Source: a virus
Virus record (IMG/VR): IMGVR_UViG_3300017963_000311
Span: 1 to 55,951 of that record
Reading direction: 5' to 3' (one strand)
DNA length: 55,951 nucleotides
In this document: positions 1 to 55,951 of the stretch, one piece after another
How positions within the stretch are numbered: the first letter of the stretch is position 1
Layout of the letters: the number at the start of each line of letters is the position of its first letter
Program-made: the position numbers and the translations under genes
Notes under the pieces: generated by a model
The model's input: only the letters and a program-made list of their open reading frames with translations
Told to the model about the DNA's origin: nothing
Database searches by the model: none

Positions 1-729
1 GGTGTCGCGTTTGATGGATTATTAGGGGATGATAGCAAGACACCTCAATTGATAGAGGTGTACAGCCCTCCAGCGAATGCTCCGAGCGGAACCAATGATT
101 TCATTGTCAAAGGACAGACATTCGTCAGGCCGACAGCCGCAGATGATAAATTGTGTAGGGTAAGCGGATTCTTTAAAAGAGGGGACTCTTTACCTTATCC
201 GAATCTGGATATTATATTCATTCCGCTATTCAATCCGACAATCGTTTCCGGTAACGCTGTAATGGGAGGTCAGATAGTTGCTAGGACGGACGAGGATGGG
301 TACATCGAAGTAGATTTATACAGAGGCGGCACATATTCGGCTATTATCGAAACATTAGAAGATAATGCTATGGAATTGGTCGTCCCTGATAGTTCGTCAT
401 TCAATATCGTGGATCTAATCTTCCCGGTCGTGAAAGAAGTGATATTTAATCCGTCGTCTGTTAATCTGGCGGTGGGAGGCACCGAGGAAATAGTTCCTAC
501 GGTTACTGCATCTAATACAGTCGTACTGGAGGGAGCAGCTCCAGCCGACGTGGAATACGTTGTTGATGATGAGTCAATAGCTACGGTCCTGGTTATGGAT
601 GACAGGCTCGTTATAACCGGCGTATCCGCTGGGACAACTCAATTGAGCGCATCTAGGAAAGATAGTTCCATTGTAGTTGTTCCGGATTCAGGAATTGTGC
701 AGACTCCTTTGTCTGTTGTTGTGAGTTAA
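1..729 (+). CDS. Ig-like tail/virion protein, 5' end cut off by window
   Basis: The reading frame is open from base 1, so the visible TTG at 49 is probably not the start and the gene continues upstream. About 242 residues are seen. The last 95 residues or so look like a bacterial Ig-like group 2 (BIG2) domain: an 'FNPSSVNLAVGGTEEI' entry strand, then 'SIATVL' and 'ITGVSAGTTQLSA', which is the usual BIG2 ending. Before it comes a beta-rich segment of about 130 residues that I do not recognise. Such domains decorate phage tails, capsids or adhesins and bind surfaces. It is followed within 17 bases by small tail-region genes, so a tail or baseplate role is inferred; no enzyme motif is visible. 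Confidence 0.6.
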   Translation, partial: GVAFDGLLGDDSKTPQLIEVYSPPANAPSGTNDFIVKGQTFVRPTAADDKLCRVSGFFKRGDSLPYPNLDIIFIPLFNPTIVSGNAVMGGQIVARTDEDGYIEVDLYRGGTYSAIIETLEDNAMELVVPDSSSFNIVDLIFPVVKEVIFNPSSVNLAVGGTEEIVPTVTASNTVVLEGAAPADVEYVVDDESIATVLVMDDRLVITGVSAGTTQLSASRKDSSIVVVPDSGIVQTPLSVVVS

Positions 730-745
730 TGAAAGATGACCAAGG

Positions 746-1036
746 ATGTTGTTGGATGACGAAAGAGGGGTGAAATTACTTCTGGCCTCAATTATCAGAA
801 GAGCCGCTTACGACATAGCGCTGTACAAAAACGACTCCCGCCTAAACTTCAGATTGATAGCAAAACATGCTTACGACTGGATGTTCGAGGATATAACTCC
901 AGATTGTAGATTGGATAGATTCACCGCTTTCTTGAATATATGTGAAGTTCTAGGAATAAGCCCGGAAAAGATAAGAAGAGATACCCTCAAGATGCAGCGC
1001 ACGGACGTTTCCAGAATTGACAGGGGAAAGCTATGA
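746..1036 (+). CDS. Small hypothetical protein of the tail operon
   Basis: This 96-residue, helical, basic protein was not recognised. Its C-terminal half, 'FLNICEVLGISPEKIRRD', resembles short phage proteins in which a helix pair ends in a 'LG-x-x-P-x-x-IR' motif; no function is assigned from that. The ATG at 746 follows CAAGG, and the 3' end overlaps the next gene by four bases (ATGA), which suggests translational coupling. Arginine codons are 11 AGR and 2 CGN by my count, typical of the phage's core genes. Confidence 0.65.
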   Translation: MLLDDERGVKLLLASIIRRAAYDIALYKNDSRLNFRLIAKHAYDWMFEDITPDCRLDRFTAFLNICEVLGISPEKIRRDTLKMQRTDVSRIDRGKL

Positions 1037-3933
1037 GTAATTTTACCGACCTTGAGCTAAAAGACGCGGTAAGCAAGTTCGTAAAGTCTGAAATAAAGAC
1101 CCTGCGGACTGATTTAGGACCAATTGATGTTGATTATGTATATGACGAGGTTAAAGAGTTTGCGGCTTCAACCTTCTTATATGATTCAAGCTCCATCTTC
1201 TACCTTCTCTCTCTTTCAGCTAACCGAATCAATCGAGATGTTCTTCTAGGAATAGAATATCTTGAGGAGATGATAACGGCGATAGGGGAGCTAGGAAGGG
1301 ATACTAAGAAGATAACCCAAACTAGTTTGCTAGAAGATGCTGCATCTTCTCTGTCAGATGTTGAGAGATCAATCAACGAGAAAAATGTTGTCGGAAGTTC
1401 ACAATTTAACAGATACAACCGGAATGTCGACAGATTTATAAACAATTCCCTATTGCCGAATGTCAGAAGATTCAGCGGCCAATCGTTTCCCAACCTCTAT
1501 GAAATATCTAGAACTCCGCAGGAGGCGAGGACGTATTTAAAAAATACGATACCGGCGCTAAAAGAGATTCACGGCAATGTCATCGATGAGGTTGAACAGG
1601 TAAGACAGTCGCTGTCGGAGCTCATATCACTAAATCTCCCAATTATAGCCGTTAAGAACAGTGCAAGGAATGTAAGACTGGACTTGCGTTCCATAAAGAA
1701 GGAGCTAGATGCAGAGGATGTAGATGGGGCGATTGGATTGGCTAGAGATGCTTTTCTTAGAATAAATGCCGGAAAAGCTGTAGTTAATAACTTAATGAAC
1801 TTCAATGACCCGAGAGAGGTTCTGATGAGTTCATCGAGCTCTAGCTCCGACAGGGCGGCCGCGGTATACCCATCAAATAGCTCTACTCCAGCAAAGATAA
1901 TTTCCGCATATTCCGGTCCGTTTCACATAATACCTAGTGCTCAGGATGAATTCTTGCTGTCAGCGAATAGCGGGCTAGAGCAGAGTGTTACGTTGTCACC
2001 TCTCCCTCCAGCTTCTATATCCGGATATTTAGGAGAGACGTTCGATATTCATACGGCTCAGAAAGCTAATTTGTCCTGCTCAGCCGGACCATATACTATT
2101 CCAGCTTCTCCAAACAACGTGTTCGAAATCTATGTCGATGGGCTGGGATATAGAGTTACTCTCACATCAGGCTCTAGGACTGCCGCGCAGGTAACTGCCG
2201 AGGTTAATCTAGCAACAAAAATAAACGGGGACCCGGGTACGTTTGACGATGTAGCAACGGCGTTAGACGATTCAGGAACACTCAAATTCGAACACGATAC
2301 ATTAGGAGACGGCTCTATAGTTATAGGCGAACAGAATACGCTGAATTCAAGCTTAGGGCTCACAGACGGAAGAGACTCAAATGATGATACACACCCAGAC
2401 TACGAGCAGAGTAGGGGGGTGGACGCAAACAATGTCATCAGATTTTTAGTCGACGATATCAATTTTGTGGAGGTATCCCTTTCTCAGGATATTGCTAAGA
2501 CAGCATCACAGATAGCATCGGAAATAGTAGCGGCATCTGCTTTAATTGACGCCGAGGAACTGGAAGTAGAAGCTTCACCATCTAACATCAAGGTCCTGAA
2601 GGTATCCTCCAAATCGTATGGAGATGGCTCTTTCATAGCTCTTTCTCCGAATACTCAAATCCATTTGGATTGTATGGAGACATTGGGTTTCACCGAAAAT
2701 CAGGAGTCCAGGTCCAGTTACGTAAGTTCTGATGATGTTGCGCAGGACATCGATACCATGGGAGGAGTTTCCTCGTATGCCGTTGATGAGATATTGAGTT
2801 CAGGGGACAGCGGAACTGCGGAATATACTGGATTGCTGTACAGATTATCTCTTCCGTCAGGTTCTCTATCAGGTAATGAGAATACGTACAACAAACTCAG
2901 AATAACTGGGGGACCTAATACCGGATGGTATCCAATAACAGACGTAGAGATTCTCCCATCCAGGGAATACGTCTATGTCGGCCGCCCTTTTAATACATCA
3001 ACTGGGGATGGGTCCCAAAATCAAGCATGGGAAATACATCAGAACTCAGTAGTAATAGAGTCTGACGACGTCTCAACATTCTCTTCGTTGGTACCTGGAT
3101 TGGGGAACGCGAACGCAGAATTAGGGATTCAGACACAGGCTGTAGGTAGTGTGTCTGGGGTCAGAATAACTGACGGAGGTTCGTATCTAAGGTTCTCTAG
3201 ATATGATGTTAGAGCCGGTGATATCCTGACTCTCGTTAGTCCGGTAAGCAGTGTCCACACAATAACAGAAGTTGCTGACGATGGTTATCGATTAGAAGTA
3301 GACCCGGAGGTCCCATCTGATTTGGTATCAAATCAATACAAAATAGAGAATTCAGGTCTTACGGCCTATAACCAATTCATCGAGGACCTCAACAATTGGG
3401 AATCGACAGAACTTGAACCTTCTAAGTTTGAGGAAAATCTGAACGAGCTTGAGAGGGTCTTAAATCCAATTTTAATCTACAGCAAACCTTCAGCAGCGTT
3501 GAGGAACGATGCTTCAAATAGCTGTTCCACTCTGAAAAGTATTTATTCCTCACTAAGCGCTATTCTTGCCTCGTATTCTGTATCGGATATAGAGAGAATT
3601 GATGCCTTATTGGATATGCTACAGGAAAGGGGGCTGGATAGAGCATACGATCTCTTGCTTCTGGGATACATCGAGGACTTCTTCAATCTGAATAAAGACA
3701 GCGCATCTTACGGAGGAAACCTCCTGGAAAAGATGAGGTCGGTGGCGGTTAATGATGTACCGACAGGAAGAGCGAGCTTTGAAGATAATATGGATGAGAG
3801 GCTGGTTTCGACTCATGAAGACCCTGACGCGGACTTGGATTTTTCCGACCAGGACAATGAATCTATAATAAGTGAGTTAGACGACCTGGCAGATTTAGAC
3901 GAGGACCCGAGTATACTCAGGAGAGCTTATTAA
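1033..3933 (+). CDS. Large tail/baseplate structural protein
   Basis: This 966-residue protein has helical, coiled-coil-like ends (about 1-270 and 790-966) and a beta-rich middle. The middle holds two copies of a module reading 'beta strand, T-A-x-Q-[IV], A-x-[IE], L-x-[FV], G-D-G-S, LG[FL]T', near residues 365-450 and 475-560. This resembles the flagellin/FliD 'IN' motif and recurs in the J-like protein and in the 19599-23183 product. A third stretch near 715-780 has the 'GDIL...ITEV...L.V' pattern also seen in the J-like protein. A serine run at about 270-277 links the first helical part to the beta part. The SD AGGGGAAAG precedes the start. It lies before the wedge genes, so a baseplate or tail-tube-associated role is inferred. 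Confidence 0.6.
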   Translation: MSNFTDLELKDAVSKFVKSEIKTLRTDLGPIDVDYVYDEVKEFAASTFLYDSSSIFYLLSLSANRINRDVLLGIEYLEEMITAIGELGRDTKKITQTSLLEDAASSLSDVERSINEKNVVGSSQFNRYNRNVDRFINNSLLPNVRRFSGQSFPNLYEISRTPQEARTYLKNTIPALKEIHGNVIDEVEQVRQSLSELISLNLPIIAVKNSARNVRLDLRSIKKELDAEDVDGAIGLARDAFLRINAGKAVVNNLMNFNDPREVLMSSSSSSSDRAAAVYPSNSSTPAKIISAYSGPFHIIPSAQDEFLLSANSGLEQSVTLSPLPPASISGYLGETFDIHTAQKANLSCSAGPYTIPASPNNVFEIYVDGLGYRVTLTSGSRTAAQVTAEVNLATKINGDPGTFDDVATALDDSGTLKFEHDTLGDGSIVIGEQNTLNSSLGLTDGRDSNDDTHPDYEQSRGVDANNVIRFLVDDINFVEVSLSQDIAKTASQIASEIVAASALIDAEELEVEASPSNIKVLKVSSKSYGDGSFIALSPNTQIHLDCMETLGFTENQESRSSYVSSDDVAQDIDTMGGVSSYAVDEILSSGDSGTAEYTGLLYRLSLPSGSLSGNENTYNKLRITGGPNTGWYPITDVEILPSREYVYVGRPFNTSTGDGSQNQAWEIHQNSVVIESDDVSTFSSLVPGLGNANAELGIQTQAVGSVSGVRITDGGSYLRFSRYDVRAGDILTLVSPVSSVHTITEVADDGYRLEVDPEVPSDLVSNQYKIENSGLTAYNQFIEDLNNWESTELEPSKFEENLNELERVLNPILIYSKPSAALRNDASNSCSTLKSIYSSLSAILASYSVSDIERIDALLDMLQERGLDRAYDLLLLGYIEDFFNLNKDSASYGGNLLEKMRSVAVNDVPTGRASFEDNMDERLVSTHEDPDADLDFSDQDNESIISELDDLADLDEDPSILRRAY

Positions 3934-4302
3934 ATGCCGAAACCGCCAAATAAAAAAGCTGTAGCTCCCGAAGCGAAGAAGACGAAACTAAATATTCAGA
4001 TTCGGGAGATAATGAATGATGCATACGCTTTCGTGCTCGGGGAAAAGTTCACTGCCAGTGTTTCTTCAGTGACTTTGGAAACCCTTATGCGGGAGAGGAT
4101 AGAGCAGATAAAAGGGACAGAGGGGAAGACGTCCATAAGGTTGAATATGAAAGATAGGGTAGAAAGGTTAATGGATAGAATTAGCCAGGCAGTGACTACT
4201 GCCAAAAGTCTCCCTCCAAGTGCTTTTAGCTTGTCTGCCGAGGATAAGACCAAAGGGAACGTGAATACGTCTCTAGAAGGAGACGAGGAGATACCTCTAT
4301 AA
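3934..4302 (+). CDS. Small hypothetical tail-operon protein
   Basis: This 122-residue protein has a lysine/proline-rich N-terminus followed by amphipathic helices ('LETLMRERIEQIKG', 'KDRVERLMDRISQAV') and a short acidic tail. It is unrecognised. It starts directly after the stop of the 966-residue protein behind an AGGAG site, and its stop overlaps the next ATG (TAATG). The position between a large structural gene and the gp25/J pair suggests a baseplate accessory or chaperone, but nothing in the sequence proves it. Confidence 0.6.
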   Translation: MPKPPNKKAVAPEAKKTKLNIQIREIMNDAYAFVLGEKFTASVSSVTLETLMRERIEQIKGTEGKTSIRLNMKDRVERLMDRISQAVTTAKSLPPSAFSLSAEDKTKGNVNTSLEGDEEIPL

Positions 4303-4952
4303 TGGACATAAAAGTAACGTATCTGCAGGATGTCATCCCCGTTTCTCAAGTAACGAATATCCAGAATGTTGTTCCGAGAACTCTGGATGTGAGGGGGCCT
4401 GATTTGAGGAACGCATCTAGGGTCGAGGTCAATGAGGTTGTGGCACCGTCTTTCATGATTCTGAACAAACACAGGATGTTGGTCCAGGTGCCATCAAGCC
4501 AAGAAAAAGAAATCATAAAAAGTATAGCCGTTCTAAGTAATTACTTTACTAGGACGAGTTCCAGTAAAGTAAATTTTGAGTTTACTTTGAATCCGAAGAA
4601 GACGGAGGGACTAGAAAAACTTATTCAGTCTTTCATCCTCTACCTATTCAGAACACCGGGGACCGACGCCTGGTATCCGAATTCAGGCGGAGGCATACAA
4701 AAGATAGTCGGGGCTAACTTTTCGAGATCAAATGCCAGTGGCGTGACAGCCGCCTTTACTACCTCTGTCCACAGAACTAGATCACAATTAATTGCTCTTC
4801 AATCCATTAACAACAAATTAAAAGCCAGTGAAAAACTAGCTGCCGCTAATGTCCTCTCTGCAGTGTACAGCGCGGAACTGACTGCGTTGTTGGCTAGAGT
4901 AGAAATAATATCCCAATCCGGGGAACGGGCTGCAGTAGGAATGGAGTTATAA
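4302..4952 (+). CDS. Possible gp25/W-like baseplate protein
   Basis: This 216-residue protein sits immediately upstream of the J-like wedge gene, the usual place of gp25/W in contractile phages. The middle has 'LYLFRTPGTDAWYPNSGGG', which loosely fits the gp25 pattern of a TxPG turn followed by a glycine-rich loop, and the C-terminus ends in alternating strands ('LLARVEIISQSGERAAVGME') as gp25-like proteins do. The N-terminal 70 residues are extra. The family match is weak by eye and rests partly on position. The SD GAGGAG lies in the end of the preceding gene. Confidence 0.45.
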   Translation: MDIKVTYLQDVIPVSQVTNIQNVVPRTLDVRGPDLRNASRVEVNEVVAPSFMILNKHRMLVQVPSSQEKEIIKSIAVLSNYFTRTSSSKVNFEFTLNPKKTEGLEKLIQSFILYLFRTPGTDAWYPNSGGGIQKIVGANFSRSNASGVTAAFTTSVHRTRSQLIALQSINNKLKASEKLAAANVLSAVYSAELTALLARVEIISQSGERAAVGMEL

Positions 4953-7900
4953 ATGCCAGGAACTACAGATTTAAAAGAATTTGTCGAGGAAAGACTTCTA
5001 GCGTATGACCCGGACATAGACATTACTGATGATTCTCCAGCTCAAATCACTATCATCGACCCCATAGTTAGAAGATTTACTCCAGACCCGTTTGAAATGG
5101 ACATAGAGTCGTTCATAAGGGCGAGGTTGGAGCAGGAATACCCCGGTTTAAACGCCGACGAGGGTGAGGCCTTGGCCGACCTTCTTATAAAGCCTGTCGA
5201 GGCGTTACTCGATCCAATAATCAGGGAAGTGCAGTTTCTGAGAAACAACAAGTCTCTATCTGACCCAGAGATATTATCTCCTCAGGAAGCTGATTCTCTG
5301 ATGGGAAATATTTTCGTGAGAAGGAACAGAGGTGGTCTGTCTGTGGGGGTGGTTAGAATATGGTTTAATTCTCCGACAGCCGTTTTCGTGACAGTAGGCA
5401 ACGTCGCTTCCACGGGAGACGGTCTTAATTTCATACCTTCATCTCCCCAATCGATATCAGCGGAACAGATGATGTTCAATCAGGACGGGAATCTGTTCTA
5501 TATGGACGTATCGTTTCAAGCAGAGCAGGAGGGAGACGAGTACAACGTCGAACCGCGGACAATAACCAGCATCTCTAATCTTCCTGCAGCTGTTAAGGTT
5601 CGGAACCTCTATCGCTTTAGGGACGGGACTCCAGAAGAATCTACTCTAGCTTTTATCGATAGAGGGGAAAACAGCCTCACTGAAAGGTCGCTGGTAGTCC
5701 CCCGCGGTGTGTTAGCTACCTTATTCGACCAGTTTGGAGAGCTCCAGCATATCCAAGTAGTCGGATTCAACGACCCGGAGATGATGAGGGATGTGTTGAA
5801 GGGAGGAGGACTGGGAAGCGCTATCATATACGGCGTAGATGGAGCCTCATCTGATGACGGGGACGGGGATGGATACTCCGATATATTCGAAAGTGCGGGC
5901 GGAGGGTTTATAGAGAACATCGGACCTGTCGGTTCTGTGTCCGATTTCGTTCTCATAATTGAAGACAAGGACTATCCGATTCTGGAAGTTATTAGTGACA
6001 CGATGCTAAAAGTTGGGGCATCGTTTGTTCTTGGCTCAGACCCGATAGAACCTCCACCTCATCCCGATATGCCGGATAATTTATCCGGGGCTCAGTTTCT
6101 GATAAGAAAGTCCTTGATAAATCTCTCAGATATTCCTGGTGGGATATTTAAAGTAGTGACATCCAATGGAATCCTTACTGTAAGAAATGATGAGGTACAC
6201 ATCGGGGGATGCACCGATTTCTATATCAGAGGGACTTCTCTAGAAGAAAGTGAGCAGGTACTAGAAGCTGTCACTGATGAGCAACCTCTCATGGAAGGCC
6301 TGACTCTGGACACGAAAGTGACAGGACTTCCGGAAGATGTTGTTCGAGATCTTTCACTAGATTCTAACAATAATTTCTTAACTAATGGTGTTCAGCCTGG
6401 TCATACTCTCGTCATAGAAACAGATGCCGGTAGTGCCGGTACATATCACATAATCAAGGTCTCACCAGATGGAGCCATCAATACTCTGCAGGTAGACCCT
6501 GCTCCTCCAGCTACCGTCTCCAATCAAAAATACAAGATAGTAGACAATATAGATGTAAATCTTGTTGAACCGAAGACAGTGAGGGGAAGTGGGACAGACC
6601 TGAAAACTGTTATGGGGAGTACCCAAGTTTCCACAGTCAGTGAAGTGGACTTCGATCAATTAGGAGTCGAGCAAGGAGATGTCCTTAGAATATCCGGGGA
6701 GTCTGTGAACGCCGGTGATTATAACGTCGAGCAAATTGTGGGGACCGGTAACATATCTCTGGTTCTGGGAACTCCATTAAGGAAAACCTCCAGCTCAGAG
6801 ACTTGGCAGGTATTCAAGGCCCAGGAAGTTATGAATCTGCCTACAATCAGAATAACCAGTTTAGAGTTATTGGATAGTTCCAAACAACCGACCGGAGAGA
6901 CTATCCCGTATGCTGACCCGATTGATATCCAATCGTATGCTTTCTCAAATATGGGAATCGGGGAAAAGATTCAAGTCAATGACGCGGTAATCGGGATACT
7001 GTCCGAACCCATAATCACCCCTTCTCTTCTGGACGGTAAGGCGCTGAAATTTACTATAAATAACGGGACTATCATAACCATAACATTCAGCGGAATCACT
7101 ACAGTACAGGACGCTGTAGATCAGATAAATGCGGGCTCGTCTGGATACAATATTGCTGCCGTGTACGAGACAGACGAAGGGACGAGATTGTCCATCCGTT
7201 CTAGAAACAATTGGATTCAGATAAATCCATACGGTTCTGCTAACGAAGTCTTTGGGTTCTCGGCGACAGTTTCTGAGGATAACAGGCAGCTGAAGAGTGA
7301 ATCTGTCTCAGATTGGACAGCTGAGTCTTTGGACATAGAAGCTGAATCCGATGTTGTCTATATACTGACCGGTTCAAACATAGAATTCTGGTACATTCAT
7401 GCCGTGGAGGAAAACAGGTTACTAATTTCCAGAGTCGAAGATGGGAGGGCGGTATTCCCTCTAACCGATAGCAGGGCCAGCTCCAGAATAGGTTCCAGGT
7501 CTTTCGGAAAACTTAGATGCTATTTTCTTGAGCCTACTTCGTTCGAGGTAAGAGGCTCGTACAGAAAAGCAGCCATCAGTGACTACAGCCCGAACACAAT
7601 CTACGGGAGCATTGTAAGAGATGAGCCCGCAAGAACAGAATTTTCATTGGATGTATTCGGAGATGAATCAGCGTTTTATAAATTCTTTCCAGACCCGACT
7701 CTGCAGCATCAGGTCCTGCCGGCTACAGAGGAGCAGGTTCCAGACAATCTACTAATAAACCAGATTGGGGATAAATTTGTTGAGAGTGAAAACGCTCCAG
7801 CTTCCGGGATAGGAAAGGATTCAAGAAGCGACGAAATAGATTTCCTCCTAAGAGAGATTCTCCCAGGGGATATCCTAGAGATAACATATCAGCCCATTCA

Positions 7901-9083
7901 GGGAACGGCTGATATAAGGGCCACTCCGACGGGTACAATTGACTACGACCCAGATACAGGAAATATCGTTACGAAAACTCTTGTTATTTCTATGGAGAAC
8001 GGACCAGATAAGACTGTTACATTCTCTGCAGAAGTAGATGGGCCAGATAGATTAGCCGCGGAAATAAATAACCAACTTGGAGAGACCATAGCTTATGTAG
8101 AAACGGAGTCAGTTAGCGGAGAGAAGTATCTCAGATTAGAGGCGGACTTCTTTTTCAACGTCAGGTCCGCTGGGACAGCAAATTCGGTATTAGGCCTTTC
8201 GTATTTAAACAACTACGCTCAGGCCAGAGGAAAATATGTCATATCTGATGCCGGGTATGTATCAGGATCAACATCCAATCACATGAGACTGAGTATCAGC
8301 CATCCAATCGATTCAAGTCCTGGCGCATGGACAGGATTCGATTCCACTCAGATTGGACCGTCCCAACATTTTAAAATCTACAGGCCTGGTGTCCAGAGAG
8401 TTAGTTCTACAGAAATGCAGGATAATGTGGACGGGACTCTTTATTACGCGGATATAGAGGTTGTGTCCGAAGGCCCTGGAGATGAATTCAATATCGATGC
8501 CGACCTTCAACTTGATGTAGATGATCATAAATCTGACGGATATACGCTGTATAATACCGACGAGAACATGGCATTTTCAGAATTTGAAGACATTAGGATG
8601 ATTCTTAGCAGAAGATTCCTAACTCCCGGTTCGACGGATTCGCCAGAAAATATGACCCTGATTTCCCAACAAAACATCCAGATCAATTACGAGCGTTCAT
8701 CTTTAGTAGAGCAGATACAGAGTTTCGCGAACTCAGATTTGGACAGAGTTCTGAATGCGAGTATCCTTGTCAGACATCTTGTTCCTCATTTCATACAATT
8801 TGAGCTGAATTATTCTGGCGGGTCCCAATCATCAGTAGTCGAATCAGACATCACGGACTTAATAGATGGGCTGCTTCCGGATGAGATTCTGGAATCCTCC
8901 GCCATCGCAGAATTAGTCAGAAAAAGGGGAGCATCGAGGGTAGAAATGCCTATAGATATGATTGGGGTGGTTCATCAAATTGATAGGAAGATACGGGCGA
9001 TGAGATCTCAGGATTTTATAAGCAGAGGCAGACTTTCTACATTCATCTCTGACAATATCCAGATAACTAGGGAATCGATTTAG
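4953..9083 (+). CDS. Baseplate J-like wedge protein with large insertions
   Basis: This 1376-residue protein belongs to the baseplate J/gp6 type, whose members form the wedge ring around the tail hub. The N-terminus has the typical opening: an acidic helix, 'GEALADLLIKPVEALLDPI', a long helix, then 'VGVVRIWFNSPTAVFVTVGN' and 'EGDEYNVEP', matching the J pattern of a strand pair followed by a G-x-x-[YF]-N-V turn. It is much longer than a usual J (300-600 residues). The middle (about 280-1200) is filled with beta modules: 'GDVLRISG...AGDYNVEQI', and two IN-like modules at about 685-770 and 1010-1085. The last 130 residues ('ASILVRHLVPHFIQFELNY...ITDLIDGLLPDEILE') return to the J C-terminal pattern. 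The SD GGAG precedes the ATG. The stop overlaps the convergent minus-strand gene. Confidence 0.8.
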   Translation: MPGTTDLKEFVEERLLAYDPDIDITDDSPAQITIIDPIVRRFTPDPFEMDIESFIRARLEQEYPGLNADEGEALADLLIKPVEALLDPIIREVQFLRNNKSLSDPEILSPQEADSLMGNIFVRRNRGGLSVGVVRIWFNSPTAVFVTVGNVASTGDGLNFIPSSPQSISAEQMMFNQDGNLFYMDVSFQAEQEGDEYNVEPRTITSISNLPAAVKVRNLYRFRDGTPEESTLAFIDRGENSLTERSLVVPRGVLATLFDQFGELQHIQVVGFNDPEMMRDVLKGGGLGSAIIYGVDGASSDDGDGDGYSDIFESAGGGFIENIGPVGSVSDFVLIIEDKDYPILEVISDTMLKVGASFVLGSDPIEPPPHPDMPDNLSGAQFLIRKSLINLSDIPGGIFKVVTSNGILTVRNDEVHIGGCTDFYIRGTSLEESEQVLEAVTDEQPLMEGLTLDTKVTGLPEDVVRDLSLDSNNNFLTNGVQPGHTLVIETDAGSAGTYHIIKVSPDGAINTLQVDPAPPATVSNQKYKIVDNIDVNLVEPKTVRGSGTDLKTVMGSTQVSTVSEVDFDQLGVEQGDVLRISGESVNAGDYNVEQIVGTGNISLVLGTPLRKTSSSETWQVFKAQEVMNLPTIRITSLELLDSSKQPTGETIPYADPIDIQSYAFSNMGIGEKIQVNDAVIGILSEPIITPSLLDGKALKFTINNGTIITITFSGITTVQDAVDQINAGSSGYNIAAVYETDEGTRLSIRSRNNWIQINPYGSANEVFGFSATVSEDNRQLKSESVSDWTAESLDIEAESDVVYILTGSNIEFWYIHAVEENRLLISRVEDGRAVFPLTDSRASSRIGSRSFGKLRCYFLEPTSFEVRGSYRKAAISDYSPNTIYGSIVRDEPARTEFSLDVFGDESAFYKFFPDPTLQHQVLPATEEQVPDNLLINQIGDKFVESENAPASGIGKDSRSDEIDFLLREILPGDILEITYQPIQGTADIRATPTGTIDYDPDTGNIVTKTLVISMENGPDKTVTFSAEVDGPDRLAAEINNQLGETIAYVETESVSGEKYLRLEADFFFNVRSAGTANSVLGLSYLNNYAQARGKYVISDAGYVSGSTSNHMRLSISHPIDSSPGAWTGFDSTQIGPSQHFKIYRPGVQRVSSTEMQDNVDGTLYYADIEVVSEGPGDEFNIDADLQLDVDDHKSDGYTLYNTDENMAFSEFEDIRMILSRRFLTPGSTDSPENMTLISQQNIQINYERSSLVEQIQSFANSDLDRVLNASILVRHLVPHFIQFELNYSGGSQSSVVESDITDLIDGLLPDEILESSAIAELVRKRGASRVEMPIDMIGVVHQIDRKIRAMRSQDFISRGRLSTFISDNIQITRESI

Positions 9084-9388
9084 TCTTTTTTGAGGATAGG
9101 AATTCTCGGTTCGATAGCCTTACTGATGTTCCCTATCCTAATTGTTATGCCTGTCCTCGGATCGAACTGCTCGCCACAAGCAATACACTCCATATCAAAT
9201 TTTGGAAGTATGCCGTCTTGCTGAAACATTCTGTGGAAGTCGCCTATCTTTTTGCAGGTCCCTCCACATCTGGGACAATTTTGCGATGCATAGAATTTGG
9301 AATCTGCTTCCGCAGCTGGGGTAATGACGTCCTCCGCTCCTTCTAGCAGCTTCTTAGTTTCATCTTCGTCTAGAAATTTCAAATGCAT
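9080..9388 (-). CDS. Zinc-ribbon hypothetical protein
   Basis: This 102-residue protein has a four-cysteine ribbon: 'NCPRCGGTCKK' (CPRC, about residues 39-42) and 'ECIACGEQ' (CIAC, about 68-71), separated by a phenylalanine-rich loop. The N-terminus is an acidic helix. Function is unknown; such ribbons bind nucleic acid or protein. It is the only minus-strand gene inside the rightward structural region. Its stop overlaps the J-like gene stop by four bases, and it diverges from the first fibre gene. No SD is visible before ATG 9388. Confidence 0.7.
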   Translation of the reverse strand: MHLKFLDEDETKKLLEGAEDVITPAAEADSKFYASQNCPRCGGTCKKIGDFHRMFQQDGILPKFDMECIACGEQFDPRTGITIRIGNISKAIEPRIPILKKD

Positions 9389-9485
9389 GATGTTACATTA
9401 ACAAATGTGGATTGTTTTTCAATATTTAAGAAGTTCGGTTTCTTAGGATGTCGTTAATTCTGTACTATTTATGAAGAGGTAGTTT

Positions 9486-10709
9486 ATGTCGCATGTTTAC
9501 CAAAATGGCTTACTTCTAACGAGCCCGGCTTCTCAGGCAAATGGACGGACCTGGTCCAAATGGTTTTACATGACACTCACTGAGTGTTTAGGTTTAACCG
9601 TTGTCGACAAAGACACTAACGGACGATGGGACTCTACAAAGGGCTCAGGCTCTAGCGGTGCTACAGTCACATCGTATCCAGCCAACTTCGACATAACGGG
9701 AGATGGCTACAATTTCACGACTGCAGATGAAGGTCGATATATTACGATAAGCGGCTTTACTGGCGAATTCTCCAGAAATGCTACTTATAGAATTCTTAAG
9801 TATGTTTCCTCAAAAGTCGTCATTTTGGATATTCTAAGAAGCTGTCACTCAGAAGGGCTCCCCCCAACTTTCACAGGCCTAACTTGGAAACTATGGGCGG
9901 CAGACACGACCGATTGTCCAGATGCCGGCGATTGGTTTGTCTATCCCGGGACCGGTCTCCAAGCTGGTGGCTTTACTTTCCATGTGAAAGTCACAGTCGG
10001 TATTTCTGGAACCTACACCTGCTACTTTCCACAATTTGAAGTCGGTCCCTACGGTGACTGGAATCCAGGGACTGACGCCTGGGGGAGTGCCAGGCATATC
10101 GACTATGGATTCATTAACAAGGACAATTCCATCTATCAAGTCGATGAGTCTTTCGTCATAGCTAGCATGAGTGAAGACTGCCTCACGGTTATGACCAGGA
10201 CCCTGGATAATTACAAATCCTGGCATGTTACTTATATTGGAGAAATAGACGTCGCTGACGACGTAACAGATACACGCCCAGTCGTCATCATTCAAGGTTC
10301 AAATGGCGATGGAGATCTTGATAACATCATCGGCTACGGCCTGGATTCTTCAAATACCGACATCTATAAAGGCGCACGTTGGCTTTCTGCGGATGATGAT
10401 ACACTGACCGTTACGGGCTATCTCTGCACATACCAAGTACGGCCAGAGGCCGATGAGAGCATGGTCAGTGGCCAACACCGCAGTAAGAGCTCTCTGACTG
10501 GCAATAATTATGATGGATTCTTCACCCTCGAATGTAGGGATTGGGCGACGAACGGGGAGCTACGAGGAGTCACTAGAATCTTAGGCATGTCAAATGACGG
10601 AAACATGCGTGGAATACGTATGTTGGAAGGTTCTAGATTGCACGTTTTCGGAGGCCTATCATTGGCCTGGCACAACTCTAATATCTCAGACCCGAGGATA
10701 GCGAGTTAA
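9486..10709 (+). CDS. Fibre cassette protein A
   Basis: This 407-residue beta-rich protein is the first copy of a paralogous pair with the 12028-13320 product. Shared landmarks are the opening 'YQNGL', then '[RK]T[WY]SKW', '[TS]AD[EV]GRYITI', 'GLTW', 'WAAD[TA]TDCP', 'VGPYG[DN]WN' and a C-terminus with tryptophan after a short strand. The 'DxGRYITISGF...N-x-T-[YW]-RIL' segment is a module also found in protein B'. No enzyme motif is seen, so a fibre or receptor-binding subunit is inferred. Arginine codons are 11 CGN to 8 AGR, unlike the AGR-rich core genes. The SD is GAAGAGG. Confidence 0.6.
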   Translation: MSHVYQNGLLLTSPASQANGRTWSKWFYMTLTECLGLTVVDKDTNGRWDSTKGSGSSGATVTSYPANFDITGDGYNFTTADEGRYITISGFTGEFSRNATYRILKYVSSKVVILDILRSCHSEGLPPTFTGLTWKLWAADTTDCPDAGDWFVYPGTGLQAGGFTFHVKVTVGISGTYTCYFPQFEVGPYGDWNPGTDAWGSARHIDYGFINKDNSIYQVDESFVIASMSEDCLTVMTRTLDNYKSWHVTYIGEIDVADDVTDTRPVVIIQGSNGDGDLDNIIGYGLDSSNTDIYKGARWLSADDDTLTVTGYLCTYQVRPEADESMVSGQHRSKSSLTGNNYDGFFTLECRDWATNGELRGVTRILGMSNDGNMRGIRMLEGSRLHVFGGLSLAWHNSNISDPRIAS

Positions 10710-10712
10710 AAG

Positions 10713-12014
10713 ATGGGATATAAATACATTCGCTCACTTCACTTGTTTGATTCTGATACCTGGAGACGAGCACAACAAAAAGCTACCTGCTTGTTTCTAA
10801 GAGATTGTTGCGGATGGACAAATTTTGCGCAAAATATCATCTCTTCCGGTAGTTTTAATAACGTTGCCGGAGATGGTGTAGAGTATGTTGGCACGGATGG
10901 CCGATTTGACGGCACAGATTGGGTTCTAACTGCAGACTCCTCAACTCCGTTTTCTCCGACTGATGTCACGAAGCTTATACTGATTAATGCTCCTGATTCC
11001 TCGGTGACATGCGGCGTATATACGATTAAAGAATACATTTCTTCGTCACAGGTAAAGATTGATTACAGGGCGGACCCAACGAGTGAATTTCCTCCTTCAA
11101 ATCTTGGAGGAACGGCCATCACTTACAAGGTCTGGGCATATAATTATCAATCCCCCGCCTCAAACGGTGATTATTGGAGACTAGAATCTCCAGACGCATC
11201 CAATTGGGCCATTGAATGGCGTTATTATAATGCGGATGAAGCTTGGATTCGTGTGGCAGTGGACGGCAGTTGGGCCGGTAGTAAGATTCTTGGAGGGGAT
11301 AATAATACTGAAAATGACCTTAATTTCGGTATTGACCACGGGGAAGGTCATATCTTTTTTAATGTTATTGCTGAAGACAACGGGGAATTGCTATTGGTGA
11401 CGAATACACACTACAATACGCAGTACAGCAAATATACGTATGATCACGCTTCTGCCTTCATGGTTAATAAGTTTATGCCGCATTCAGGAATTACGTTAGC
11501 TGACGAGGAAAAAATCGCGTTATTCGGGCAAAAGACCAGAAAAAAAGAATGGATGTGGGAGCGTATAAGCGATAATTATCGACTAACGCGTTTTAGGTCG
11601 TGGAGTAATTATCACTCTACCTACCTGACAGGGTATGTCTCTGAAGGTATTAATTATAGAGAGACTAGTGCTATAACCCACAAATCCAATTGGCCTAACT
11701 CATTCAGAGACACAAAATACAGAAGTTATGATTTTGTAGGACCTCTAGCTAATAAAATTGGGGATGTGCTAATAACTGATGATCTGAACAATAATGAGCT
11801 GAAATATCAAAAACTAGGAACAGCCCAACATTATTATGTAACTCCGCCAGTTTTCGTGAATTTTGGCGCGGGTGAGGCGGAGATAAGTACTCAAGCTTGC
11901 TCTGTCCCCCATAAGACACTTTCCAAGACCTCAAGTACATCAAAAGGTGTTTTAACATGCCCCTGCGGCTGGGCTTTTCCATGGCCTGAGGACATATCGT
12001 TTATTCTTTTTTAA
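10713..12014 (+). CDS. Fibre cassette protein B
   Basis: This 433-residue protein is paralogous to the 13330-14943 product. Both have 'WA-x-[EQ]-x-x-Y/N' segments, 'RVAVDGS[WF]AGSKI[LI]G', an 'E-x-KIAL[FM]G' segment and a 'G-x-x-x-YYVTP/FYVSP' segment near the C-terminus. B lacks the second of two internal modules that B' has. The C-terminal 45 residues have three cysteines ('LTCPCGWAFPWPED') and match B' only loosely. Function is inferred as part of the tail fibre: it lies three bases after protein A and is probably co-translated. No catalytic signature is visible. Confidence 0.6.
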   Translation: MGYKYIRSLHLFDSDTWRRAQQKATCLFLRDCCGWTNFAQNIISSGSFNNVAGDGVEYVGTDGRFDGTDWVLTADSSTPFSPTDVTKLILINAPDSSVTCGVYTIKEYISSSQVKIDYRADPTSEFPPSNLGGTAITYKVWAYNYQSPASNGDYWRLESPDASNWAIEWRYYNADEAWIRVAVDGSWAGSKILGGDNNTENDLNFGIDHGEGHIFFNVIAEDNGELLLVTNTHYNTQYSKYTYDHASAFMVNKFMPHSGITLADEEKIALFGQKTRKKEWMWERISDNYRLTRFRSWSNYHSTYLTGYVSEGINYRETSAITHKSNWPNSFRDTKYRSYDFVGPLANKIGDVLITDDLNNNELKYQKLGTAQHYYVTPPVFVNFGAGEAEISTQACSVPHKTLSKTSSTSKGVLTCPCGWAFPWPEDISFILF

Positions 12015-12027
12015 GGAGCTACCGTAT

Positions 12028-13320
12028 ATGGAAATTTACCAAAACGGTCTACCTCTCGTAACTCCAGACGGTGTTGCAGATTCTACCGGGCGCACATACA
12101 GTAAATGGCTATACCAGACTCTTAGAGTTAGTGGATGGACGATTGTTGATTCATCTGGTACGGCTTGGACTTCTTACAAAGGAGTTGGTGTTGCCGGTAA
12201 AACTGTTCTCAATGAACCTTCGCAATTCGACACATCAGTTGACGCCTCTTATGTATTTACTTCTGCTGATGTCGGAAGGTATATAACAATTTATGGATTT
12301 ATAGCTCCGTATACACACATTAACGGTACTTGGAGAATCTTGAAGGTCTTATCGGATTACGTTATAGAGCTTGATATCCTTAGAGGGGTGCATGATTCCG
12401 GTCTTCCTAATAGCCCAATAGTCACTGGTCTGACATGGGAATTTTGGGCAGCAGATGCAACAGATTGTCCAGCTACTAATGATCGGATAGTTGCACGAGG
12501 CGAAGGTATTACTCGCGCTGCGCCGTATAATTTTGATGTCCATATCAGAGTAACGGCTATCGGAAGTGACGCCGGAGCGACCTACAATTCGTGCTTTCCT
12601 GCTTATATTGTAGGCCCGTACGGAAATTGGAATGCTGGAAGCCACGATTGGGATGATTCTCGACACACTAGTGAAAGAGCCTCTGGAGGAAGTGGATTTT
12701 TAAGAGAGGTCGATGAAGCCTTGATTTTTTGTTGTGTGGATACTGACAGTTTTGCTGTAGTTATCAGAGAAGTGAACAGTTACGAAAACACTGCCTGGAA
12801 TTATGTCAACGTAGGAGAATTCACGCCGATATTCCCCGAAGCGTTGGATCCCAAGCCTGTTGCTGTATGGACGGGGAGTAATTATTGGCGAACAGATGGC
12901 GGCAGAGACGCGTCAGCTCTTGGTTATGGTTTGGATACCGGAGGCCAGTTGTACAACGGTGTTCGATACTTAAAATGGCCTGATGAAGTGGATACTGTCA
13001 CCGGTTACGTTTATTTAGATGCTATTAGAGCATATTTTGGCACTTACGGTTATGCAACTCCAGTTATCGGCGGTGCGCACAGACTAAAAGATCCAGTTAG
13101 CGATAGAATCTATTATCAGAAATTAGTTATCGGCACTCTTGAAAATTCCAGTGGCGCTGGAGAGTACAGGGGGTCAATTAAGAAAATGAAATATATTAGT
13201 CACACGTATCATCAGCTCGTACACGGAACTAATTCAGCGGAACTTGCTCTCGGTACCGGTATAACGATGAAATGGCACGGAGCTACTATACACAATACGA
13301 ACATCGACTATCGGGGATAG
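12028..13320 (+). CDS. Fibre cassette protein A' (paralogue of 9486 gene)
   Basis: This 430-residue protein repeats the plan of protein A along its whole length: 'MEIYQNGLPL', 'GRTYSKWLYQTL', 'FTSADVGRYITIYGF', 'TGLTWEFWAADATDCP', 'IVGPYGNWNAG'. It ends in 'GITMKWHGA', similar to the end of A and of B'. The copies are clearly diverged, so the duplication is old or the sequences have been under diversifying pressure. A strong AAGGAG site precedes the ATG. The role is inferred as an alternative or second fibre subunit. Confidence 0.6.
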   Translation: MEIYQNGLPLVTPDGVADSTGRTYSKWLYQTLRVSGWTIVDSSGTAWTSYKGVGVAGKTVLNEPSQFDTSVDASYVFTSADVGRYITIYGFIAPYTHINGTWRILKVLSDYVIELDILRGVHDSGLPNSPIVTGLTWEFWAADATDCPATNDRIVARGEGITRAAPYNFDVHIRVTAIGSDAGATYNSCFPAYIVGPYGNWNAGSHDWDDSRHTSERASGGSGFLREVDEALIFCCVDTDSFAVVIREVNSYENTAWNYVNVGEFTPIFPEALDPKPVAVWTGSNYWRTDGGRDASALGYGLDTGGQLYNGVRYLKWPDEVDTVTGYVYLDAIRAYFGTYGYATPVIGGAHRLKDPVSDRIYYQKLVIGTLENSSGAGEYRGSIKKMKYISHTYHQLVHGTNSAELALGTGITMKWHGATIHNTNIDYRG

Positions 13321-13329
13321 AGGGAGTCA

Positions 13330-14943
13330 ATGACTTACATCAGAGAAGTGAATCCGTCTTCTGCTTTCGAATTTGGACTTAAAGCTCTAGCTCTCCAGCT
13401 TTATTATATCGAGGGTTTTGGCAGTCAGACCGAGGATGTTGATATCTACGGCGTGGGGGATTCTGTAACAGACCCCGACGGCGCAAACAAGCAGACATTA
13501 ACTGATGCCGCCGGGAAATTTGTTGCTGCTGATGTGGGTAGGTCTATAACTGTTTCTGGTATGACTAACCCGAATAACAACAACACCTTCACTATCACTG
13601 ATTATGTCTCTGGTACCCAAATCAAGTACGTGAACGCGGCAGGTGGGGCAGAAACTAGTGCATTTGATTGGGTCATCAGTATCTCTGACGCCAGTTATTT
13701 TTCAACAGAGAAGAACGGTTCTAATGGGGAGATAAATCTTACAGGCTCTGACTTCAATTTTAAGGACGCAACTGCTAGCCTGTTCGTTGTCGGGGATGAA
13801 GGGAAGTGGTTGCTCCTTTGTGATAATGCCACGAGTTCCGGGACAGGGGATTCAGTTTCTGCGCCAGTGGCAGGGGAGCAAACTCTAACAGATGCTGCCG
13901 GTCTTTTTGTCGCATCAGACGATGGACGTCTGATTGCCATTAGCGGTATGACGAATCCGAGAAACAATGGTGTCTTCCTCGTCACGTATATCAGTGCCAC
14001 GCAAGTCAAGTACGTCAATCCTACAGGCGGGGCTGAGACGGCAGACTTTTCGTGGTCTATAAGCTCTAGAATAAGTGGAATTTATAAAATTAGCACCTAC
14101 GTAGATGCAACTACTGTTACTATCGATTTAAGGAGTGGGGCGACTGAATATCCGACACAAAGAGTCTCTCCCGATGACGATATCGTCTGGCATGTTTTGG
14201 CTGAGGATTATCAACTGCCTAATAGAGACACTCAATGGTTCCGACTGACAACCCCGCATGCCTACGGATGGGCCGTAGAGATCCAAAGAAATACGGGCTC
14301 GACATACGTGGGGGCGACAGCCAGGGTGGCTGTAGATGGAAGCTTTGCCGGTTCCAAAATCATAGGCCCGGTTTACTTCGGCGCGAATAGTACGGATGAA
14401 GTCTGGTTTTATGCCAGCATCTCTCCCGAGAAAATAATCTTTCCGTTCCACAACGTCACGGATTCCAATTGGGGTGGTTTCATCGTGTCTCATCTTGAGG
14501 CCCTAGAAAGCTCGGAAAAGGCTAACGAGAGCAAAATAGCTCTCATGGGCGACGCCAATTCTGACTACAACCAGTGGGGCAATAACTGGACGTTTGGGTG
14601 GAGCATCGATGACGTAAATGGCGGCTACACCTGGAATTACGGTCAATCCATGCGATGCTCCGCATGCGATTTGTCTTACCGAAATTCTACCGAGAGCCTT
14701 CGCAGGCAAAGCGGGCGCGGAATGAACAAGAGAACCGGAAAATATGACTTAGTCAGGGCGCTATTCATTCAAGACCGCAACAATGACAGCGGATATTATG
14801 AAAGACTTGGTGCCTTGCTTGGTTTTTATGTAAGTCCAGCTATAGCAGAAAAAACAGCAATTGATAATGTGTGGACTAAAAATAAATTCCATATTACTAG
14901 CGGCCTTGTAATGGATTGGCCTGGATACACTCCGCAGCACTAA
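13330..14943 (+). CDS. Fibre cassette protein B' with internal duplication
   Basis: This 537-residue paralogue of the 10713 gene is about 100 residues longer because it holds two copies of a 75-residue module (residues 43-117 and 173-245). Each copy starts with GDSV and contains 'TLTDAAG-x-FVA', 'SGMTNP', '[IV]KYVN' and 'GGAET'. The C-terminal half matches B ('ARVAVDGSFAGSKIIG', 'ESKIALMGD', 'GFYVSPA'). The SD is GGGAG. It is probably a fibre protein; the repeated module is the same 'D-x-GR-[SY]-I-[TA]-[VI]-SG' unit that occurs singly in A and A'. Confidence 0.6.
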   Translation: MTYIREVNPSSAFEFGLKALALQLYYIEGFGSQTEDVDIYGVGDSVTDPDGANKQTLTDAAGKFVAADVGRSITVSGMTNPNNNNTFTITDYVSGTQIKYVNAAGGAETSAFDWVISISDASYFSTEKNGSNGEINLTGSDFNFKDATASLFVVGDEGKWLLLCDNATSSGTGDSVSAPVAGEQTLTDAAGLFVASDDGRLIAISGMTNPRNNGVFLVTYISATQVKYVNPTGGAETADFSWSISSRISGIYKISTYVDATTVTIDLRSGATEYPTQRVSPDDDIVWHVLAEDYQLPNRDTQWFRLTTPHAYGWAVEIQRNTGSTYVGATARVAVDGSFAGSKIIGPVYFGANSTDEVWFYASISPEKIIFPFHNVTDSNWGGFIVSHLEALESSEKANESKIALMGDANSDYNQWGNNWTFGWSIDDVNGGYTWNYGQSMRCSACDLSYRNSTESLRRQSGRGMNKRTGKYDLVRALFIQDRNNDSGYYERLGALLGFYVSPAIAEKTAIDNVWTKNKFHITSGLVMDWPGYTPQH

Positions 14944-14955
14944 AAGGATTAAAAG

Positions 14956-17715
14956 ATGGCAGTTCCAACTGTAACATCAGCAACGGTTGAAGGCGTTAAA
15001 GAGAAGGTCTACACTCTCGCAGATTTACCTGTGACCGTGAATTTAAATGGTGCGGCTACAGAATCTCCTACTGGATACGAATGGTCTATTCGTAATAATA
15101 ATCCTGATTCTACAAACGAAGGCGGGGTTCCAGAAGCAGCAAGTGGTTTGCTGTCAGGAGTACACGGGGATTTTACCAATGGCTTGTCTACGACTCTGGC
15201 ATCCTCTATTACGCTGAGCCAACCAGGAGCTTATAAATTCTCTCTGCGTGCGCAAAACGGGGAAGGTTGGAGTGACCCCACGTATTATGGTGATAGGGGA
15301 GATTGTGAATGCATCGTACGGATAAAGAATGAGTACGGTAGTGAGAGAGTCGCACCAAATGAATTTCGTTATGAGAACACTCTCAACGCGCTTCTTGACA
15401 CATTAGAAGAGAATGCCATTGGATCCTCATCTCCCATATTCATCCCTTCTCTTTGGATAAAACCAGAAACACCCCATGCTGAGGATGACGAATTTGAATC
15501 TGAAACATTGAGTGGATGGACTGAAAGCTTTACTGCTTCAGCATCTGCGATAGACCCTTATGCTAAATTTGCATCTGGAGACCCTCGTAGAGTAGTTCAC
15601 ACAAAGCCATATAGAAGTTGGTATTTAATACAGCCGCCAGCGGATTCTACTCCATATTTTTTGCACAAGGCTGTGACAATACCAACAAATGCGTTTTTTT
15701 GGTTTAGGGTATCTGCTTTTGATCGTACTGCCGCAACATCCAATAACGATGCGTCATTTAATTTTTCTATCTGGGCATCCTCTGGCGGAGTTCCAGATGA
15801 AAATGAAAGAATTGTATTATACGCTAATGAGGTTGATGGCTCTGATTTCAGGTTTCAATTTGATATTGTAAATGGAGGGGTCCCTAATAATATAACGAAT
15901 GGTTCCGACAGACATCAAAAAGGACAAACATTTGAATTTTTCGGCATTCAAAAGTTTGGTAATACTTTTCATGCCTGGGCATTAACAAACTCTGGACAGA
16001 GATTATACATAGGAAGCGGAAATTACACTGGTGGCGCTACTTTAGATAGAATAGGATTTAGATTTACTAACACAGATTCATCAAGTGACCCCGGAAATGC
16101 TATCATGGGTGTTGATTTCTTCCGTATGGTAGAATCTTCTACCTATTTTCCAGGATACGGCGTTCTAGACATCCCCGGTGCTAATTATTCCAAACCTGAA
16201 AACATCCCCATCCTTTCTTATAATTCGGCCTCCGTTGTCGATATTCAATCTGCGCCTGGAGCCTCATCCGTCCTTCGTGCCGTGCTTAATGATGGTTTAC
16301 GTCGTACGGCTGTTTCCCCTCTGACAGTTGATTTGACGACTTCTGGGCGTGGTGGATTGGATACAGGTTCTGTTGCAGCGAATAAACTATACCACATTTA
16401 CTTAATTCCAGATGCAGCCGGTTCAGGGCTAAGTGCTGTAGCATCACTATCTGGTGTAATAAGCGGAGGACCTACAGGTTTTACCGCCTGGAGATACTTA
16501 GGATTTGTAGCGACTGACGGGTCTACTTTCATTTACCGCTTTCAGCAAACCGGAAGTTTATTCACGTTTACTGATATAGAGGGTATAGCAGTAAGAGCTG
16601 GTAGCGCTGTCGGACCGGATGTTTCAGAGATCACTACTGACATGTCTGATTATTTTCCGGAGACAGGAGCGATGGCAATCTTCCGTGTGCATATGAACGG
16701 AAGAACGATGAGTAGTACTGAATATACTCTTTCTATTAGAAGTACTACCGGCAATGATGGATTTAAACCCTATGCAAATGACGGAGATGTTTTTTCGATT
16801 GCTTCTCCGCCAATTCCTATTATTACACAGCAAACACTATACAGTATCTTAGAACGTGGTTCCGGCTCATCCAATTTAGATAGCTATTCGCTACGTCTTA
16901 AAGGAATAGTTGATGGCGCGTTATCCTCCTCCGAGGCCCAACTCCAAGCCAAATCCCCTCTTACGACAAAGGGGGATATCTACACATTCGATACAGAAGA
17001 GACCAGATTGTCTATAGGTTCCGACAATCAAATTTTAACCGCAGACTCATCCGTTCCTGAAGGCGTAAAATGGGCAGATAAGTATTTTTACAGCTTTGAG
17101 GATAATTTCGATGATTCGAGCCTTAATGCAATATGGACACCTACAGCTCCAGGCAGCTCTTCTGTCGTTGAAGGCTCAGATGGAGTTGTGCTAACGGCCG
17201 ACGGCGATGATGACCCACAAATAGCAATGTCCTTACCGGCGGGGATAACAAATAGAAATTGGATTGCTCAAGTACACCTTACTGTGAGTTGGACGGGTAG
17301 CCCTGGTAATGCTGGAGTTCACTTCTTACGCATAAATGGTTATGGAGGCGGTGTCGCTAAATTTATGCGCTTTGGCGTGCGCTATTTTCTAGTCGACGGC
17401 CATCACCTTCGCGTCAGTGACGACGGTGCGAATGCTGATTCCGCGTTCTCAGTGGCCTCTGCCGTATGGCTCAGAATTCGAAAGCTTGGGGATGAAGTCC
17501 GTACTGATTACTACGAAGGCGCAGCCACGGTTGATGTAGATGGCGAAGGCCGCTGGATTGAAAACGACTCGTCAAAAGCCTGGTATGTGGTACCTAAATC
17601 AGGTACCTATGAATACCCAGTGTCGTACACAGAGTTGGTATTACAGGCAACCCAGTCAACAGATAATCCAGGGGCTATAGCCATATTCAGAAAATTTAAG
17701 CTGCATGTGTTCTAA
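14956..17715 (+). CDS. Large fibre/adhesin protein
   Basis: This 919-residue protein is all-beta and was not assigned to a named family. The first 110 residues look Ig-like or fibronectin-like ('PVTVNLNGAATESPTGYEWSI' region, ending in a strand with 'YKFSLRAQNG'). Residues about 180-390 resemble a jelly-roll (concanavalin-like) carbohydrate-binding fold, and a second similar stretch fills the last 210 residues. The stretch near 665-720 ('LTTKGDIYTFD...ILTADSS') is a common phage fibre shaft motif that precedes a C-terminal receptor-binding tip. The SD AAAGGA precedes the ATG. A tail fibre with glycan-binding tips is inferred. Confidence 0.6.
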   Translation: MAVPTVTSATVEGVKEKVYTLADLPVTVNLNGAATESPTGYEWSIRNNNPDSTNEGGVPEAASGLLSGVHGDFTNGLSTTLASSITLSQPGAYKFSLRAQNGEGWSDPTYYGDRGDCECIVRIKNEYGSERVAPNEFRYENTLNALLDTLEENAIGSSSPIFIPSLWIKPETPHAEDDEFESETLSGWTESFTASASAIDPYAKFASGDPRRVVHTKPYRSWYLIQPPADSTPYFLHKAVTIPTNAFFWFRVSAFDRTAATSNNDASFNFSIWASSGGVPDENERIVLYANEVDGSDFRFQFDIVNGGVPNNITNGSDRHQKGQTFEFFGIQKFGNTFHAWALTNSGQRLYIGSGNYTGGATLDRIGFRFTNTDSSSDPGNAIMGVDFFRMVESSTYFPGYGVLDIPGANYSKPENIPILSYNSASVVDIQSAPGASSVLRAVLNDGLRRTAVSPLTVDLTTSGRGGLDTGSVAANKLYHIYLIPDAAGSGLSAVASLSGVISGGPTGFTAWRYLGFVATDGSTFIYRFQQTGSLFTFTDIEGIAVRAGSAVGPDVSEITTDMSDYFPETGAMAIFRVHMNGRTMSSTEYTLSIRSTTGNDGFKPYANDGDVFSIASPPIPIITQQTLYSILERGSGSSNLDSYSLRLKGIVDGALSSSEAQLQAKSPLTTKGDIYTFDTEETRLSIGSDNQILTADSSVPEGVKWADKYFYSFEDNFDDSSLNAIWTPTAPGSSSVVEGSDGVVLTADGDDDPQIAMSLPAGITNRNWIAQVHLTVSWTGSPGNAGVHFLRINGYGGGVAKFMRFGVRYFLVDGHHLRVSDDGANADSAFSVASAVWLRIRKLGDEVRTDYYEGAATVDVDGEGRWIENDSSKAWYVVPKSGTYEYPVSYTELVLQATQSTDNPGAIAIFRKFKLHVF

Positions 17716-17724
17716 GAGGCTGTT

Positions 17725-19599
17725 ATGGGTTTCGGTACAACATTTGGTTCAACATTAGGCGCTGATGGAGGCGCGGCAGAAGGTTTTACGCCCGAAGAAG
17801 CAACACCTCATATCCCAACATTGACATCGGTAATCGGGCTGAACATGTCGGCCGGAGCTCCAGTCCATGAGGACCTCGGCTGGCAACGCCTTCTGAGTAC
17901 ACCGCTTAATGTAGCCGATACTCTCGAATCGGACGTAGATGAGCGAAGTTTCGCAGACGCCTCCTGGCAGCGGTTGTTATCCACCCCCTTAAATGTTGCC
18001 GACACATTGGAGTCTGATGTAGATGAGCGGTCCTTTAAGGACGCTTCTTGGCAACGGCTTCTTTCGACTTCCCTGAATGTAGCCGACACACTGGAATCTG
18101 ATGAAGAACCATCGCGACCATTTATAGATGGTCTGTCCCCGTGTACCATAGGTTCGGAATTCAGAAACAGCGCTCTGGCTGCAGCAAAAATAAATTCCTC
18201 AGATCTTCTTGAGGTCATTACTCCTGCCCCTGGCGGTTCTGGGAGTGCGGGAGACACTGTCATTATCCCGTGCGGGGACAGGGTCCCGGAATGGTATGGA
18301 ACGAATCCAGAAATTGGGCAATCCCAGCCGGCTAATACTCCTGCTGGTTTGGATGACTTAAAAACTATAATTACCGTGAATAGTGCCGTGATATACAAGA
18401 ATGGGTCGGCGTTGGGAGGATGGACGGTAGATAAACCAGCAAACAATATCAAGGGATTTAATTACGGACTGACAGGTCCTGGAGGAATACTTCCTCTCGG
18501 TTTGGTCACTATCGGCGTCTACTTAGAGGGAGTCAGAAGCGACTATTTCGAATACTCGTTTACGTCCTTGGAGGGGGATCCCCCGTATATAACAAATCAA
18601 GACCCGGCACCGTCAGATACCGGAGTTCCTAGAGATAAGGTCTTGTATCTGGAAGTCGTAGATGACGTATCTGGAGTAGACCTCAGTCAAACCGATTTAT
18701 ACGTAGAGGGAAATCTGGCTTTTGTCGGAGCGACAAGTACCTTCGTTGCTCCATATAATGGGGCCTCGTCTGCAGTAGCTTCTATAGCTAAGGGATACAG
18801 CTTTTACGTACACAAGACGTCGGATTGGGAATCATACAAAGAAATATCTGTAGGAGCGGAGTCTAAGGACGGAAGCGGTAATATCCTGGAATTGGCTGCG
18901 TCGACCTACTATTTCAGGATAGAAGATTACGAGGCCCCTACATTCCACAACGAATCTCCGACTGGTGTCGGTGCTAGCAAAACAACATCTATATTCGTTG
19001 AAATCAGGGAGACATCCGGAATAGGAGTCAATACCGCAGAAATTAACGCCAATGTTAGTGGTATCTCTGCTGTCATAGGCGGCGTGTTTCAGGCTGGTTT
19101 TTCTGGATCCATCGTCCCGAACGCGTTCAACGGGTACAATCTTACGATAGACAAGGATACTGATTACGCCTCATTCGCGAGTATCCCTGTGTCAATATCA
19201 GCTAAGGACCTGAGCGGAAATTTGGGGTCCATAAACTGGACTTTCCAGGTCGAGGACTATCTAGGCCCCCTTATTCTGCCAATAAATCCGATAAATGGGC
19301 AGATTCAAGTAGCTATAACAGAGAATATATCCGTGAATTTAAACGATGAAGATTCTATAGATATGGCTACTGTTGTGATAGAAGTGGATAAAACAGGGAC
19401 AGGGACATCATTTGAGGTGGCGTTTACAGGAGGCTCCTTTACACCGGATTTTGACGGCCCGAGCTCTATGATTGCTCCAGACGGCACCCCAGACGATGTC
19501 TATATCATCATAGATCCGGTGAACCTATTGCCTCCGAATACTCTCATCTATGTTAGGATTACGGCAAGAGACCCAACAGGGAATAACGAGCGCTTGTAA
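17725..19599 (+). CDS. Adhesin with triplicated peptide and Ig-like domains
   Basis: This 624-residue protein has a glycine-rich start and then three consecutive 28-residue units (the third partial) beginning 'WQRLLST' at residues 53, 81 and 109. After that come three Ig-like repeats of about 100-110 residues, each opening with a 'P-x-[ND]-x-x-[PT]-x-x-x-x-x-G' turn and containing 'LYLEVVDD', 'IFVEIRET' or 'ISVNLNDE'. This fits Big-type surface adhesin domains. Its stop overlaps the next start (TAATG), so it is probably translated together with the 1194-residue protein. A virion surface or fibre-connector role is inferred. Confidence 0.6.
   Translation: MGFGTTFGSTLGADGGAAEGFTPEEATPHIPTLTSVIGLNMSAGAPVHEDLGWQRLLSTPLNVADTLESDVDERSFADASWQRLLSTPLNVADTLESDVDERSFKDASWQRLLSTSLNVADTLESDEEPSRPFIDGLSPCTIGSEFRNSALAAAKINSSDLLEVITPAPGGSGSAGDTVIIPCGDRVPEWYGTNPEIGQSQPANTPAGLDDLKTIITVNSAVIYKNGSALGGWTVDKPANNIKGFNYGLTGPGGILPLGLVTIGVYLEGVRSDYFEYSFTSLEGDPPYITNQDPAPSDTGVPRDKVLYLEVVDDVSGVDLSQTDLYVEGNLAFVGATSTFVAPYNGASSAVASIAKGYSFYVHKTSDWESYKEISVGAESKDGSGNILELAASTYYFRIEDYEAPTFHNESPTGVGASKTTSIFVEIRETSGIGVNTAEINANVSGISAVIGGVFQAGFSGSIVPNAFNGYNLTIDKDTDYASFASIPVSISAKDLSGNLGSINWTFQVEDYLGPLILPINPINGQIQVAITENISVNLNDEDSIDMATVVIEVDKTGTGTSFEVAFTGGSFTPDFDGPSSMIAPDGTPDDVYIIIDPVNLLPPNTLIYVRITARDPTGNNERL
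17881..18114 (+). repeat. Three tandem 28-codon repeats, recoded at nucleotide level
   Basis: The units start at 17881, 17965 and 18049. Units 1 and 2 differ at one amino acid of 28 (A to K), yet 20 of the other 27 codons differ synonymously, including two serine positions that switch between AGT and TCC. Unit 3 is partial and differs again. The protein repeat is thus nearly perfect while the DNA repeat is largely erased. Confidence 0.9.
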
Positions 19600-22500
19600 T
19601 GCCAGTAACCTATAGTTTCACTACCGAATCAATAACCGTTCCAACTTCCGACGATTTTCCATGTTTCGACATCACAGAAGGAGGAATGCCTTATTTCAGT
19701 CTCTATTCTGGGGTTGGGGTAAGCCGGGGGGCTCCATGGACGGATGTGGATGGCGACGACTTCGTCATGACCAGCGATGATAGTATAGAAACGATAGTAA
19801 CTATAAGCCTGCCCATAGGACAGAAGTTCACTCTAGAGACTCAATTTAAACCGACCGACCTTCCGCATGATCTAAGCGCTCTCGATAAGGGAAGGTTCTT
19901 TATCGCTGTTTTTGATGCCCAAGATAATGCCGGCGGGGTTCTCCTATCCAAGACCGGATTGGCTATAGTTTCCTCATACGGAAACACCGTCATGCCGATA
20001 TTCGACAGCAATGGAATTGTGGAAGAGGGAGACGATTACTATACCCTAAGAATGGTGGTGGACGGGACCAGCAACGTAATGGATTTATACATTACGAAGA
20101 CCGCGGAGTTGGATGAGACTGGACATCAACTCAGATACACGACAGCAGCCCCAATTACCCCTTCCGGGACCCCAGACCAAGTTCGGATTGAAGTACTAGG
20201 TCATCCGAGCAAGATAACGAAGGTAGCGTTTACTACCATGAGAGTGAACTGCGTTGACCTTCTGATTCCAAATAAACGTCCCATCGCGGATACCGGGCAG
20301 GACCAGACCGCGTCTCTCGGTTCAATTGTTGGATTGGACGGCACAAGAAGTTACGACCCTGAGGGGGAGGAACTGACCTACAAATGGTTTCTGTTTGCAG
20401 CGCCTAGCGGCTCGTCATACAGACAAGATGGAACCGGGGGATTCAGTCAAGATGACGGTGATTCTGACGGATATACGACTATATTCGAGGAGACAGGGAA
20501 TCCATGGAGCGTAGAGAACTCCCCGAGTCTCCAGCCAGGTGACCTTCTAATAGTCGGCGGAAATCAATTCGAAGTAGCTGCTACAAATTGGACATATAAC
20601 TCATCAACCCAATTATATGAAAGAGATGTTGGGTTTGATTCAAATAAGCTGATTCTGGTTAAGGATATTTTGCCTGATGACTTGTCGAGTTCGGCATGGA
20701 CGTTGTATCACCAGACAACTTTCTTCGATGATAGAACGGACCCACAACCAGGATTCGTTCCAGACATCTACGGGATGTACGGGATTCAACTCATCGTAAA
20801 TGACGGTCAACTGGATAGTCTTCCCGACCAGGGTCTAGTGAATGTCGCAGAAACGAACATCGCTTTCGGATATATCCCTGACGTTAATTTCATATGGGAT
20901 TATCTGTCTGACGCCTGGGACATGTATTATGACAGAGGTCCCATAACAACTATATGGTCATCCATAGCTCAGATTGCATCGAACATCCTTTTAACAGCCT
21001 GGCAACTGGATTACGCCAAAAGTCTTGTTGATATCCAAAGACGTTTTCAAAGAAGATGGCTGAACTACGGGACGTTTCTGGAAGAGCCTTCCCTTTACAA
21101 GGATGACGTGGACCTGAAGCTGGTAAGAGGCAGAATTATTAGTGGAGAACTTAGCACCTCCATAGTATTCACTGAACCCGTGGAATTGATTCTAGTAAGG
21201 GATGGGATGACTACATTCACTGTATCTCTATCCGGGACAATGCACGTGTCAGAGATTGTGGATGCCATTAACTCCGCCTTAGGTGAATCATTAGCCACTA
21301 CCAAGACCGCCTCATACGATGAATTTGTTGTGGTAGACATGCCTGTAACGGTATTTATCTATCTGGAATATAGCAAATTGCTGGTCGTGGATAAGAGCGG
21401 TTCGGCGAATTCATACCTCGGATTTAGTACTGAAGAAGACACAGAGAATCGATTCCTGGGATGGAATGGGGAGATAGGCTCGTCCGTTAAAGCTTTGGAC
21501 CTAGATGGATTTCCTGCGCTGATTTTTGATTTCACTGAAGAAGACATTGAGAGGCAGGACCTTCTAATTTTTGAGGACAAGGGATTCGAGATTCAGAAAG
21601 TTGCGGGAGCGACAGAGCTAACTACGCTTCAGGACCTATCCCTTAGCTACAATCCATCTCATGACAGGTCTGAAACATGGGAAATAAGCTCGTTCATCCG
21701 TTCAAAGACAACGAACTTCACTAATGAGCTAGTTAAATTCGGGGATATCGTAACGATAGAAGCGAGGAAGACTGGGGAATTAACCTGGACAGAATTAACC
21801 TGTCTGGTCACAGGTGCTAGAGGAAACACTCTGGGATTTAATCCACGGCCGTTGTATGAACTGGCCGGTGAGGATGATATCTCCGACTATGAGGTGTCGT
21901 TGATTGGAGTCCGTAGGACAAAATCAATCCCAGTGGATGACCTAGTTATCAGCATTCCCAGGCTCCAGGAAATAATACTAGACCCTCCATCATTCCTCTC
22001 TGAAAACAGAGATTATAGAATCTACAAAGAAGATGACATAAACGGGATACATTTCGAGAACGTCTTTAGCTTCGACTCCCCTCCTCCGGATTATCTGTGG
22101 GCGGAGACTACATATTTAGACAATAGGCCTATGATAGAGACTAATTTTGGGAAAGCCGTAGATTTCACAGTAGAGAATCTGGATACGAGAACAGATGATT
22201 TAGATTATCTGTCCGCGGTACAAGGCCTATGGTATGCATTCTTTAACGGCCCCAGCTTGTGGAGAGTCAGAGTAGGAATCCAAATTCTACTAGGACTTCC
22301 GTTTGCAGAAGTTGACGGAATAGTCACTGATATAAATGAGACATACAACGCCGCGACCATAAGAATTCTCATCCAAGATAAATCAGATTCCTCTGTCATC
22401 CGCTCGTACTTCATACCCCGGAGCGTGAATATGGAGGAGGATGGGGAATCCATGATAGAGGTGAATCCTTCTACAGGCGTTGAGTATGTTGTCGGGGATG

Positions 22501-23183
22501 AGGTAGAGCAATTTTCCCCCTTATCAAAAGGTGTGGAGGTCGCTGATTGGATAAAAAGCGAGGATTGGTGGTCTAGATATCATGGGCAGGGAGTCCTTCG
22601 TGAGCTAGATAAGTTCTTTCATCATCTGGCTATTGCAGATGTCGACGTGTTCAATATCGCCAATCTGGTGTTCGCTATAGATTTTCTGAAAACCATAAAA
22701 CCTCACTACACGTTCCCGTTTTGGGTAATATTCAAAAGACTCTCCCCAGATACGATAAGTACGACAGATTATTTGCAGATGCACGGAACAAAGTATCTGT
22801 TCGACCATCCTGCGTGCGCCAAACAGATAACCGACCAGGGAGTTGGGGGAGCTTACCGGTTCGATGATGTCGATGGAGTTGGGGTCGTTAACTGGGCTTA
22901 TGACGGTGACCCATTGGGCGGGAGTACCAAGCCGATGTTTCTCTATGACAGGAAGCGGTTATGCCCTGACGAGGAAATCCATGTCATCATGATTGGATAT
23001 TTCTCTGGAGGAATTTTCCCGTTTGATTGGATTTGGGCGTTCGATGATGGAGGCGGGGAGGATATAATCCCGCTATCCGGCCCGGTGGCAACTTATCCTC
23101 CTCCATACGGTCCGGTTGTCGGAGCAATCAAATTTGATACATCGTATGGTGCAGGCTGGTATACTCGTGGTAAGAAATTGTAG
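19599..23183 (+). CDS. Large tail protein with lectin-like, PKD-like and helical parts
   Basis: This is a 1194-residue protein. Residues about 20-220 look like a jelly-roll lectin or LamG fold. A PKD-type domain follows: 'RPIADTGQDQTASLGS', 'LDGTRSYDPEGEELTYKW'. It is interrupted by an inserted 'GDSDGYTTIFEE...LQPGDLLIVGG' module similar to one in the J-like protein, and closed by 'GIQLIVNDG'. Residues about 430-500 form an amphipathic helical region ('IWDYLSDAWDMYY', 'VDIQRRFQRRWLNYG'), and an IN-like module lies near 525-615. The mixture of baseplate-type modules and adhesin domains suggests a fibre-to-baseplate connector. No close family is recognised. Confidence 0.6.
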   Translation: MPVTYSFTTESITVPTSDDFPCFDITEGGMPYFSLYSGVGVSRGAPWTDVDGDDFVMTSDDSIETIVTISLPIGQKFTLETQFKPTDLPHDLSALDKGRFFIAVFDAQDNAGGVLLSKTGLAIVSSYGNTVMPIFDSNGIVEEGDDYYTLRMVVDGTSNVMDLYITKTAELDETGHQLRYTTAAPITPSGTPDQVRIEVLGHPSKITKVAFTTMRVNCVDLLIPNKRPIADTGQDQTASLGSIVGLDGTRSYDPEGEELTYKWFLFAAPSGSSYRQDGTGGFSQDDGDSDGYTTIFEETGNPWSVENSPSLQPGDLLIVGGNQFEVAATNWTYNSSTQLYERDVGFDSNKLILVKDILPDDLSSSAWTLYHQTTFFDDRTDPQPGFVPDIYGMYGIQLIVNDGQLDSLPDQGLVNVAETNIAFGYIPDVNFIWDYLSDAWDMYYDRGPITTIWSSIAQIASNILLTAWQLDYAKSLVDIQRRFQRRWLNYGTFLEEPSLYKDDVDLKLVRGRIISGELSTSIVFTEPVELILVRDGMTTFTVSLSGTMHVSEIVDAINSALGESLATTKTASYDEFVVVDMPVTVFIYLEYSKLLVVDKSGSANSYLGFSTEEDTENRFLGWNGEIGSSVKALDLDGFPALIFDFTEEDIERQDLLIFEDKGFEIQKVAGATELTTLQDLSLSYNPSHDRSETWEISSFIRSKTTNFTNELVKFGDIVTIEARKTGELTWTELTCLVTGARGNTLGFNPRPLYELAGEDDISDYEVSLIGVRRTKSIPVDDLVISIPRLQEIILDPPSFLSENRDYRIYKEDDINGIHFENVFSFDSPPPDYLWAETTYLDNRPMIETNFGKAVDFTVENLDTRTDDLDYLSAVQGLWYAFFNGPSLWRVRVGIQILLGLPFAEVDGIVTDINETYNAATIRILIQDKSDSSVIRSYFIPRSVNMEEDGESMIEVNPSTGVEYVVGDEVEQFSPLSKGVEVADWIKSEDWWSRYHGQGVLRELDKFFHHLAIADVDVFNIANLVFAIDFLKTIKPHYTFPFWVIFKRLSPDTISTTDYLQMHGTKYLFDHPACAKQITDQGVGGAYRFDDVDGVGVVNWAYDGDPLGGSTKPMFLYDRKRLCPDEEIHVIMIGYFSGGIFPFDWIWAFDDGGGEDIIPLSGPVATYPPPYGPVVGAIKFDTSYGAGWYTRGKKL

Positions 23184-23192
23184 AGGTACTCG

Positions 23193-23900
23193 ATGATTTT
23201 AAGAGATTATCCGTTAAAACCTGACGGTCTACTAATCCCAAGTAATCTTGAAATTATAACTAGGGTAAGAGGCAAGAAAGTTAGGAATCATTGCCGTAAA
23301 TTTCACAATATTTGGGTCGATCTCGGGAGGGAGTATCTTGCTCGGGTTGTAGCACCGAATGATACCCTAGATGATCACTATAACGAGCCTCCAAGAGAGT
23401 TCGTGATGTATTACGGAGTCGGTATAGGGGGAATTCATCAGACAAACCCGGCAGCGTACCAATCTCCTCTTTCTGTGGATTATCCTCCAGCTCATGCAAG
23501 CGGATTGCCCGGGAATCCTGGTAATAGCTTTGAGGATGATGACCTGACTATCGCTTATCTAGAGAGGCCCGTAAAAATACATCAATCAAGTTACATCTGG
23601 CTGGATAACGTAATCACACCAGTCACGTTCTTAAACAATAGTCGGACTGTAAGATTAGATCATCTATTCACAGTCACGGATATCAATAACGCGAGGACTC
23701 CAGCGTATGACCTGGTTCCGATAAGCGAGGTTTGTCTGTGTCTATCAACACAGGACCCTGACGCGACGAACGTCTATGATTCAGGAGCCCCGAATTATGT
23801 CGGAGCTGGAAGACCTCAAATATTGGCGTATAAACCATTCAGCCCGATACCCGTGACTCTGAACTTCTCGTTGGAGTTCAGATGGGAACTGAGATTTTAG
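23193..23900 (+). CDS. Tail/baseplate-associated hypothetical protein
   Basis: This 235-residue protein was not recognised. It opens with 'MILRDYPLKPDGLLIPSNLE', then a basic stretch, 'NIWVDLGREYLARVV', a proline-rich loop (about 90-110) and C-terminal strands ending 'NFSLEFRWELRF', typical of structural tail proteins. The SD GAGGT precedes ATG 23193, and the gene lies tightly between the connector-like protein and the beta-helix fibre. A structural role is inferred from context only. Confidence 0.55.
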   Translation: MILRDYPLKPDGLLIPSNLEIITRVRGKKVRNHCRKFHNIWVDLGREYLARVVAPNDTLDDHYNEPPREFVMYYGVGIGGIHQTNPAAYQSPLSVDYPPAHASGLPGNPGNSFEDDDLTIAYLERPVKIHQSSYIWLDNVITPVTFLNNSRTVRLDHLFTVTDINNARTPAYDLVPISEVCLCLSTQDPDATNVYDSGAPNYVGAGRPQILAYKPFSPIPVTLNFSLEFRWELRF

Positions 23901-23909
23901 GAGAGTAGA

Positions 23910-26900
23910 ATGACCTTACCTCATCCAAAAGATGAAACTAATCCTGGTGATTTCTTTTATCCAGGAGCTCCAGATATCCAATTTGCTGATACTCCCGGTC
24001 CAGCCGGTTCAAGAGCAGTGGAATTCGGAGAAGATGGATTATCTTCTGCCATAAATCGAGGATTCTACGCTCTCTTAAAAAACATAGAGTATGTCTATAA
24101 TCCCCTTGCAACGGACTTGGCTCGTCCGTCGTTTGTATCCTGGACCCCGGCTGGCGGAAGCGGTGTCTCATATACATTCACCGGCGTAAATCTGTTTGTG
24201 GGGCATGCAGATTTATACCTGCCGGAAACTCAAGCCATCAGAGACAGCCTAATAGGCGTATTAGATGGGAATTATAACGAGCTCATAGACCCGACAACTG
24301 GCGATAAAATCGTTGTTAAAGAGATAAAAAACAACGGTGACACGGCCACGGTTGTCGGGACTGAATTCTATGACGGTGGAGCTATCGTAAGGTTCAAAAG
24401 AGTTCATCCGGTGACTGGGGTATCCGGATCGGATTACACTATCCCGGACGGGACTGCTGTACGATTTGCTGTCGGGGTTAGAGCAATCTTAGAAAATATT
24501 CCCGACGTCACGGAAGGGAAATATCTCCAGGATATGATGTACAAGGGATTCCCGAGAGGTGTATCGGAAATCCATGCCTCATCGTTCGTGCGCGACGGCT
24601 CCAGGAAGATGCTTGGGGACATCAACATGGACTCCAATGATATCAACAACGCCGTCATAATTAATAGCAAGTCCGCGACCCCGGCCGAGGATTTGGATAT
24701 AAGAGGCTCCAACAATCTTCTCCTAAGCGCATTGGATGCCGATGCTACTGGTACCGAAGGCCTTATAAAGATTGACGACAGGCTTCTTACGTCGGCAATA
24801 AATTTCAACGACTCCGAACCATCTGTGTATGCCCCTGACTCCATAAACACGAGCGTGCTGGGGGCATTAAATAGTCACGGTAGGCAGATTGAGGCCCTGT
24901 CCGGAGTAAATCTTATTTCCTACGCCTTCTATTTCAATGATGCTACGGGAGAGATAACCTGGGATGACATTATCTACAGTGTCGGAGGAGAGATTAGGAA
25001 AATAGATGCTGCTGGAGCTGGAAGCGGTTTCACCCCCACTTTATCGGATACGGACCTGTACCTGGTCATAGACTCCACGGGAGCCATAAACGATAGGGAA
25101 GTATCTACGGGATTCTCTTTCGGGGACATCGCCCTTTACAACATCTATTACGATTCCGGGACCCCAGAGTATTCGTACAAGACGAGTCTCACGAGATATT
25201 TCAGCACCAAATCAGATGCTCTACAACTTACCGTAGGATACAAGCCTGGTTCGGATTTCGGTGATTTGCAGAAGGCTTTGGATTTTGTGGCTCATCTTGG
25301 GACCACGTACTATATGCCGGGAGTTCCGTCCATAAAAATTCTGGACTATGTACTGTGCGGCAGCACTATCGAGGTAAAGTCCGATGTCCGGATATTTGGT
25401 TCGTATCAAGACAGCACTATCTATACCCAAGCAAATGCAGCTAATGATGGAATCAATTGCGGAAATTATCGAGTCATTATCGAGAATCTGACTCTAAGAC
25501 CTCAATACGCCAGTGCCGATGGAGGAAACGCGATTTTGAATCCTGGTAGTGGCAGTATCATACGCGACGTCTCTGTGGACGCCTCAGTCAGCAATTACAG
25601 GTACGCGTATATAGTAAAAGTTGATGGGGCGGCCAGAAAGAATATTCTGATAGATAATATCTACACGGTCGATGAGGTCATTCGCGGATTTGTGGATACT
25701 AATTCTGACGCCGAGAACGTGAAAATAAGGAATTGCAACTTCAGACTCGCCGGGGTCCTTATGTCTGGCAACCCGATAATATCTCTGGCTGGGAGTAATT
25801 GTACGGTCGAAGGATGTTATATCTGGGATGCGTACGAGGACCTTATCAGAATCGGGCATAACGGTCTTGTGAAAGACTGTATTCTGCAGATGAATTTAGG
25901 CGCTAACGGTTATCCGATTGTCGTGAAAAAGTTCGTGACTGGTACAGGAATTCACACAGCGCGGATCGTTAACTGTTCCACAACAAATGGATTCTATTCT
26001 ATATACATAGACTATAACTCCGAGACGAACATTTTCCTTGATGTTGAGATAAACGGATGCACATTTGTCGGGCAGAATTTAGCTCTCTATTCCAAGTACC
26101 CGGTTGCCACGTTGGCCGAGGAAAGCTTAATTAAGTTCATCAATAACTACGTGGAAGGTGGGTACAGGTCTCTGTATTTGGAAAATACAGAACGAGTAAT
26201 CATAGAAGGAAACCACTTTGAATCCGTTCCCTCAGATTCCATCCTTTACATTACTGGAAGCACGAAAGTGACGTTTGACGGAAATACCGTCTCTGACTGG
26301 CCTACGTACGGAATTGCGTATCTAAGTTCTGATACGAATAGTTACTGCAGTATCACAAACAATGTGTTTGTGAATAAGACCGACGGAGGTTCAAGAACTT
26401 GTATCTATTCGACGGGCGTGAATTGCTCCGTTAAAAATAATCTGTTTTTAAATGATACAGGAGTGGAGGCTGATGAGTGGGTGACAATAGAAGACTACGT
26501 CCGTGGGTGTACGGTGGATGGAAATGTATTTGATAAGACGAAGACGCATTCTGTTAAAGCAGACGATACACTGGACGCTGGTAATGAAAAGGGGTTTCTG
26601 GTTTCAAATAACTATTTCATGGGTGTTGGTGAAAACGGCTCAGCCGTTATAGTTCACGGGTTTGAGGGGAGCATAATATCTAGTAATTCATTCGTTCCTC
26701 CCGCTCTCTCTTCTGCTTCTGGCGCAGCAATAGAAATAGGCAGAAGAAGTGACTCTGCCTTGTATAAAGGAGATGAGACATTAATAATAAACAATATAAT
26801 TTCAGAATATAGAGGGAAAGGTAGAGATTGGGCCAGTAATCTGGCTTCTACGATAAACCTCTTTACTAGAAATTCGGATTATCCAGTAAACTGCTCGATA

Positions 26901-27530
26901 TCGAATAATATATTGATATCGTGTGGGTCTGATACCGATTCAAAGGACTGTAAGGTGATACGTTCTGATGGGTACTGTGATATATCATTGAATTACATAT
27001 ACAATCCGAAAGGGCCTGGTTCGGGCGGGAGTTTGGCGGTTATAGAATTCGGAGAATATTCTAGAGTTTGTAATAATCACATTAAAGCTAACGCCTTATA
27101 TTTAGCTCGAGACACTACTCTTCTGAGAATAAGCGGCGAGTTCAGCAAAATTTCTGATAATTATGTAATGGTGACGGCTTCACGGGAATTAAATTTATTG
27201 CGCGGAATATCTCAATACTTGGGGAGCTCTGGTATTGGAGACGATGCAGAAAATTGTATGATATCTAATAATTTTATTGTTGTGGACGATACTAATGTAA
27301 TCACCGGAACGGCTGCTTCTATCTATTTACCTATAGCAGAAGATTACATTCAATTGCTCGGAAATAGAGCCACTGGAGATATAGATGCGGCGAATTTAAG
27401 TACATACTCCATAGTTATAGGAAATATGGGAGACACAATCTCCGCCTTACCGCAGGCAGTTACTGCGGATGATGCTAGTGCGGGCGGAACTAAAGGCGGA
27501 AATAGGCAGACAGCAGGAGGACCACTATAG
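23910..27530 (+). CDS. Tail spike/fibre with right-handed beta-helix
   Basis: This is a 1206-residue protein. The N-terminal 250 residues contain 'RKMLGDINMDSNDINNA', the phage fibre motif ([ML]-x-G-[DN]-[IL]-[ND]-M-x-x-N-x-I-x-N) that sits near virion-attachment domains. Residues about 430-1150 are short repeating turns rich in N and G ('VIIEGNHFESVPSD', 'VTFDGNTVSD', 'CSITNNVFVN', 'CSVKNNLFLND', 'CSISNNILIS', 'CMISNNFIVV'), the signature of a pectate-lyase-like parallel beta-helix. Such spikes bind or cleave surface polysaccharide; the catalytic residues cannot be placed by eye. The C-terminus is glycine-rich. The SD is AGGAG. Confidence 0.75.
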   Translation: MTLPHPKDETNPGDFFYPGAPDIQFADTPGPAGSRAVEFGEDGLSSAINRGFYALLKNIEYVYNPLATDLARPSFVSWTPAGGSGVSYTFTGVNLFVGHADLYLPETQAIRDSLIGVLDGNYNELIDPTTGDKIVVKEIKNNGDTATVVGTEFYDGGAIVRFKRVHPVTGVSGSDYTIPDGTAVRFAVGVRAILENIPDVTEGKYLQDMMYKGFPRGVSEIHASSFVRDGSRKMLGDINMDSNDINNAVIINSKSATPAEDLDIRGSNNLLLSALDADATGTEGLIKIDDRLLTSAINFNDSEPSVYAPDSINTSVLGALNSHGRQIEALSGVNLISYAFYFNDATGEITWDDIIYSVGGEIRKIDAAGAGSGFTPTLSDTDLYLVIDSTGAINDREVSTGFSFGDIALYNIYYDSGTPEYSYKTSLTRYFSTKSDALQLTVGYKPGSDFGDLQKALDFVAHLGTTYYMPGVPSIKILDYVLCGSTIEVKSDVRIFGSYQDSTIYTQANAANDGINCGNYRVIIENLTLRPQYASADGGNAILNPGSGSIIRDVSVDASVSNYRYAYIVKVDGAARKNILIDNIYTVDEVIRGFVDTNSDAENVKIRNCNFRLAGVLMSGNPIISLAGSNCTVEGCYIWDAYEDLIRIGHNGLVKDCILQMNLGANGYPIVVKKFVTGTGIHTARIVNCSTTNGFYSIYIDYNSETNIFLDVEINGCTFVGQNLALYSKYPVATLAEESLIKFINNYVEGGYRSLYLENTERVIIEGNHFESVPSDSILYITGSTKVTFDGNTVSDWPTYGIAYLSSDTNSYCSITNNVFVNKTDGGSRTCIYSTGVNCSVKNNLFLNDTGVEADEWVTIEDYVRGCTVDGNVFDKTKTHSVKADDTLDAGNEKGFLVSNNYFMGVGENGSAVIVHGFEGSIISSNSFVPPALSSASGAAIEIGRRSDSALYKGDETLIINNIISEYRGKGRDWASNLASTINLFTRNSDYPVNCSISNNILISCGSDTDSKDCKVIRSDGYCDISLNYIYNPKGPGSGGSLAVIEFGEYSRVCNNHIKANALYLARDTTLLRISGEFSKISDNYVMVTASRELNLLRGISQYLGSSGIGDDAENCMISNNFIVVDDTNVITGTAASIYLPIAEDYIQLLGNRATGDIDAANLSTYSIVIGNMGDTISALPQAVTADDASAGGTKGGNRQTAGGPL

Positions 27531-27531
27531 A

Positions 27532-27864
27532 ATGAATCAGATTGTCGAAATCCTTATAAGTTGGCAGGCTTTGTTGATATCGTTGTCGGTATCCACGATT
27601 CTGCATCTAATCAAAGCCACGTACTTGTACGACAGGAAATGGTTTAAGGCTTTCATGCCTTTGTATCCTTTCGTACTAGCAGTTGGGATAGTGCTGATTC
27701 CAGGCATAGACCCTCCAGCCCCCATCAAATCCACAGTCCCGGAGATTCTGTACGGAGTCTATGCCGGTTGGTTGTCATCGTTCTCCTTTCAGCTATTCAA
27801 GAGCGTGCTCAAGAAAGGATTCGGTCTGAAAAGTCTGAATACGGATAATGCTGGAGAAGATTAA
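27532..27864 (+). CDS. Three-helix membrane protein, holin candidate
   Basis: ATG 27532 was chosen over an in-frame start at 27469 because it follows GGAGG at 27516-27520 and avoids overlapping the beta-helix gene. The 110-residue product has three hydrophobic segments: about 8-26 (LISWQALLISLSVSTILHLI), 42-60 and 70-88, with a basic C-terminal stretch. Size and topology fit class I holins. It is followed by two more small membrane proteins, so this looks like a lysis cluster. Holins are too diverse for a firm call by eye. Confidence 0.55.
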   Translation: MNQIVEILISWQALLISLSVSTILHLIKATYLYDRKWFKAFMPLYPFVLAVGIVLIPGIDPPAPIKSTVPEILYGVYAGWLSSFSFQLFKSVLKKGFGLKSLNTDNAGED

Positions 27865-28159
27865 GAAATACTGGAAATGGTTCGTGGCTGGTCTAGTATC
27901 AGCCACTATCGCTATAATGGGGGTATTGTTGTGGAGGAGAGGAAAGGTCAAAACGGATTCTGTAACCAGCGACAAGGCCGCGGACAAACTTGAGAAGGAC
28001 TTAATTGAGATTCAGAAGAAGAAAGAAGACGACCTAAAAAAATTGGAGGAGCAGCGCAAGGATAAGCTCGGTAGGATGTCAGAAGAGCAGCATGAAGAGT
28101 ACGAGAAGTTGAAAAACAAACCCGTAGAGGAAGTTGCCGAATGGATAGACAAGCTCTAG
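27848..28159 (+). CDS. Single-span membrane protein with charged coiled coil (spanin-like?)
   Basis: This 103-residue protein has one N-terminal membrane segment (about 12-28, 'FVAGLVSATIAIMGVLLW') followed by a strongly charged helix (about 40-95, rich in E and K). This is the topology of an i-spanin (Rz) or an accessory holin. It overlaps its upstream neighbour by 17 bases and its downstream neighbour by 19. The overlap with small membrane genes supports a lysis role; no lipoprotein partner with a lipobox was found next to it. Confidence 0.5.
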   Translation: MLEKIKKYWKWFVAGLVSATIAIMGVLLWRRGKVKTDSVTSDKAADKLEKDLIEIQKKKEDDLKKLEEQRKDKLGRMSEEQHEEYEKLKNKPVEEVAEWIDKL

Positions 28160-28905
28160 ACCTATATCCGTCATTCTTTGACGAACTAGAAAAAATCGCT
28201 GACTATAGCACAGCAGCAATTGCGCACGAATTAGGCCATGCTCAAGCTTTTGAGCAAAGCAAGATACCTGTAGGTCTAGATATTGGCGGAAGGGCGGCGA
28301 TAAAATTAGTAGGCAATCTCGCATCATACCTTTCGACTCTACAAGGTAAGCCTGGTTTGGCCGCAATCTCATCGTTAGTAGCTGATTCCCCGACATTAGT
28401 AAGTGAGGGAAGAGCAAGTTACAAGGCCTTGAAGTCCCTGAAAGAAATGGGAATCAGTGAAGACGACTACAAGACTACCAGAAAGAATCTAGCCAAGGCA
28501 TTCGGGACGTACATGATTCCAGCTGCAGCCAATGCTCTTACTAGAGCCGGTGCCTCGCATTTGATGAAGAAGGGTGTCGTGGGCAGGAGCCCCGATTCAT
28601 TGGCTGGGACATTAATGACTGAATCGGTTATCGGTATGTTAGGTTCTGGAGCACTGAAAAAGTCATTCGACAAAACAAGGAAAGACTCGGTGTTAAGTAG
28701 AGAGCAGGTAGAGCAGTTAAAGAAGCAGATGGGAGTAGCTACTGGATTTTACAAGGCCAAGAAATCCCTACAATCAGATGCGTATATGCCTCCTCAACCA
28801 AAAATTCTTAGGAAGCCCATCGAGAGAAGTTTAAAGCCGTACCTGAGAGAGAAATCGAAATCTAAAGAGATTGTAGAAAAAGGCGGAATATTGCTTTTGG
28901 ATTAG
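28141..28905 (+). CDS. YugP-like zinc metallopeptidase with N-terminal FFDELEKIA tag
   Basis: This 254-residue protein has 'AIAHELGHAQA': HELGH at residues 29-33 is the HExxH zinc motif. About 56 residues later comes 'SEGRASYKAL' (E89), then 'LGI/MGI..E' and 'K-N-L-A-K-A-F-G-T-Y'. The order HExGHAxQ, then ExxAS..AL..L, then K.L..A..TY matches the YugP/Zn_peptidase_2 family, whose members are membrane-bound. Here the segment between the motifs is only mildly hydrophobic. Residues 11-20 (SFFDELEKIA) recur on the 29505 product. The C-terminal 60 residues are basic. It could be a virion-borne or lysis-related peptidase. SD AGAGGA precedes the ATG. Confidence 0.6.
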   Translation: MDRQALDLYPSFFDELEKIADYSTAAIAHELGHAQAFEQSKIPVGLDIGGRAAIKLVGNLASYLSTLQGKPGLAAISSLVADSPTLVSEGRASYKALKSLKEMGISEDDYKTTRKNLAKAFGTYMIPAAANALTRAGASHLMKKGVVGRSPDSLAGTLMTESVIGMLGSGALKKSFDKTRKDSVLSREQVEQLKKQMGVATGFYKAKKSLQSDAYMPPQPKILRKPIERSLKPYLREKSKSKEIVEKGGILLLD

Positions 28906-28909
28906 GGCT

Positions 28910-29200
28910 ATGATTACTTCCTTACTTAGTTCCTTTCCGTTGTACGCCGAGCTGGGGAAACTTGGTATTGTCGGCGTTGTTGTGGGCGTTCTTATCTATT
29001 TATTAGTGCAGAGTCGAAAAGAGGTCAGGCATCTGCTTTCCTCGAATGAGAAGTCAGCAACTGACTACATGAAGCACATAGATGAGCTGACTAAAATCAC
29101 AATAGAGACTAATTGGGAGTGCAGTAAGGCCATGACAGTACAGGCTGAGGTCCTGCGCTCATTTGAGAGAATCATCGACGGACAGAGGCGAGACAAATGA
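28910..29200 (+). CDS. BhlA-like single-span protein, holin candidate
   Basis: This 96-residue protein has one membrane segment (about 13-34, 'ELGKLGIVGVVVGVLIYLLV') followed by 'QSRKE' and a charged helix. This resembles BhlA/UviB-type holins, in which a short N-terminus, one helix and a KESKKRE-like cytoplasmic tail are typical. It lies between the metallopeptidase and a small soluble gene, with a four-base overlap to the latter. It is the second or third holin candidate in the cluster; which one acts cannot be told from sequence. Confidence 0.5.
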   Translation: MITSLLSSFPLYAELGKLGIVGVVVGVLIYLLVQSRKEVRHLLSSNEKSATDYMKHIDELTKITIETNWECSKAMTVQAEVLRSFERIIDGQRRDK

Positions 29201-29508
29201 ACGGTTTCAAGAAAACAATCGAGAGACTTGGACTAGTAGAAAAAGGGGTAATCGATGAACTCAAATTGGGGGGCGAGGAGCTTCTAGATTATCTCGTCCA
29301 AAAGAAGATACTTGATAGTGAGTATCTTCCAATTATCAAGGAAGTGGCCGAGGATGTAGGAAGCGAGAACCAGCTTCAAGTTCTTAGGGGGGAACAGAAG
29401 ATACTGAAGGTTCAGTGCTCTCACGTGATCAAGAAATCGGCGAAGATAATTGCTAGGATGAGAGATGCTCCTATCCCCAAGAAACATGATCTAGTGGCAG
29501 TAAAATGA
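29197..29508 (+). CDS. Small basic helical hypothetical protein
   Basis: This 103-residue protein is all-helical, with leucine-rich amphipathic stretches ('VIDELKLGGEELLDYLVQKKIL', given here as a pattern of about residues 18-38) and a basic C-terminal half. No family was recognised. It overlaps the genes on both sides by four bases (ATGA), so it is co-translated with the BhlA-like protein and the pyrophosphatase-domain protein. GAGG precedes the start. Confidence 0.55.
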   Translation: MNGFKKTIERLGLVEKGVIDELKLGGEELLDYLVQKKILDSEYLPIIKEVAEDVGSENQLQVLRGEQKILKVQCSHVIKKSAKIIARMRDAPIPKKHDLVAVK

Positions 29509-30905
29509 ACTCATCATTCTTCGACGAATTAACAAAGATAGCAGAAGAGCATAAACTACAAGGACATACTAATTTCCAGGGTATTCCGATTGCCGTAGAG
29601 AATAGGAAAGGGTCTGTTAGGAAAGGAACAGATTCTGACGGGAATGAGTGGCGAACGGAGATGAAGTACCCGTACGGGTATGTGAAGGGGACGAAGGGGG
29701 CTGATGGGGAAGAAATCGATGTCTATGTCGGTCCTAATAAAGAATCCCCTAATGCTTTCGTAGTCCATCAAAAGGACAAGGATACCGGGAAGTATGACGA
29801 GGATAAATGCTTTCTTGGGTTCGATTCCAAGAAAGATACTAGAGAGGCTTTCCTGAAACACTACGACAGCCCGAAATTTTTGGGGCCTATATCCAAGGTT
29901 CCGATAGAGAAGCTAAAAGAAAAAATAAGAGAAGGTAAGCAGCTGACGAAAATCAGTTCTTGTGTGGAATTTGAGAAAAATGCTGTCGACCCCCTCACGT
30001 TGGCCGGATTAGGGGCCTTGTCCCATGTAGGCGCGAACCTGGCCGTGAAAGCGGGACACGGAACAAAATTTCTTAGGAATGTGAGAAGCGGAGGTCTAGC
30101 CAGAGGAATCCGTTCTGGAATAGAAGGAAAGCCGCAGGGAATCGGAAGCAGGATGCTGGAAACGTGGGCCGGTCCGGAATTGGTGGCCACAGAGCATGCT
30201 GGAAGAGGTATCGGAAAGATATTAAGAGGGAGAACTCCTCATCAGCAAAAAAGAGCACTAAAGAAATTACGAAAAGCCGTGGCTATGAACCCAAACTTAA
30301 AACATACCCCGATAATGGAGGACGTAGTAGGAGGAGTAACTAAGGCAATAGAGGGAGGATTACCGAAAGCTGGACCGGTTAGAGAAGCTGGAAGGCTTGC
30401 AAGAGCTGCCGCATTCGCTCCAGCACCTATTCTGGCCGCGACCGAACCCTCGGCCTTAGTTCATATGGGAATTAATGTGGCCAGAAAGGGTGTAGCTCAA
30501 AGCAAAGCAGGCAAAGAGTTCATGAGAAAGGGTATGAAACGTGGTCTAGTAGAAGGGGGAGCAGATGCTGCTCCTTCTGTTAGGGAGAGGATAATGGATG
30601 TCCTAGTTTCTCCAGCCGCCTTGCACACAGAACGTATGGGCAGAGCCATGGCGGACCTTCCTGCAACAGCTAGTAAAGAGCAGTTAGCTAGATTAACCGG
30701 AGCTAGCCATAGTTTGATGGGTCAAAAAAGATTGAGAGGTGCTATCAAGAGGGCACCTAAGGCAGCCGAAGAAAAAATTAAAGGCGAGGCAAGACAGATT
30801 AGAGGCGATATCCAGGAAATGGCCCGTCCGGCTCCAAGGAAGGCTTCTCCAGCACCTTCTGTCGGTGCTACAGATTACGGCATACCATTGGGAGTAAGAT
30901 GGTGA
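29505..30905 (+). CDS. Polyvalent-type protein: FFDELxKIA tag, pyrophosphatase-like domain, basic tail
   Basis: This is a 466-residue protein. Residues 4-13 carry the tag 'SFFDELTKIA'. Residues about 18-145 resemble the inorganic-pyrophosphatase-like domain found in phage polyvalent proteins: 'YGYVKGTKGADGEEIDVYVG', 'AFVVHQKD', 'KCFLGF', 'AFLKHY'. A second tag-like peptide (FEKNA, 156-160) begins a long Ala/Gly/Arg-rich part (160-466) with amphipathic basic helices. Polyvalent proteins are thought to enter the host with phage DNA; that role is inferred here. Whether the enzyme is active cannot be judged. Its start overlaps the preceding stop, and no strong SD is seen. Confidence 0.65.
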   Translation: MNSSFFDELTKIAEEHKLQGHTNFQGIPIAVENRKGSVRKGTDSDGNEWRTEMKYPYGYVKGTKGADGEEIDVYVGPNKESPNAFVVHQKDKDTGKYDEDKCFLGFDSKKDTREAFLKHYDSPKFLGPISKVPIEKLKEKIREGKQLTKISSCVEFEKNAVDPLTLAGLGALSHVGANLAVKAGHGTKFLRNVRSGGLARGIRSGIEGKPQGIGSRMLETWAGPELVATEHAGRGIGKILRGRTPHQQKRALKKLRKAVAMNPNLKHTPIMEDVVGGVTKAIEGGLPKAGPVREAGRLARAAAFAPAPILAATEPSALVHMGINVARKGVAQSKAGKEFMRKGMKRGLVEGGADAAPSVRERIMDVLVSPAALHTERMGRAMADLPATASKEQLARLTGASHSLMGQKRLRGAIKRAPKAAEEKIKGEARQIRGDIQEMARPAPRKASPAPSVGATDYGIPLGVRW

Positions 30906-31474
30906 AAGCAATAACAACCGCGATTATTGTGTATTCTCTCCACATGTTCATGTTCTCCTTTATACACCCGTCAGAGATTGTCGCGCAAGAAAGGTGTCGT
31001 ACGCAAAATTATGACAACGCTGACGTAGAGCCTGATTATAGTTGTCCCGGTCCTGGGGAAGATGTCATCATCCCTTCCATGTCGTATAACCCGTCTAGGG
31101 GATTGGTGAGAGGTTCTACTATCCTTCCCATGAACGGAGACAAGATAGTTCTAGGATACGATGCGGTATTAATGGATAAAAACAAGACCATCGAACTCGG
31201 TCTGACGGTAAAGGGATTGAGGAAATTGAGATGGATGGATTTGAAGTTCGTGAAGAAGATGTTTGAGGTTAATCTCAACGCCGAAAAATCTGTATTCAAT
31301 TCGAGATTGGATTTTCAGAAAAGTAGGGTCGAAACGTGCATCAATCAGAGAGATGAGATAAAAAAAGAGCTCGAGAGCTCGAGCAAATGGTATAAGAGCT
31401 GGCCGGTCGGTGCTATCATAGGGTCAATGGTAACAGCCGCAGTCATGACTGCGGTTTTCGCTGCCGTGGAATAG
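30899..31474 (+). CDS. Exported protein with C-terminal membrane anchor
   Basis: This 191-residue protein starts with a signal-like segment (about 4-30, 'ITTAIIVYSLHMFMFSFI', then a possible cleavage after 'IVA'). It has a mostly polar middle containing four cysteines (33, 49 and two more), a helical region and a C-terminal hydrophobic segment (about 170-188, 'GAIIGSMVTAAVMTAVFAAV'). The signal-plus-anchor layout resembles a unimolecular spanin or an envelope protein. It is the last gene of the rightward block; GGGAG precedes its start and a terminator follows 19 bases after its stop. Confidence 0.55.
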   Translation: MVKAITTAIIVYSLHMFMFSFIHPSEIVAQERCRTQNYDNADVEPDYSCPGPGEDVIIPSMSYNPSRGLVRGSTILPMNGDKIVLGYDAVLMDKNKTIELGLTVKGLRKLRWMDLKFVKKMFEVNLNAEKSVFNSRLDFQKSRVETCINQRDEIKKELESSSKWYKSWPVGAIIGSMVTAAVMTAVFAAVE

Positions 31475-31492
31475 TCTTAATTAGGTTAGTGA

Positions 31493-31524
31493 GGGGAGTC
31501 CGCGAAAACGGACTCCCCTTTTTT
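31493..31524 (+). terminator. Rho-independent terminator of the rightward block
   Basis: A perfect 10-bp stem, GGGGAGTCCG / CGGACTCCCC, with loop CGAAAA is followed directly by six T. It lies 19 bases after the stop of the 30899 gene. On the other strand the stem is not followed by T, so it works rightward only. Confidence 0.9.
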
Positions 31525-31682
31525 CATTTAATCACTGCATCATTTAGAAGACGGGTTCTTAACTTGGATATTGAATCTAGATTTTTGGTAGATATCCCTA
31601 TCTTATTAGCCAATTTGATGAGCTGTTTCTCAGATAGGGAATAGAATTCGTCTTCGCCTAGTTCGACGAAACTAGGCTCCAC
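31524..31682 (-). CDS. Small SAP-like protein, last gene of the replication block
   Basis: This 52-residue frame has a GTG start that overlaps the stop of the preceding gene (TAGTG). The preceding gene's end supplies a GAGG-type site. The product, with 'LSEKQLIKLANKIGIS' and 'LDSISKLRTRLL', folds in pattern like a SAP/HeH helix-extension-helix, similar to the first 45 residues of its upstream neighbour. It may bind DNA. It ends at the edge of the rightward terminator. It is called from overlap, composition and similarity to the neighbour. Confidence 0.6.
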   Translation of the reverse strand: MEPSFVELGEDEFYSLSEKQLIKLANKIGISTKNLDSISKLRTRLLNDAVIK

Positions 31683-32377
31683 TACTTTCCCTCTTCCTCC
31701 TCCTCTTCGAGCTTCTCATTTATTTCTTTGTCCAAATCACTGAATCCGAGATCGTCTGGAGCGTTATCGATGGTCAGAACCTCATCGTTTTCGAGCCACG
31801 AGCCGAGATGGAAAATCATTTCTCTGGCTGCCCATGCATTATCGGCGGATTCTTTCAGAGCCTTAGTTACCTCTTTTCCTCTCGCATCTGCTGCATCGGA
31901 AAGCCCGTCTACGATTTCTCCGATGTCATCGATCTTCTTTTCTTGTCTTGTCAATCGCTCATCAATTTTCTGAAGAATTTGCACCAAATCAGACTGCTGG
32001 CTTGGGGATGAGGCTTTAGAAGACTTTTTGGATCTCTTTTCTTGTCCCTTCTCCTCTTCCTCCTCGTCCTTTGATTCTTCCTCGTCTTTCGCTTCTTCTT
32101 CATCCACTTTTCGTCCGCGTCCCCGTTTTAGCCTGGACCCGCCACTCTTCTCCTTTTTCAGCTTACTCCCTTTCCCCTTCTTCTCCTTCTTTTCCTTCTT
32201 GTCTGATTTTTCGTCTTCTTCCGCAGCCCCTCCGTCTTGGTTTTCGAAGAGCCAATCCTTAAGCTCATCAACTCCCATCTCGTTGGCTTTCTTGGCGCTG
32301 AGACCTAGCTTCTTGACCAAACGCCGGGCTTCAATCCCTGTCATATCATCGATTTCTTCTCGGCTATACTTTGACAT
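31682..32377 (-). CDS. SAP-like domain protein with Lys/Glu-rich linker
   Basis: This 231-residue protein has a SAP/HeH-like N-terminus: 'MTGIEARRLVKKLGLS', 'MGVDELKDWLFE' (about 12-48). A very charged linker follows (about 50-125, runs of E, K, D and S), then a helical domain (about 130-231) with 'LVQILQKIDERLTRQEKKID' and an acidic end. SAP domains bind DNA, so a DNA-organising or replication-associated role is inferred. A strong AAAGGAGG lies before ATG 32377. Low-complexity composition gives a long serine-rich shadow frame on the other strand, which is not a gene. Confidence 0.65.
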   Translation of the reverse strand: MSKYSREEIDDMTGIEARRLVKKLGLSAKKANEMGVDELKDWLFENQDGGAAEEDEKSDKKEKKEKKGKGSKLKKEKSGGSRLKRGRGRKVDEEEAKDEEESKDEEEEEKGQEKRSKKSSKASSPSQQSDLVQILQKIDERLTRQEKKIDDIGEIVDGLSDAADARGKEVTKALKESADNAWAAREMIFHLGSWLENDEVLTIDNAPDDLGFSDLDKEINEKLEEEEEEGK

Positions 32378-32573
32378 TCTTGCCTCCTTTGACCGGTTTC
32401 ACCAGTATCTGATATGCCGTTTCTCCAGCTATCTGAATTATTTCCTGTCTCGCTTGTATGATATATTCTTCTGTGACTACCCAATCTCCACACCCTTCAC
32501 AATTCCTAATCTTGTCTATGGTCGCGTCTTTGCATCTGCCCAGCTTGTCGCAGGTTTTGCAAATCTTATTCAT
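32364..32573 (-). CDS. Small zinc-finger-like protein
   Basis: This 69-residue protein has 'CKTCDKLGRCKD' and 'NCEGCGDW', five cysteines in two CxxC pairs plus one, consistent with a zinc ribbon in the first 31 residues, and a short basic C-terminus. It overlaps both neighbours (14 bases downstream, 8 upstream). The SD is weak, so translation probably depends on coupling. Function is unknown. Confidence 0.6.
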   Translation of the reverse strand: MNKICKTCDKLGRCKDATIDKIRNCEGCGDWVVTEEYIIQARQEIIQIAGETAYQILVKPVKGGKNVKV

Positions 32574-33009
32574 TTCTATCTATCAACTCCCTATTCTCCA
32601 ACACACATTCCAAAACCTTCAAATCCGTGCAGTCCCAACAGCATGTATCGCATTGAACTTGGGAGTGGATGAACTTCCAGTATTCGCATATCGCTCCCTT
32701 TAGAACATTCCTATCTTTGTGTACAGGATTTAATTTGAATTGTTTCGGAGATTCCACTCCTCTTATCAAATCCATGAGTAGTTCCCTGCCCATTCCCCTA
32801 TGAATCACCTTCCACATTTCCTGTTCTTCTTTTAACGGAAGTCCGTGCAGGCACAACTCGACTAACTCACTGTCATTGAATTCATCCCACGGAATGTATG
32901 TTGTAGAATACTCAGTCTTTCCTCCTTTCTTTTTGTACTCCTGAATCAGGCAATATCTCTCATTTGTATGATTTGGTTCAGGAGGGAGTGAGGGTTCTAT
33001 TTTACTCAT
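32566..33009 (-). CDS. Hypothetical protein with C-terminal cysteine cluster
   Basis: This 147-residue protein was not recognised. The central part is helical ('ELVELCLHGLPLKEEQEMWKVI'-like stretch at about 47-68). The C-terminal third has 'CDTCCWDC', a tight cysteine cluster that could bind a metal. GGAG precedes ATG 33009, and the start overlaps the RusA gene stop by four bases. Its place beside recombination genes suggests a DNA-metabolism accessory, without proof. Confidence 0.55.
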   Translation of the reverse strand: MSKIEPSLPPEPNHTNERYCLIQEYKKKGGKTEYSTTYIPWDEFNDSELVELCLHGLPLKEEQEMWKVIHRGMGRELLMDLIRGVESPKQFKLNPVHKDRNVLKGAICEYWKFIHSQVQCDTCCWDCTDLKVLECVLENRELIDRNE

Positions 33010-33473
33010 GTACCACTCCTAAAACATCTTAGTGATACGTTTACGGAAGGTTCTCTAACGGTCTTGGTTTTTGCGCAAAACAAGACAAAAGTGGAACTAT
33101 CATCTATCCCAGTCGCATACTTTATGGCGTCTTCAAGAAGTTTGATTCTATTGCTCAGGTCTATCCTCTTCCATTTTGAAGATGACTTTCCCTTCTCCCA
33201 TCCCTTGTTTTGGATATCACTGAATTTGAAGACGAGATACAGACCGTATTGCTCAGATAAAGAGAACTTATTTAAAACGAGGTCACCTGATTTGGATATA
33301 GTATTTACGGCTCTAGTCCTCCAAGCATATGCCTCTTTGGTCAAAGCTCTACCTTTTCCAGGTATGTTCCTGTATATCTTGTTGCTTGTGGGAGGCATGG
33401 GAAGTTCCACATCAACAACTGTTCTTGACTGGCATATGCCAGTCAAGATTCTGTCTATCTCTTTTTTGACCAT
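33006..33473 (-). CDS. rusA: RusA-like Holliday-junction resolvase
   Basis: This 155-residue protein is close to the usual RusA length of about 120-140. It opens its core with 'VELPMPPTSNKIYRN' and has 'KRIDLSNRIKLLEDAIKY' followed by 'GIDD': D105, N108, K111, D115 and the DD pair at 124-125 match the RusA catalytic pattern D-x-x-N-x-x-K-x-x-x-D with a downstream D. RusA cuts four-way junctions made by recombination and replication. It sits with RecA-like, Hjc-like and Cas4-like genes. SD GAGGAAAG precedes the start. Codons 8-17 contain a 26-bp perfect palindrome. Confidence 0.85.
   Translation of the reverse strand: MVKKEIDRILTGICQSRTVVDVELPMPPTSNKIYRNIPGKGRALTKEAYAWRTRAVNTISKSGDLVLNKFSLSEQYGLYLVFKFSDIQNKGWEKGKSSSKWKRIDLSNRIKLLEDAIKYATGIDDSSTFVLFCAKTKTVREPSVNVSLRCFRSGT
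33423..33448. repeat. 26-bp perfect palindrome inside the start of rusA
   Basis: The sequence reads the same on both strands from 33423 to 33448, centred on GGCATATGCC between 33435 and 33436. In the leftward transcript it would form a stem of about 11 bp with a four-base loop roughly 25 bases after the rusA start codon. Confidence 0.9.
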
Positions 33474-34138
33474 CTTTCCTCTCTTGTGGAGCGAGATTCC
33501 CCTCTGACTGGTTTCGTGTATTTGGAATCTCTGGAAAATCCAGATACACGTGCTCGTACCCGCTGTCTGTGATTTTCGATGAACGAGGCTCTATTGCCGT
33601 GCCTCTCCCCATCCAATGCAATAGTCACGTTTCTGGATACAGTCTTCAGTGTGGCATCGGCACAATTTACTATCGGCAGCATCAGGTCGTGCATACACTT
33701 CAGTTTCAACAATTCAGAATTAGCGTGGACATATCTCGCATCTACAATCTGTTTCGAGTCTTTCACCTTCTCTGTACCGTCTTTAGCCAATCTGACCTTC
33801 GCGCTCACGAATTTGAATACCTCCTCAGCCTCCCTCATTCTCGATATCAGACATCCTAGTTGATGAGAGACGTATTCATAATACGTGTGAGCTACCAGAT
33901 ACAGCTCTCCGAGTTCCTGCCATGTAAGTTGTTGTAAATTTCTCGGTATGTGAGGAGAGCCGTTTTTGAAGAATTGTGAATCAGTGAATCCAGGTTTCTC
34001 CTTGACGTATATCCCCATGCGATGGAGCTCATCCATCGCTCTATCGGATACTCTATAGGAAGCGATTGCATCTGGAATATCCGCGTACGGCTTTCCGCTC
34101 ATCAACTTCTTGGCTTTAGGAGAAATCCTATCTCTCAT
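33455..34138 (-). CDS. Hypothetical protein of the recombination cluster
   Basis: This 227-residue helical protein was not recognised. Notable segments are 'LQQLTWQELGELYLVAHTYYEY', read as a long helix at about 69-90 in a mostly helical middle (69-180), and a basic, serine/arginine-rich C-terminus that overlaps the rusA start by 19 bases. AGGAG precedes ATG 34138. Tight packing between the Cas4-like nuclease and RusA suggests a recombination accessory. Confidence 0.6.
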   Translation of the reverse strand: MRDRISPKAKKLMSGKPYADIPDAIASYRVSDRAMDELHRMGIYVKEKPGFTDSQFFKNGSPHIPRNLQQLTWQELGELYLVAHTYYEYVSHQLGCLISRMREAEEVFKFVSAKVRLAKDGTEKVKDSKQIVDARYVHANSELLKLKCMHDLMLPIVNCADATLKTVSRNVTIALDGERHGNRASFIENHRQRVRARVSGFSRDSKYTKPVRGESRSTREERWSKKR

Positions 34139-34965
34139 TTTCTCTTTCTCCTGAAACCTTCTATTATGGTCTTCTTCCCTCTCGGATTGGGTTTACAGAT
34201 ATGGAAGTATCTGCACTCATAACAAAACATGCTGCATTCTCTAGGAGGAGGGGAGTTTTCTATGGCGGCCATTCTGACGAACAGTATTTTCTTGGATATC
34301 GCCTTCCATATTTCTGGATCAAATACTAGTGGAAACTCTAGAATAGATGATGTGTTCTTGTTGTAATACAGGATGTTCATCAGAGGGAGGTCCAAGCACG
34401 CCATGTAAAGCGTAGACTGGACAATGTGTTCTGGTTTCGGACCGTTTAGTTTGTCGAATAACTCGGTCTTGATGGATTTGATTTCTAGGCCGAATCTTAT
34501 CTGATTCCCTAATTTTATCTCGAATATCCCATCTGTGGTTGAGACTATCTCCAGTCTATTCGCTTCCTGGCTGGTCTTCGGAGAAATGCCTACTTCATCA
34601 TTGAAGTCATATTCTTCGTTCGATCTCCTGGCTATTTCGTTCAAGTAAGCTTGTAGCTGTATATGTATTTGGGTTCCGGTATCGAAAATTCTCCTATTTC
34701 TCGGTTTCGTTCTTTGTACCGGTTCCTCTCCGATGTATCTGTAGTAAAGCATTCTTCCGCATCCCATGGGATATTTCCCACAAAGTGAGTGCCCGGTAGT
34801 CGAGCCTATATCGGATGCACTAAACACATACAAGCTTCTAGAGTTTTCTAGATTGAGGTCATCTAGATGTGAATCAATTCTCGGAAGAAGTTGGATCTCG
34901 GATTTCGCTTCTCTTATTTCTTCTGCGCTCAGTTCCTCCAGTTCTTTTATCGTCCTTACTTTCAT
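34135..34965 (-). CDS. Cas4/RecB-type PD-(D/E)xK nuclease with iron-sulfur cysteines
   Basis: This 276-residue protein has D145 in 'STTDGIFEI' and 'GLEIKS' (E161, K163), giving the D-x(n)-E-x-K nuclease core. Cysteines at 62 and/or 69 and at 244, 248, 251 and 257 ('CSMFCYECRYFHIC') fit the Cas4/AddB arrangement of one early and three late cysteines holding a 4Fe-4S cluster. Such enzymes resect DNA ends. The C-terminus is basic. The start has GGAG at seven bases and lies 92 bases inside the neighbouring gene, an unusually long overlap. There are no cas1/cas2 or repeats nearby, so this is a phage recombination nuclease and not CRISPR adaptation. Confidence 0.8.
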   Translation of the reverse strand: MKVRTIKELEELSAEEIREAKSEIQLLPRIDSHLDDLNLENSRSLYVFSASDIGSTTGHSLCGKYPMGCGRMLYYRYIGEEPVQRTKPRNRRIFDTGTQIHIQLQAYLNEIARRSNEEYDFNDEVGISPKTSQEANRLEIVSTTDGIFEIKLGNQIRFGLEIKSIKTELFDKLNGPKPEHIVQSTLYMACLDLPLMNILYYNKNTSSILEFPLVFDPEIWKAISKKILFVRMAAIENSPPPRECSMFCYECRYFHICKPNPRGKKTIIEGFRRKRK

Positions 34966-35467
34966 TAACCATCTCCAGAAATATTTGAAGGGGAATTACA
35001 GCAAAAGATTGCCCGGCTTTCTTGAATTCCACGACCAGAACAGGAATTTCATCTCCTGTAGCTTGGTCAGAGATTTTAGACAAGTAAGAAAGTTTTAGAG
35101 GCCACTGTCTCTCATTGTCCGTGAATTTGTGCTCTATCCTAAGTTTTCCCTGAACTCTTACATCTCCTTTCGCGCCACTCAGTTCCACATTCCCAGAACC
35201 TGGCTGTCTTCTGCCCCCTACAGATTCAGCTAATCTGCTTTCCAGGTCATGAGAACTTCTGATTCTTTGCTTTCTTTCTTTTATCTTGACTCTATCAGCG
35301 GCAGGCTTGGGTGTTATCAAGTTCAATTCAAGCGAGAATTCACTATCCTGTAAACATCGGTGACAGATATAGATTACAGTGTCCGGCATCTTTATCGCTA
35401 CGGTGTCCCCGACCCTCTTGCAAATTAAGCATCTATGACCGTAATCCGCAGCTTCTATACGAGTCAT
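34874..35467 (-). CDS. Hjc-like nuclease with N-terminal zinc ribbon
   Basis: This is a 197-residue protein. C13, C16, C35 and C38 form a zinc ribbon. Residues about 75-165 then look like a small PD-(D/E)xK domain: 'LESRLAESVGGRRQPGSG', 'GDVRV' (D102), 'IEHKFT' (E112, K114), 'PVLVVEFK' and 'FAVIPL'. This is the order seen in Hjc/VRR-type junction or structure-specific nucleases. The last 30 residues are charged, low in complexity and overlap the Cas4-like gene by 92 bases. GAGG precedes the start, and the ATGA overlap links it to the RecA-like gene. Together with RusA it may give the phage two resolvase-type enzymes. Confidence 0.65.
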   Translation of the reverse strand: MTRIEAADYGHRCLICKRVGDTVAIKMPDTVIYICHRCLQDSEFSLELNLITPKPAADRVKIKERKQRIRSSHDLESRLAESVGGRRQPGSGNVELSGAKGDVRVQGKLRIEHKFTDNERQWPLKLSYLSKISDQATGDEIPVLVVEFKKAGQSFAVIPLQIFLEMVNESKDDKRTGGTERRRNKRSEIRDPTSSEN

Positions 35468-36834
35468 ATAAACCTCACATGCGCTAGTCCGGAGTCTATG
35501 TATGCTTTATCCAGCAACGAATCAAACAGCTCACGGTTGTTCTCTAATTCGGATATGAGCTTTCCCTTGCCGTGGATATTCTTTCCCAGGACTTTGTAGT
35601 GCCCAGACCCGTCCCCTTCAATTAATCCAAGTTTTCTGGACAGATCAATTAAGTCCGTTACAACATCCGCTTCCAATGGAGAGAAATACAGATTGAACGC
35701 GCCTTTGGCCTTTTCTCTCGCTCCTCCTTTAGCTTTTCTTATCTCCCAGTTTATCTCCTTTCCGATTATTTCATCGCTCTTCATTTTTATGAACGGGCCG
35801 GGATGCATGCTCACGCGAATGTGATACAGATGGTTAAGCATCCTCGCTCCGGTAGCATCATACGGGCGACCCATTACTTTGCCAGTTGTTCTTATTTTCG
35901 CCCTAACCTGTCTGATGCAATAAATCGTTGTCTCGTTTATCTCTACAGCTGGGTAGAGACCCTTCCAGTCAGAGCATTTTCCGCAGGTGTAATGGTACTT
36001 CCCTTCGTTTGAATTGATAACTTTTTTAGATACGGGAAGATGCCCACATTTTGGGCATCTGTAGACAGGTCCCAAAGAATCTAAGATTTTCTTTCCCCAT
36101 CTAGTCTGTAGCATGGAGGAAGACGCTATTTGGGGAATCTCATCCAAATCAGATGTTTCCTCTTGAGCCGTTATCATCGCATCCCAGGAATCTATACCTA
36201 TCATTTGGTAGATATTGGTACTGGCTGCTTTGACTAATCCATCTAAGACACTCTCCGTATCACTGTCAAAAATGTGGAAAGCCCCGACTTTTTCGCAGCT
36301 TATTGCCTCCTTAATTTCTTCCTTTGTTAGAGGGGGCTCGCCTCTTCTCTTTCTGGCCCTTTGTGATACAGCCACGTCATATTCGGACATCGAAATCTTG
36401 CATCCACATTGTTGGGCAAACTGTTTATCGACAAATGATTCGAAACAGGCCATCCCCAAACATGACTTATCTCCATATCTTCTCTGTATCTCAGCGAAGT
36501 GCTTATAAAGCAGAAAGTTCTTCCCGATACCTTCAGGGCCGTCAAATTGATGAACCTTTCCTGCGATGAGACCTCCACCAGCGGCTATATCCAAACTCGG
36601 TATGCCGCTTGGTCTGCGGAGATCACTTACATCCCAGGCGTTGTTGGCTGACCTAACGACTGGCCCATAATCACCGTACCTCATATTTATGTCGCGGATG
36701 ACCTCGTCCGGAGTCGGTTTGGGGAACTTATTCCAGGTACTAGGGTCTCTTACTTCGTAAGCTTCCTCAGCAGTTTCAGTCTTAGGCTCTTTAGGTTTCT
36801 TGGTTGGTTGCTTTTTCGACTTAGTCTTTCTCAT
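35464..36834 (-). CDS. RecA/UvsX-like recombinase with zinc-ribbon insertion
   Basis: ATG 36834 was chosen because GAGGAG lies four bases before it; the upstream in-frame ATG 36873 has no SD. The 456-residue product has 'GIPSLDIAAGGGLIAGKVHQ', Walker A 'GPEGIGKN' (99-106) and Walker B 'YQMIGIDSWD' (D215). The last Walker A residue is N where RecA has T or S. A four-cysteine ribbon (260, 263, 284, 287) is inserted after 'RWGKKILDSLG', a region that in RecA leads into the DNA-binding loops. It should drive strand exchange or replication restart. The C-terminus (about 340-456) is specific to this protein. Confidence 0.75.
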   Translation of the reverse strand: MRKTKSKKQPTKKPKEPKTETAEEAYEVRDPSTWNKFPKPTPDEVIRDINMRYGDYGPVVRSANNAWDVSDLRRPSGIPSLDIAAGGGLIAGKVHQFDGPEGIGKNFLLYKHFAEIQRRYGDKSCLGMACFESFVDKQFAQQCGCKISMSEYDVAVSQRARKRRGEPPLTKEEIKEAISCEKVGAFHIFDSDTESVLDGLVKAASTNIYQMIGIDSWDAMITAQEETSDLDEIPQIASSSMLQTRWGKKILDSLGPVYRCPKCGHLPVSKKVINSNEGKYHYTCGKCSDWKGLYPAVEINETTIYCIRQVRAKIRTTGKVMGRPYDATGARMLNHLYHIRVSMHPGPFIKMKSDEIIGKEINWEIRKAKGGAREKAKGAFNLYFSPLEADVVTDLIDLSRKLGLIEGDGSGHYKVLGKNIHGKGKLISELENNRELFDSLLDKAYIDSGLAHVRFI

Positions 36835-36982
36835 CCGTCTCCTCAAAAGGTTCTGTGCCTTTATCTGGGTCATAAGGGACGTTTATTTTCGGGTTATTGT
36901 ATGGTTTTCGTTCTTCTCCTTTTTTGGAAATCTTCTCTCTTTCCACCTTATCTGGGTCTATCTTCACGCCATATTTTTCCAT
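36821..36982 (-). CDS. Small MEKYG...GTEPFE protein
   Basis: This is a 53-residue, very charged protein. ATG 36982 was chosen because GGAGACACA precedes it. The 'MEKYGV' start and 'GTEPFE' end recall short phage zinc-ribbon proteins that carry CxxC pairs between these ends; this copy has no cysteine at all. It overlaps the RecA-like start by 14 bases and follows the polymerase stop by 11. The family recollection is from memory and should be taken as tentative. Confidence 0.6.
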   Translation of the reverse strand: MEKYGVKIDPDKVEREKISKKGEERKPYNNPKINVPYDPDKGTEPFEETDEKD

Positions 36983-36993
36983 TGTGTCTCCTT

Positions 36994-39000
36994 CTAATGG
37001 GCTTGAGCCCACGATTCTCCTCGTCCCACGTCAACATCTAGCGGGACAGATAATTCTCTGAAGTTAAGTCCTAGTCTCTCTGGTATATCTTGAAGCGGTC
37101 TAGACATTATGTTTTTAATTCTTCCGCATGCTTCATCTAGATTCTCATTAGGAATCTCAAAGAGGATTTCATCGTGGACTTGCAGAAGTTGCTCTACTCC
37201 AAGATTTTTTAATCCACTATCATTTTCTGTGAGGATTTGGGCCAATTTTGCTATTTCTGCCGCCGTTCCTTGAATTCTGGAATTCACATCCTGACGTAGA
37301 GCTCTAGAGGCCAGAGGACCAGGTCTCTCTGGTAACATTTCTCTTGTCTTGTAATCGTATTGAGGTTCAAGCCAATCAGAATCAGCATCAACCAATCTGC
37401 GCAATCTGCCTAGCAGTGTATCAACCTGGAGTTCGTATCTGCATCTTCTGTGCGTCTCTTCTATGAATTCCTGGACCTGCGGGAAAGGTTCGAAGAACTT
37501 CATTTTCCTGATACCGGCTTCTTCCCTGCTTATGCCTAGTTTTTTAGCTAGTGCATCGTCACCTTGTCCGTACACGATTCCAAAACCGATGGTCTTAGAA
37601 TCCTGGCGATAGCCAACTATTCTAGGCACCCATTCAGGCCATTCAAGCTTGTCTATCTTCAGCCCTGACAGTCTCTTCTTCTCATTCTGAGCCTCTATTA
37701 TTTTCTCGTAGGGAGTGTCGTACATAAGACTCGCGGTTCCACTGTGTATATCCCATCCCTTTCTGATAACGTTTCTCATGTTCTCGTCCCCAGAAAGGTC
37801 AGCAAGAATCCGCATTTCTAATTGTTCGTAATCAGCTGCTACTAGTGTGTATCCAGGTCTTGGGATGAAAGCTCCTCGTATAACCCAAATATCATCAGCA
37901 GGCCTCTTGAGATTTTGAAGATTAGGGTCCTTCGAGGACGTTCTTCCAGTAACAGCAATATGCTGCTGGATTTTGGTGTGGATGCGACAGTTCTTGTCCT
38001 GTCTGGACAGCATACCGTCTACGTACGTACCTATTATTTTAGCCAGTTCCCTGTGTTTCAGAAGAATCTTGGAACACTCACATCCTTCTTTGGCCCATAT
38101 CTTTAGCACATTCACGTCGACAGACGGCTGTCTGTTTCCGCTTTCTCCTCCAGATGTCCACTTCAAAGGCTTGTGCCCGAGCCTGTTAATAAATACATCA
38201 ATCAGCTGTTTCGGTGATTGTAGATTTACCTCCTTTCCGGCTTTCTTAGCGAACATGTGTTCTAGCTTTCGCATCTCTTTTTCTATCGGAACTCGAATCC
38301 ATTTTAAGTACCAACTCTCTACTCTCACCCCCCTTCGGATGTTGTGGTAGAGAACTTTTGTATAGGGAGCCTCAATTCCCACAAAATAGTCCCACAAGGT
38401 TATTCCTGTCCTGAGTTTTGTGGATTCGAGTTTCTGTCGCAGAAACTTATGAACGGCTAGGGATGCGAATGCGTCGAGTGAGGCATAGTCTATAGCTTTA
38501 TCAGGTTCAGTATCCATTATTCGGAGAAGTGTATCCTGATAAGTCTCTTTCCCTCTTTTCTTGAAGACGGACTTGAACTCATTCATGTTCAGACTGAGGT
38601 GGTCTTTTGCCGTCTCTTTTAAACCATGCCTTCCAGTACGATTCTCGTCATATAACGCATCCATTACTAAAGTACAGTGAATCTGACCAGCAAGCAGCGG
38701 AACCCCAGAGTTCGCCATCATGCAGTTGTCAAAATTCGCATTTGTCATTGCCCATGTAATGGACGGGTCATTGCCTAGCTCCTCTTTGAGAATTCTGAGC
38801 ATCCGTCTGGACAGGCAATACCTCTTATTAAGACTAGGACAGAGACTCCAGAAAAGGACACTGTCTGTCATCCAGTTATCCTTTCCTGTTGTCTCTGTAT
38901 CGATGCCGCACTCTTTCGTATCCCTTATCTCTCTGCAGATTTGCTGCATTCTGTATGGGTCATCTACCCATTCTGGTAAGGGAACGTCTTTATGAAGCAT
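36994..39000 (-). CDS. polA: Family A DNA polymerase with proofreading domain
   Basis: This is a 668-residue protein. The exonuclease domain has 'GIDTETTG' (D34, E36), 'NANFDN' (D91) and 'YASLDA' (Y172, D176), a complete DEDDy set. The polymerase domain has motif A 'VAADYEQLEMRILA' (D390), motif B 'RQDSKTIGFGIVYG' (R465, K469, F473, Y477) and motif C 'QVHDE' (607-611). The residue equivalent to E. coli Phe762 is F. There is no 5'-3' exonuclease domain, as in most phage Pol A enzymes. It is the replicative polymerase, acting with the DnaB-like helicase and DnaG-like primase upstream in the same block. The SD before ATG 39000 is weak (CGAG). Confidence 0.93.
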   Translation of the reverse strand: MLHKDVPLPEWVDDPYRMQQICREIRDTKECGIDTETTGKDNWMTDSVLFWSLCPSLNKRYCLSRRMLRILKEELGNDPSITWAMTNANFDNCMMANSGVPLLAGQIHCTLVMDALYDENRTGRHGLKETAKDHLSLNMNEFKSVFKKRGKETYQDTLLRIMDTEPDKAIDYASLDAFASLAVHKFLRQKLESTKLRTGITLWDYFVGIEAPYTKVLYHNIRRGVRVESWYLKWIRVPIEKEMRKLEHMFAKKAGKEVNLQSPKQLIDVFINRLGHKPLKWTSGGESGNRQPSVDVNVLKIWAKEGCECSKILLKHRELAKIIGTYVDGMLSRQDKNCRIHTKIQQHIAVTGRTSSKDPNLQNLKRPADDIWVIRGAFIPRPGYTLVAADYEQLEMRILADLSGDENMRNVIRKGWDIHSGTASLMYDTPYEKIIEAQNEKKRLSGLKIDKLEWPEWVPRIVGYRQDSKTIGFGIVYGQGDDALAKKLGISREEAGIRKMKFFEPFPQVQEFIEETHRRCRYELQVDTLLGRLRRLVDADSDWLEPQYDYKTREMLPERPGPLASRALRQDVNSRIQGTAAEIAKLAQILTENDSGLKNLGVEQLLQVHDEILFEIPNENLDEACGRIKNIMSRPLQDIPERLGLNFRELSVPLDVDVGRGESWAQAH

Positions 39001-39002
39001 GT

Positions 39003-40142
39003 TTAATACTCGATGTCATCGTCATCGTATTCAACAGTTTCATCCTCATCTCTTACATAATCTGCGGTATCCCTTCTTTCTCCCGCCCACGGGTCCTTTA
39101 CCTTCAACATCTTCAATTGATAATCAATAGGGTCTCCGCAGAACGCTCTGTGAAGGTTGTCTTCGTGCTTATCTAATAGAGGAAGAACGCGCTCGTCAGG
39201 TTCCTGGACATAATATCTGCTGATGTGTATCTGAGATTGGGTGGCTTCACCGGTTTTGTATACCTCGAAGTCCACATCCCAAATTTGGACAGATTCGGCC
39301 TTATCACATTTGTCACAGAATTTGACAGGCATCAGCTCTACTACGTTCTTGCATTTTGGGCAGTCGTAGAATTCTGTCACGATGTTATAGATTTCCTCGT
39401 TAGATAATTCTTCTGAAGACTCGTCAGTAAGGTCCAGGGCTTCATACCCGCATTCCGGGCATTCGTAAACTGGGATTTCTATTCTTCCTCCACACGTACA
39501 CTCGCGTTCAACTTCAGAGAGGGCAGCCGTAACTTGGTCGTAGTGCATGGGACCGAGACTCCAATGAAGAATCTGGCCGAATACCTTGTCGTACTTTTTA
39601 AGATTCGCTCTTCCAATATCCTTTATTGCAGTGGCCTTGTTGACGAGATGGTAGATGACATCACCGGCTTTATGATCTTTAGTGTTTCTTGTGTATTTTA
39701 CCGTCCTCCCGTTTTTCTCAAACTTCGGGATTTCGTAGTACCAATCATAATGAACGATGCTGAACGCTTTAGCATGTCTGACACTCGTGTTTTTGCTTCC
39801 ATCCTCAATCATGTAACAGGACACGCACTTACCTTCAGAATAGAGCTCGCCGTCAGTATCTCTCTTCCATATTCTTGAGCACACATGTCCTTTCTTGACC
39901 GTGGCGTTGAAGTGGTCTGCGTATTCGAAGTAGGGGACCGACGCCTTGTCGTATCCGACGTAATTTCCAGGTATCAGTCTTATAAGAGCAGGCTTTACAC
40001 TTCCTATAGGAGGGTTAAACCTCTTCCCGAATCTTATGTTCAACCACGGTTTGTTCTGTTGCTTGGCTTTGGTTCTAGCAGCCTGATTTCTCATGCGATG
40101 ACCAGCATCTTTGTGCTTCCGTCTTGCGTCTCTGTATCCCAT
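39003..40142 (-). CDS. Probable single-stranded DNA-binding protein with zinc ribbons
   Basis: This 379-residue protein has a basic N-terminus, a middle with several cysteine pairs ('ECTCGG', 'YECPECGYE', 'YDCPKCKN', 'FCDKCDK') and a strongly acidic tail ending 'EYDDDDIEY'. An acidic C-terminal tail, size and a place between primase and polymerase are typical of gp32-type ssDNA-binding proteins, and the aromatic-rich 'IVHYDWYYEIPKF' could stack on bases. No OB-fold match can be shown by eye, so the call is inference. GGAGAAGAA precedes the start, which lies 68 bases inside the primase gene. Confidence 0.6.
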   Translation of the reverse strand: MGYRDARRKHKDAGHRMRNQAARTKAKQQNKPWLNIRFGKRFNPPIGSVKPALIRLIPGNYVGYDKASVPYFEYADHFNATVKKGHVCSRIWKRDTDGELYSEGKCVSCYMIEDGSKNTSVRHAKAFSIVHYDWYYEIPKFEKNGRTVKYTRNTKDHKAGDVIYHLVNKATAIKDIGRANLKKYDKVFGQILHWSLGPMHYDQVTAALSEVERECTCGGRIEIPVYECPECGYEALDLTDESSEELSNEEIYNIVTEFYDCPKCKNVVELMPVKFCDKCDKAESVQIWDVDFEVYKTGEATQSQIHISRYYVQEPDERVLPLLDKHEDNLHRAFCGDPIDYQLKMLKVKDPWAGERRDTADYVRDEDETVEYDDDDIEY

Positions 40143-41136
40143 TTCTTCTCCATTTAGAAAATGGTTGTGCTGATTCTACAACACCAATTAGCTCATTTTT
40201 GTTCAAGCTATCCGGTTGCTCGTCTCCAATACAACGAGTTGGATACGTGCACACCCTCACTCTATTAGACCTTCTAAGTCTTAATCCGGCATCCATTACA
40301 CCTTTTCTGGCGGAGTCCGTATTATCTAGAAATATCAATATCTCCGCATCTAGTCTCTGAAGTAGCATTTGTTGGGTACTAGAGAGATAGGTCCCCATTA
40401 TGGCGACCGTGTCCTTGAATCCATTCTGAATCATCCATAGAGCGGCCTTGTATCCTTCAACGACAACCACCCTACCTACTTCGACATTCCTTCTGAAGGA
40501 TAGGGGGTAGATGTTATGCATGTTCCATAGATGATGCCTCTTCTCGAATCTGTGATTGGCGTAGGCTTCGTTAAATATCGCCAAGTCATTCCCTGTATAG
40601 TTCTTGTATCTCGGGGATTCGTCTATGACTGTCCTCCCAGCTATTCCGACTAGCAGCCCGAGATGATTTCTTATAGGAAACGTTATCCTTAGATTCTGCT
40701 TGTCGAACCCAACATCGTACTTTTTAAGTACTTGGATATCAAATCCCGCATCCAGTAGAACTTTCGGGCAATAATCGAAGATACCGAGAATGGCCTCACT
40801 CAATATCATTTGATCCCTAAACGGGTCCCTGATATCTGCCATCCTCTTCCTGTCCCCTCTTTTTTCAATCTGAGAGGACATGGACTTCATGACTGATTCT
40901 CGGAGTCTTCTGGGGGCTTTCACCTCCTTCAGAAAAGTGAACAAAGAACCCTTTGTCTGACACGAATGACAGATGAATAGACCGTTCATAAGGGACATAT
41001 AGAACGCGCCTTCACTAGACTCCGAATGGAATGGACACGCTCCGTAGATGTTCTTTCCGTCTGACGACCTTTTCCACCATTTCAAATATTTGTTTGCTAG
41101 TTCTTCGACAACATCAGATACATCATCCATATCCAT
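40075..41136 (-). CDS. DnaG-type primase
   Basis: This 353-residue protein has a CHC2 zinc finger with C34, H37, C56 and C59 ('CPFHSES', 'FICHSCQTKG') and a TOPRIM domain with 'VVVVEGYKAAL' (E227) and 'LIFLDNTDSARKG' (D271, D274). The usual DnaG 'DxDxAG' is therefore altered to D-x-x-D. The C-terminal part is short and lacks a clear helicase-interaction domain. It makes RNA primers for the polymerase two genes downstream. AAAGGA precedes the start, and the stop of the DnaB-like gene overlaps by 14 bases. Confidence 0.88.
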   Translation of the reverse strand: MDMDDVSDVVEELANKYLKWWKRSSDGKNIYGACPFHSESSEGAFYMSLMNGLFICHSCQTKGSLFTFLKEVKAPRRLRESVMKSMSSQIEKRGDRKRMADIRDPFRDQMILSEAILGIFDYCPKVLLDAGFDIQVLKKYDVGFDKQNLRITFPIRNHLGLLVGIAGRTVIDESPRYKNYTGNDLAIFNEAYANHRFEKRHHLWNMHNIYPLSFRRNVEVGRVVVVEGYKAALWMIQNGFKDTVAIMGTYLSSTQQMLLQRLDAEILIFLDNTDSARKGVMDAGLRLRRSNRVRVCTYPTRCIGDEQPDSLNKNELIGVVESAQPFSKWRRNGIQRRKTEAQRCWSSHEKSGC

Positions 41137-42589
41137 CTTTCCTTTTCTGAAAAGAGTCAGTTTTTAGATGACGTCTTTTGTTTATCTCGTTCGCCGCCTC
41201 CTGTTCTTCTTTGGCCATGGCTTCTGCTTCTGCTTTGAAAACAGCCTGTAGTTGGATAGTTGAGCGATAGGCTTTAATCAAATTAAATCTGGTAGCGGGC
41301 TCGACATCTAACAGTATCCCAGGAAATTTAAATTGCCTGGCACCGGTCACGACCAAAGTAAGATGAAGAGAGCCGTCTGGTTGCTCGAGAAGAACGGTTC
41401 TAAAGACTTCATCGGCATACTGCCCGAATGCATCTGAGAATGCCAATTCAGACATCGAGGTTCCTTTTGTTTCATCTCCTTTCCTGTTTGCTTGGGTAGA
41501 TACTACAATCGGTATCTTCTTGGATTTAGCCTGCTCTTTGAGGGTCCCACATACGTATCTTATTTGTTCGTGGTGTGCTTTTTTGGACATACTATCCGCG
41601 GCAGTGTAAATGGAATCAGCTAAAACGATGTCAGGGTCGTATTCGTCGATTTTCGATATAAGACAGGACATCCTAGCGCTGAGGGATGTTCCGCTATCAG
41701 CCGCACTAGTGAATAGTATTCCGGCATTCTTTCCCTTCTTTCTCAGTCTCTTTTCTTCGCGATTTAGGGACCTGAGTACGTATAGATAGTCTTCCTCATC
41801 ATCCTGCGATAGCTTTCCGCTCAATACCTGCTCATAACTAACTCTAGCTATCCTGGCTGCCGTTCTCTCCATCAATTCCAGATGACCCATCTCCCCACTA
41901 AAGAATAAGCACTTGCAATTCTGTCTGGAGTAGCATTCATCTAGGATGTCTACCAAAATCCAAGTCTTCATCGATTTCGGTCTTCCGTAGACTACCGTCA
42001 GATGTTCTCTTTGGATGCCTCTCGTCGCCTCATTCATCGGATGCTTATGAGAACCATTAGGATTCAACTTAGGTCTTCCGTTATCATCCATATACCCCCA
42101 TCCTTTCGGATAAGGCAGGCCTATCAATCCTCCAACTTCTTTTGCAAACAGATATCTCCTCTCCAGCTCGTCTCCAGAGGCAGCAAAAAATTTATCATCG
42201 ATACCGTTAGAAGATCTTAGGTTTCTAAGCCCTTCCATTAGCCCGTTTAAGGCTACATCCGGGTCTTGTAGATCTGAGGATGCGTCTTCTATGATTTCTT
42301 CAATCTTCCTTCTCTTCCAAGATTGAATCAGCTCTTTGCACAGTGCTTTTACGGTAAGTCTTCCTGGATGAGGCATCTCCAAGGCGGGATGATTTTCTTC
42401 GATTATGTCTAGCGTAGGAACTAGATTTCTCGTGTCTCTGCCGTTGTAGTAAGAAAGTATATCCTCGAATACCAATCTCGCTTCACTAGAACCAAATTTT
42501 GAGGCGTCTATTCCATAATTCAATACAGTTTTCAGGTCTCCCGTCTCTATTATTTTGCTTAGTAATTGAAATTCTATGTTAGCGGCCAT
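41123..42589 (-). CDS. dnaB: DnaB-like replicative helicase
   Basis: This is a 488-residue protein. The N-terminal 130 residues have the DnaB collar pattern ('EFQLLSKIIETGDLKTVLNYG'-like helices). The RecA-like core has Walker A 'GRPKSMKT' (202-209), 'CLFFSGEMGHLELMER' for the H1a region, Walker B 'DIVLADSIY' (D325) and 'IPIVVSTQANRKG' followed by 'SDAFGQYADEV', the normal DnaB order. It should unwind DNA at the fork. AAGG lies six bases before ATG 42589. A 12-codon frame with a stronger SD overlaps this start. Confidence 0.88.
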   Translation of the reverse strand: MAANIEFQLLSKIIETGDLKTVLNYGIDASKFGSSEARLVFEDILSYYNGRDTRNLVPTLDIIEENHPALEMPHPGRLTVKALCKELIQSWKRRKIEEIIEDASSDLQDPDVALNGLMEGLRNLRSSNGIDDKFFAASGDELERRYLFAKEVGGLIGLPYPKGWGYMDDNGRPKLNPNGSHKHPMNEATRGIQREHLTVVYGRPKSMKTWILVDILDECYSRQNCKCLFFSGEMGHLELMERTAARIARVSYEQVLSGKLSQDDEEDYLYVLRSLNREEKRLRKKGKNAGILFTSAADSGTSLSARMSCLISKIDEYDPDIVLADSIYTAADSMSKKAHHEQIRYVCGTLKEQAKSKKIPIVVSTQANRKGDETKGTSMSELAFSDAFGQYADEVFRTVLLEQPDGSLHLTLVVTGARQFKFPGILLDVEPATRFNLIKAYRSTIQLQAVFKAEAEAMAKEEQEAANEINKRRHLKTDSFQKRKDGYG

Positions 42590-42612
42590 GTAATACCTTC
42601 GAGATTCAGCAT
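42574..42612 (-). CDS. Possible 12-codon leader peptide overlapping dnaB start
   Basis: GGAGG at 42617-42621 stands four bases before an ATG at 42612 that opens a 12-codon frame, stopping at TAG inside the sixth codon of the helicase gene. It is in a different frame. If translated, it could couple or limit helicase translation. Evidence is only the SD and the overlap. Confidence 0.3.
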   Translation of the reverse strand: MLNLEGITWPLT

Positions 42613-42625
42613 GATTCCTCCGATA

Positions 42626-42649
42626 GAGGTCCCTCTTCCGAAGGACCTC
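42626..42649 (-). promoter_or_regulatory. Hairpin between DUF932 gene and dnaB
   Basis: GAGGTCC and GGACCTC pair around a 10-base loop, just upstream of the leader frame and helicase gene. There is no T tract, so it is more likely an RNA processing or attenuating structure than a terminator. This 72-base gap is the longest within the replication block. Confidence 0.4.
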
Positions 42650-42661
42650 CGTGAGATGGTC

Positions 42662-43741
42662 TTATGCAGCTCTGAGATATTTGGAGGCCATAGCCTCTAT
42701 TTCGTAGATCTTCTCGACATTTTCAGATTGTTGAGAGGCTCTGCTAATGGCTTGCAGGACCCCAAATTTCGTCGGGTCTGGTTCCTCTTTGTAGGCATCG
42801 ATAGCGTGTTGAGTTAAGAGCTTGGTTTGTTTCTGAGCGCCCATGAACTTCCTGATTTCTTCCTCAGGGTCTTCTACTGTCAGATTTTTCAGCCCCCTTA
42901 TTCTGAGGTATGTCTCCTCTATTCTCCTGTCTAGAAGAGACATACCAGCTTCCAGATAATCTTCGATATCACTGACATCTTTCGGTCTGTGCGTTAAATA
43001 CACCAACCTATCGCTCTTTTCTGTGACAATTAACCCGTTGAGGCAGACTAGTCTAAGAAAACTGATACTGACGGTCAACGCCGAACATCCCACTTCCGAG
43101 TTTCTGATATGATATCCAGGAAAGACCCAGTCCTTCTTCTTGCTATAGTCCTTGTTGAGGTTCCTGGGGTCTAGAATTGCGGTGTAATTCGATGTCCGGT
43201 CGCCGTTTTCTAATCTTCCGAACCTGTTTGATATGAAATAGTGATCACTTGCCGAGCTTGGCAATTTCTCAAGAACTTCGAGATCGTCAATCGGAGCATA
43301 CTTTTTCCCTACAAACGCTCTGATTTCTCCGTTGGTACCGTTGACACAACGCGACGCATTGTGTTTAGTCCATTTCCACGCCCTAATTTTCTGCTCGACG
43401 GATCTCATTTTCATTCTAGTGGACAGCTCATCAACTGCTCTTTCTGGACCTATGTCATTGAACCATCTGTCCCATGTGAATCCGAACATCTTTCCGATTT
43501 GTTCTTTCGCTAATGGACTCATGGATAGCAATGAAGTAGTGGGAGTAGAGACAACAACATCATTGTTATCCATATCCGCCACTAAGGACAAGTCGGAGAT
43601 ATCCACGACCTCGTCTTCGAGATACGAATCTCTTATCGCGGCCACACTTTCTAGGACATCATCATATTTGGATATCTTCCTCGCTTTCTTCAGCAATTCC
43701 AGAGGGCTCTTTGAGCCCGACTTCTTCTGTTTCTCCTCCAT
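42662..43741 (-). CDS. DUF932 phage protein
   Basis: This 359-residue protein has the DUF932 signature: 'GKKYAPIDDLEVLEKL', 'GYHIRNSEVGCSALTVSISF', 'RLVCLNGLIV' and the late 'FGVLQAISRASQQ'. These proteins are common in phages and plasmids near replication genes, and their activity is unknown. The N-terminal 70 residues are charged and probably disordered. GGAGG precedes the start, which lies 80 bases inside the upstream gene. Its place directly before the DnaB-like helicase suggests a replication-associated task. Confidence 0.8.
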   Translation of the reverse strand: MEEKQKKSGSKSPLELLKKARKISKYDDVLESVAAIRDSYLEDEVVDISDLSLVADMDNNDVVVSTPTTSLLSMSPLAKEQIGKMFGFTWDRWFNDIGPERAVDELSTRMKMRSVEQKIRAWKWTKHNASRCVNGTNGEIRAFVGKKYAPIDDLEVLEKLPSSASDHYFISNRFGRLENGDRTSNYTAILDPRNLNKDYSKKKDWVFPGYHIRNSEVGCSALTVSISFLRLVCLNGLIVTEKSDRLVYLTHRPKDVSDIEDYLEAGMSLLDRRIEETYLRIRGLKNLTVEDPEEEIRKFMGAQKQTKLLTQHAIDAYKEEPDPTKFGVLQAISRASQQSENVEKIYEIEAMASKYLRAA

Positions 43742-43982
43742 TTAATCCTCCTGATAAGAAATTAGCGGCATCGGATTCCATTCTACGTATCAGCTCTTTC
43801 AATAGAGCTACGGTATTCTTTTTCATAAATGTGGGGCCGTTTAAATCGACACCGCCGAGAGCTACTCCATTTTCGGTAACGTACTTGAAATTGGAAGCGA
43901 CCGAATATATCGGTCCAGCTATCTTAATAGTAACCTCCCCTAGTGCCACGCCCTCGAACACGAACGTTCTGCATCTGATCAT
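43662..43982 (-). CDS. Small hypothetical protein
   Basis: This 106-residue protein has a beta-strand N-terminal half with 'GEVTIKIAGPIYSVA' and 'VDLNGPTFMKKN', then a helix and an acidic, disordered tail. It is not recognised. Its stop lies 80 bases inside the DUF932 gene and its start 59 bases inside the previous gene, both unusually long overlaps. AAGGA precedes the ATG. Confidence 0.55.
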   Translation of the reverse strand: MIRCRTFVFEGVALGEVTIKIAGPIYSVASNFKYVTENGVALGGVDLNGPTFMKKNTVALLKELIRRMESDAANFLSGGLNGGETEEVGLKEPSGIAEESEEDIQI

Positions 43983-44304
43983 CTCCGTTTTCCTTTTTCT
44001 GCATACTTTCTTGTAGTTTTAGGCCGTTAGATAGCGAAAAATTATAGGCTAGCTTAGATGCCGTCAGGTTTGCTTTTTCGATTTGTTCGAAATCTTGGGC
44101 ACAACTCAGCGAGACTGAGCAAGTAGATTCGATTGTCTTGCCGTAGGAACCATCAGATACCCATTCCTTGAATCCGTGTGTAACGCACACAGAAGCTATG
44201 CCAGGTTCGACATCAACTTCGATAGTTTTTCTGGTTCTTCTGGTTCTTTTAGGCTTGTCTTTTGTGGACGCTTTCGCATCCACATTCGCTTTTCCCTTTA
44301 TCAT
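43924..44304 (-). CDS. Basic hypothetical protein
   Basis: This 126-residue protein has a lysine/arginine-rich start ('KDKPKRTRRTRK'), a central domain with three cysteines and an Arg/Gly-rich end ('RVRGRGTRGGYY') like RGG-type nucleic-acid-binding tails. It is not recognised. Its ATG shares a base with the preceding TGA (TGATG), so it is probably made by re-initiation; no strong SD is seen. Confidence 0.55.
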   Translation of the reverse strand: MIKGKANVDAKASTKDKPKRTRRTRKTIEVDVEPGIASVCVTHGFKEWVSDGSYGKTIESTCSVSLSCAQDFEQIEKANLTASKLAYNFSLSNGLKLQESMQKKENGDDQMQNVRVRGRGTRGGYY

Positions 44305-44774
44305 CAGATGCTAATCAACTTCGGGCATCCAGGAACCATGGATAGTACCTGTTTGCTCGGTACTTTCGCTTTGGATACGCTATCTGCTCTCACCTCACCG
44401 AGCTCGATGAGGTGCTCCAATTCATCGACATTAACGACGTACGTTATTTTCTCTTCAGTACATCTTCTGAATGTCTTTCTATCTAGAACGCTTTTGAGGA
44501 TACTCGGGTCCCATTTATATGTCGGACCCTTCTTTATGACTCCAAATCTTCCTACGTGAAGCTTACTGGCGTCTGAATCTGATAGAGAACTCTTGAGAGC
44601 TGTCTCTACCTGCTTTAAAGCGTCGTTCCTTTCTTCGACTAGTCGCCTGAGAGTTGAAGCGAAATCATCGTTCTCTTCCAGGAACTCGTTTAGTTCGCTG
44701 TCGGCTTCATCAAATTTTTTAACAGCTCTCTCAGTCAGATTCGGACTATTCTTTATTCTTTCTCTCTTCCTCAT
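44304..44774 (-). CDS. Coiled-coil hypothetical protein
   Basis: This 156-residue protein has a coiled-coil-like N-terminal half (about 15-65, rich in E, L and R) and a C-terminal half with 'GPTYKWDPSILKSVLDRKTF' and strand-like segments. No family was recognised. It sits between the uracil-DNA glycosylase and the basic protein, with a four-base overlap at its start. A strong AAGGAGG precedes the ATG. Confidence 0.6.
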   Translation of the reverse strand: MRKRERIKNSPNLTERAVKKFDEADSELNEFLEENDDFASTLRRLVEERNDALKQVETALKSSLSDSDASKLHVGRFGVIKKGPTYKWDPSILKSVLDRKTFRRCTEEKITYVVNVDELEHLIELGEVRADSVSKAKVPSKQVLSMVPGCPKLISI

Positions 44775-45532
44775 TTAGGTAATCCTCCTTCTACTAAAAA
44801 CAAGTCACTTTCTTTAAACTTTCGTTTTGGGATTTCAGTTCCGTAGTACTTGTTTTTCAATCTATCTAGCAAGTAGGCTGTTCGTTGAAAAGCTACATAT
44901 TGCTTGTGCCACGGTCCGCCGTGGAAATGATCTCCGCTTCTAGCAAGGAATGCCGGATGATACATACACATCACTGGATATTTGATGTCCTTGACTCTCT
45001 TGTTGATCACACACTCATCTACGGTTCCTTGTATGTTGTGAATAGAACTCACAGCCTTCTTAGTAAGTTCTTTTATCGCCAACTTTCCCAATCCTATTAC
45101 CAAAAGTGGGTCGACGATATACAAGGCCTCCTCCCAAAGAGGCCTACACTCCCTTCGTTCTGCCGGGGTCGGGTCCCTGTTTTCTTCTCTTAATCTTCCT
45201 TTTTCGTTTTCGGTTTCTGAAAATGACCTACAAGAGACTAGGTTCGTGATGAAAGTATCTTCTCCCCGCTTTATATTGACTGAATCTAGATATTCGTTCA
45301 GTATATCCCCGCTTTCTCCTACGAATACTCTTCCTTTCTTGTCTTCCTCGACAGCAGGAGCGGTTCCCAATATGAAAATACTTGCATCTGGATTCCCTTC
45401 CCCCATCGCCATGTTTCCAGAAAATCCATTCGTTCTCTTGTTCTTGCTTTCTCTGAGTTTTCCGAGCTCGCACCTTGTACAGCCCTTCCATTCAGAGAAC
45501 AAGCCCGATAACTCCTCGTATTTATCTCTCAT
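44771..45532 (-). CDS. Family 4-type uracil-DNA glycosylase with altered motif
   Basis: This 253-residue protein has four iron-sulfur cysteines in family 4 order: C18-x-x-C21, C101 and C129. 'GRVFVGESGDIL' fits the family 'PFVGxSGxLL', 'FITNLVSCR' fits 'TNxVKCRP', and 'YHPAFL' (H192) is the late catalytic motif. Motif 1 reads 'GTAPAVEED' instead of the usual GEAPGxxED, so the normal glutamate and second glycine are changed. Family 4 enzymes remove uracil from DNA; the change could alter activity. A role in protecting or processing phage DNA is inferred. The ATG overlaps the helicase stop. Confidence 0.8.
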   Translation of the reverse strand: MRDKYEELSGLFSEWKGCTRCELGKLRESKNKRTNGFSGNMAMGEGNPDASIFILGTAPAVEEDKKGRVFVGESGDILNEYLDSVNIKRGEDTFITNLVSCRSFSETENEKGRLREENRDPTPAERRECRPLWEEALYIVDPLLVIGLGKLAIKELTKKAVSSIHNIQGTVDECVINKRVKDIKYPVMCMYHPAFLARSGDHFHGGPWHKQYVAFQRTAYLLDRLKNKYYGTEIPKRKFKESDLFLVEGGLPK

Positions 45533-47001
45533 CTCATCCCTGATATGTCCTTGAATTTATAAGGGCCTCCCTCATCGGCAGGCCATTTTCTCAATTGTCT
45601 ACGGAGCTGATTGCACATTTTGTGGAATTGGAAAATGAGAACATCGTCGTAAATTATAACCAATGGCTTTTTCATGCCTTCTTCGAATCTGTATCCTTGG
45701 ATTCTTCCCATACCCTGTTGAAGGGCGTTCTTTCCTCCATCTGGATGACTCGACCCAAATGGAGTCATCCAAACAAGTGTATCTAAGCTCTTTTCATCGA
45801 TAGCCTCTGTGACTAGTTGGTGGGTTCCAAATACAAGTCTCTTATCCCGAAGAGCGGCCCATCTTTGCTCCACGTCAGTAATATCACCAGTACATATACC
45901 TACATCCATGTTTTCAGCTAGGGCTATTTCGTACATGATGTTCAATTGCTTCTTGCTGTGACTGAGAGCTAGAATTTTTCTTCCTTTGCTCAATATCTTC
46001 TTCAGCTCTTCTAAGAGATATGCGTTTCTTCCGGCCATTCCCCCGACATAGGTTCTCATCTTTCCTATATTCACCTCGCCTCTTTTATCGATTATGTTTT
46101 CCTTGAAATCTTCAGGCGGTATAGGAAAGTGGATTTTTTTGAACGCTATCTCTGTGTCAACATCCTGCATCAAATTTTTATGGAATACAGGACCTATGTG
46201 GTTCTTATACACTACCTCTGTCCCGTCTTCCCTGTTTACTGTGGCCGTGAGTCCGTATCTTCTGCCCAGAAACATGGTCGCGGTGATACAAAAATGAGGA
46301 GCACTGAGATGATGAATCTCATCCCAAACAACGACCCCGAACCACCGTCTCATGTCCGGTGTTACAGCATCTGGATTGTTGGCCAAAGTCTGCAGAGTAG
46401 CTAAAGTAATAGGATGTCTCCAGTCCCATTTTGATGGATTGCCTTGTATTATCCCTATCTCTCCGTCAAATTTAAGGAATTCAGATATAAATCCATTCCA
46501 TTGATTCAGAATCGTCTTCTGGTTGACGACTATCAATGTATTCATTCCGAATTTGGCGATAGCATGAAGGGTAATACAAGATTTTCCTTTCCCACACGAG
46601 ATATTCAATATCCCATTTCTGTGGGATATGAACTCCTCATATGCTTTTCTTTGGTCATCTTTCTGCTGATTCAGGAAATCAAGAATCAGCGAACTCTCGA
46701 ATTTGACTTTCGGAAAATCCCTGTCATCTGGAATCAGATTTACGGTTTGGAAAGGCAGTCTGTTGATATCGATGAATTCTCTGGGAACCCCTATGTGGTG
46801 CGGAGACAATTCCCATAGTTTTAGGGTCTGCTGTCCATCCGGCCCAGGCACAACGAACTCTAAGGCAGACTTTATGGCCAAGGTATTCACTTTTCTGATA
46901 GGCAACCACAGAAGAGTTCCTAGATACGCCTTATCAGGTTCCCTTATATAGAATCTGTATTGACCGAGCATATGGTCTATTACTAGTTTTTCCTTCGCCA
47001 T
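45529..47001 (-). CDS. SF2 DNA/RNA helicase (XPB/RAD25-like)
   Basis: ATG 47001 was chosen because AGGA precedes it; the upstream ATG 47043 has no SD. The 490-residue product has motif I 'SCGKGKSCI' (137-141), motif II 'VVWDEIHH' (DEIH, 227-230), motif III 'LTATVNRED' and motif VI 'QGMGRIQGYR'. This set is that of SF2 translocases of the XPB/UvsW type, which remodel forks and branched DNA. It is the second gene of the leftward block, so it is made early with the replication proteins. A short hairpin lies in its leader. Confidence 0.85.
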   Translation of the reverse strand: MAKEKLVIDHMLGQYRFYIREPDKAYLGTLLWLPIRKVNTLAIKSALEFVVPGPDGQQTLKLWELSPHHIGVPREFIDINRLPFQTVNLIPDDRDFPKVKFESSLILDFLNQQKDDQRKAYEEFISHRNGILNISCGKGKSCITLHAIAKFGMNTLIVVNQKTILNQWNGFISEFLKFDGEIGIIQGNPSKWDWRHPITLATLQTLANNPDAVTPDMRRWFGVVVWDEIHHLSAPHFCITATMFLGRRYGLTATVNREDGTEVVYKNHIGPVFHKNLMQDVDTEIAFKKIHFPIPPEDFKENIIDKRGEVNIGKMRTYVGGMAGRNAYLLEELKKILSKGRKILALSHSKKQLNIMYEIALAENMDVGICTGDITDVEQRWAALRDKRLVFGTHQLVTEAIDEKSLDTLVWMTPFGSSHPDGGKNALQQGMGRIQGYRFEEGMKKPLVIIYDDVLIFQFHKMCNQLRRQLRKWPADEGGPYKFKDISGMR

Positions 47002-47023
47002 TATTCCTGTTCCATTAGTTGAT

Positions 47024-47044
47024 GATGGGCCAAGGAGGCCCATC
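47024..47044 (-). promoter_or_regulatory. Hairpin in the helicase leader
   Basis: GATGGGCC and GGCCCATC form an 8-bp stem around a five-base loop, 23 bases before the chosen helicase start. In the leftward RNA the loop reads TCCTT, complementary to an SD. There is no T tract, so it is not a terminator. Confidence 0.35.
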
Positions 47045-47052
47045 TAAAAACA

Positions 47053-47424
47053 CTAGAATCTAAATCTGCAGAAGAATCTATACATCTCGTACGCCATCCC
47101 TCTGCAGGCTCCTGTTAGCGAATCTTTACAAAATCTTTCAAAAGCTGATTCTCCTTCTCTTATTACTCCTGTTGGAGTTTCACCGACAGGCTCGACATAT
47201 CTACTCTCCTTTACCGGAATCCCAAGTGGGCTCCCAAGCGAACTTCCAATTGATCTTCCAATTGAACTCCTCATCGGTCTTTGATTTTCGATTTCATCAC
47301 TGCACTGGTCCGCATATTCGCAGTCCAGACATTCCCCACTTTCAGAGTTGTGCTGTGACTGTCGACCGAAGCATGATGGAACTCGCGATTCCCGCTGCTT
47401 CCACCTATCTCCGTATCTTCCCAT
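47053..47424 (-). CDS. First gene of the leftward block, hypothetical
   Basis: This 123-residue protein has cysteine pairs near the start ('CLDCEYADQC'), a serine/glycine-rich middle of short repeats ('SSIGRSIGSSLGSPLG') and a cysteine-containing helical end. It is not recognised. AAAGGAG precedes ATG 47424, and the likely promoter at 47461-47471 lies 37 bases upstream, so it is the first product of the replication transcript. Early position, small size and low complexity fit a host-takeover or regulatory protein, but this is inference only. Confidence 0.6.
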   Translation of the reverse strand: MGRYGDRWKQRESRVPSCFGRQSQHNSESGECLDCEYADQCSDEIENQRPMRSSIGRSIGSSLGSPLGIPVKESRYVEPVGETPTGVIREGESAFERFCKDSLTGACRGMAYEMYRFFCRFRF

Positions 47425-47460
47425 TTACTCTCCTTTCATATTAGGTTGATATTCATGTTA

Positions 47461-47471
47461 CTTATACCGAA
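47461..47471 (-). promoter_or_regulatory. Leftward promoter of the replication block
   Basis: Reading leftward, TTCGGTATAAG looks like an extended -10 element (TATAAG); no good -35 is seen. Transcription would start near 47454, about 30 bases before ATG 47424. The same 11 bases occur leftward at 53988-53998, also before a leftward gene. Confidence 0.6.
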
Positions 47472-47492
47472 GGACCGATATCTTTTGCTTTG

Positions 47493-47522
47493 TTGACCGT
47501 ATACTTAGGCGTAGCTTAAGAT
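47493..47522 (+). promoter_or_regulatory. Rightward promoter of the head block
   Basis: TTGACC, 18 bases, TAAGAT is a sigma70-like promoter. Transcription would start near 47529, 20 bases before ATG 47550 with GGAG at 47539. It forms a divergent pair with the leftward promoter at 47461. Confidence 0.65.
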
Positions 47523-47549
47523 AAACTAAGATGATTTCGGAGCGAAGAA

Positions 47550-49022
47550 ATGAATTTGGATTTTTATGATGACGAAAACGGGACTATTCTGAAGTCTAAA
47601 ATAGCATCTTTGGAAAAGATTCCCGAGTTCATAAAATCAGCAGAAAAATTGGATAAGGAATCCCTGAATAAATTGCCGGATGATGTATTCGCCTTAGTGG
47701 CTAGAAACGGCAATACGACATTCAGAAAATATGCCTGTGTGGATAGAGGAAATACGGCCCTATCAGTTCTCTATTTCATGGAGAATAGGGACAGATTACC
47801 TCTTGAAGCGCAGAAAACTGCGGCCGCGAATCTACTAACTGCGTGCAGTTGGTATGATATACAGCCTCCCTTAGAGCTCCAAAAATTGGCGTTCGTAGGG
47901 AAAATGATTGGAGCGGCGACTCTTCTTGGAGGAATTCCAGAAGCAAGTAAGAAGTTCAAGATGCAGAAGCAGATGCTTAATGCTGGTGTTCCTGGAAGAG
48001 AGGTAATGAAAGCCAGTGAAGTTAGTGGTACCGATGCCATGCCTTACAGCAGAGAAGTATCAAAGAAAGCTGGAGCCAGGTGGAAGGCTTTTAAAGAAGG
48101 ATTCGATATCGCAAGAGAGGCTAGAGGAGCTATCAAGGGTTTAGGAAAGACAACAAAAGAATTCGGACAGGAATCTTTGAAGGGAGAACCGCTGGCAGCC
48201 TTAGGACATAGAATCGGATATCTGGCCCCGAAAGCAGCAAAAGCTGTTGCAGGTACGGCTGCACTCGGAACCGCTTACAAAGTCGGTAAGAAGAAGGGTG
48301 AGTCCTCAAAAACAGCCAGCATGAATCCGCATATCGACATAACTGGATTAGAACCAGCTCCAAAATTTGTCAAAGAAAGCGGTTCAATTTACTGCCTCAC
48401 CAGAAACGGGAAACCTTCGTATCCGATTAATACGAAGGAGCAGGTGAAGAAAGCCAATGCCTACTTTATGGAATATAAGGACGACTTCACTCCATTCGAG
48501 AGACACCAGTATTGCGTAAAACTAGCTTCTAGAGCTAAGTCTCTGGATGTCCCCGTGGATAAGTTGGTTGAAAAATACGGTTCCAAATCCTACGCAACTG
48601 ATGCTGGAATCGCTATCTACTCCAGACAGAGATTATTTCGAGAAGGAACGTCAGAACGTTCTCTACTGGAAGAGATGAGAGATAAATACGCTTCGGTAAA
48701 TCCAGAGGTAATGGCCACTGCTCTAGAAAAATTTGACAGAGAGAATAATTTAGATTTGATGTGGGGTAGAGATATCGAAGATCCGTATCTCAGTTTGTTC
48801 GGAATGACGAAGGAAGCAGAGTACAGTTTCGTGGACAGAAACAGGATTGTGTCAGCTAGCAGGCTACAGAGATGTGCAAAAGAACAGAGAGATGGTTTAA
48901 TTGATTTGTTCGGGGAAGATTTCGCAAATGAGTTTGCGGAAGACCCTGTTGGAATTTTTGAGTCAATGCCTTTAGATAAGAAGCGGATAATCATGAATTT
49001 GGCCGCTTCTGTCGAACAGTAG
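47550..49022 (+). CDS. Head-region protein with a duplicated domain
   Basis: This is a 490-residue protein. Two stretches follow the same plan. Copy 1 (about 46-110) reads 'FALVARNGNTTFRKYACVD', 'SVLYFMENRDRLPLEAQKTA' and a helix with 'ACSWYDI'. Copy 2 (about 272-335) reads 'IYCLTRNGKPSYPINT', 'ANAYFMEYKDDFTPFERHQY' and a helix with 'RAKSLDV'. Between them lies a basic, Gly/Ala-rich part beginning 'LQKLAFVGKMIGAATLLGG'. This arrangement resembles internal head proteins of large phages, and it opens the head operon that ends with the portal. Function is unproven. GGAG precedes the ATG. Confidence 0.6.
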   Translation: MNLDFYDDENGTILKSKIASLEKIPEFIKSAEKLDKESLNKLPDDVFALVARNGNTTFRKYACVDRGNTALSVLYFMENRDRLPLEAQKTAAANLLTACSWYDIQPPLELQKLAFVGKMIGAATLLGGIPEASKKFKMQKQMLNAGVPGREVMKASEVSGTDAMPYSREVSKKAGARWKAFKEGFDIAREARGAIKGLGKTTKEFGQESLKGEPLAALGHRIGYLAPKAAKAVAGTAALGTAYKVGKKKGESSKTASMNPHIDITGLEPAPKFVKESGSIYCLTRNGKPSYPINTKEQVKKANAYFMEYKDDFTPFERHQYCVKLASRAKSLDVPVDKLVEKYGSKSYATDAGIAIYSRQRLFREGTSERSLLEEMRDKYASVNPEVMATALEKFDRENNLDLMWGRDIEDPYLSLFGMTKEAEYSFVDRNRIVSASRLQRCAKEQRDGLIDLFGEDFANEFAEDPVGIFESMPLDKKRIIMNLAASVEQ

Positions 49023-49030
49023 GAGAAACA

Positions 49031-49780
49031 ATGGCAAAAGAGAGTAAAGCGTTTGGTTCGCAGAGGGCCAAGAAGGCACACCTCCTTCGAGGAAGTGGCG
49101 GGCTTCAAGCGGAAATATCGGACCTGAGATCAGATGTCGAAGAAGGATTCCAGAACTTCGAAGAGAGGGCCGGATTTCCAGAGCTTGATTATCATGATCT
49201 GTCCGATGGGGCCGTGGCCGCAGCCGGCGGGGACATAACATTAGTCGGAAGAAATCTTCTCCAAGACCAGACTTTCGATAGTGTGAATGTCGTTGAAGGT
49301 GCGGCAGACCTCCTGATTGAAGCCTTGAAACCTGGAGATAGCGAGATTCGGGTAATTTTCGAAACCGGTGCAGGAGCGCTGGCGGTTGACCTTACCGACG
49401 GTCTTCTAACCATCACGCTCCCGGTTGCAGGGACGGACACTGTAGCAAATATCGCGACCGCGATTAATGCCGATGCCGCAAACTGTAACGGTATTCTTCG
49501 TGCCAACGAAGACGGAGCAGGTTCCTTGACCCAAGCCGGTGTTGGGGCGGCCGAAATCCCCCTTACCGGCGGTGTGGGTTCGTATGCGGATAACAAGGTT
49601 ATGGTGGGAGGAAAAGAGGCGCTTCCGCAGAATGAGACCGGCGCAACCAGTACCGCAAAGTGGACCGATACATCAGTAAAGGTGACCACTCAGGCGGTAG
49701 GGGCAGCTGGGGATCATGCTCAAATCACCATCGCCTCAGATGGAACTCGGACCGATGCTTTAACAGCAGTGCTGACGTAA
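49031..49780 (+). CDS. Possible head decoration protein
   Basis: This is a 249-residue protein. After a basic, helical first 50 residues it is beta-rich and Ala/Gly-rich, with an IN-like module ('LTITLPVAGTDTVANIATAI', about residues 124-145, then 'AEIPLTGGVGSY'). Base composition is visibly richer in G and C than in its neighbours. Strand content and place between the first head gene and the portal suggest a capsid decoration or virion surface protein; nothing proves it. AGGAG precedes the start. Confidence 0.5.
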   Translation: MAKESKAFGSQRAKKAHLLRGSGGLQAEISDLRSDVEEGFQNFEERAGFPELDYHDLSDGAVAAAGGDITLVGRNLLQDQTFDSVNVVEGAADLLIEALKPGDSEIRVIFETGAGALAVDLTDGLLTITLPVAGTDTVANIATAINADAANCNGILRANEDGAGSLTQAGVGAAEIPLTGGVGSYADNKVMVGGKEALPQNETGATSTAKWTDTSVKVTTQAVGAAGDHAQITIASDGTRTDALTAVLT

Positions 49781-49787
49781 ATTTTTC

Positions 49788-50594
49788 ATGGCTACTGATT
49801 ATAAATCAGCTCTTCGGGACCTTCTTGAAAGTAGTGGAGGAGAATATGGGATAGCAGATTCGAGTGACGAAACTGCTGACCATATCGAGACTACTGAAGA
49901 AGGCCCGAAGAGCAAGCCTGAAATAGAGGCTAAAAAAACCAAACCATTCTCCAAAAAGAACATGTTCGTTCATCACGATACCCATCCTATCCTCTTGGAC
50001 ATGATTCTCTTGGAAAAATATGAATTATCTTGGTTTGACTGGGAGCCAGAGACCGTATGGAGGTCTATCATGAAAGACTTCCAGACTTCTTCTATAAGCG
50101 ATCATGTAAAGAGCAAAATTCAGGCTGTAAGGACTACACATATTACTGATTTGTCTTTCACGAGATGGGAAACATTCTCTGTCATAACTCAGGCTCTGAA
50201 CAATAATATTCCTGATTTCGAGGTCATGCGCAGACCGACAATATCACAACTATTCACCGCCGTGGATATGATGGAGTCCATCAGAAACGATGTTCCATTT
50301 TCCGAAGAAGTAGGTCTTTGGTGTGCCGCTGCTATGATAGACGCGGGAGTCATTTGTGCTCCACAACCACTAGCTTTCTGCCAGGAGTATATCCTGGAAA
50401 TTCAGAAAAATAGGGGGAATCCAGTCAATCCAGATCCAGTCAAAGAAAAGTATCGCTACTATCTGTCTACTCCCAAGGAAGAAGTGAGATTGGAAGAAAC
50501 TGATGTGGATATTCAGACAGCAAAACTTATTATAGCTAGAGATTATATGACTCTTAGGAGACAGCAGCTTAGCGAACAATTAAAAATCCTATAG
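49788..50594 (+). CDS. Portal-proximal head/neck protein of unknown function
   Basis: This is a 268-residue protein. After a disordered, charged N-terminus (1-60) comes a helical domain containing 'HPILLDMILLEKYELSWFDW', 'KIQAVRTTHITDLSFTRWE', 'FEVMRRPTISQLFTAVDMM' and 'APQPLAFCQEYI'. I recall similar proteins next to portal genes in other large tailed phages, with no assigned role. The SD is weak and the start lies seven bases after the previous stop. A head or neck structural role is inferred from context. Confidence 0.55.
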   Translation: MATDYKSALRDLLESSGGEYGIADSSDETADHIETTEEGPKSKPEIEAKKTKPFSKKNMFVHHDTHPILLDMILLEKYELSWFDWEPETVWRSIMKDFQTSSISDHVKSKIQAVRTTHITDLSFTRWETFSVITQALNNNIPDFEVMRRPTISQLFTAVDMMESIRNDVPFSEEVGLWCAAAMIDAGVICAPQPLAFCQEYILEIQKNRGNPVNPDPVKEKYRYYLSTPKEEVRLEETDVDIQTAKLIIARDYMTLRRQQLSEQLKIL

Positions 50595-50602
50595 GAGCTT
50601 TC

Positions 50603-51394
50603 ATGGATGCGCTTGTTTATATTTCCTGCTCTGAGGAATTAGAGAAAACGGCTGGTCCTATTCTAAATAGGATATGGAAATCTGGATTAGGTAGGGCAGG
50701 AGTCGGAGCTCTTGGAGGAGCAGCTGCGGGGGCGCTAGCATCCCCAGAAGATAGATTAAAGGGGGCTGTTAGAGGTGGAGCTCTGGGAGCAGGACTCGGG
50801 TATGCATCTCCGCTCCTAACGGCCGCAGGCAGGAAGGGATTTGGAGAAAGAGTGAAAGATATATATCAGGCCCAAGTTCACGGTCTAACAGGTCGTGGAA
50901 GCATGCCGAAACGTGGATTAAAAGGCAAAGACTTGGAAAGGCTTGAGAGACTGGAAAATGCTGGTCTCACTAATATCCCTGGGGTTATGAAAGCCATTCG
51001 AAAGAATCCGAAACAGACGATTAAAGCTCTATATGATGATATGGGGACTTTGGGGAAGGGTATGATGGCTCTGGATTTGGCATCGCAGGCGCACAACGTA
51101 GCAACAAATCCAGAGGCTAGGACAGGAGAGAGTGTTGGCGGGGCACTAGGAAGTACGGTTGGGTATGCGTTGGGAGGAGCTCTTCCGTTCTCATCCAGCT
51201 CATTGCTAGGTGCAGCAGGAGGGACTGCCGGAAAGTTGGTAGGGAGGGGGATAGGAAAATTAGTCGGCAGCAAAGAGAGCAAAGATTTATCCCTTAAACC
51301 GATCCAGAAATTTGAATCAGTTAGGCGGCTCGGGGAAAATGCATTACCGGTTAGTCGAGTATCGGCTCCATATCTAAGAATGAGCGGAGAATGA
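50603..51394 (+). CDS. Glycine-zipper-rich protein with ELEKTA tag
   Basis: This is a 263-residue protein. A short N-terminus carries 'CSEELEKTAGPILNRIW', close to the FFDELxKIA tags of the 28141 and 29505 products. It is followed by glycine-zipper stretches ('GALGGAAAGALASPEDRLKG', 'GGALGAGLGYASPLL') and again near 190-225. Glycine-zipper helices often insert into membranes, and internal virion proteins that are ejected with DNA have such segments. It directly precedes the portal gene. AGGAG precedes the ATG. Confidence 0.55.
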   Translation: MDALVYISCSEELEKTAGPILNRIWKSGLGRAGVGALGGAAAGALASPEDRLKGAVRGGALGAGLGYASPLLTAAGRKGFGERVKDIYQAQVHGLTGRGSMPKRGLKGKDLERLERLENAGLTNIPGVMKAIRKNPKQTIKALYDDMGTLGKGMMALDLASQAHNVATNPEARTGESVGGALGSTVGYALGGALPFSSSSLLGAAGGTAGKLVGRGIGKLVGSKESKDLSLKPIQKFESVRRLGENALPVSRVSAPYLRMSGE

Positions 51395-51395
51395 G

Positions 51396-53288
51396 ATGTC
51401 ATTATTGGGTGAATCGTACAGCAGGTCTCCGGTAAGAGGGCGAGTTACTGGTTCAGTAAGAGGGGTCGCTTACCCAAGTCCGTTCTTTGATATAGGCCAA
51501 ACCTATATGCCGTCGTCCATCAAAGAGATGTTTAGATGGTGCAGGCATTATTTTCTTACGCATCCAATTATAAATACAATCGCTTTCAAATTAAGCCAAT
51601 ATATAATAACTGATATAGTGTATATGACGGAAAATCTGAAACTCAAGGGGATGTGGTCCGAGTTTTTAGAAGAAAAGCTCAGATACAGAATATTCCAACT
51701 TGAGTCGGGTTTAGACTACAACGTATACGGAAATTGTATTGTCAGTATATTTTTTCCGTTCATTAAAATGCTGAGATGTAAGAAATGTAACTTCACTTCC
51801 GAGGCAAAGAGTTCCAAATATTACTTCAAAAATTTTGAATTCATGTGGAAGTGTCCGTCATGCGGATTCCACGGCCCAGCTTCAGCTAGTGATTATCATA
51901 TTAGGAAGGCCGACGGGATCAGACTCATTAGATGGAACCCAGAAAACATAGATATTACGTACAATGAAATAAATGGCTCTACTACGTACTTCTATAGAAT
52001 GCCGCTACAGACAAAAAACGACATTATTATGGGAAAGAAGAGCGTGGTGGAGGAAGTACCACAGCTTTACATTGAGTCCTTAAAAAGAAAAAAGGCTATC
52101 GTCTTTTCAAACGACAATCTCTTTCACTTCAAACGAGGAACCCTGGCCGGGAAGGATAGAGGATGGGGTACTCCAGCTCCATTACCAGTTCTGAAAGATG
52201 TCTACTATCTCCAAATACTAAAAAAGAGTCAGGAGTCAATCGCCTTAGAGCATATAGTTCCTCTTCGCACGATATTCCCTCAGGCAAGTTCAGGGCTCGC
52301 GGACCCATTCAAAAACGTGAATCTTGTTGATTGGAGAGACCAGATTCATGACGAGGTGAATCGTTGGAGATTTGATAACAACTACATGCCGATTCTCAGC
52401 TTCCCCATAGGGACCCAAAGTATAGGAGGGGACGGGAGAGCTCTCCTTCTCGGACAAGAAATAAGAGTTTGGCTGGAACAAATAGCTATAGGAATGGGAG
52501 TGCCGACAGAGCTGATATTTGGCGGTCTATCTTATTCCGGCAGCAATGTATCTCTTAGGATGTTAGAGAATAGCTTTATCACCAACATCCTAGAGCACGT
52601 GAGCATGCTCAACTGGTGCATCAGAAGAATCGGGACGTATATGAATTGGGAAATAGTTCAAGCTCGATTCAAACCATTTAAAATGGCTGACGACCTACAA
52701 AGAAAAGCATATAACTTGCAGCTTAATCAACTCGGAAAGATATCATCTACTACCTTAATTGAGGACGCTGATTTTGATGCAGCTAGGGAGAATGAGCTAA
52801 TAGAAACAGAAACGAATGCAATGGCTGAAGCTCAAAAGAAATCCAGGCTGGCTCAAGCCAACATCGAAGGTGAAAGCCAGATGATAATGATGAGATGGCA
52901 GTCAAAAGCCCAGGTCGAACAACAACAAATGATGTCACAGCAGGCTCCTGCTCCTGGAGAGCCCGGCGCAGAAGCAGAAGGAGTAACTCAAGAAGGAGGA
53001 CAGATACCACAAGAAATGCAATCACCGTTGAACGCCGGTCAACAGCAGGCTGGAGGGAGTGCGAACTTTGACTTACTCTCCGAGGCCCAAAACATCGCTT
53101 CCCAGTTAATTCAATTGGACGAGAATTCACAGACAGCCGCTCTTCAGAATATTTCTTCCCAAAGCCCTGAGTTTGGGCAGGTAGTAGAAAGTATGCTCGT
53201 TTCGATGAAACAAGAGACCTCGCCACAGGGTGCTCCGCTACCGGAACAGAAACCACCGCGGCGAGGTCCTGGATCCTCCTTAATCTAA
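51396..53288 (+). CDS. Portal protein with zinc-ribbon insertion
   Basis: This 630-residue protein has the portal plan. N-terminal helices ('MFRWCRHYFLTHPIINTIAF') are followed by 'YNVYGNCIVSIFFPF', 'IRLIRWNPENIDI', a clip/stem region with 'IVPLRTIFPQ', 'PILSFPIGTQSIGGDGRALL', then 'GMGVPTELIFGGLSYSGSNVSLRMLENSF', here split around residues 368-398, the conserved late helix. A four-cysteine ribbon (C128, C131, C153, C156) is inserted after the early strands. The C-terminal 150 residues are Gln-rich and disordered. It forms the dodecameric head gate for DNA. GGAG precedes the start, and its stop overlaps the convergent gene by nine bases. Confidence 0.85.
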   Translation: MSLLGESYSRSPVRGRVTGSVRGVAYPSPFFDIGQTYMPSSIKEMFRWCRHYFLTHPIINTIAFKLSQYIITDIVYMTENLKLKGMWSEFLEEKLRYRIFQLESGLDYNVYGNCIVSIFFPFIKMLRCKKCNFTSEAKSSKYYFKNFEFMWKCPSCGFHGPASASDYHIRKADGIRLIRWNPENIDITYNEINGSTTYFYRMPLQTKNDIIMGKKSVVEEVPQLYIESLKRKKAIVFSNDNLFHFKRGTLAGKDRGWGTPAPLPVLKDVYYLQILKKSQESIALEHIVPLRTIFPQASSGLADPFKNVNLVDWRDQIHDEVNRWRFDNNYMPILSFPIGTQSIGGDGRALLLGQEIRVWLEQIAIGMGVPTELIFGGLSYSGSNVSLRMLENSFITNILEHVSMLNWCIRRIGTYMNWEIVQARFKPFKMADDLQRKAYNLQLNQLGKISSTTLIEDADFDAARENELIETETNAMAEAQKKSRLAQANIEGESQMIMMRWQSKAQVEQQQMMSQQAPAPGEPGAEAEGVTQEGGQIPQEMQSPLNAGQQQAGGSANFDLLSEAQNIASQLIQLDENSQTAALQNISSQSPEFGQVVESMLVSMKQETSPQGAPLPEQKPPRRGPGSSLI

Positions 53289-53735
53289 GTCTATTCCTAG
53301 TCTTTCTTTGGATAATTCAGAATCGTCTTCTCCAATTCCATCGAAGACACAATCCCAACATCCGTAAAATCGACTAGGAATACCTTCGCATGAGTGAACA
53401 ATCCAGCTAGTTACATCCCGAACCAAGTCAAATTGCCCACTCTCAAACTCGAAATACCTTACTTCCTCCCTTAGTGGCGTCCCACAAAAGGAGCATTTTC
53501 CTGTCCTCCTACTATCTGCGTCGGATAGATCAAACAGATCTGAGCAACCAGAGCATATGAATTTTTGGTCTTCATCGTCATCAAAAGAATCCGGCTCGAA
53601 GACGATTGCCATTCCTCCGCGAATTCTTTTTGGAGTACCGACCCTAAGTAAAAATGCTTCTAGGCCTACACCGATTTGTCTGCCACAACAGATGCAGTAC
53701 GGAGAACTGTCTCCTGGTATGTCTGAGTTAATCAT
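53280..53735 (-). CDS. Zinc-binding hypothetical protein
   Basis: This 151-residue protein has 'CICCGRQ', 'ICSGCSDLFD', 'CSFCGTPL' and 'CWDC', four cysteine pairs that could form two zinc ribbons. The rest is acidic and Phe/Asp-rich. It converges on the portal gene with a nine-base overlap, just as the 9080-9388 zinc-ribbon gene converges on the J-like gene. No SD lies at the usual distance from ATG 53735; an AAGGAG 20 bases upstream is inside a stem. Function is unknown. Confidence 0.65.
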   Translation of the reverse strand: MINSDIPGDSSPYCICCGRQIGVGLEAFLLRVGTPKRIRGGMAIVFEPDSFDDDEDQKFICSGCSDLFDLSDADSRRTGKCSFCGTPLREEVRYFEFESGQFDLVRDVTSWIVHSCEGIPSRFYGCWDCVFDGIGEDDSELSKERLGIDLD

Positions 53736-53739
53736 TACT

Positions 53740-53787
53740 AAAAAAAGCCACTATCTCCTTGCAGCACTCGGTTAATGCTGCAAGGAG
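53740..53787 (-). terminator. Strong hairpin with T run between two leftward genes
   Basis: A perfect 12-bp stem (53755-53766 with 53776-53787) encloses a nine-base loop. In the leftward RNA it is followed after eight bases by seven T. It may terminate the small upstream gene's transcript. Its 3' arm also hides the only AAGGAG before the next gene. Confidence 0.6.
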
Positions 53788-53807
53788 ACCGACGAAGAAC
53801 GCTATTT

Positions 53808-53957
53808 TCACTCCCCTCCGTCCTCGTCCTCGTCCTCCTTTCTCTCATCCTCATCCTGCGGATCCAACTGGCTTTCCAGCCAGTCTTCCGCATCCCCCAG
53901 GCCTGACAACATGATTATCAGAAATGACAATGCTGTTCTCGTCTTTAGTTTCCTCAA
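53808..53957 (-). CDS. Small acidic protein with signal/anchor segment
   Basis: This 49-residue protein starts at TTG 53957, chosen because AGGAG stands seven bases before it and the likely promoter element (53988-53998) lies upstream. A longer frame with GTG 54008 would contain the promoter and has no SD. The product has a basic start, a hydrophobic stretch ('ALSFLIIMLSGLG') and then a strongly acidic tail of D and E. It could be a small membrane or secreted protein. No family was recognised. Confidence 0.5.
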   Translation of the reverse strand: MRKLKTRTALSFLIIMLSGLGDAEDWLESQLDPQDEDERKEDEDEDGGE

Positions 53958-53987
53958 TTTTCTTCTCCTAGTTACTGTTTCATTACT

Positions 53988-53998
53988 CTTATACCGAA
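53988..53998 (-). promoter_or_regulatory. Leftward promoter of the small acidic gene
   Basis: Reading leftward, the 11 bases TTCGGTATAAG are identical to those at 47461-47471. Start of transcription near 53981 would leave 24 bases before TTG 53957. Confidence 0.55.
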
Positions 53999-54012
53999 AA
54001 CGATTCACTGTT

Positions 54013-54042
54013 TTGACTGCACATAAGGCCGTTTGCTAATCT
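54013..54042 (+). promoter_or_regulatory. Rightward promoter of the RNA polymerase gene
   Basis: TTGACT, 18 bases, TAATCT has the same spacing as the rightward promoter at 47493-47522. Transcription would start near 54049 and leave a 49-base leader ending in AAAGGAG before ATG 54098. Confidence 0.65.
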
Positions 54043-54097
54043 TAGATTGAGACGAGGATCCCGGAGAAGGGCAACCGAGGGACCCAAAGGAGATACA

Positions 54098-55951
54098 ATG
54101 TCTAGACTAGCCCCAGAAGAAAACTTCGAAGCGTTAAAAGAAAAAGTATCAGAAACATTAAAAGGGATATTCCCTATAGAAGGGAAGAATCAGTCACTAA
54201 GGCTGGATGATGTTCTAATCAATGACGATAAAGATATCGATGATTTCAGAACACAGAAGGAGGCAAGACTGAATGGAAGGACGTGGTCCGTTCCGGTCAG
54301 CGCCTCTTTTTCGTTGATAGACAATGAGACCGGAAAAGTAATAAATACTAGGCGGCAGAAAATAATGAACCTGCCAAAAATCACAAGCAGGCACAGTTAC
54401 ATAGTCGATGGGCAGGAGTATCAAGTCGATAATCAATGGCGGTTGAAATATGGAGTGTATTCCAGAAAGAACGATAAGGGAGAAATAGAGTCGACGTTTC
54501 ACACGAGAGGAGCTCCTGGATTTAAACTGAGATTTGATCCAGAATCCTCAAATTTTGTGATGAAGAAAGGAAATTCTGAATTTCCTGCATACCCAATTCT
54601 CAGGGAGATGGGAGTATCTGACAGCAACATAGAGCAAATTTGGGGAAAGGAGATATTGGAGACAAACAGATCTACTGACCCTAAAAAAGCTCTTATGAGT
54701 TTCCATAGAGCCATTACTGGTACTAAAGCCCAGAATGTGGAGGAGGCGAGAGAGTATATCAAAGATTATATGGCAAAGACTGATATGGATGAGGATGTAA
54801 ACAGGATAACTCTGGGAAGGAAGCAAAGTGTAGTTGACGGGAATCTGATGCTGGAGGCGAGCGGAAAGCTGCTGGGAATAAGTCGGGGGACTAAGAAACC
54901 GGATGTAAGAGATTCTCTCATCTTTAAATCTTTCCACTCTACAGAAGATTTCATTTCCGAGGCCCTGACCAATAGATCTAGAGATATACTGAAAAAAATA
55001 AGAAATAATTTAGACAGAAAGCAGCAGGTAAAAGAAATAATCGGCACTGACTTATTCAACAAGCCCATAGCCCACGCATTCACAAAAACATCTCTATCGA
55101 ATCACGTCGATCAGACGAATCCTTTGGAGATGTTATCTGGAGCAATGAAGACAACGATAATGGGAGAGGGCGGAATAAAGGACGCTCATAAAATAACTGA
55201 TGACGCGAAATTGGTCGATGAGTCTCATCTTGGATTCCTAGACCCAATCCATACTCCAGAATCTGATAGAAGCGGGATTACGTTGCACTTACCGGTTGGG
55301 GCGTACAAGAAAGGAAATACTGTCGTAAATAAGCTTTACAACCTAAAAACCGGGAAGATGGAAGAGGTAGACCCAGAAAAAGCCTATAATTCGAAAATAG
55401 CTCTGCCAGACCAAGTTAAATGGGTGAAAGGGAAACCGGTTGCTCTGCATGACGAGGTAAAGATGAGCGGCCAGGAGAACGAGATTATAACTGGATCGTT
55501 AAAAGATGCAGATTATGCTGTAACGTCCCCAGTTCAGCTGTTCTCCATCGCCTCGAACATGGTCCCATTTCTTCAAAACAATAGCGGGAACAGAGCCACG
55601 TATGCCGGAAAGCAGATGGAGCAGGCCCTGTCCTTAAAGCATAGAGAAGAACCTCTAGTCCAGACAGCTATAGTCTCTGGAAGGCCTGAATCCAGCTTAA
55701 ATGAGTTTGTCGGAAGGATTAATTCCCAGAGATCTCCTATAAACGGGGAAATTGTGGAAGTAAAGAACGACGCGATTATTGTGAAGGGAGAGGATGGAAA
55801 GAATAGAGAAGTTCAAATCTATGACAATTTCCCTCTAAATGACGACAAATCATTTATGCACTCAGACCCGATTGTGAAGGTCGGAGACAAAGTAAAGAAG
55901 GGTCAGACGTTAGCTGATACGAATTTCTCGAAAAACGGGAAACTGGCGATA
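54098..55951 (+). CDS. RNA polymerase beta subunit-like protein, 3' end cut off by window
   Basis: The frame is open to the last base: 618 residues are seen, with AAAGGAG before the ATG. It follows the bacterial RpoB order. 'LPKITSRHSYIVDGQEYQV' (92-110) matches the RpoB 'LPxMTxRGTFIxNGxERV' block. 'DQTNPL' (338-343) matches the fork-loop/rifampicin region. 'GFLDPIHTPESDRSG' (TPE at 386-388) matches 'CPIETPEGxNIG'. 'VPFLQNNSGNRA' (489-500) and 'EEPLVQTAI' match 'IPFLEHDDANRA' and 'PLVGT', and 'IVKVGDKVKKGQTLAD' (near the end) matches 'VKxGDxVxKGDVLAD'. The fork region comes about 180 residues earlier than in E. coli, so the lobe is reduced. It should transcribe phage genes, either packaged in the virion or made early; which one cannot be seen. 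Confidence 0.88.
   Translation, partial: MSRLAPEENFEALKEKVSETLKGIFPIEGKNQSLRLDDVLINDDKDIDDFRTQKEARLNGRTWSVPVSASFSLIDNETGKVINTRRQKIMNLPKITSRHSYIVDGQEYQVDNQWRLKYGVYSRKNDKGEIESTFHTRGAPGFKLRFDPESSNFVMKKGNSEFPAYPILREMGVSDSNIEQIWGKEILETNRSTDPKKALMSFHRAITGTKAQNVEEAREYIKDYMAKTDMDEDVNRITLGRKQSVVDGNLMLEASGKLLGISRGTKKPDVRDSLIFKSFHSTEDFISEALTNRSRDILKKIRNNLDRKQQVKEIIGTDLFNKPIAHAFTKTSLSNHVDQTNPLEMLSGAMKTTIMGEGGIKDAHKITDDAKLVDESHLGFLDPIHTPESDRSGITLHLPVGAYKKGNTVVNKLYNLKTGKMEEVDPEKAYNSKIALPDQVKWVKGKPVALHDEVKMSGQENEIITGSLKDADYAVTSPVQLFSIASNMVPFLQNNSGNRATYAGKQMEQALSLKHREEPLVQTAIVSGRPESSLNEFVGRINSQRSPINGEIVEVKNDAIIVKGEDGKNREVQIYDNFPLNDDKSFMHSDPIVKVGDKVKKGQTLADTNFSKNGKLAI

Follow-up and report, generated by a model that had tools for sequence, protein, structure and literature searches.

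How can tandem copies of a peptide agree at almost every residue and yet be encoded by mostly different codons? The question is raised by a short array in a viral sequence of 55,951 nucleotides, here called the window, which spans IMG/VR record IMGVR_UViG_3300017963_000311. The array lies near the N-terminus of the product of a 624-codon gene (17725–19599, plus strand), in which the repeats are followed by Ig-like domains; orthologues of this gene are present in the related loci L017, L020, L014 and L015. Unit 1 (WQRLLSTPLNVADTLESDVDERSFADAS, 17881–17964, plus strand) and unit 2 (WQRLLSTPLNVADTLESDVDERSFKDAS, 17965–18048, plus strand) are complete, while unit 3 (WQRLLSTSLNVADTLESDEEPS, 18049–18114, plus strand) is partial: its first 18 residues match units 1 and 2 at 17 positions, after which it diverges. 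The units are in Trp register and all in frame, the array measuring 252 bp without a frameshift. As the initial annotation had stated, and as the sequence confirms, units 1 and 2 have 27 of 28 residues in common, and 20 of the 27 codons for those residues differ, leaving seven the same; the differences include two AGT/TCC serine switches. The four comparable leucine codons are of the CTN type in units 1 and 3 and of the TTR type in unit 2.

As a protein repeat the array is far beyond chance. It has the highest tandem score of all open reading frames scanned in the window and in the related loci, and the near-identity of its units (27/28 and 17/18 residues) is that of a conserved-peptide tandem repeat. 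At the DNA level the units are only 57–63% identical, and the array is absent from the output of Tandem Repeats Finder. An antisense reading frame overlaps the array (17808–18452, minus strand) and was considered as the conserved frame, but there the units agree at 20 of 25 residues, whereas the sense frame gives 24 of 25. No further copies of the array were found in the window's own record, and when the window's proteins were searched against one another with BLAST, no other protein matched it.

The number of codons that two such units should share by chance can be calculated from a null model in which codons are drawn independently, given the residues of the units and the codon usage of the phage. 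For units 1 and 2 the seven identical codons compare with 9.4–9.7 expected (P = 0.17–0.20), whereas the other two pairs lie slightly above the 6.0 expected for each, with seven (units 1 and 3) and eight (units 2 and 3). Units 1 and 2 differ at 28 nucleotides, slightly more than the 22.2 expected (P = 0.055). The longest exact in-register matches are 11 bp (units 1 and 2), 9 bp (units 2 and 3) and 11 bp (units 1 and 3), where 9.5, 8.8 and 8.4 bp are expected. Codon identity thus matches independent draws, and the units are therefore at synonymous saturation, with no excess of differences demonstrated; as ‘recoding’, the array is not beyond chance. A synonymous–nonsynonymous comparison, which the initial annotation had proposed, agrees with this: NG86 pS is at least 0.73 for every unit pair, and synonymous divergence equals that expected of random codons. 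The accompanying NG86 dN is inflated by multi-step serine and leucine paths, the residue-level change between units 1 and 2 being 1/28.

An independent yardstick is provided by proteins that contain no such repeat. Two were used, namely the 1194-residue product of the downstream neighbour (19599–23183, plus strand), which is conserved in the clade and also served to locate the orthologous loci, and the portal protein (51396–53288); both were compared with those of IMG/VR relatives at 38–64% residue identity. At identical residues, codon identity between these orthologues is 0.31–0.42, and switches of codon box affect 16–56% of serines, 29–50% of leucines and 45–79% of arginines. Orthologous blocks with at least 27 of 28 identical residues have only 9–12 codons in common, so a perfectly kept stretch of 28 residues with most of its codons changed is ordinary at this distance. 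The earlier argument that under simple drift the protein, too, should have changed leaves purifying selection out of account. The orthologue blocks look the same without any repeat. Two-base serine switches, for their part, have been described before in the evolution of serine codons (PMC6872785).

The array is therefore best read as an old tandem array under strong purifying selection whose synonymous sites have become saturated, and which perhaps supplies a docking or spacer peptide that came from an exchanged module; we give this reading a probability of about 0.7. According to it, a short functional peptide of 28 residues would have been kept as two full copies and one partial copy in the N-terminal part of a tail protein that has Ig domains. 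Purifying selection would hold each copy nearly unchanged while ordinary mutation randomises the synonymous sites. The part of the original proposal according to which selection keeps the peptide is borne out by a single residue change in 28 at the synonymous divergence given above. We infer purifying selection, as the sole cause, from the units themselves, because a second phage with the peptide was not found in the collections searched. Prolonged selection acting only on the protein would yield such an array, and special selection against DNA repeats is not needed.

The gene sits in a run of fibre-like genes, a position that suits a tail or baseplate protein, and its product is probably a tail or baseplate-associated fibre protein. 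An AlphaFold model of the 624-residue protein, made with five sequences, places Ig-like β-sandwich domains in the C-terminal half, as in Ig-like domain tail proteins, and is confident across much of residues 300–620. Among the top PDB matches to this half, which include other Ig-like structures, the best are the BIg domains of SiiE, a bacterial Ig-like adhesin; the likeness has a low TM-score and 12–13% identity, and covers the Ig-like domains but not the repeats. The repeat region is modelled with low confidence both within the full-length protein (pLDDT ~25) and alone (~50), the latter model suggesting weak helices over SWQRLL and NVADTLES. The likeliest role of the units would be that of a multivalent docking or spacer element, tethering the Ig-domain arm to a different component of the tail.

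Several features of the surrounding genes may be recorded here. The run of fibre-like genes contains paralogous pairs in alternating order, 9486–10709 with 12028–13320 (35% identical) and 10713–12014 with 13330–14943 (26% identical). Next to it lies a small gene (9080–9388, minus strand) whose two CxxC pairs resemble a zinc ribbon and whose neighbours are on the other strand; its position between a structural gene of ~1380 residues and the fibre genes is kept in L017 (4886–5200, minus strand). Elsewhere in the window, a 466-residue protein (29505–30905) has an N-terminal inorganic pyrophosphatase domain (PF18823), and an 18-bp minisatellite of 2.3 copies (32057–32098) is found within a Lys/Glu-rich gene (31682–32377, minus strand).

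Related phages carry short repeats of the same kind, but with other peptides. The orthologue in L016 and L017 (contigs of 43 and 149 kb) starts with 23-residue repeats of a different sequence, and L020 and L028 have repeats of 34–35 residues in upstream genes. These tail-region repeats (L017 8073; L020 4043 and 6342; L028 6360) resemble the window's array in being present in two or three copies of 23–35 residues, in their location in the orthologous gene or its upstream neighbours and in their saturated codons; they differ in peptide and in their lower residue identity (10–17 identical of 23–25 compared). Identical codons number 5/14, 7/15, 4/10 and 6/17, all four at saturation, and pooling six unit pairs from four phages gives 37 against 40.3 expected (P = 0.27). 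The homologues to which the initial annotation had pointed thus show the same codon saturation in their repeats, but none of these repeats is the window's peptide. L014 and L015 have short N-termini without the array, and distant orthologues carry a different N-terminal sequence in its place. A common Trp motif in the N-terminal units of the relatives was considered and is too degenerate to be claimed. No relative of the repeat, as peptide or protein, was found among phages, plasmids, IMG/VR, GTDB genomes or PDB sequences, in collections that may leave out near-identical records.

Since its synonymous sites are saturated, the array appears to be old; its units have been separate for about as long as phages that are 60% identical in their structural proteins. 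It is puzzling, then, that those relatives do not have the peptide. Exchange of the fibre module is the likely explanation: the array would have arrived with an exchanged module, and relatives would carry other short repeats because of such exchange. Codon usage points the same way, and the segment 9486–19599 is probably an exchanged module. In its genes the proportion of arginine codons of the CGN type is 0.35–0.54, against mostly 0.0–0.3 in the window's other genes. Within the 624-codon gene all six arginine codons of the array are CGN, compared with one of nine elsewhere (P = 0.0014, for a contrast chosen after seeing the data). Codon choice has thus not been fully randomised, all six having remained in the CGN box, a point against our preferred reading, as is the lean of units 1 and 2 towards more nucleotide differences.

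Exchange of the fibre module would account for the arginine contrast, and so could a different origin of the units, whereby recombination between diverged homologous genes of different phage lineages joined near-identical units that were already saturated. The deviant arginine usage of the module, the difference between the array and the rest of its gene, and the other peptides found at the same place in relatives all suit such an origin. We nevertheless regard it as unlikely: scans of phages, plasmids, IMG/VR and GTDB revealed no donor, and the CGN preference is common to all units, whose pairwise divergences are about equal, so that the same data fit an old duplication.

It had also been proposed that selection removed DNA identity, identical units being lost by repeat-mediated deletion and the survivors being those with the fastest synonymous change. 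The slight surplus of nucleotide differences between units 1 and 2 would agree with this, as would the switch of box in two serine codons and in all four comparable leucine codons, the latter at about P = 0.04 by itself and picked after the fact. Identical codons are, however, not depleted between units 1 and 2 (P = 0.18), the other two pairs lean the opposite way, exact matches are as long as or longer than in random encodings, and conserved orthologous blocks look alike with no repeat to be lost. The genes of the phage likewise show no avoidance of direct repeats. When synonymous codons were shuffled within each gene and exact 8- to 12-mers counted within 300–2000 bp, short direct repeats were not depleted, the observed numbers being at or above those of the shuffles, with shorter repeats somewhat in excess. 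Selection of this kind is accordingly improbable. About as improbable is active diversification of the array's synonymous codons against recombinational collapse with a trace now masked. Past selection against DNA identity would no longer be visible after the synonymous sites had become saturated. That a metagenome assembly joined units of different strains is very improbable. The metagenomic origin of this virus record would agree with it, as would the failure to find the array in a second, independent record, but the 252 bp are in frame throughout, and related phages carry comparable repeats in the same protein and module.

The array illustrates that ‘recoding’ of tandem peptide repeats, however striking, can equal exactly what saturation predicts. 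Codon identity set against independent draws, together with an orthologue-block yardstick, offers a simple test to tell saturation from active recoding. The array also draws attention to peptide repeats that are short, lineage-specific and under strong constraint, carried in the fibre module of a little-known clade of large phages. A literature search for cases in which the codons of protein repeats diversify to resist recombination found nothing. The classic analogue is polyubiquitin, which likewise consists of head-to-tail repeats whose peptide is (nearly) identical while their synonymous differences are many. A passage in PMC10457151, citing Nei et al. 2000 and Sharp and Li 1987, puts this pattern down to purifying selection where homogenisation is slow or absent, within a debate between purifying selection with birth-and-death and slow concerted evolution. 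Polyubiquitin units are 76 residues long, cleaved, eukaryotic and often partly homogenised, whereas those of the phage have 28 residues, belong to a structural protein and are fully saturated. By this analogy, the array appears to be a product of the same kind of evolution.
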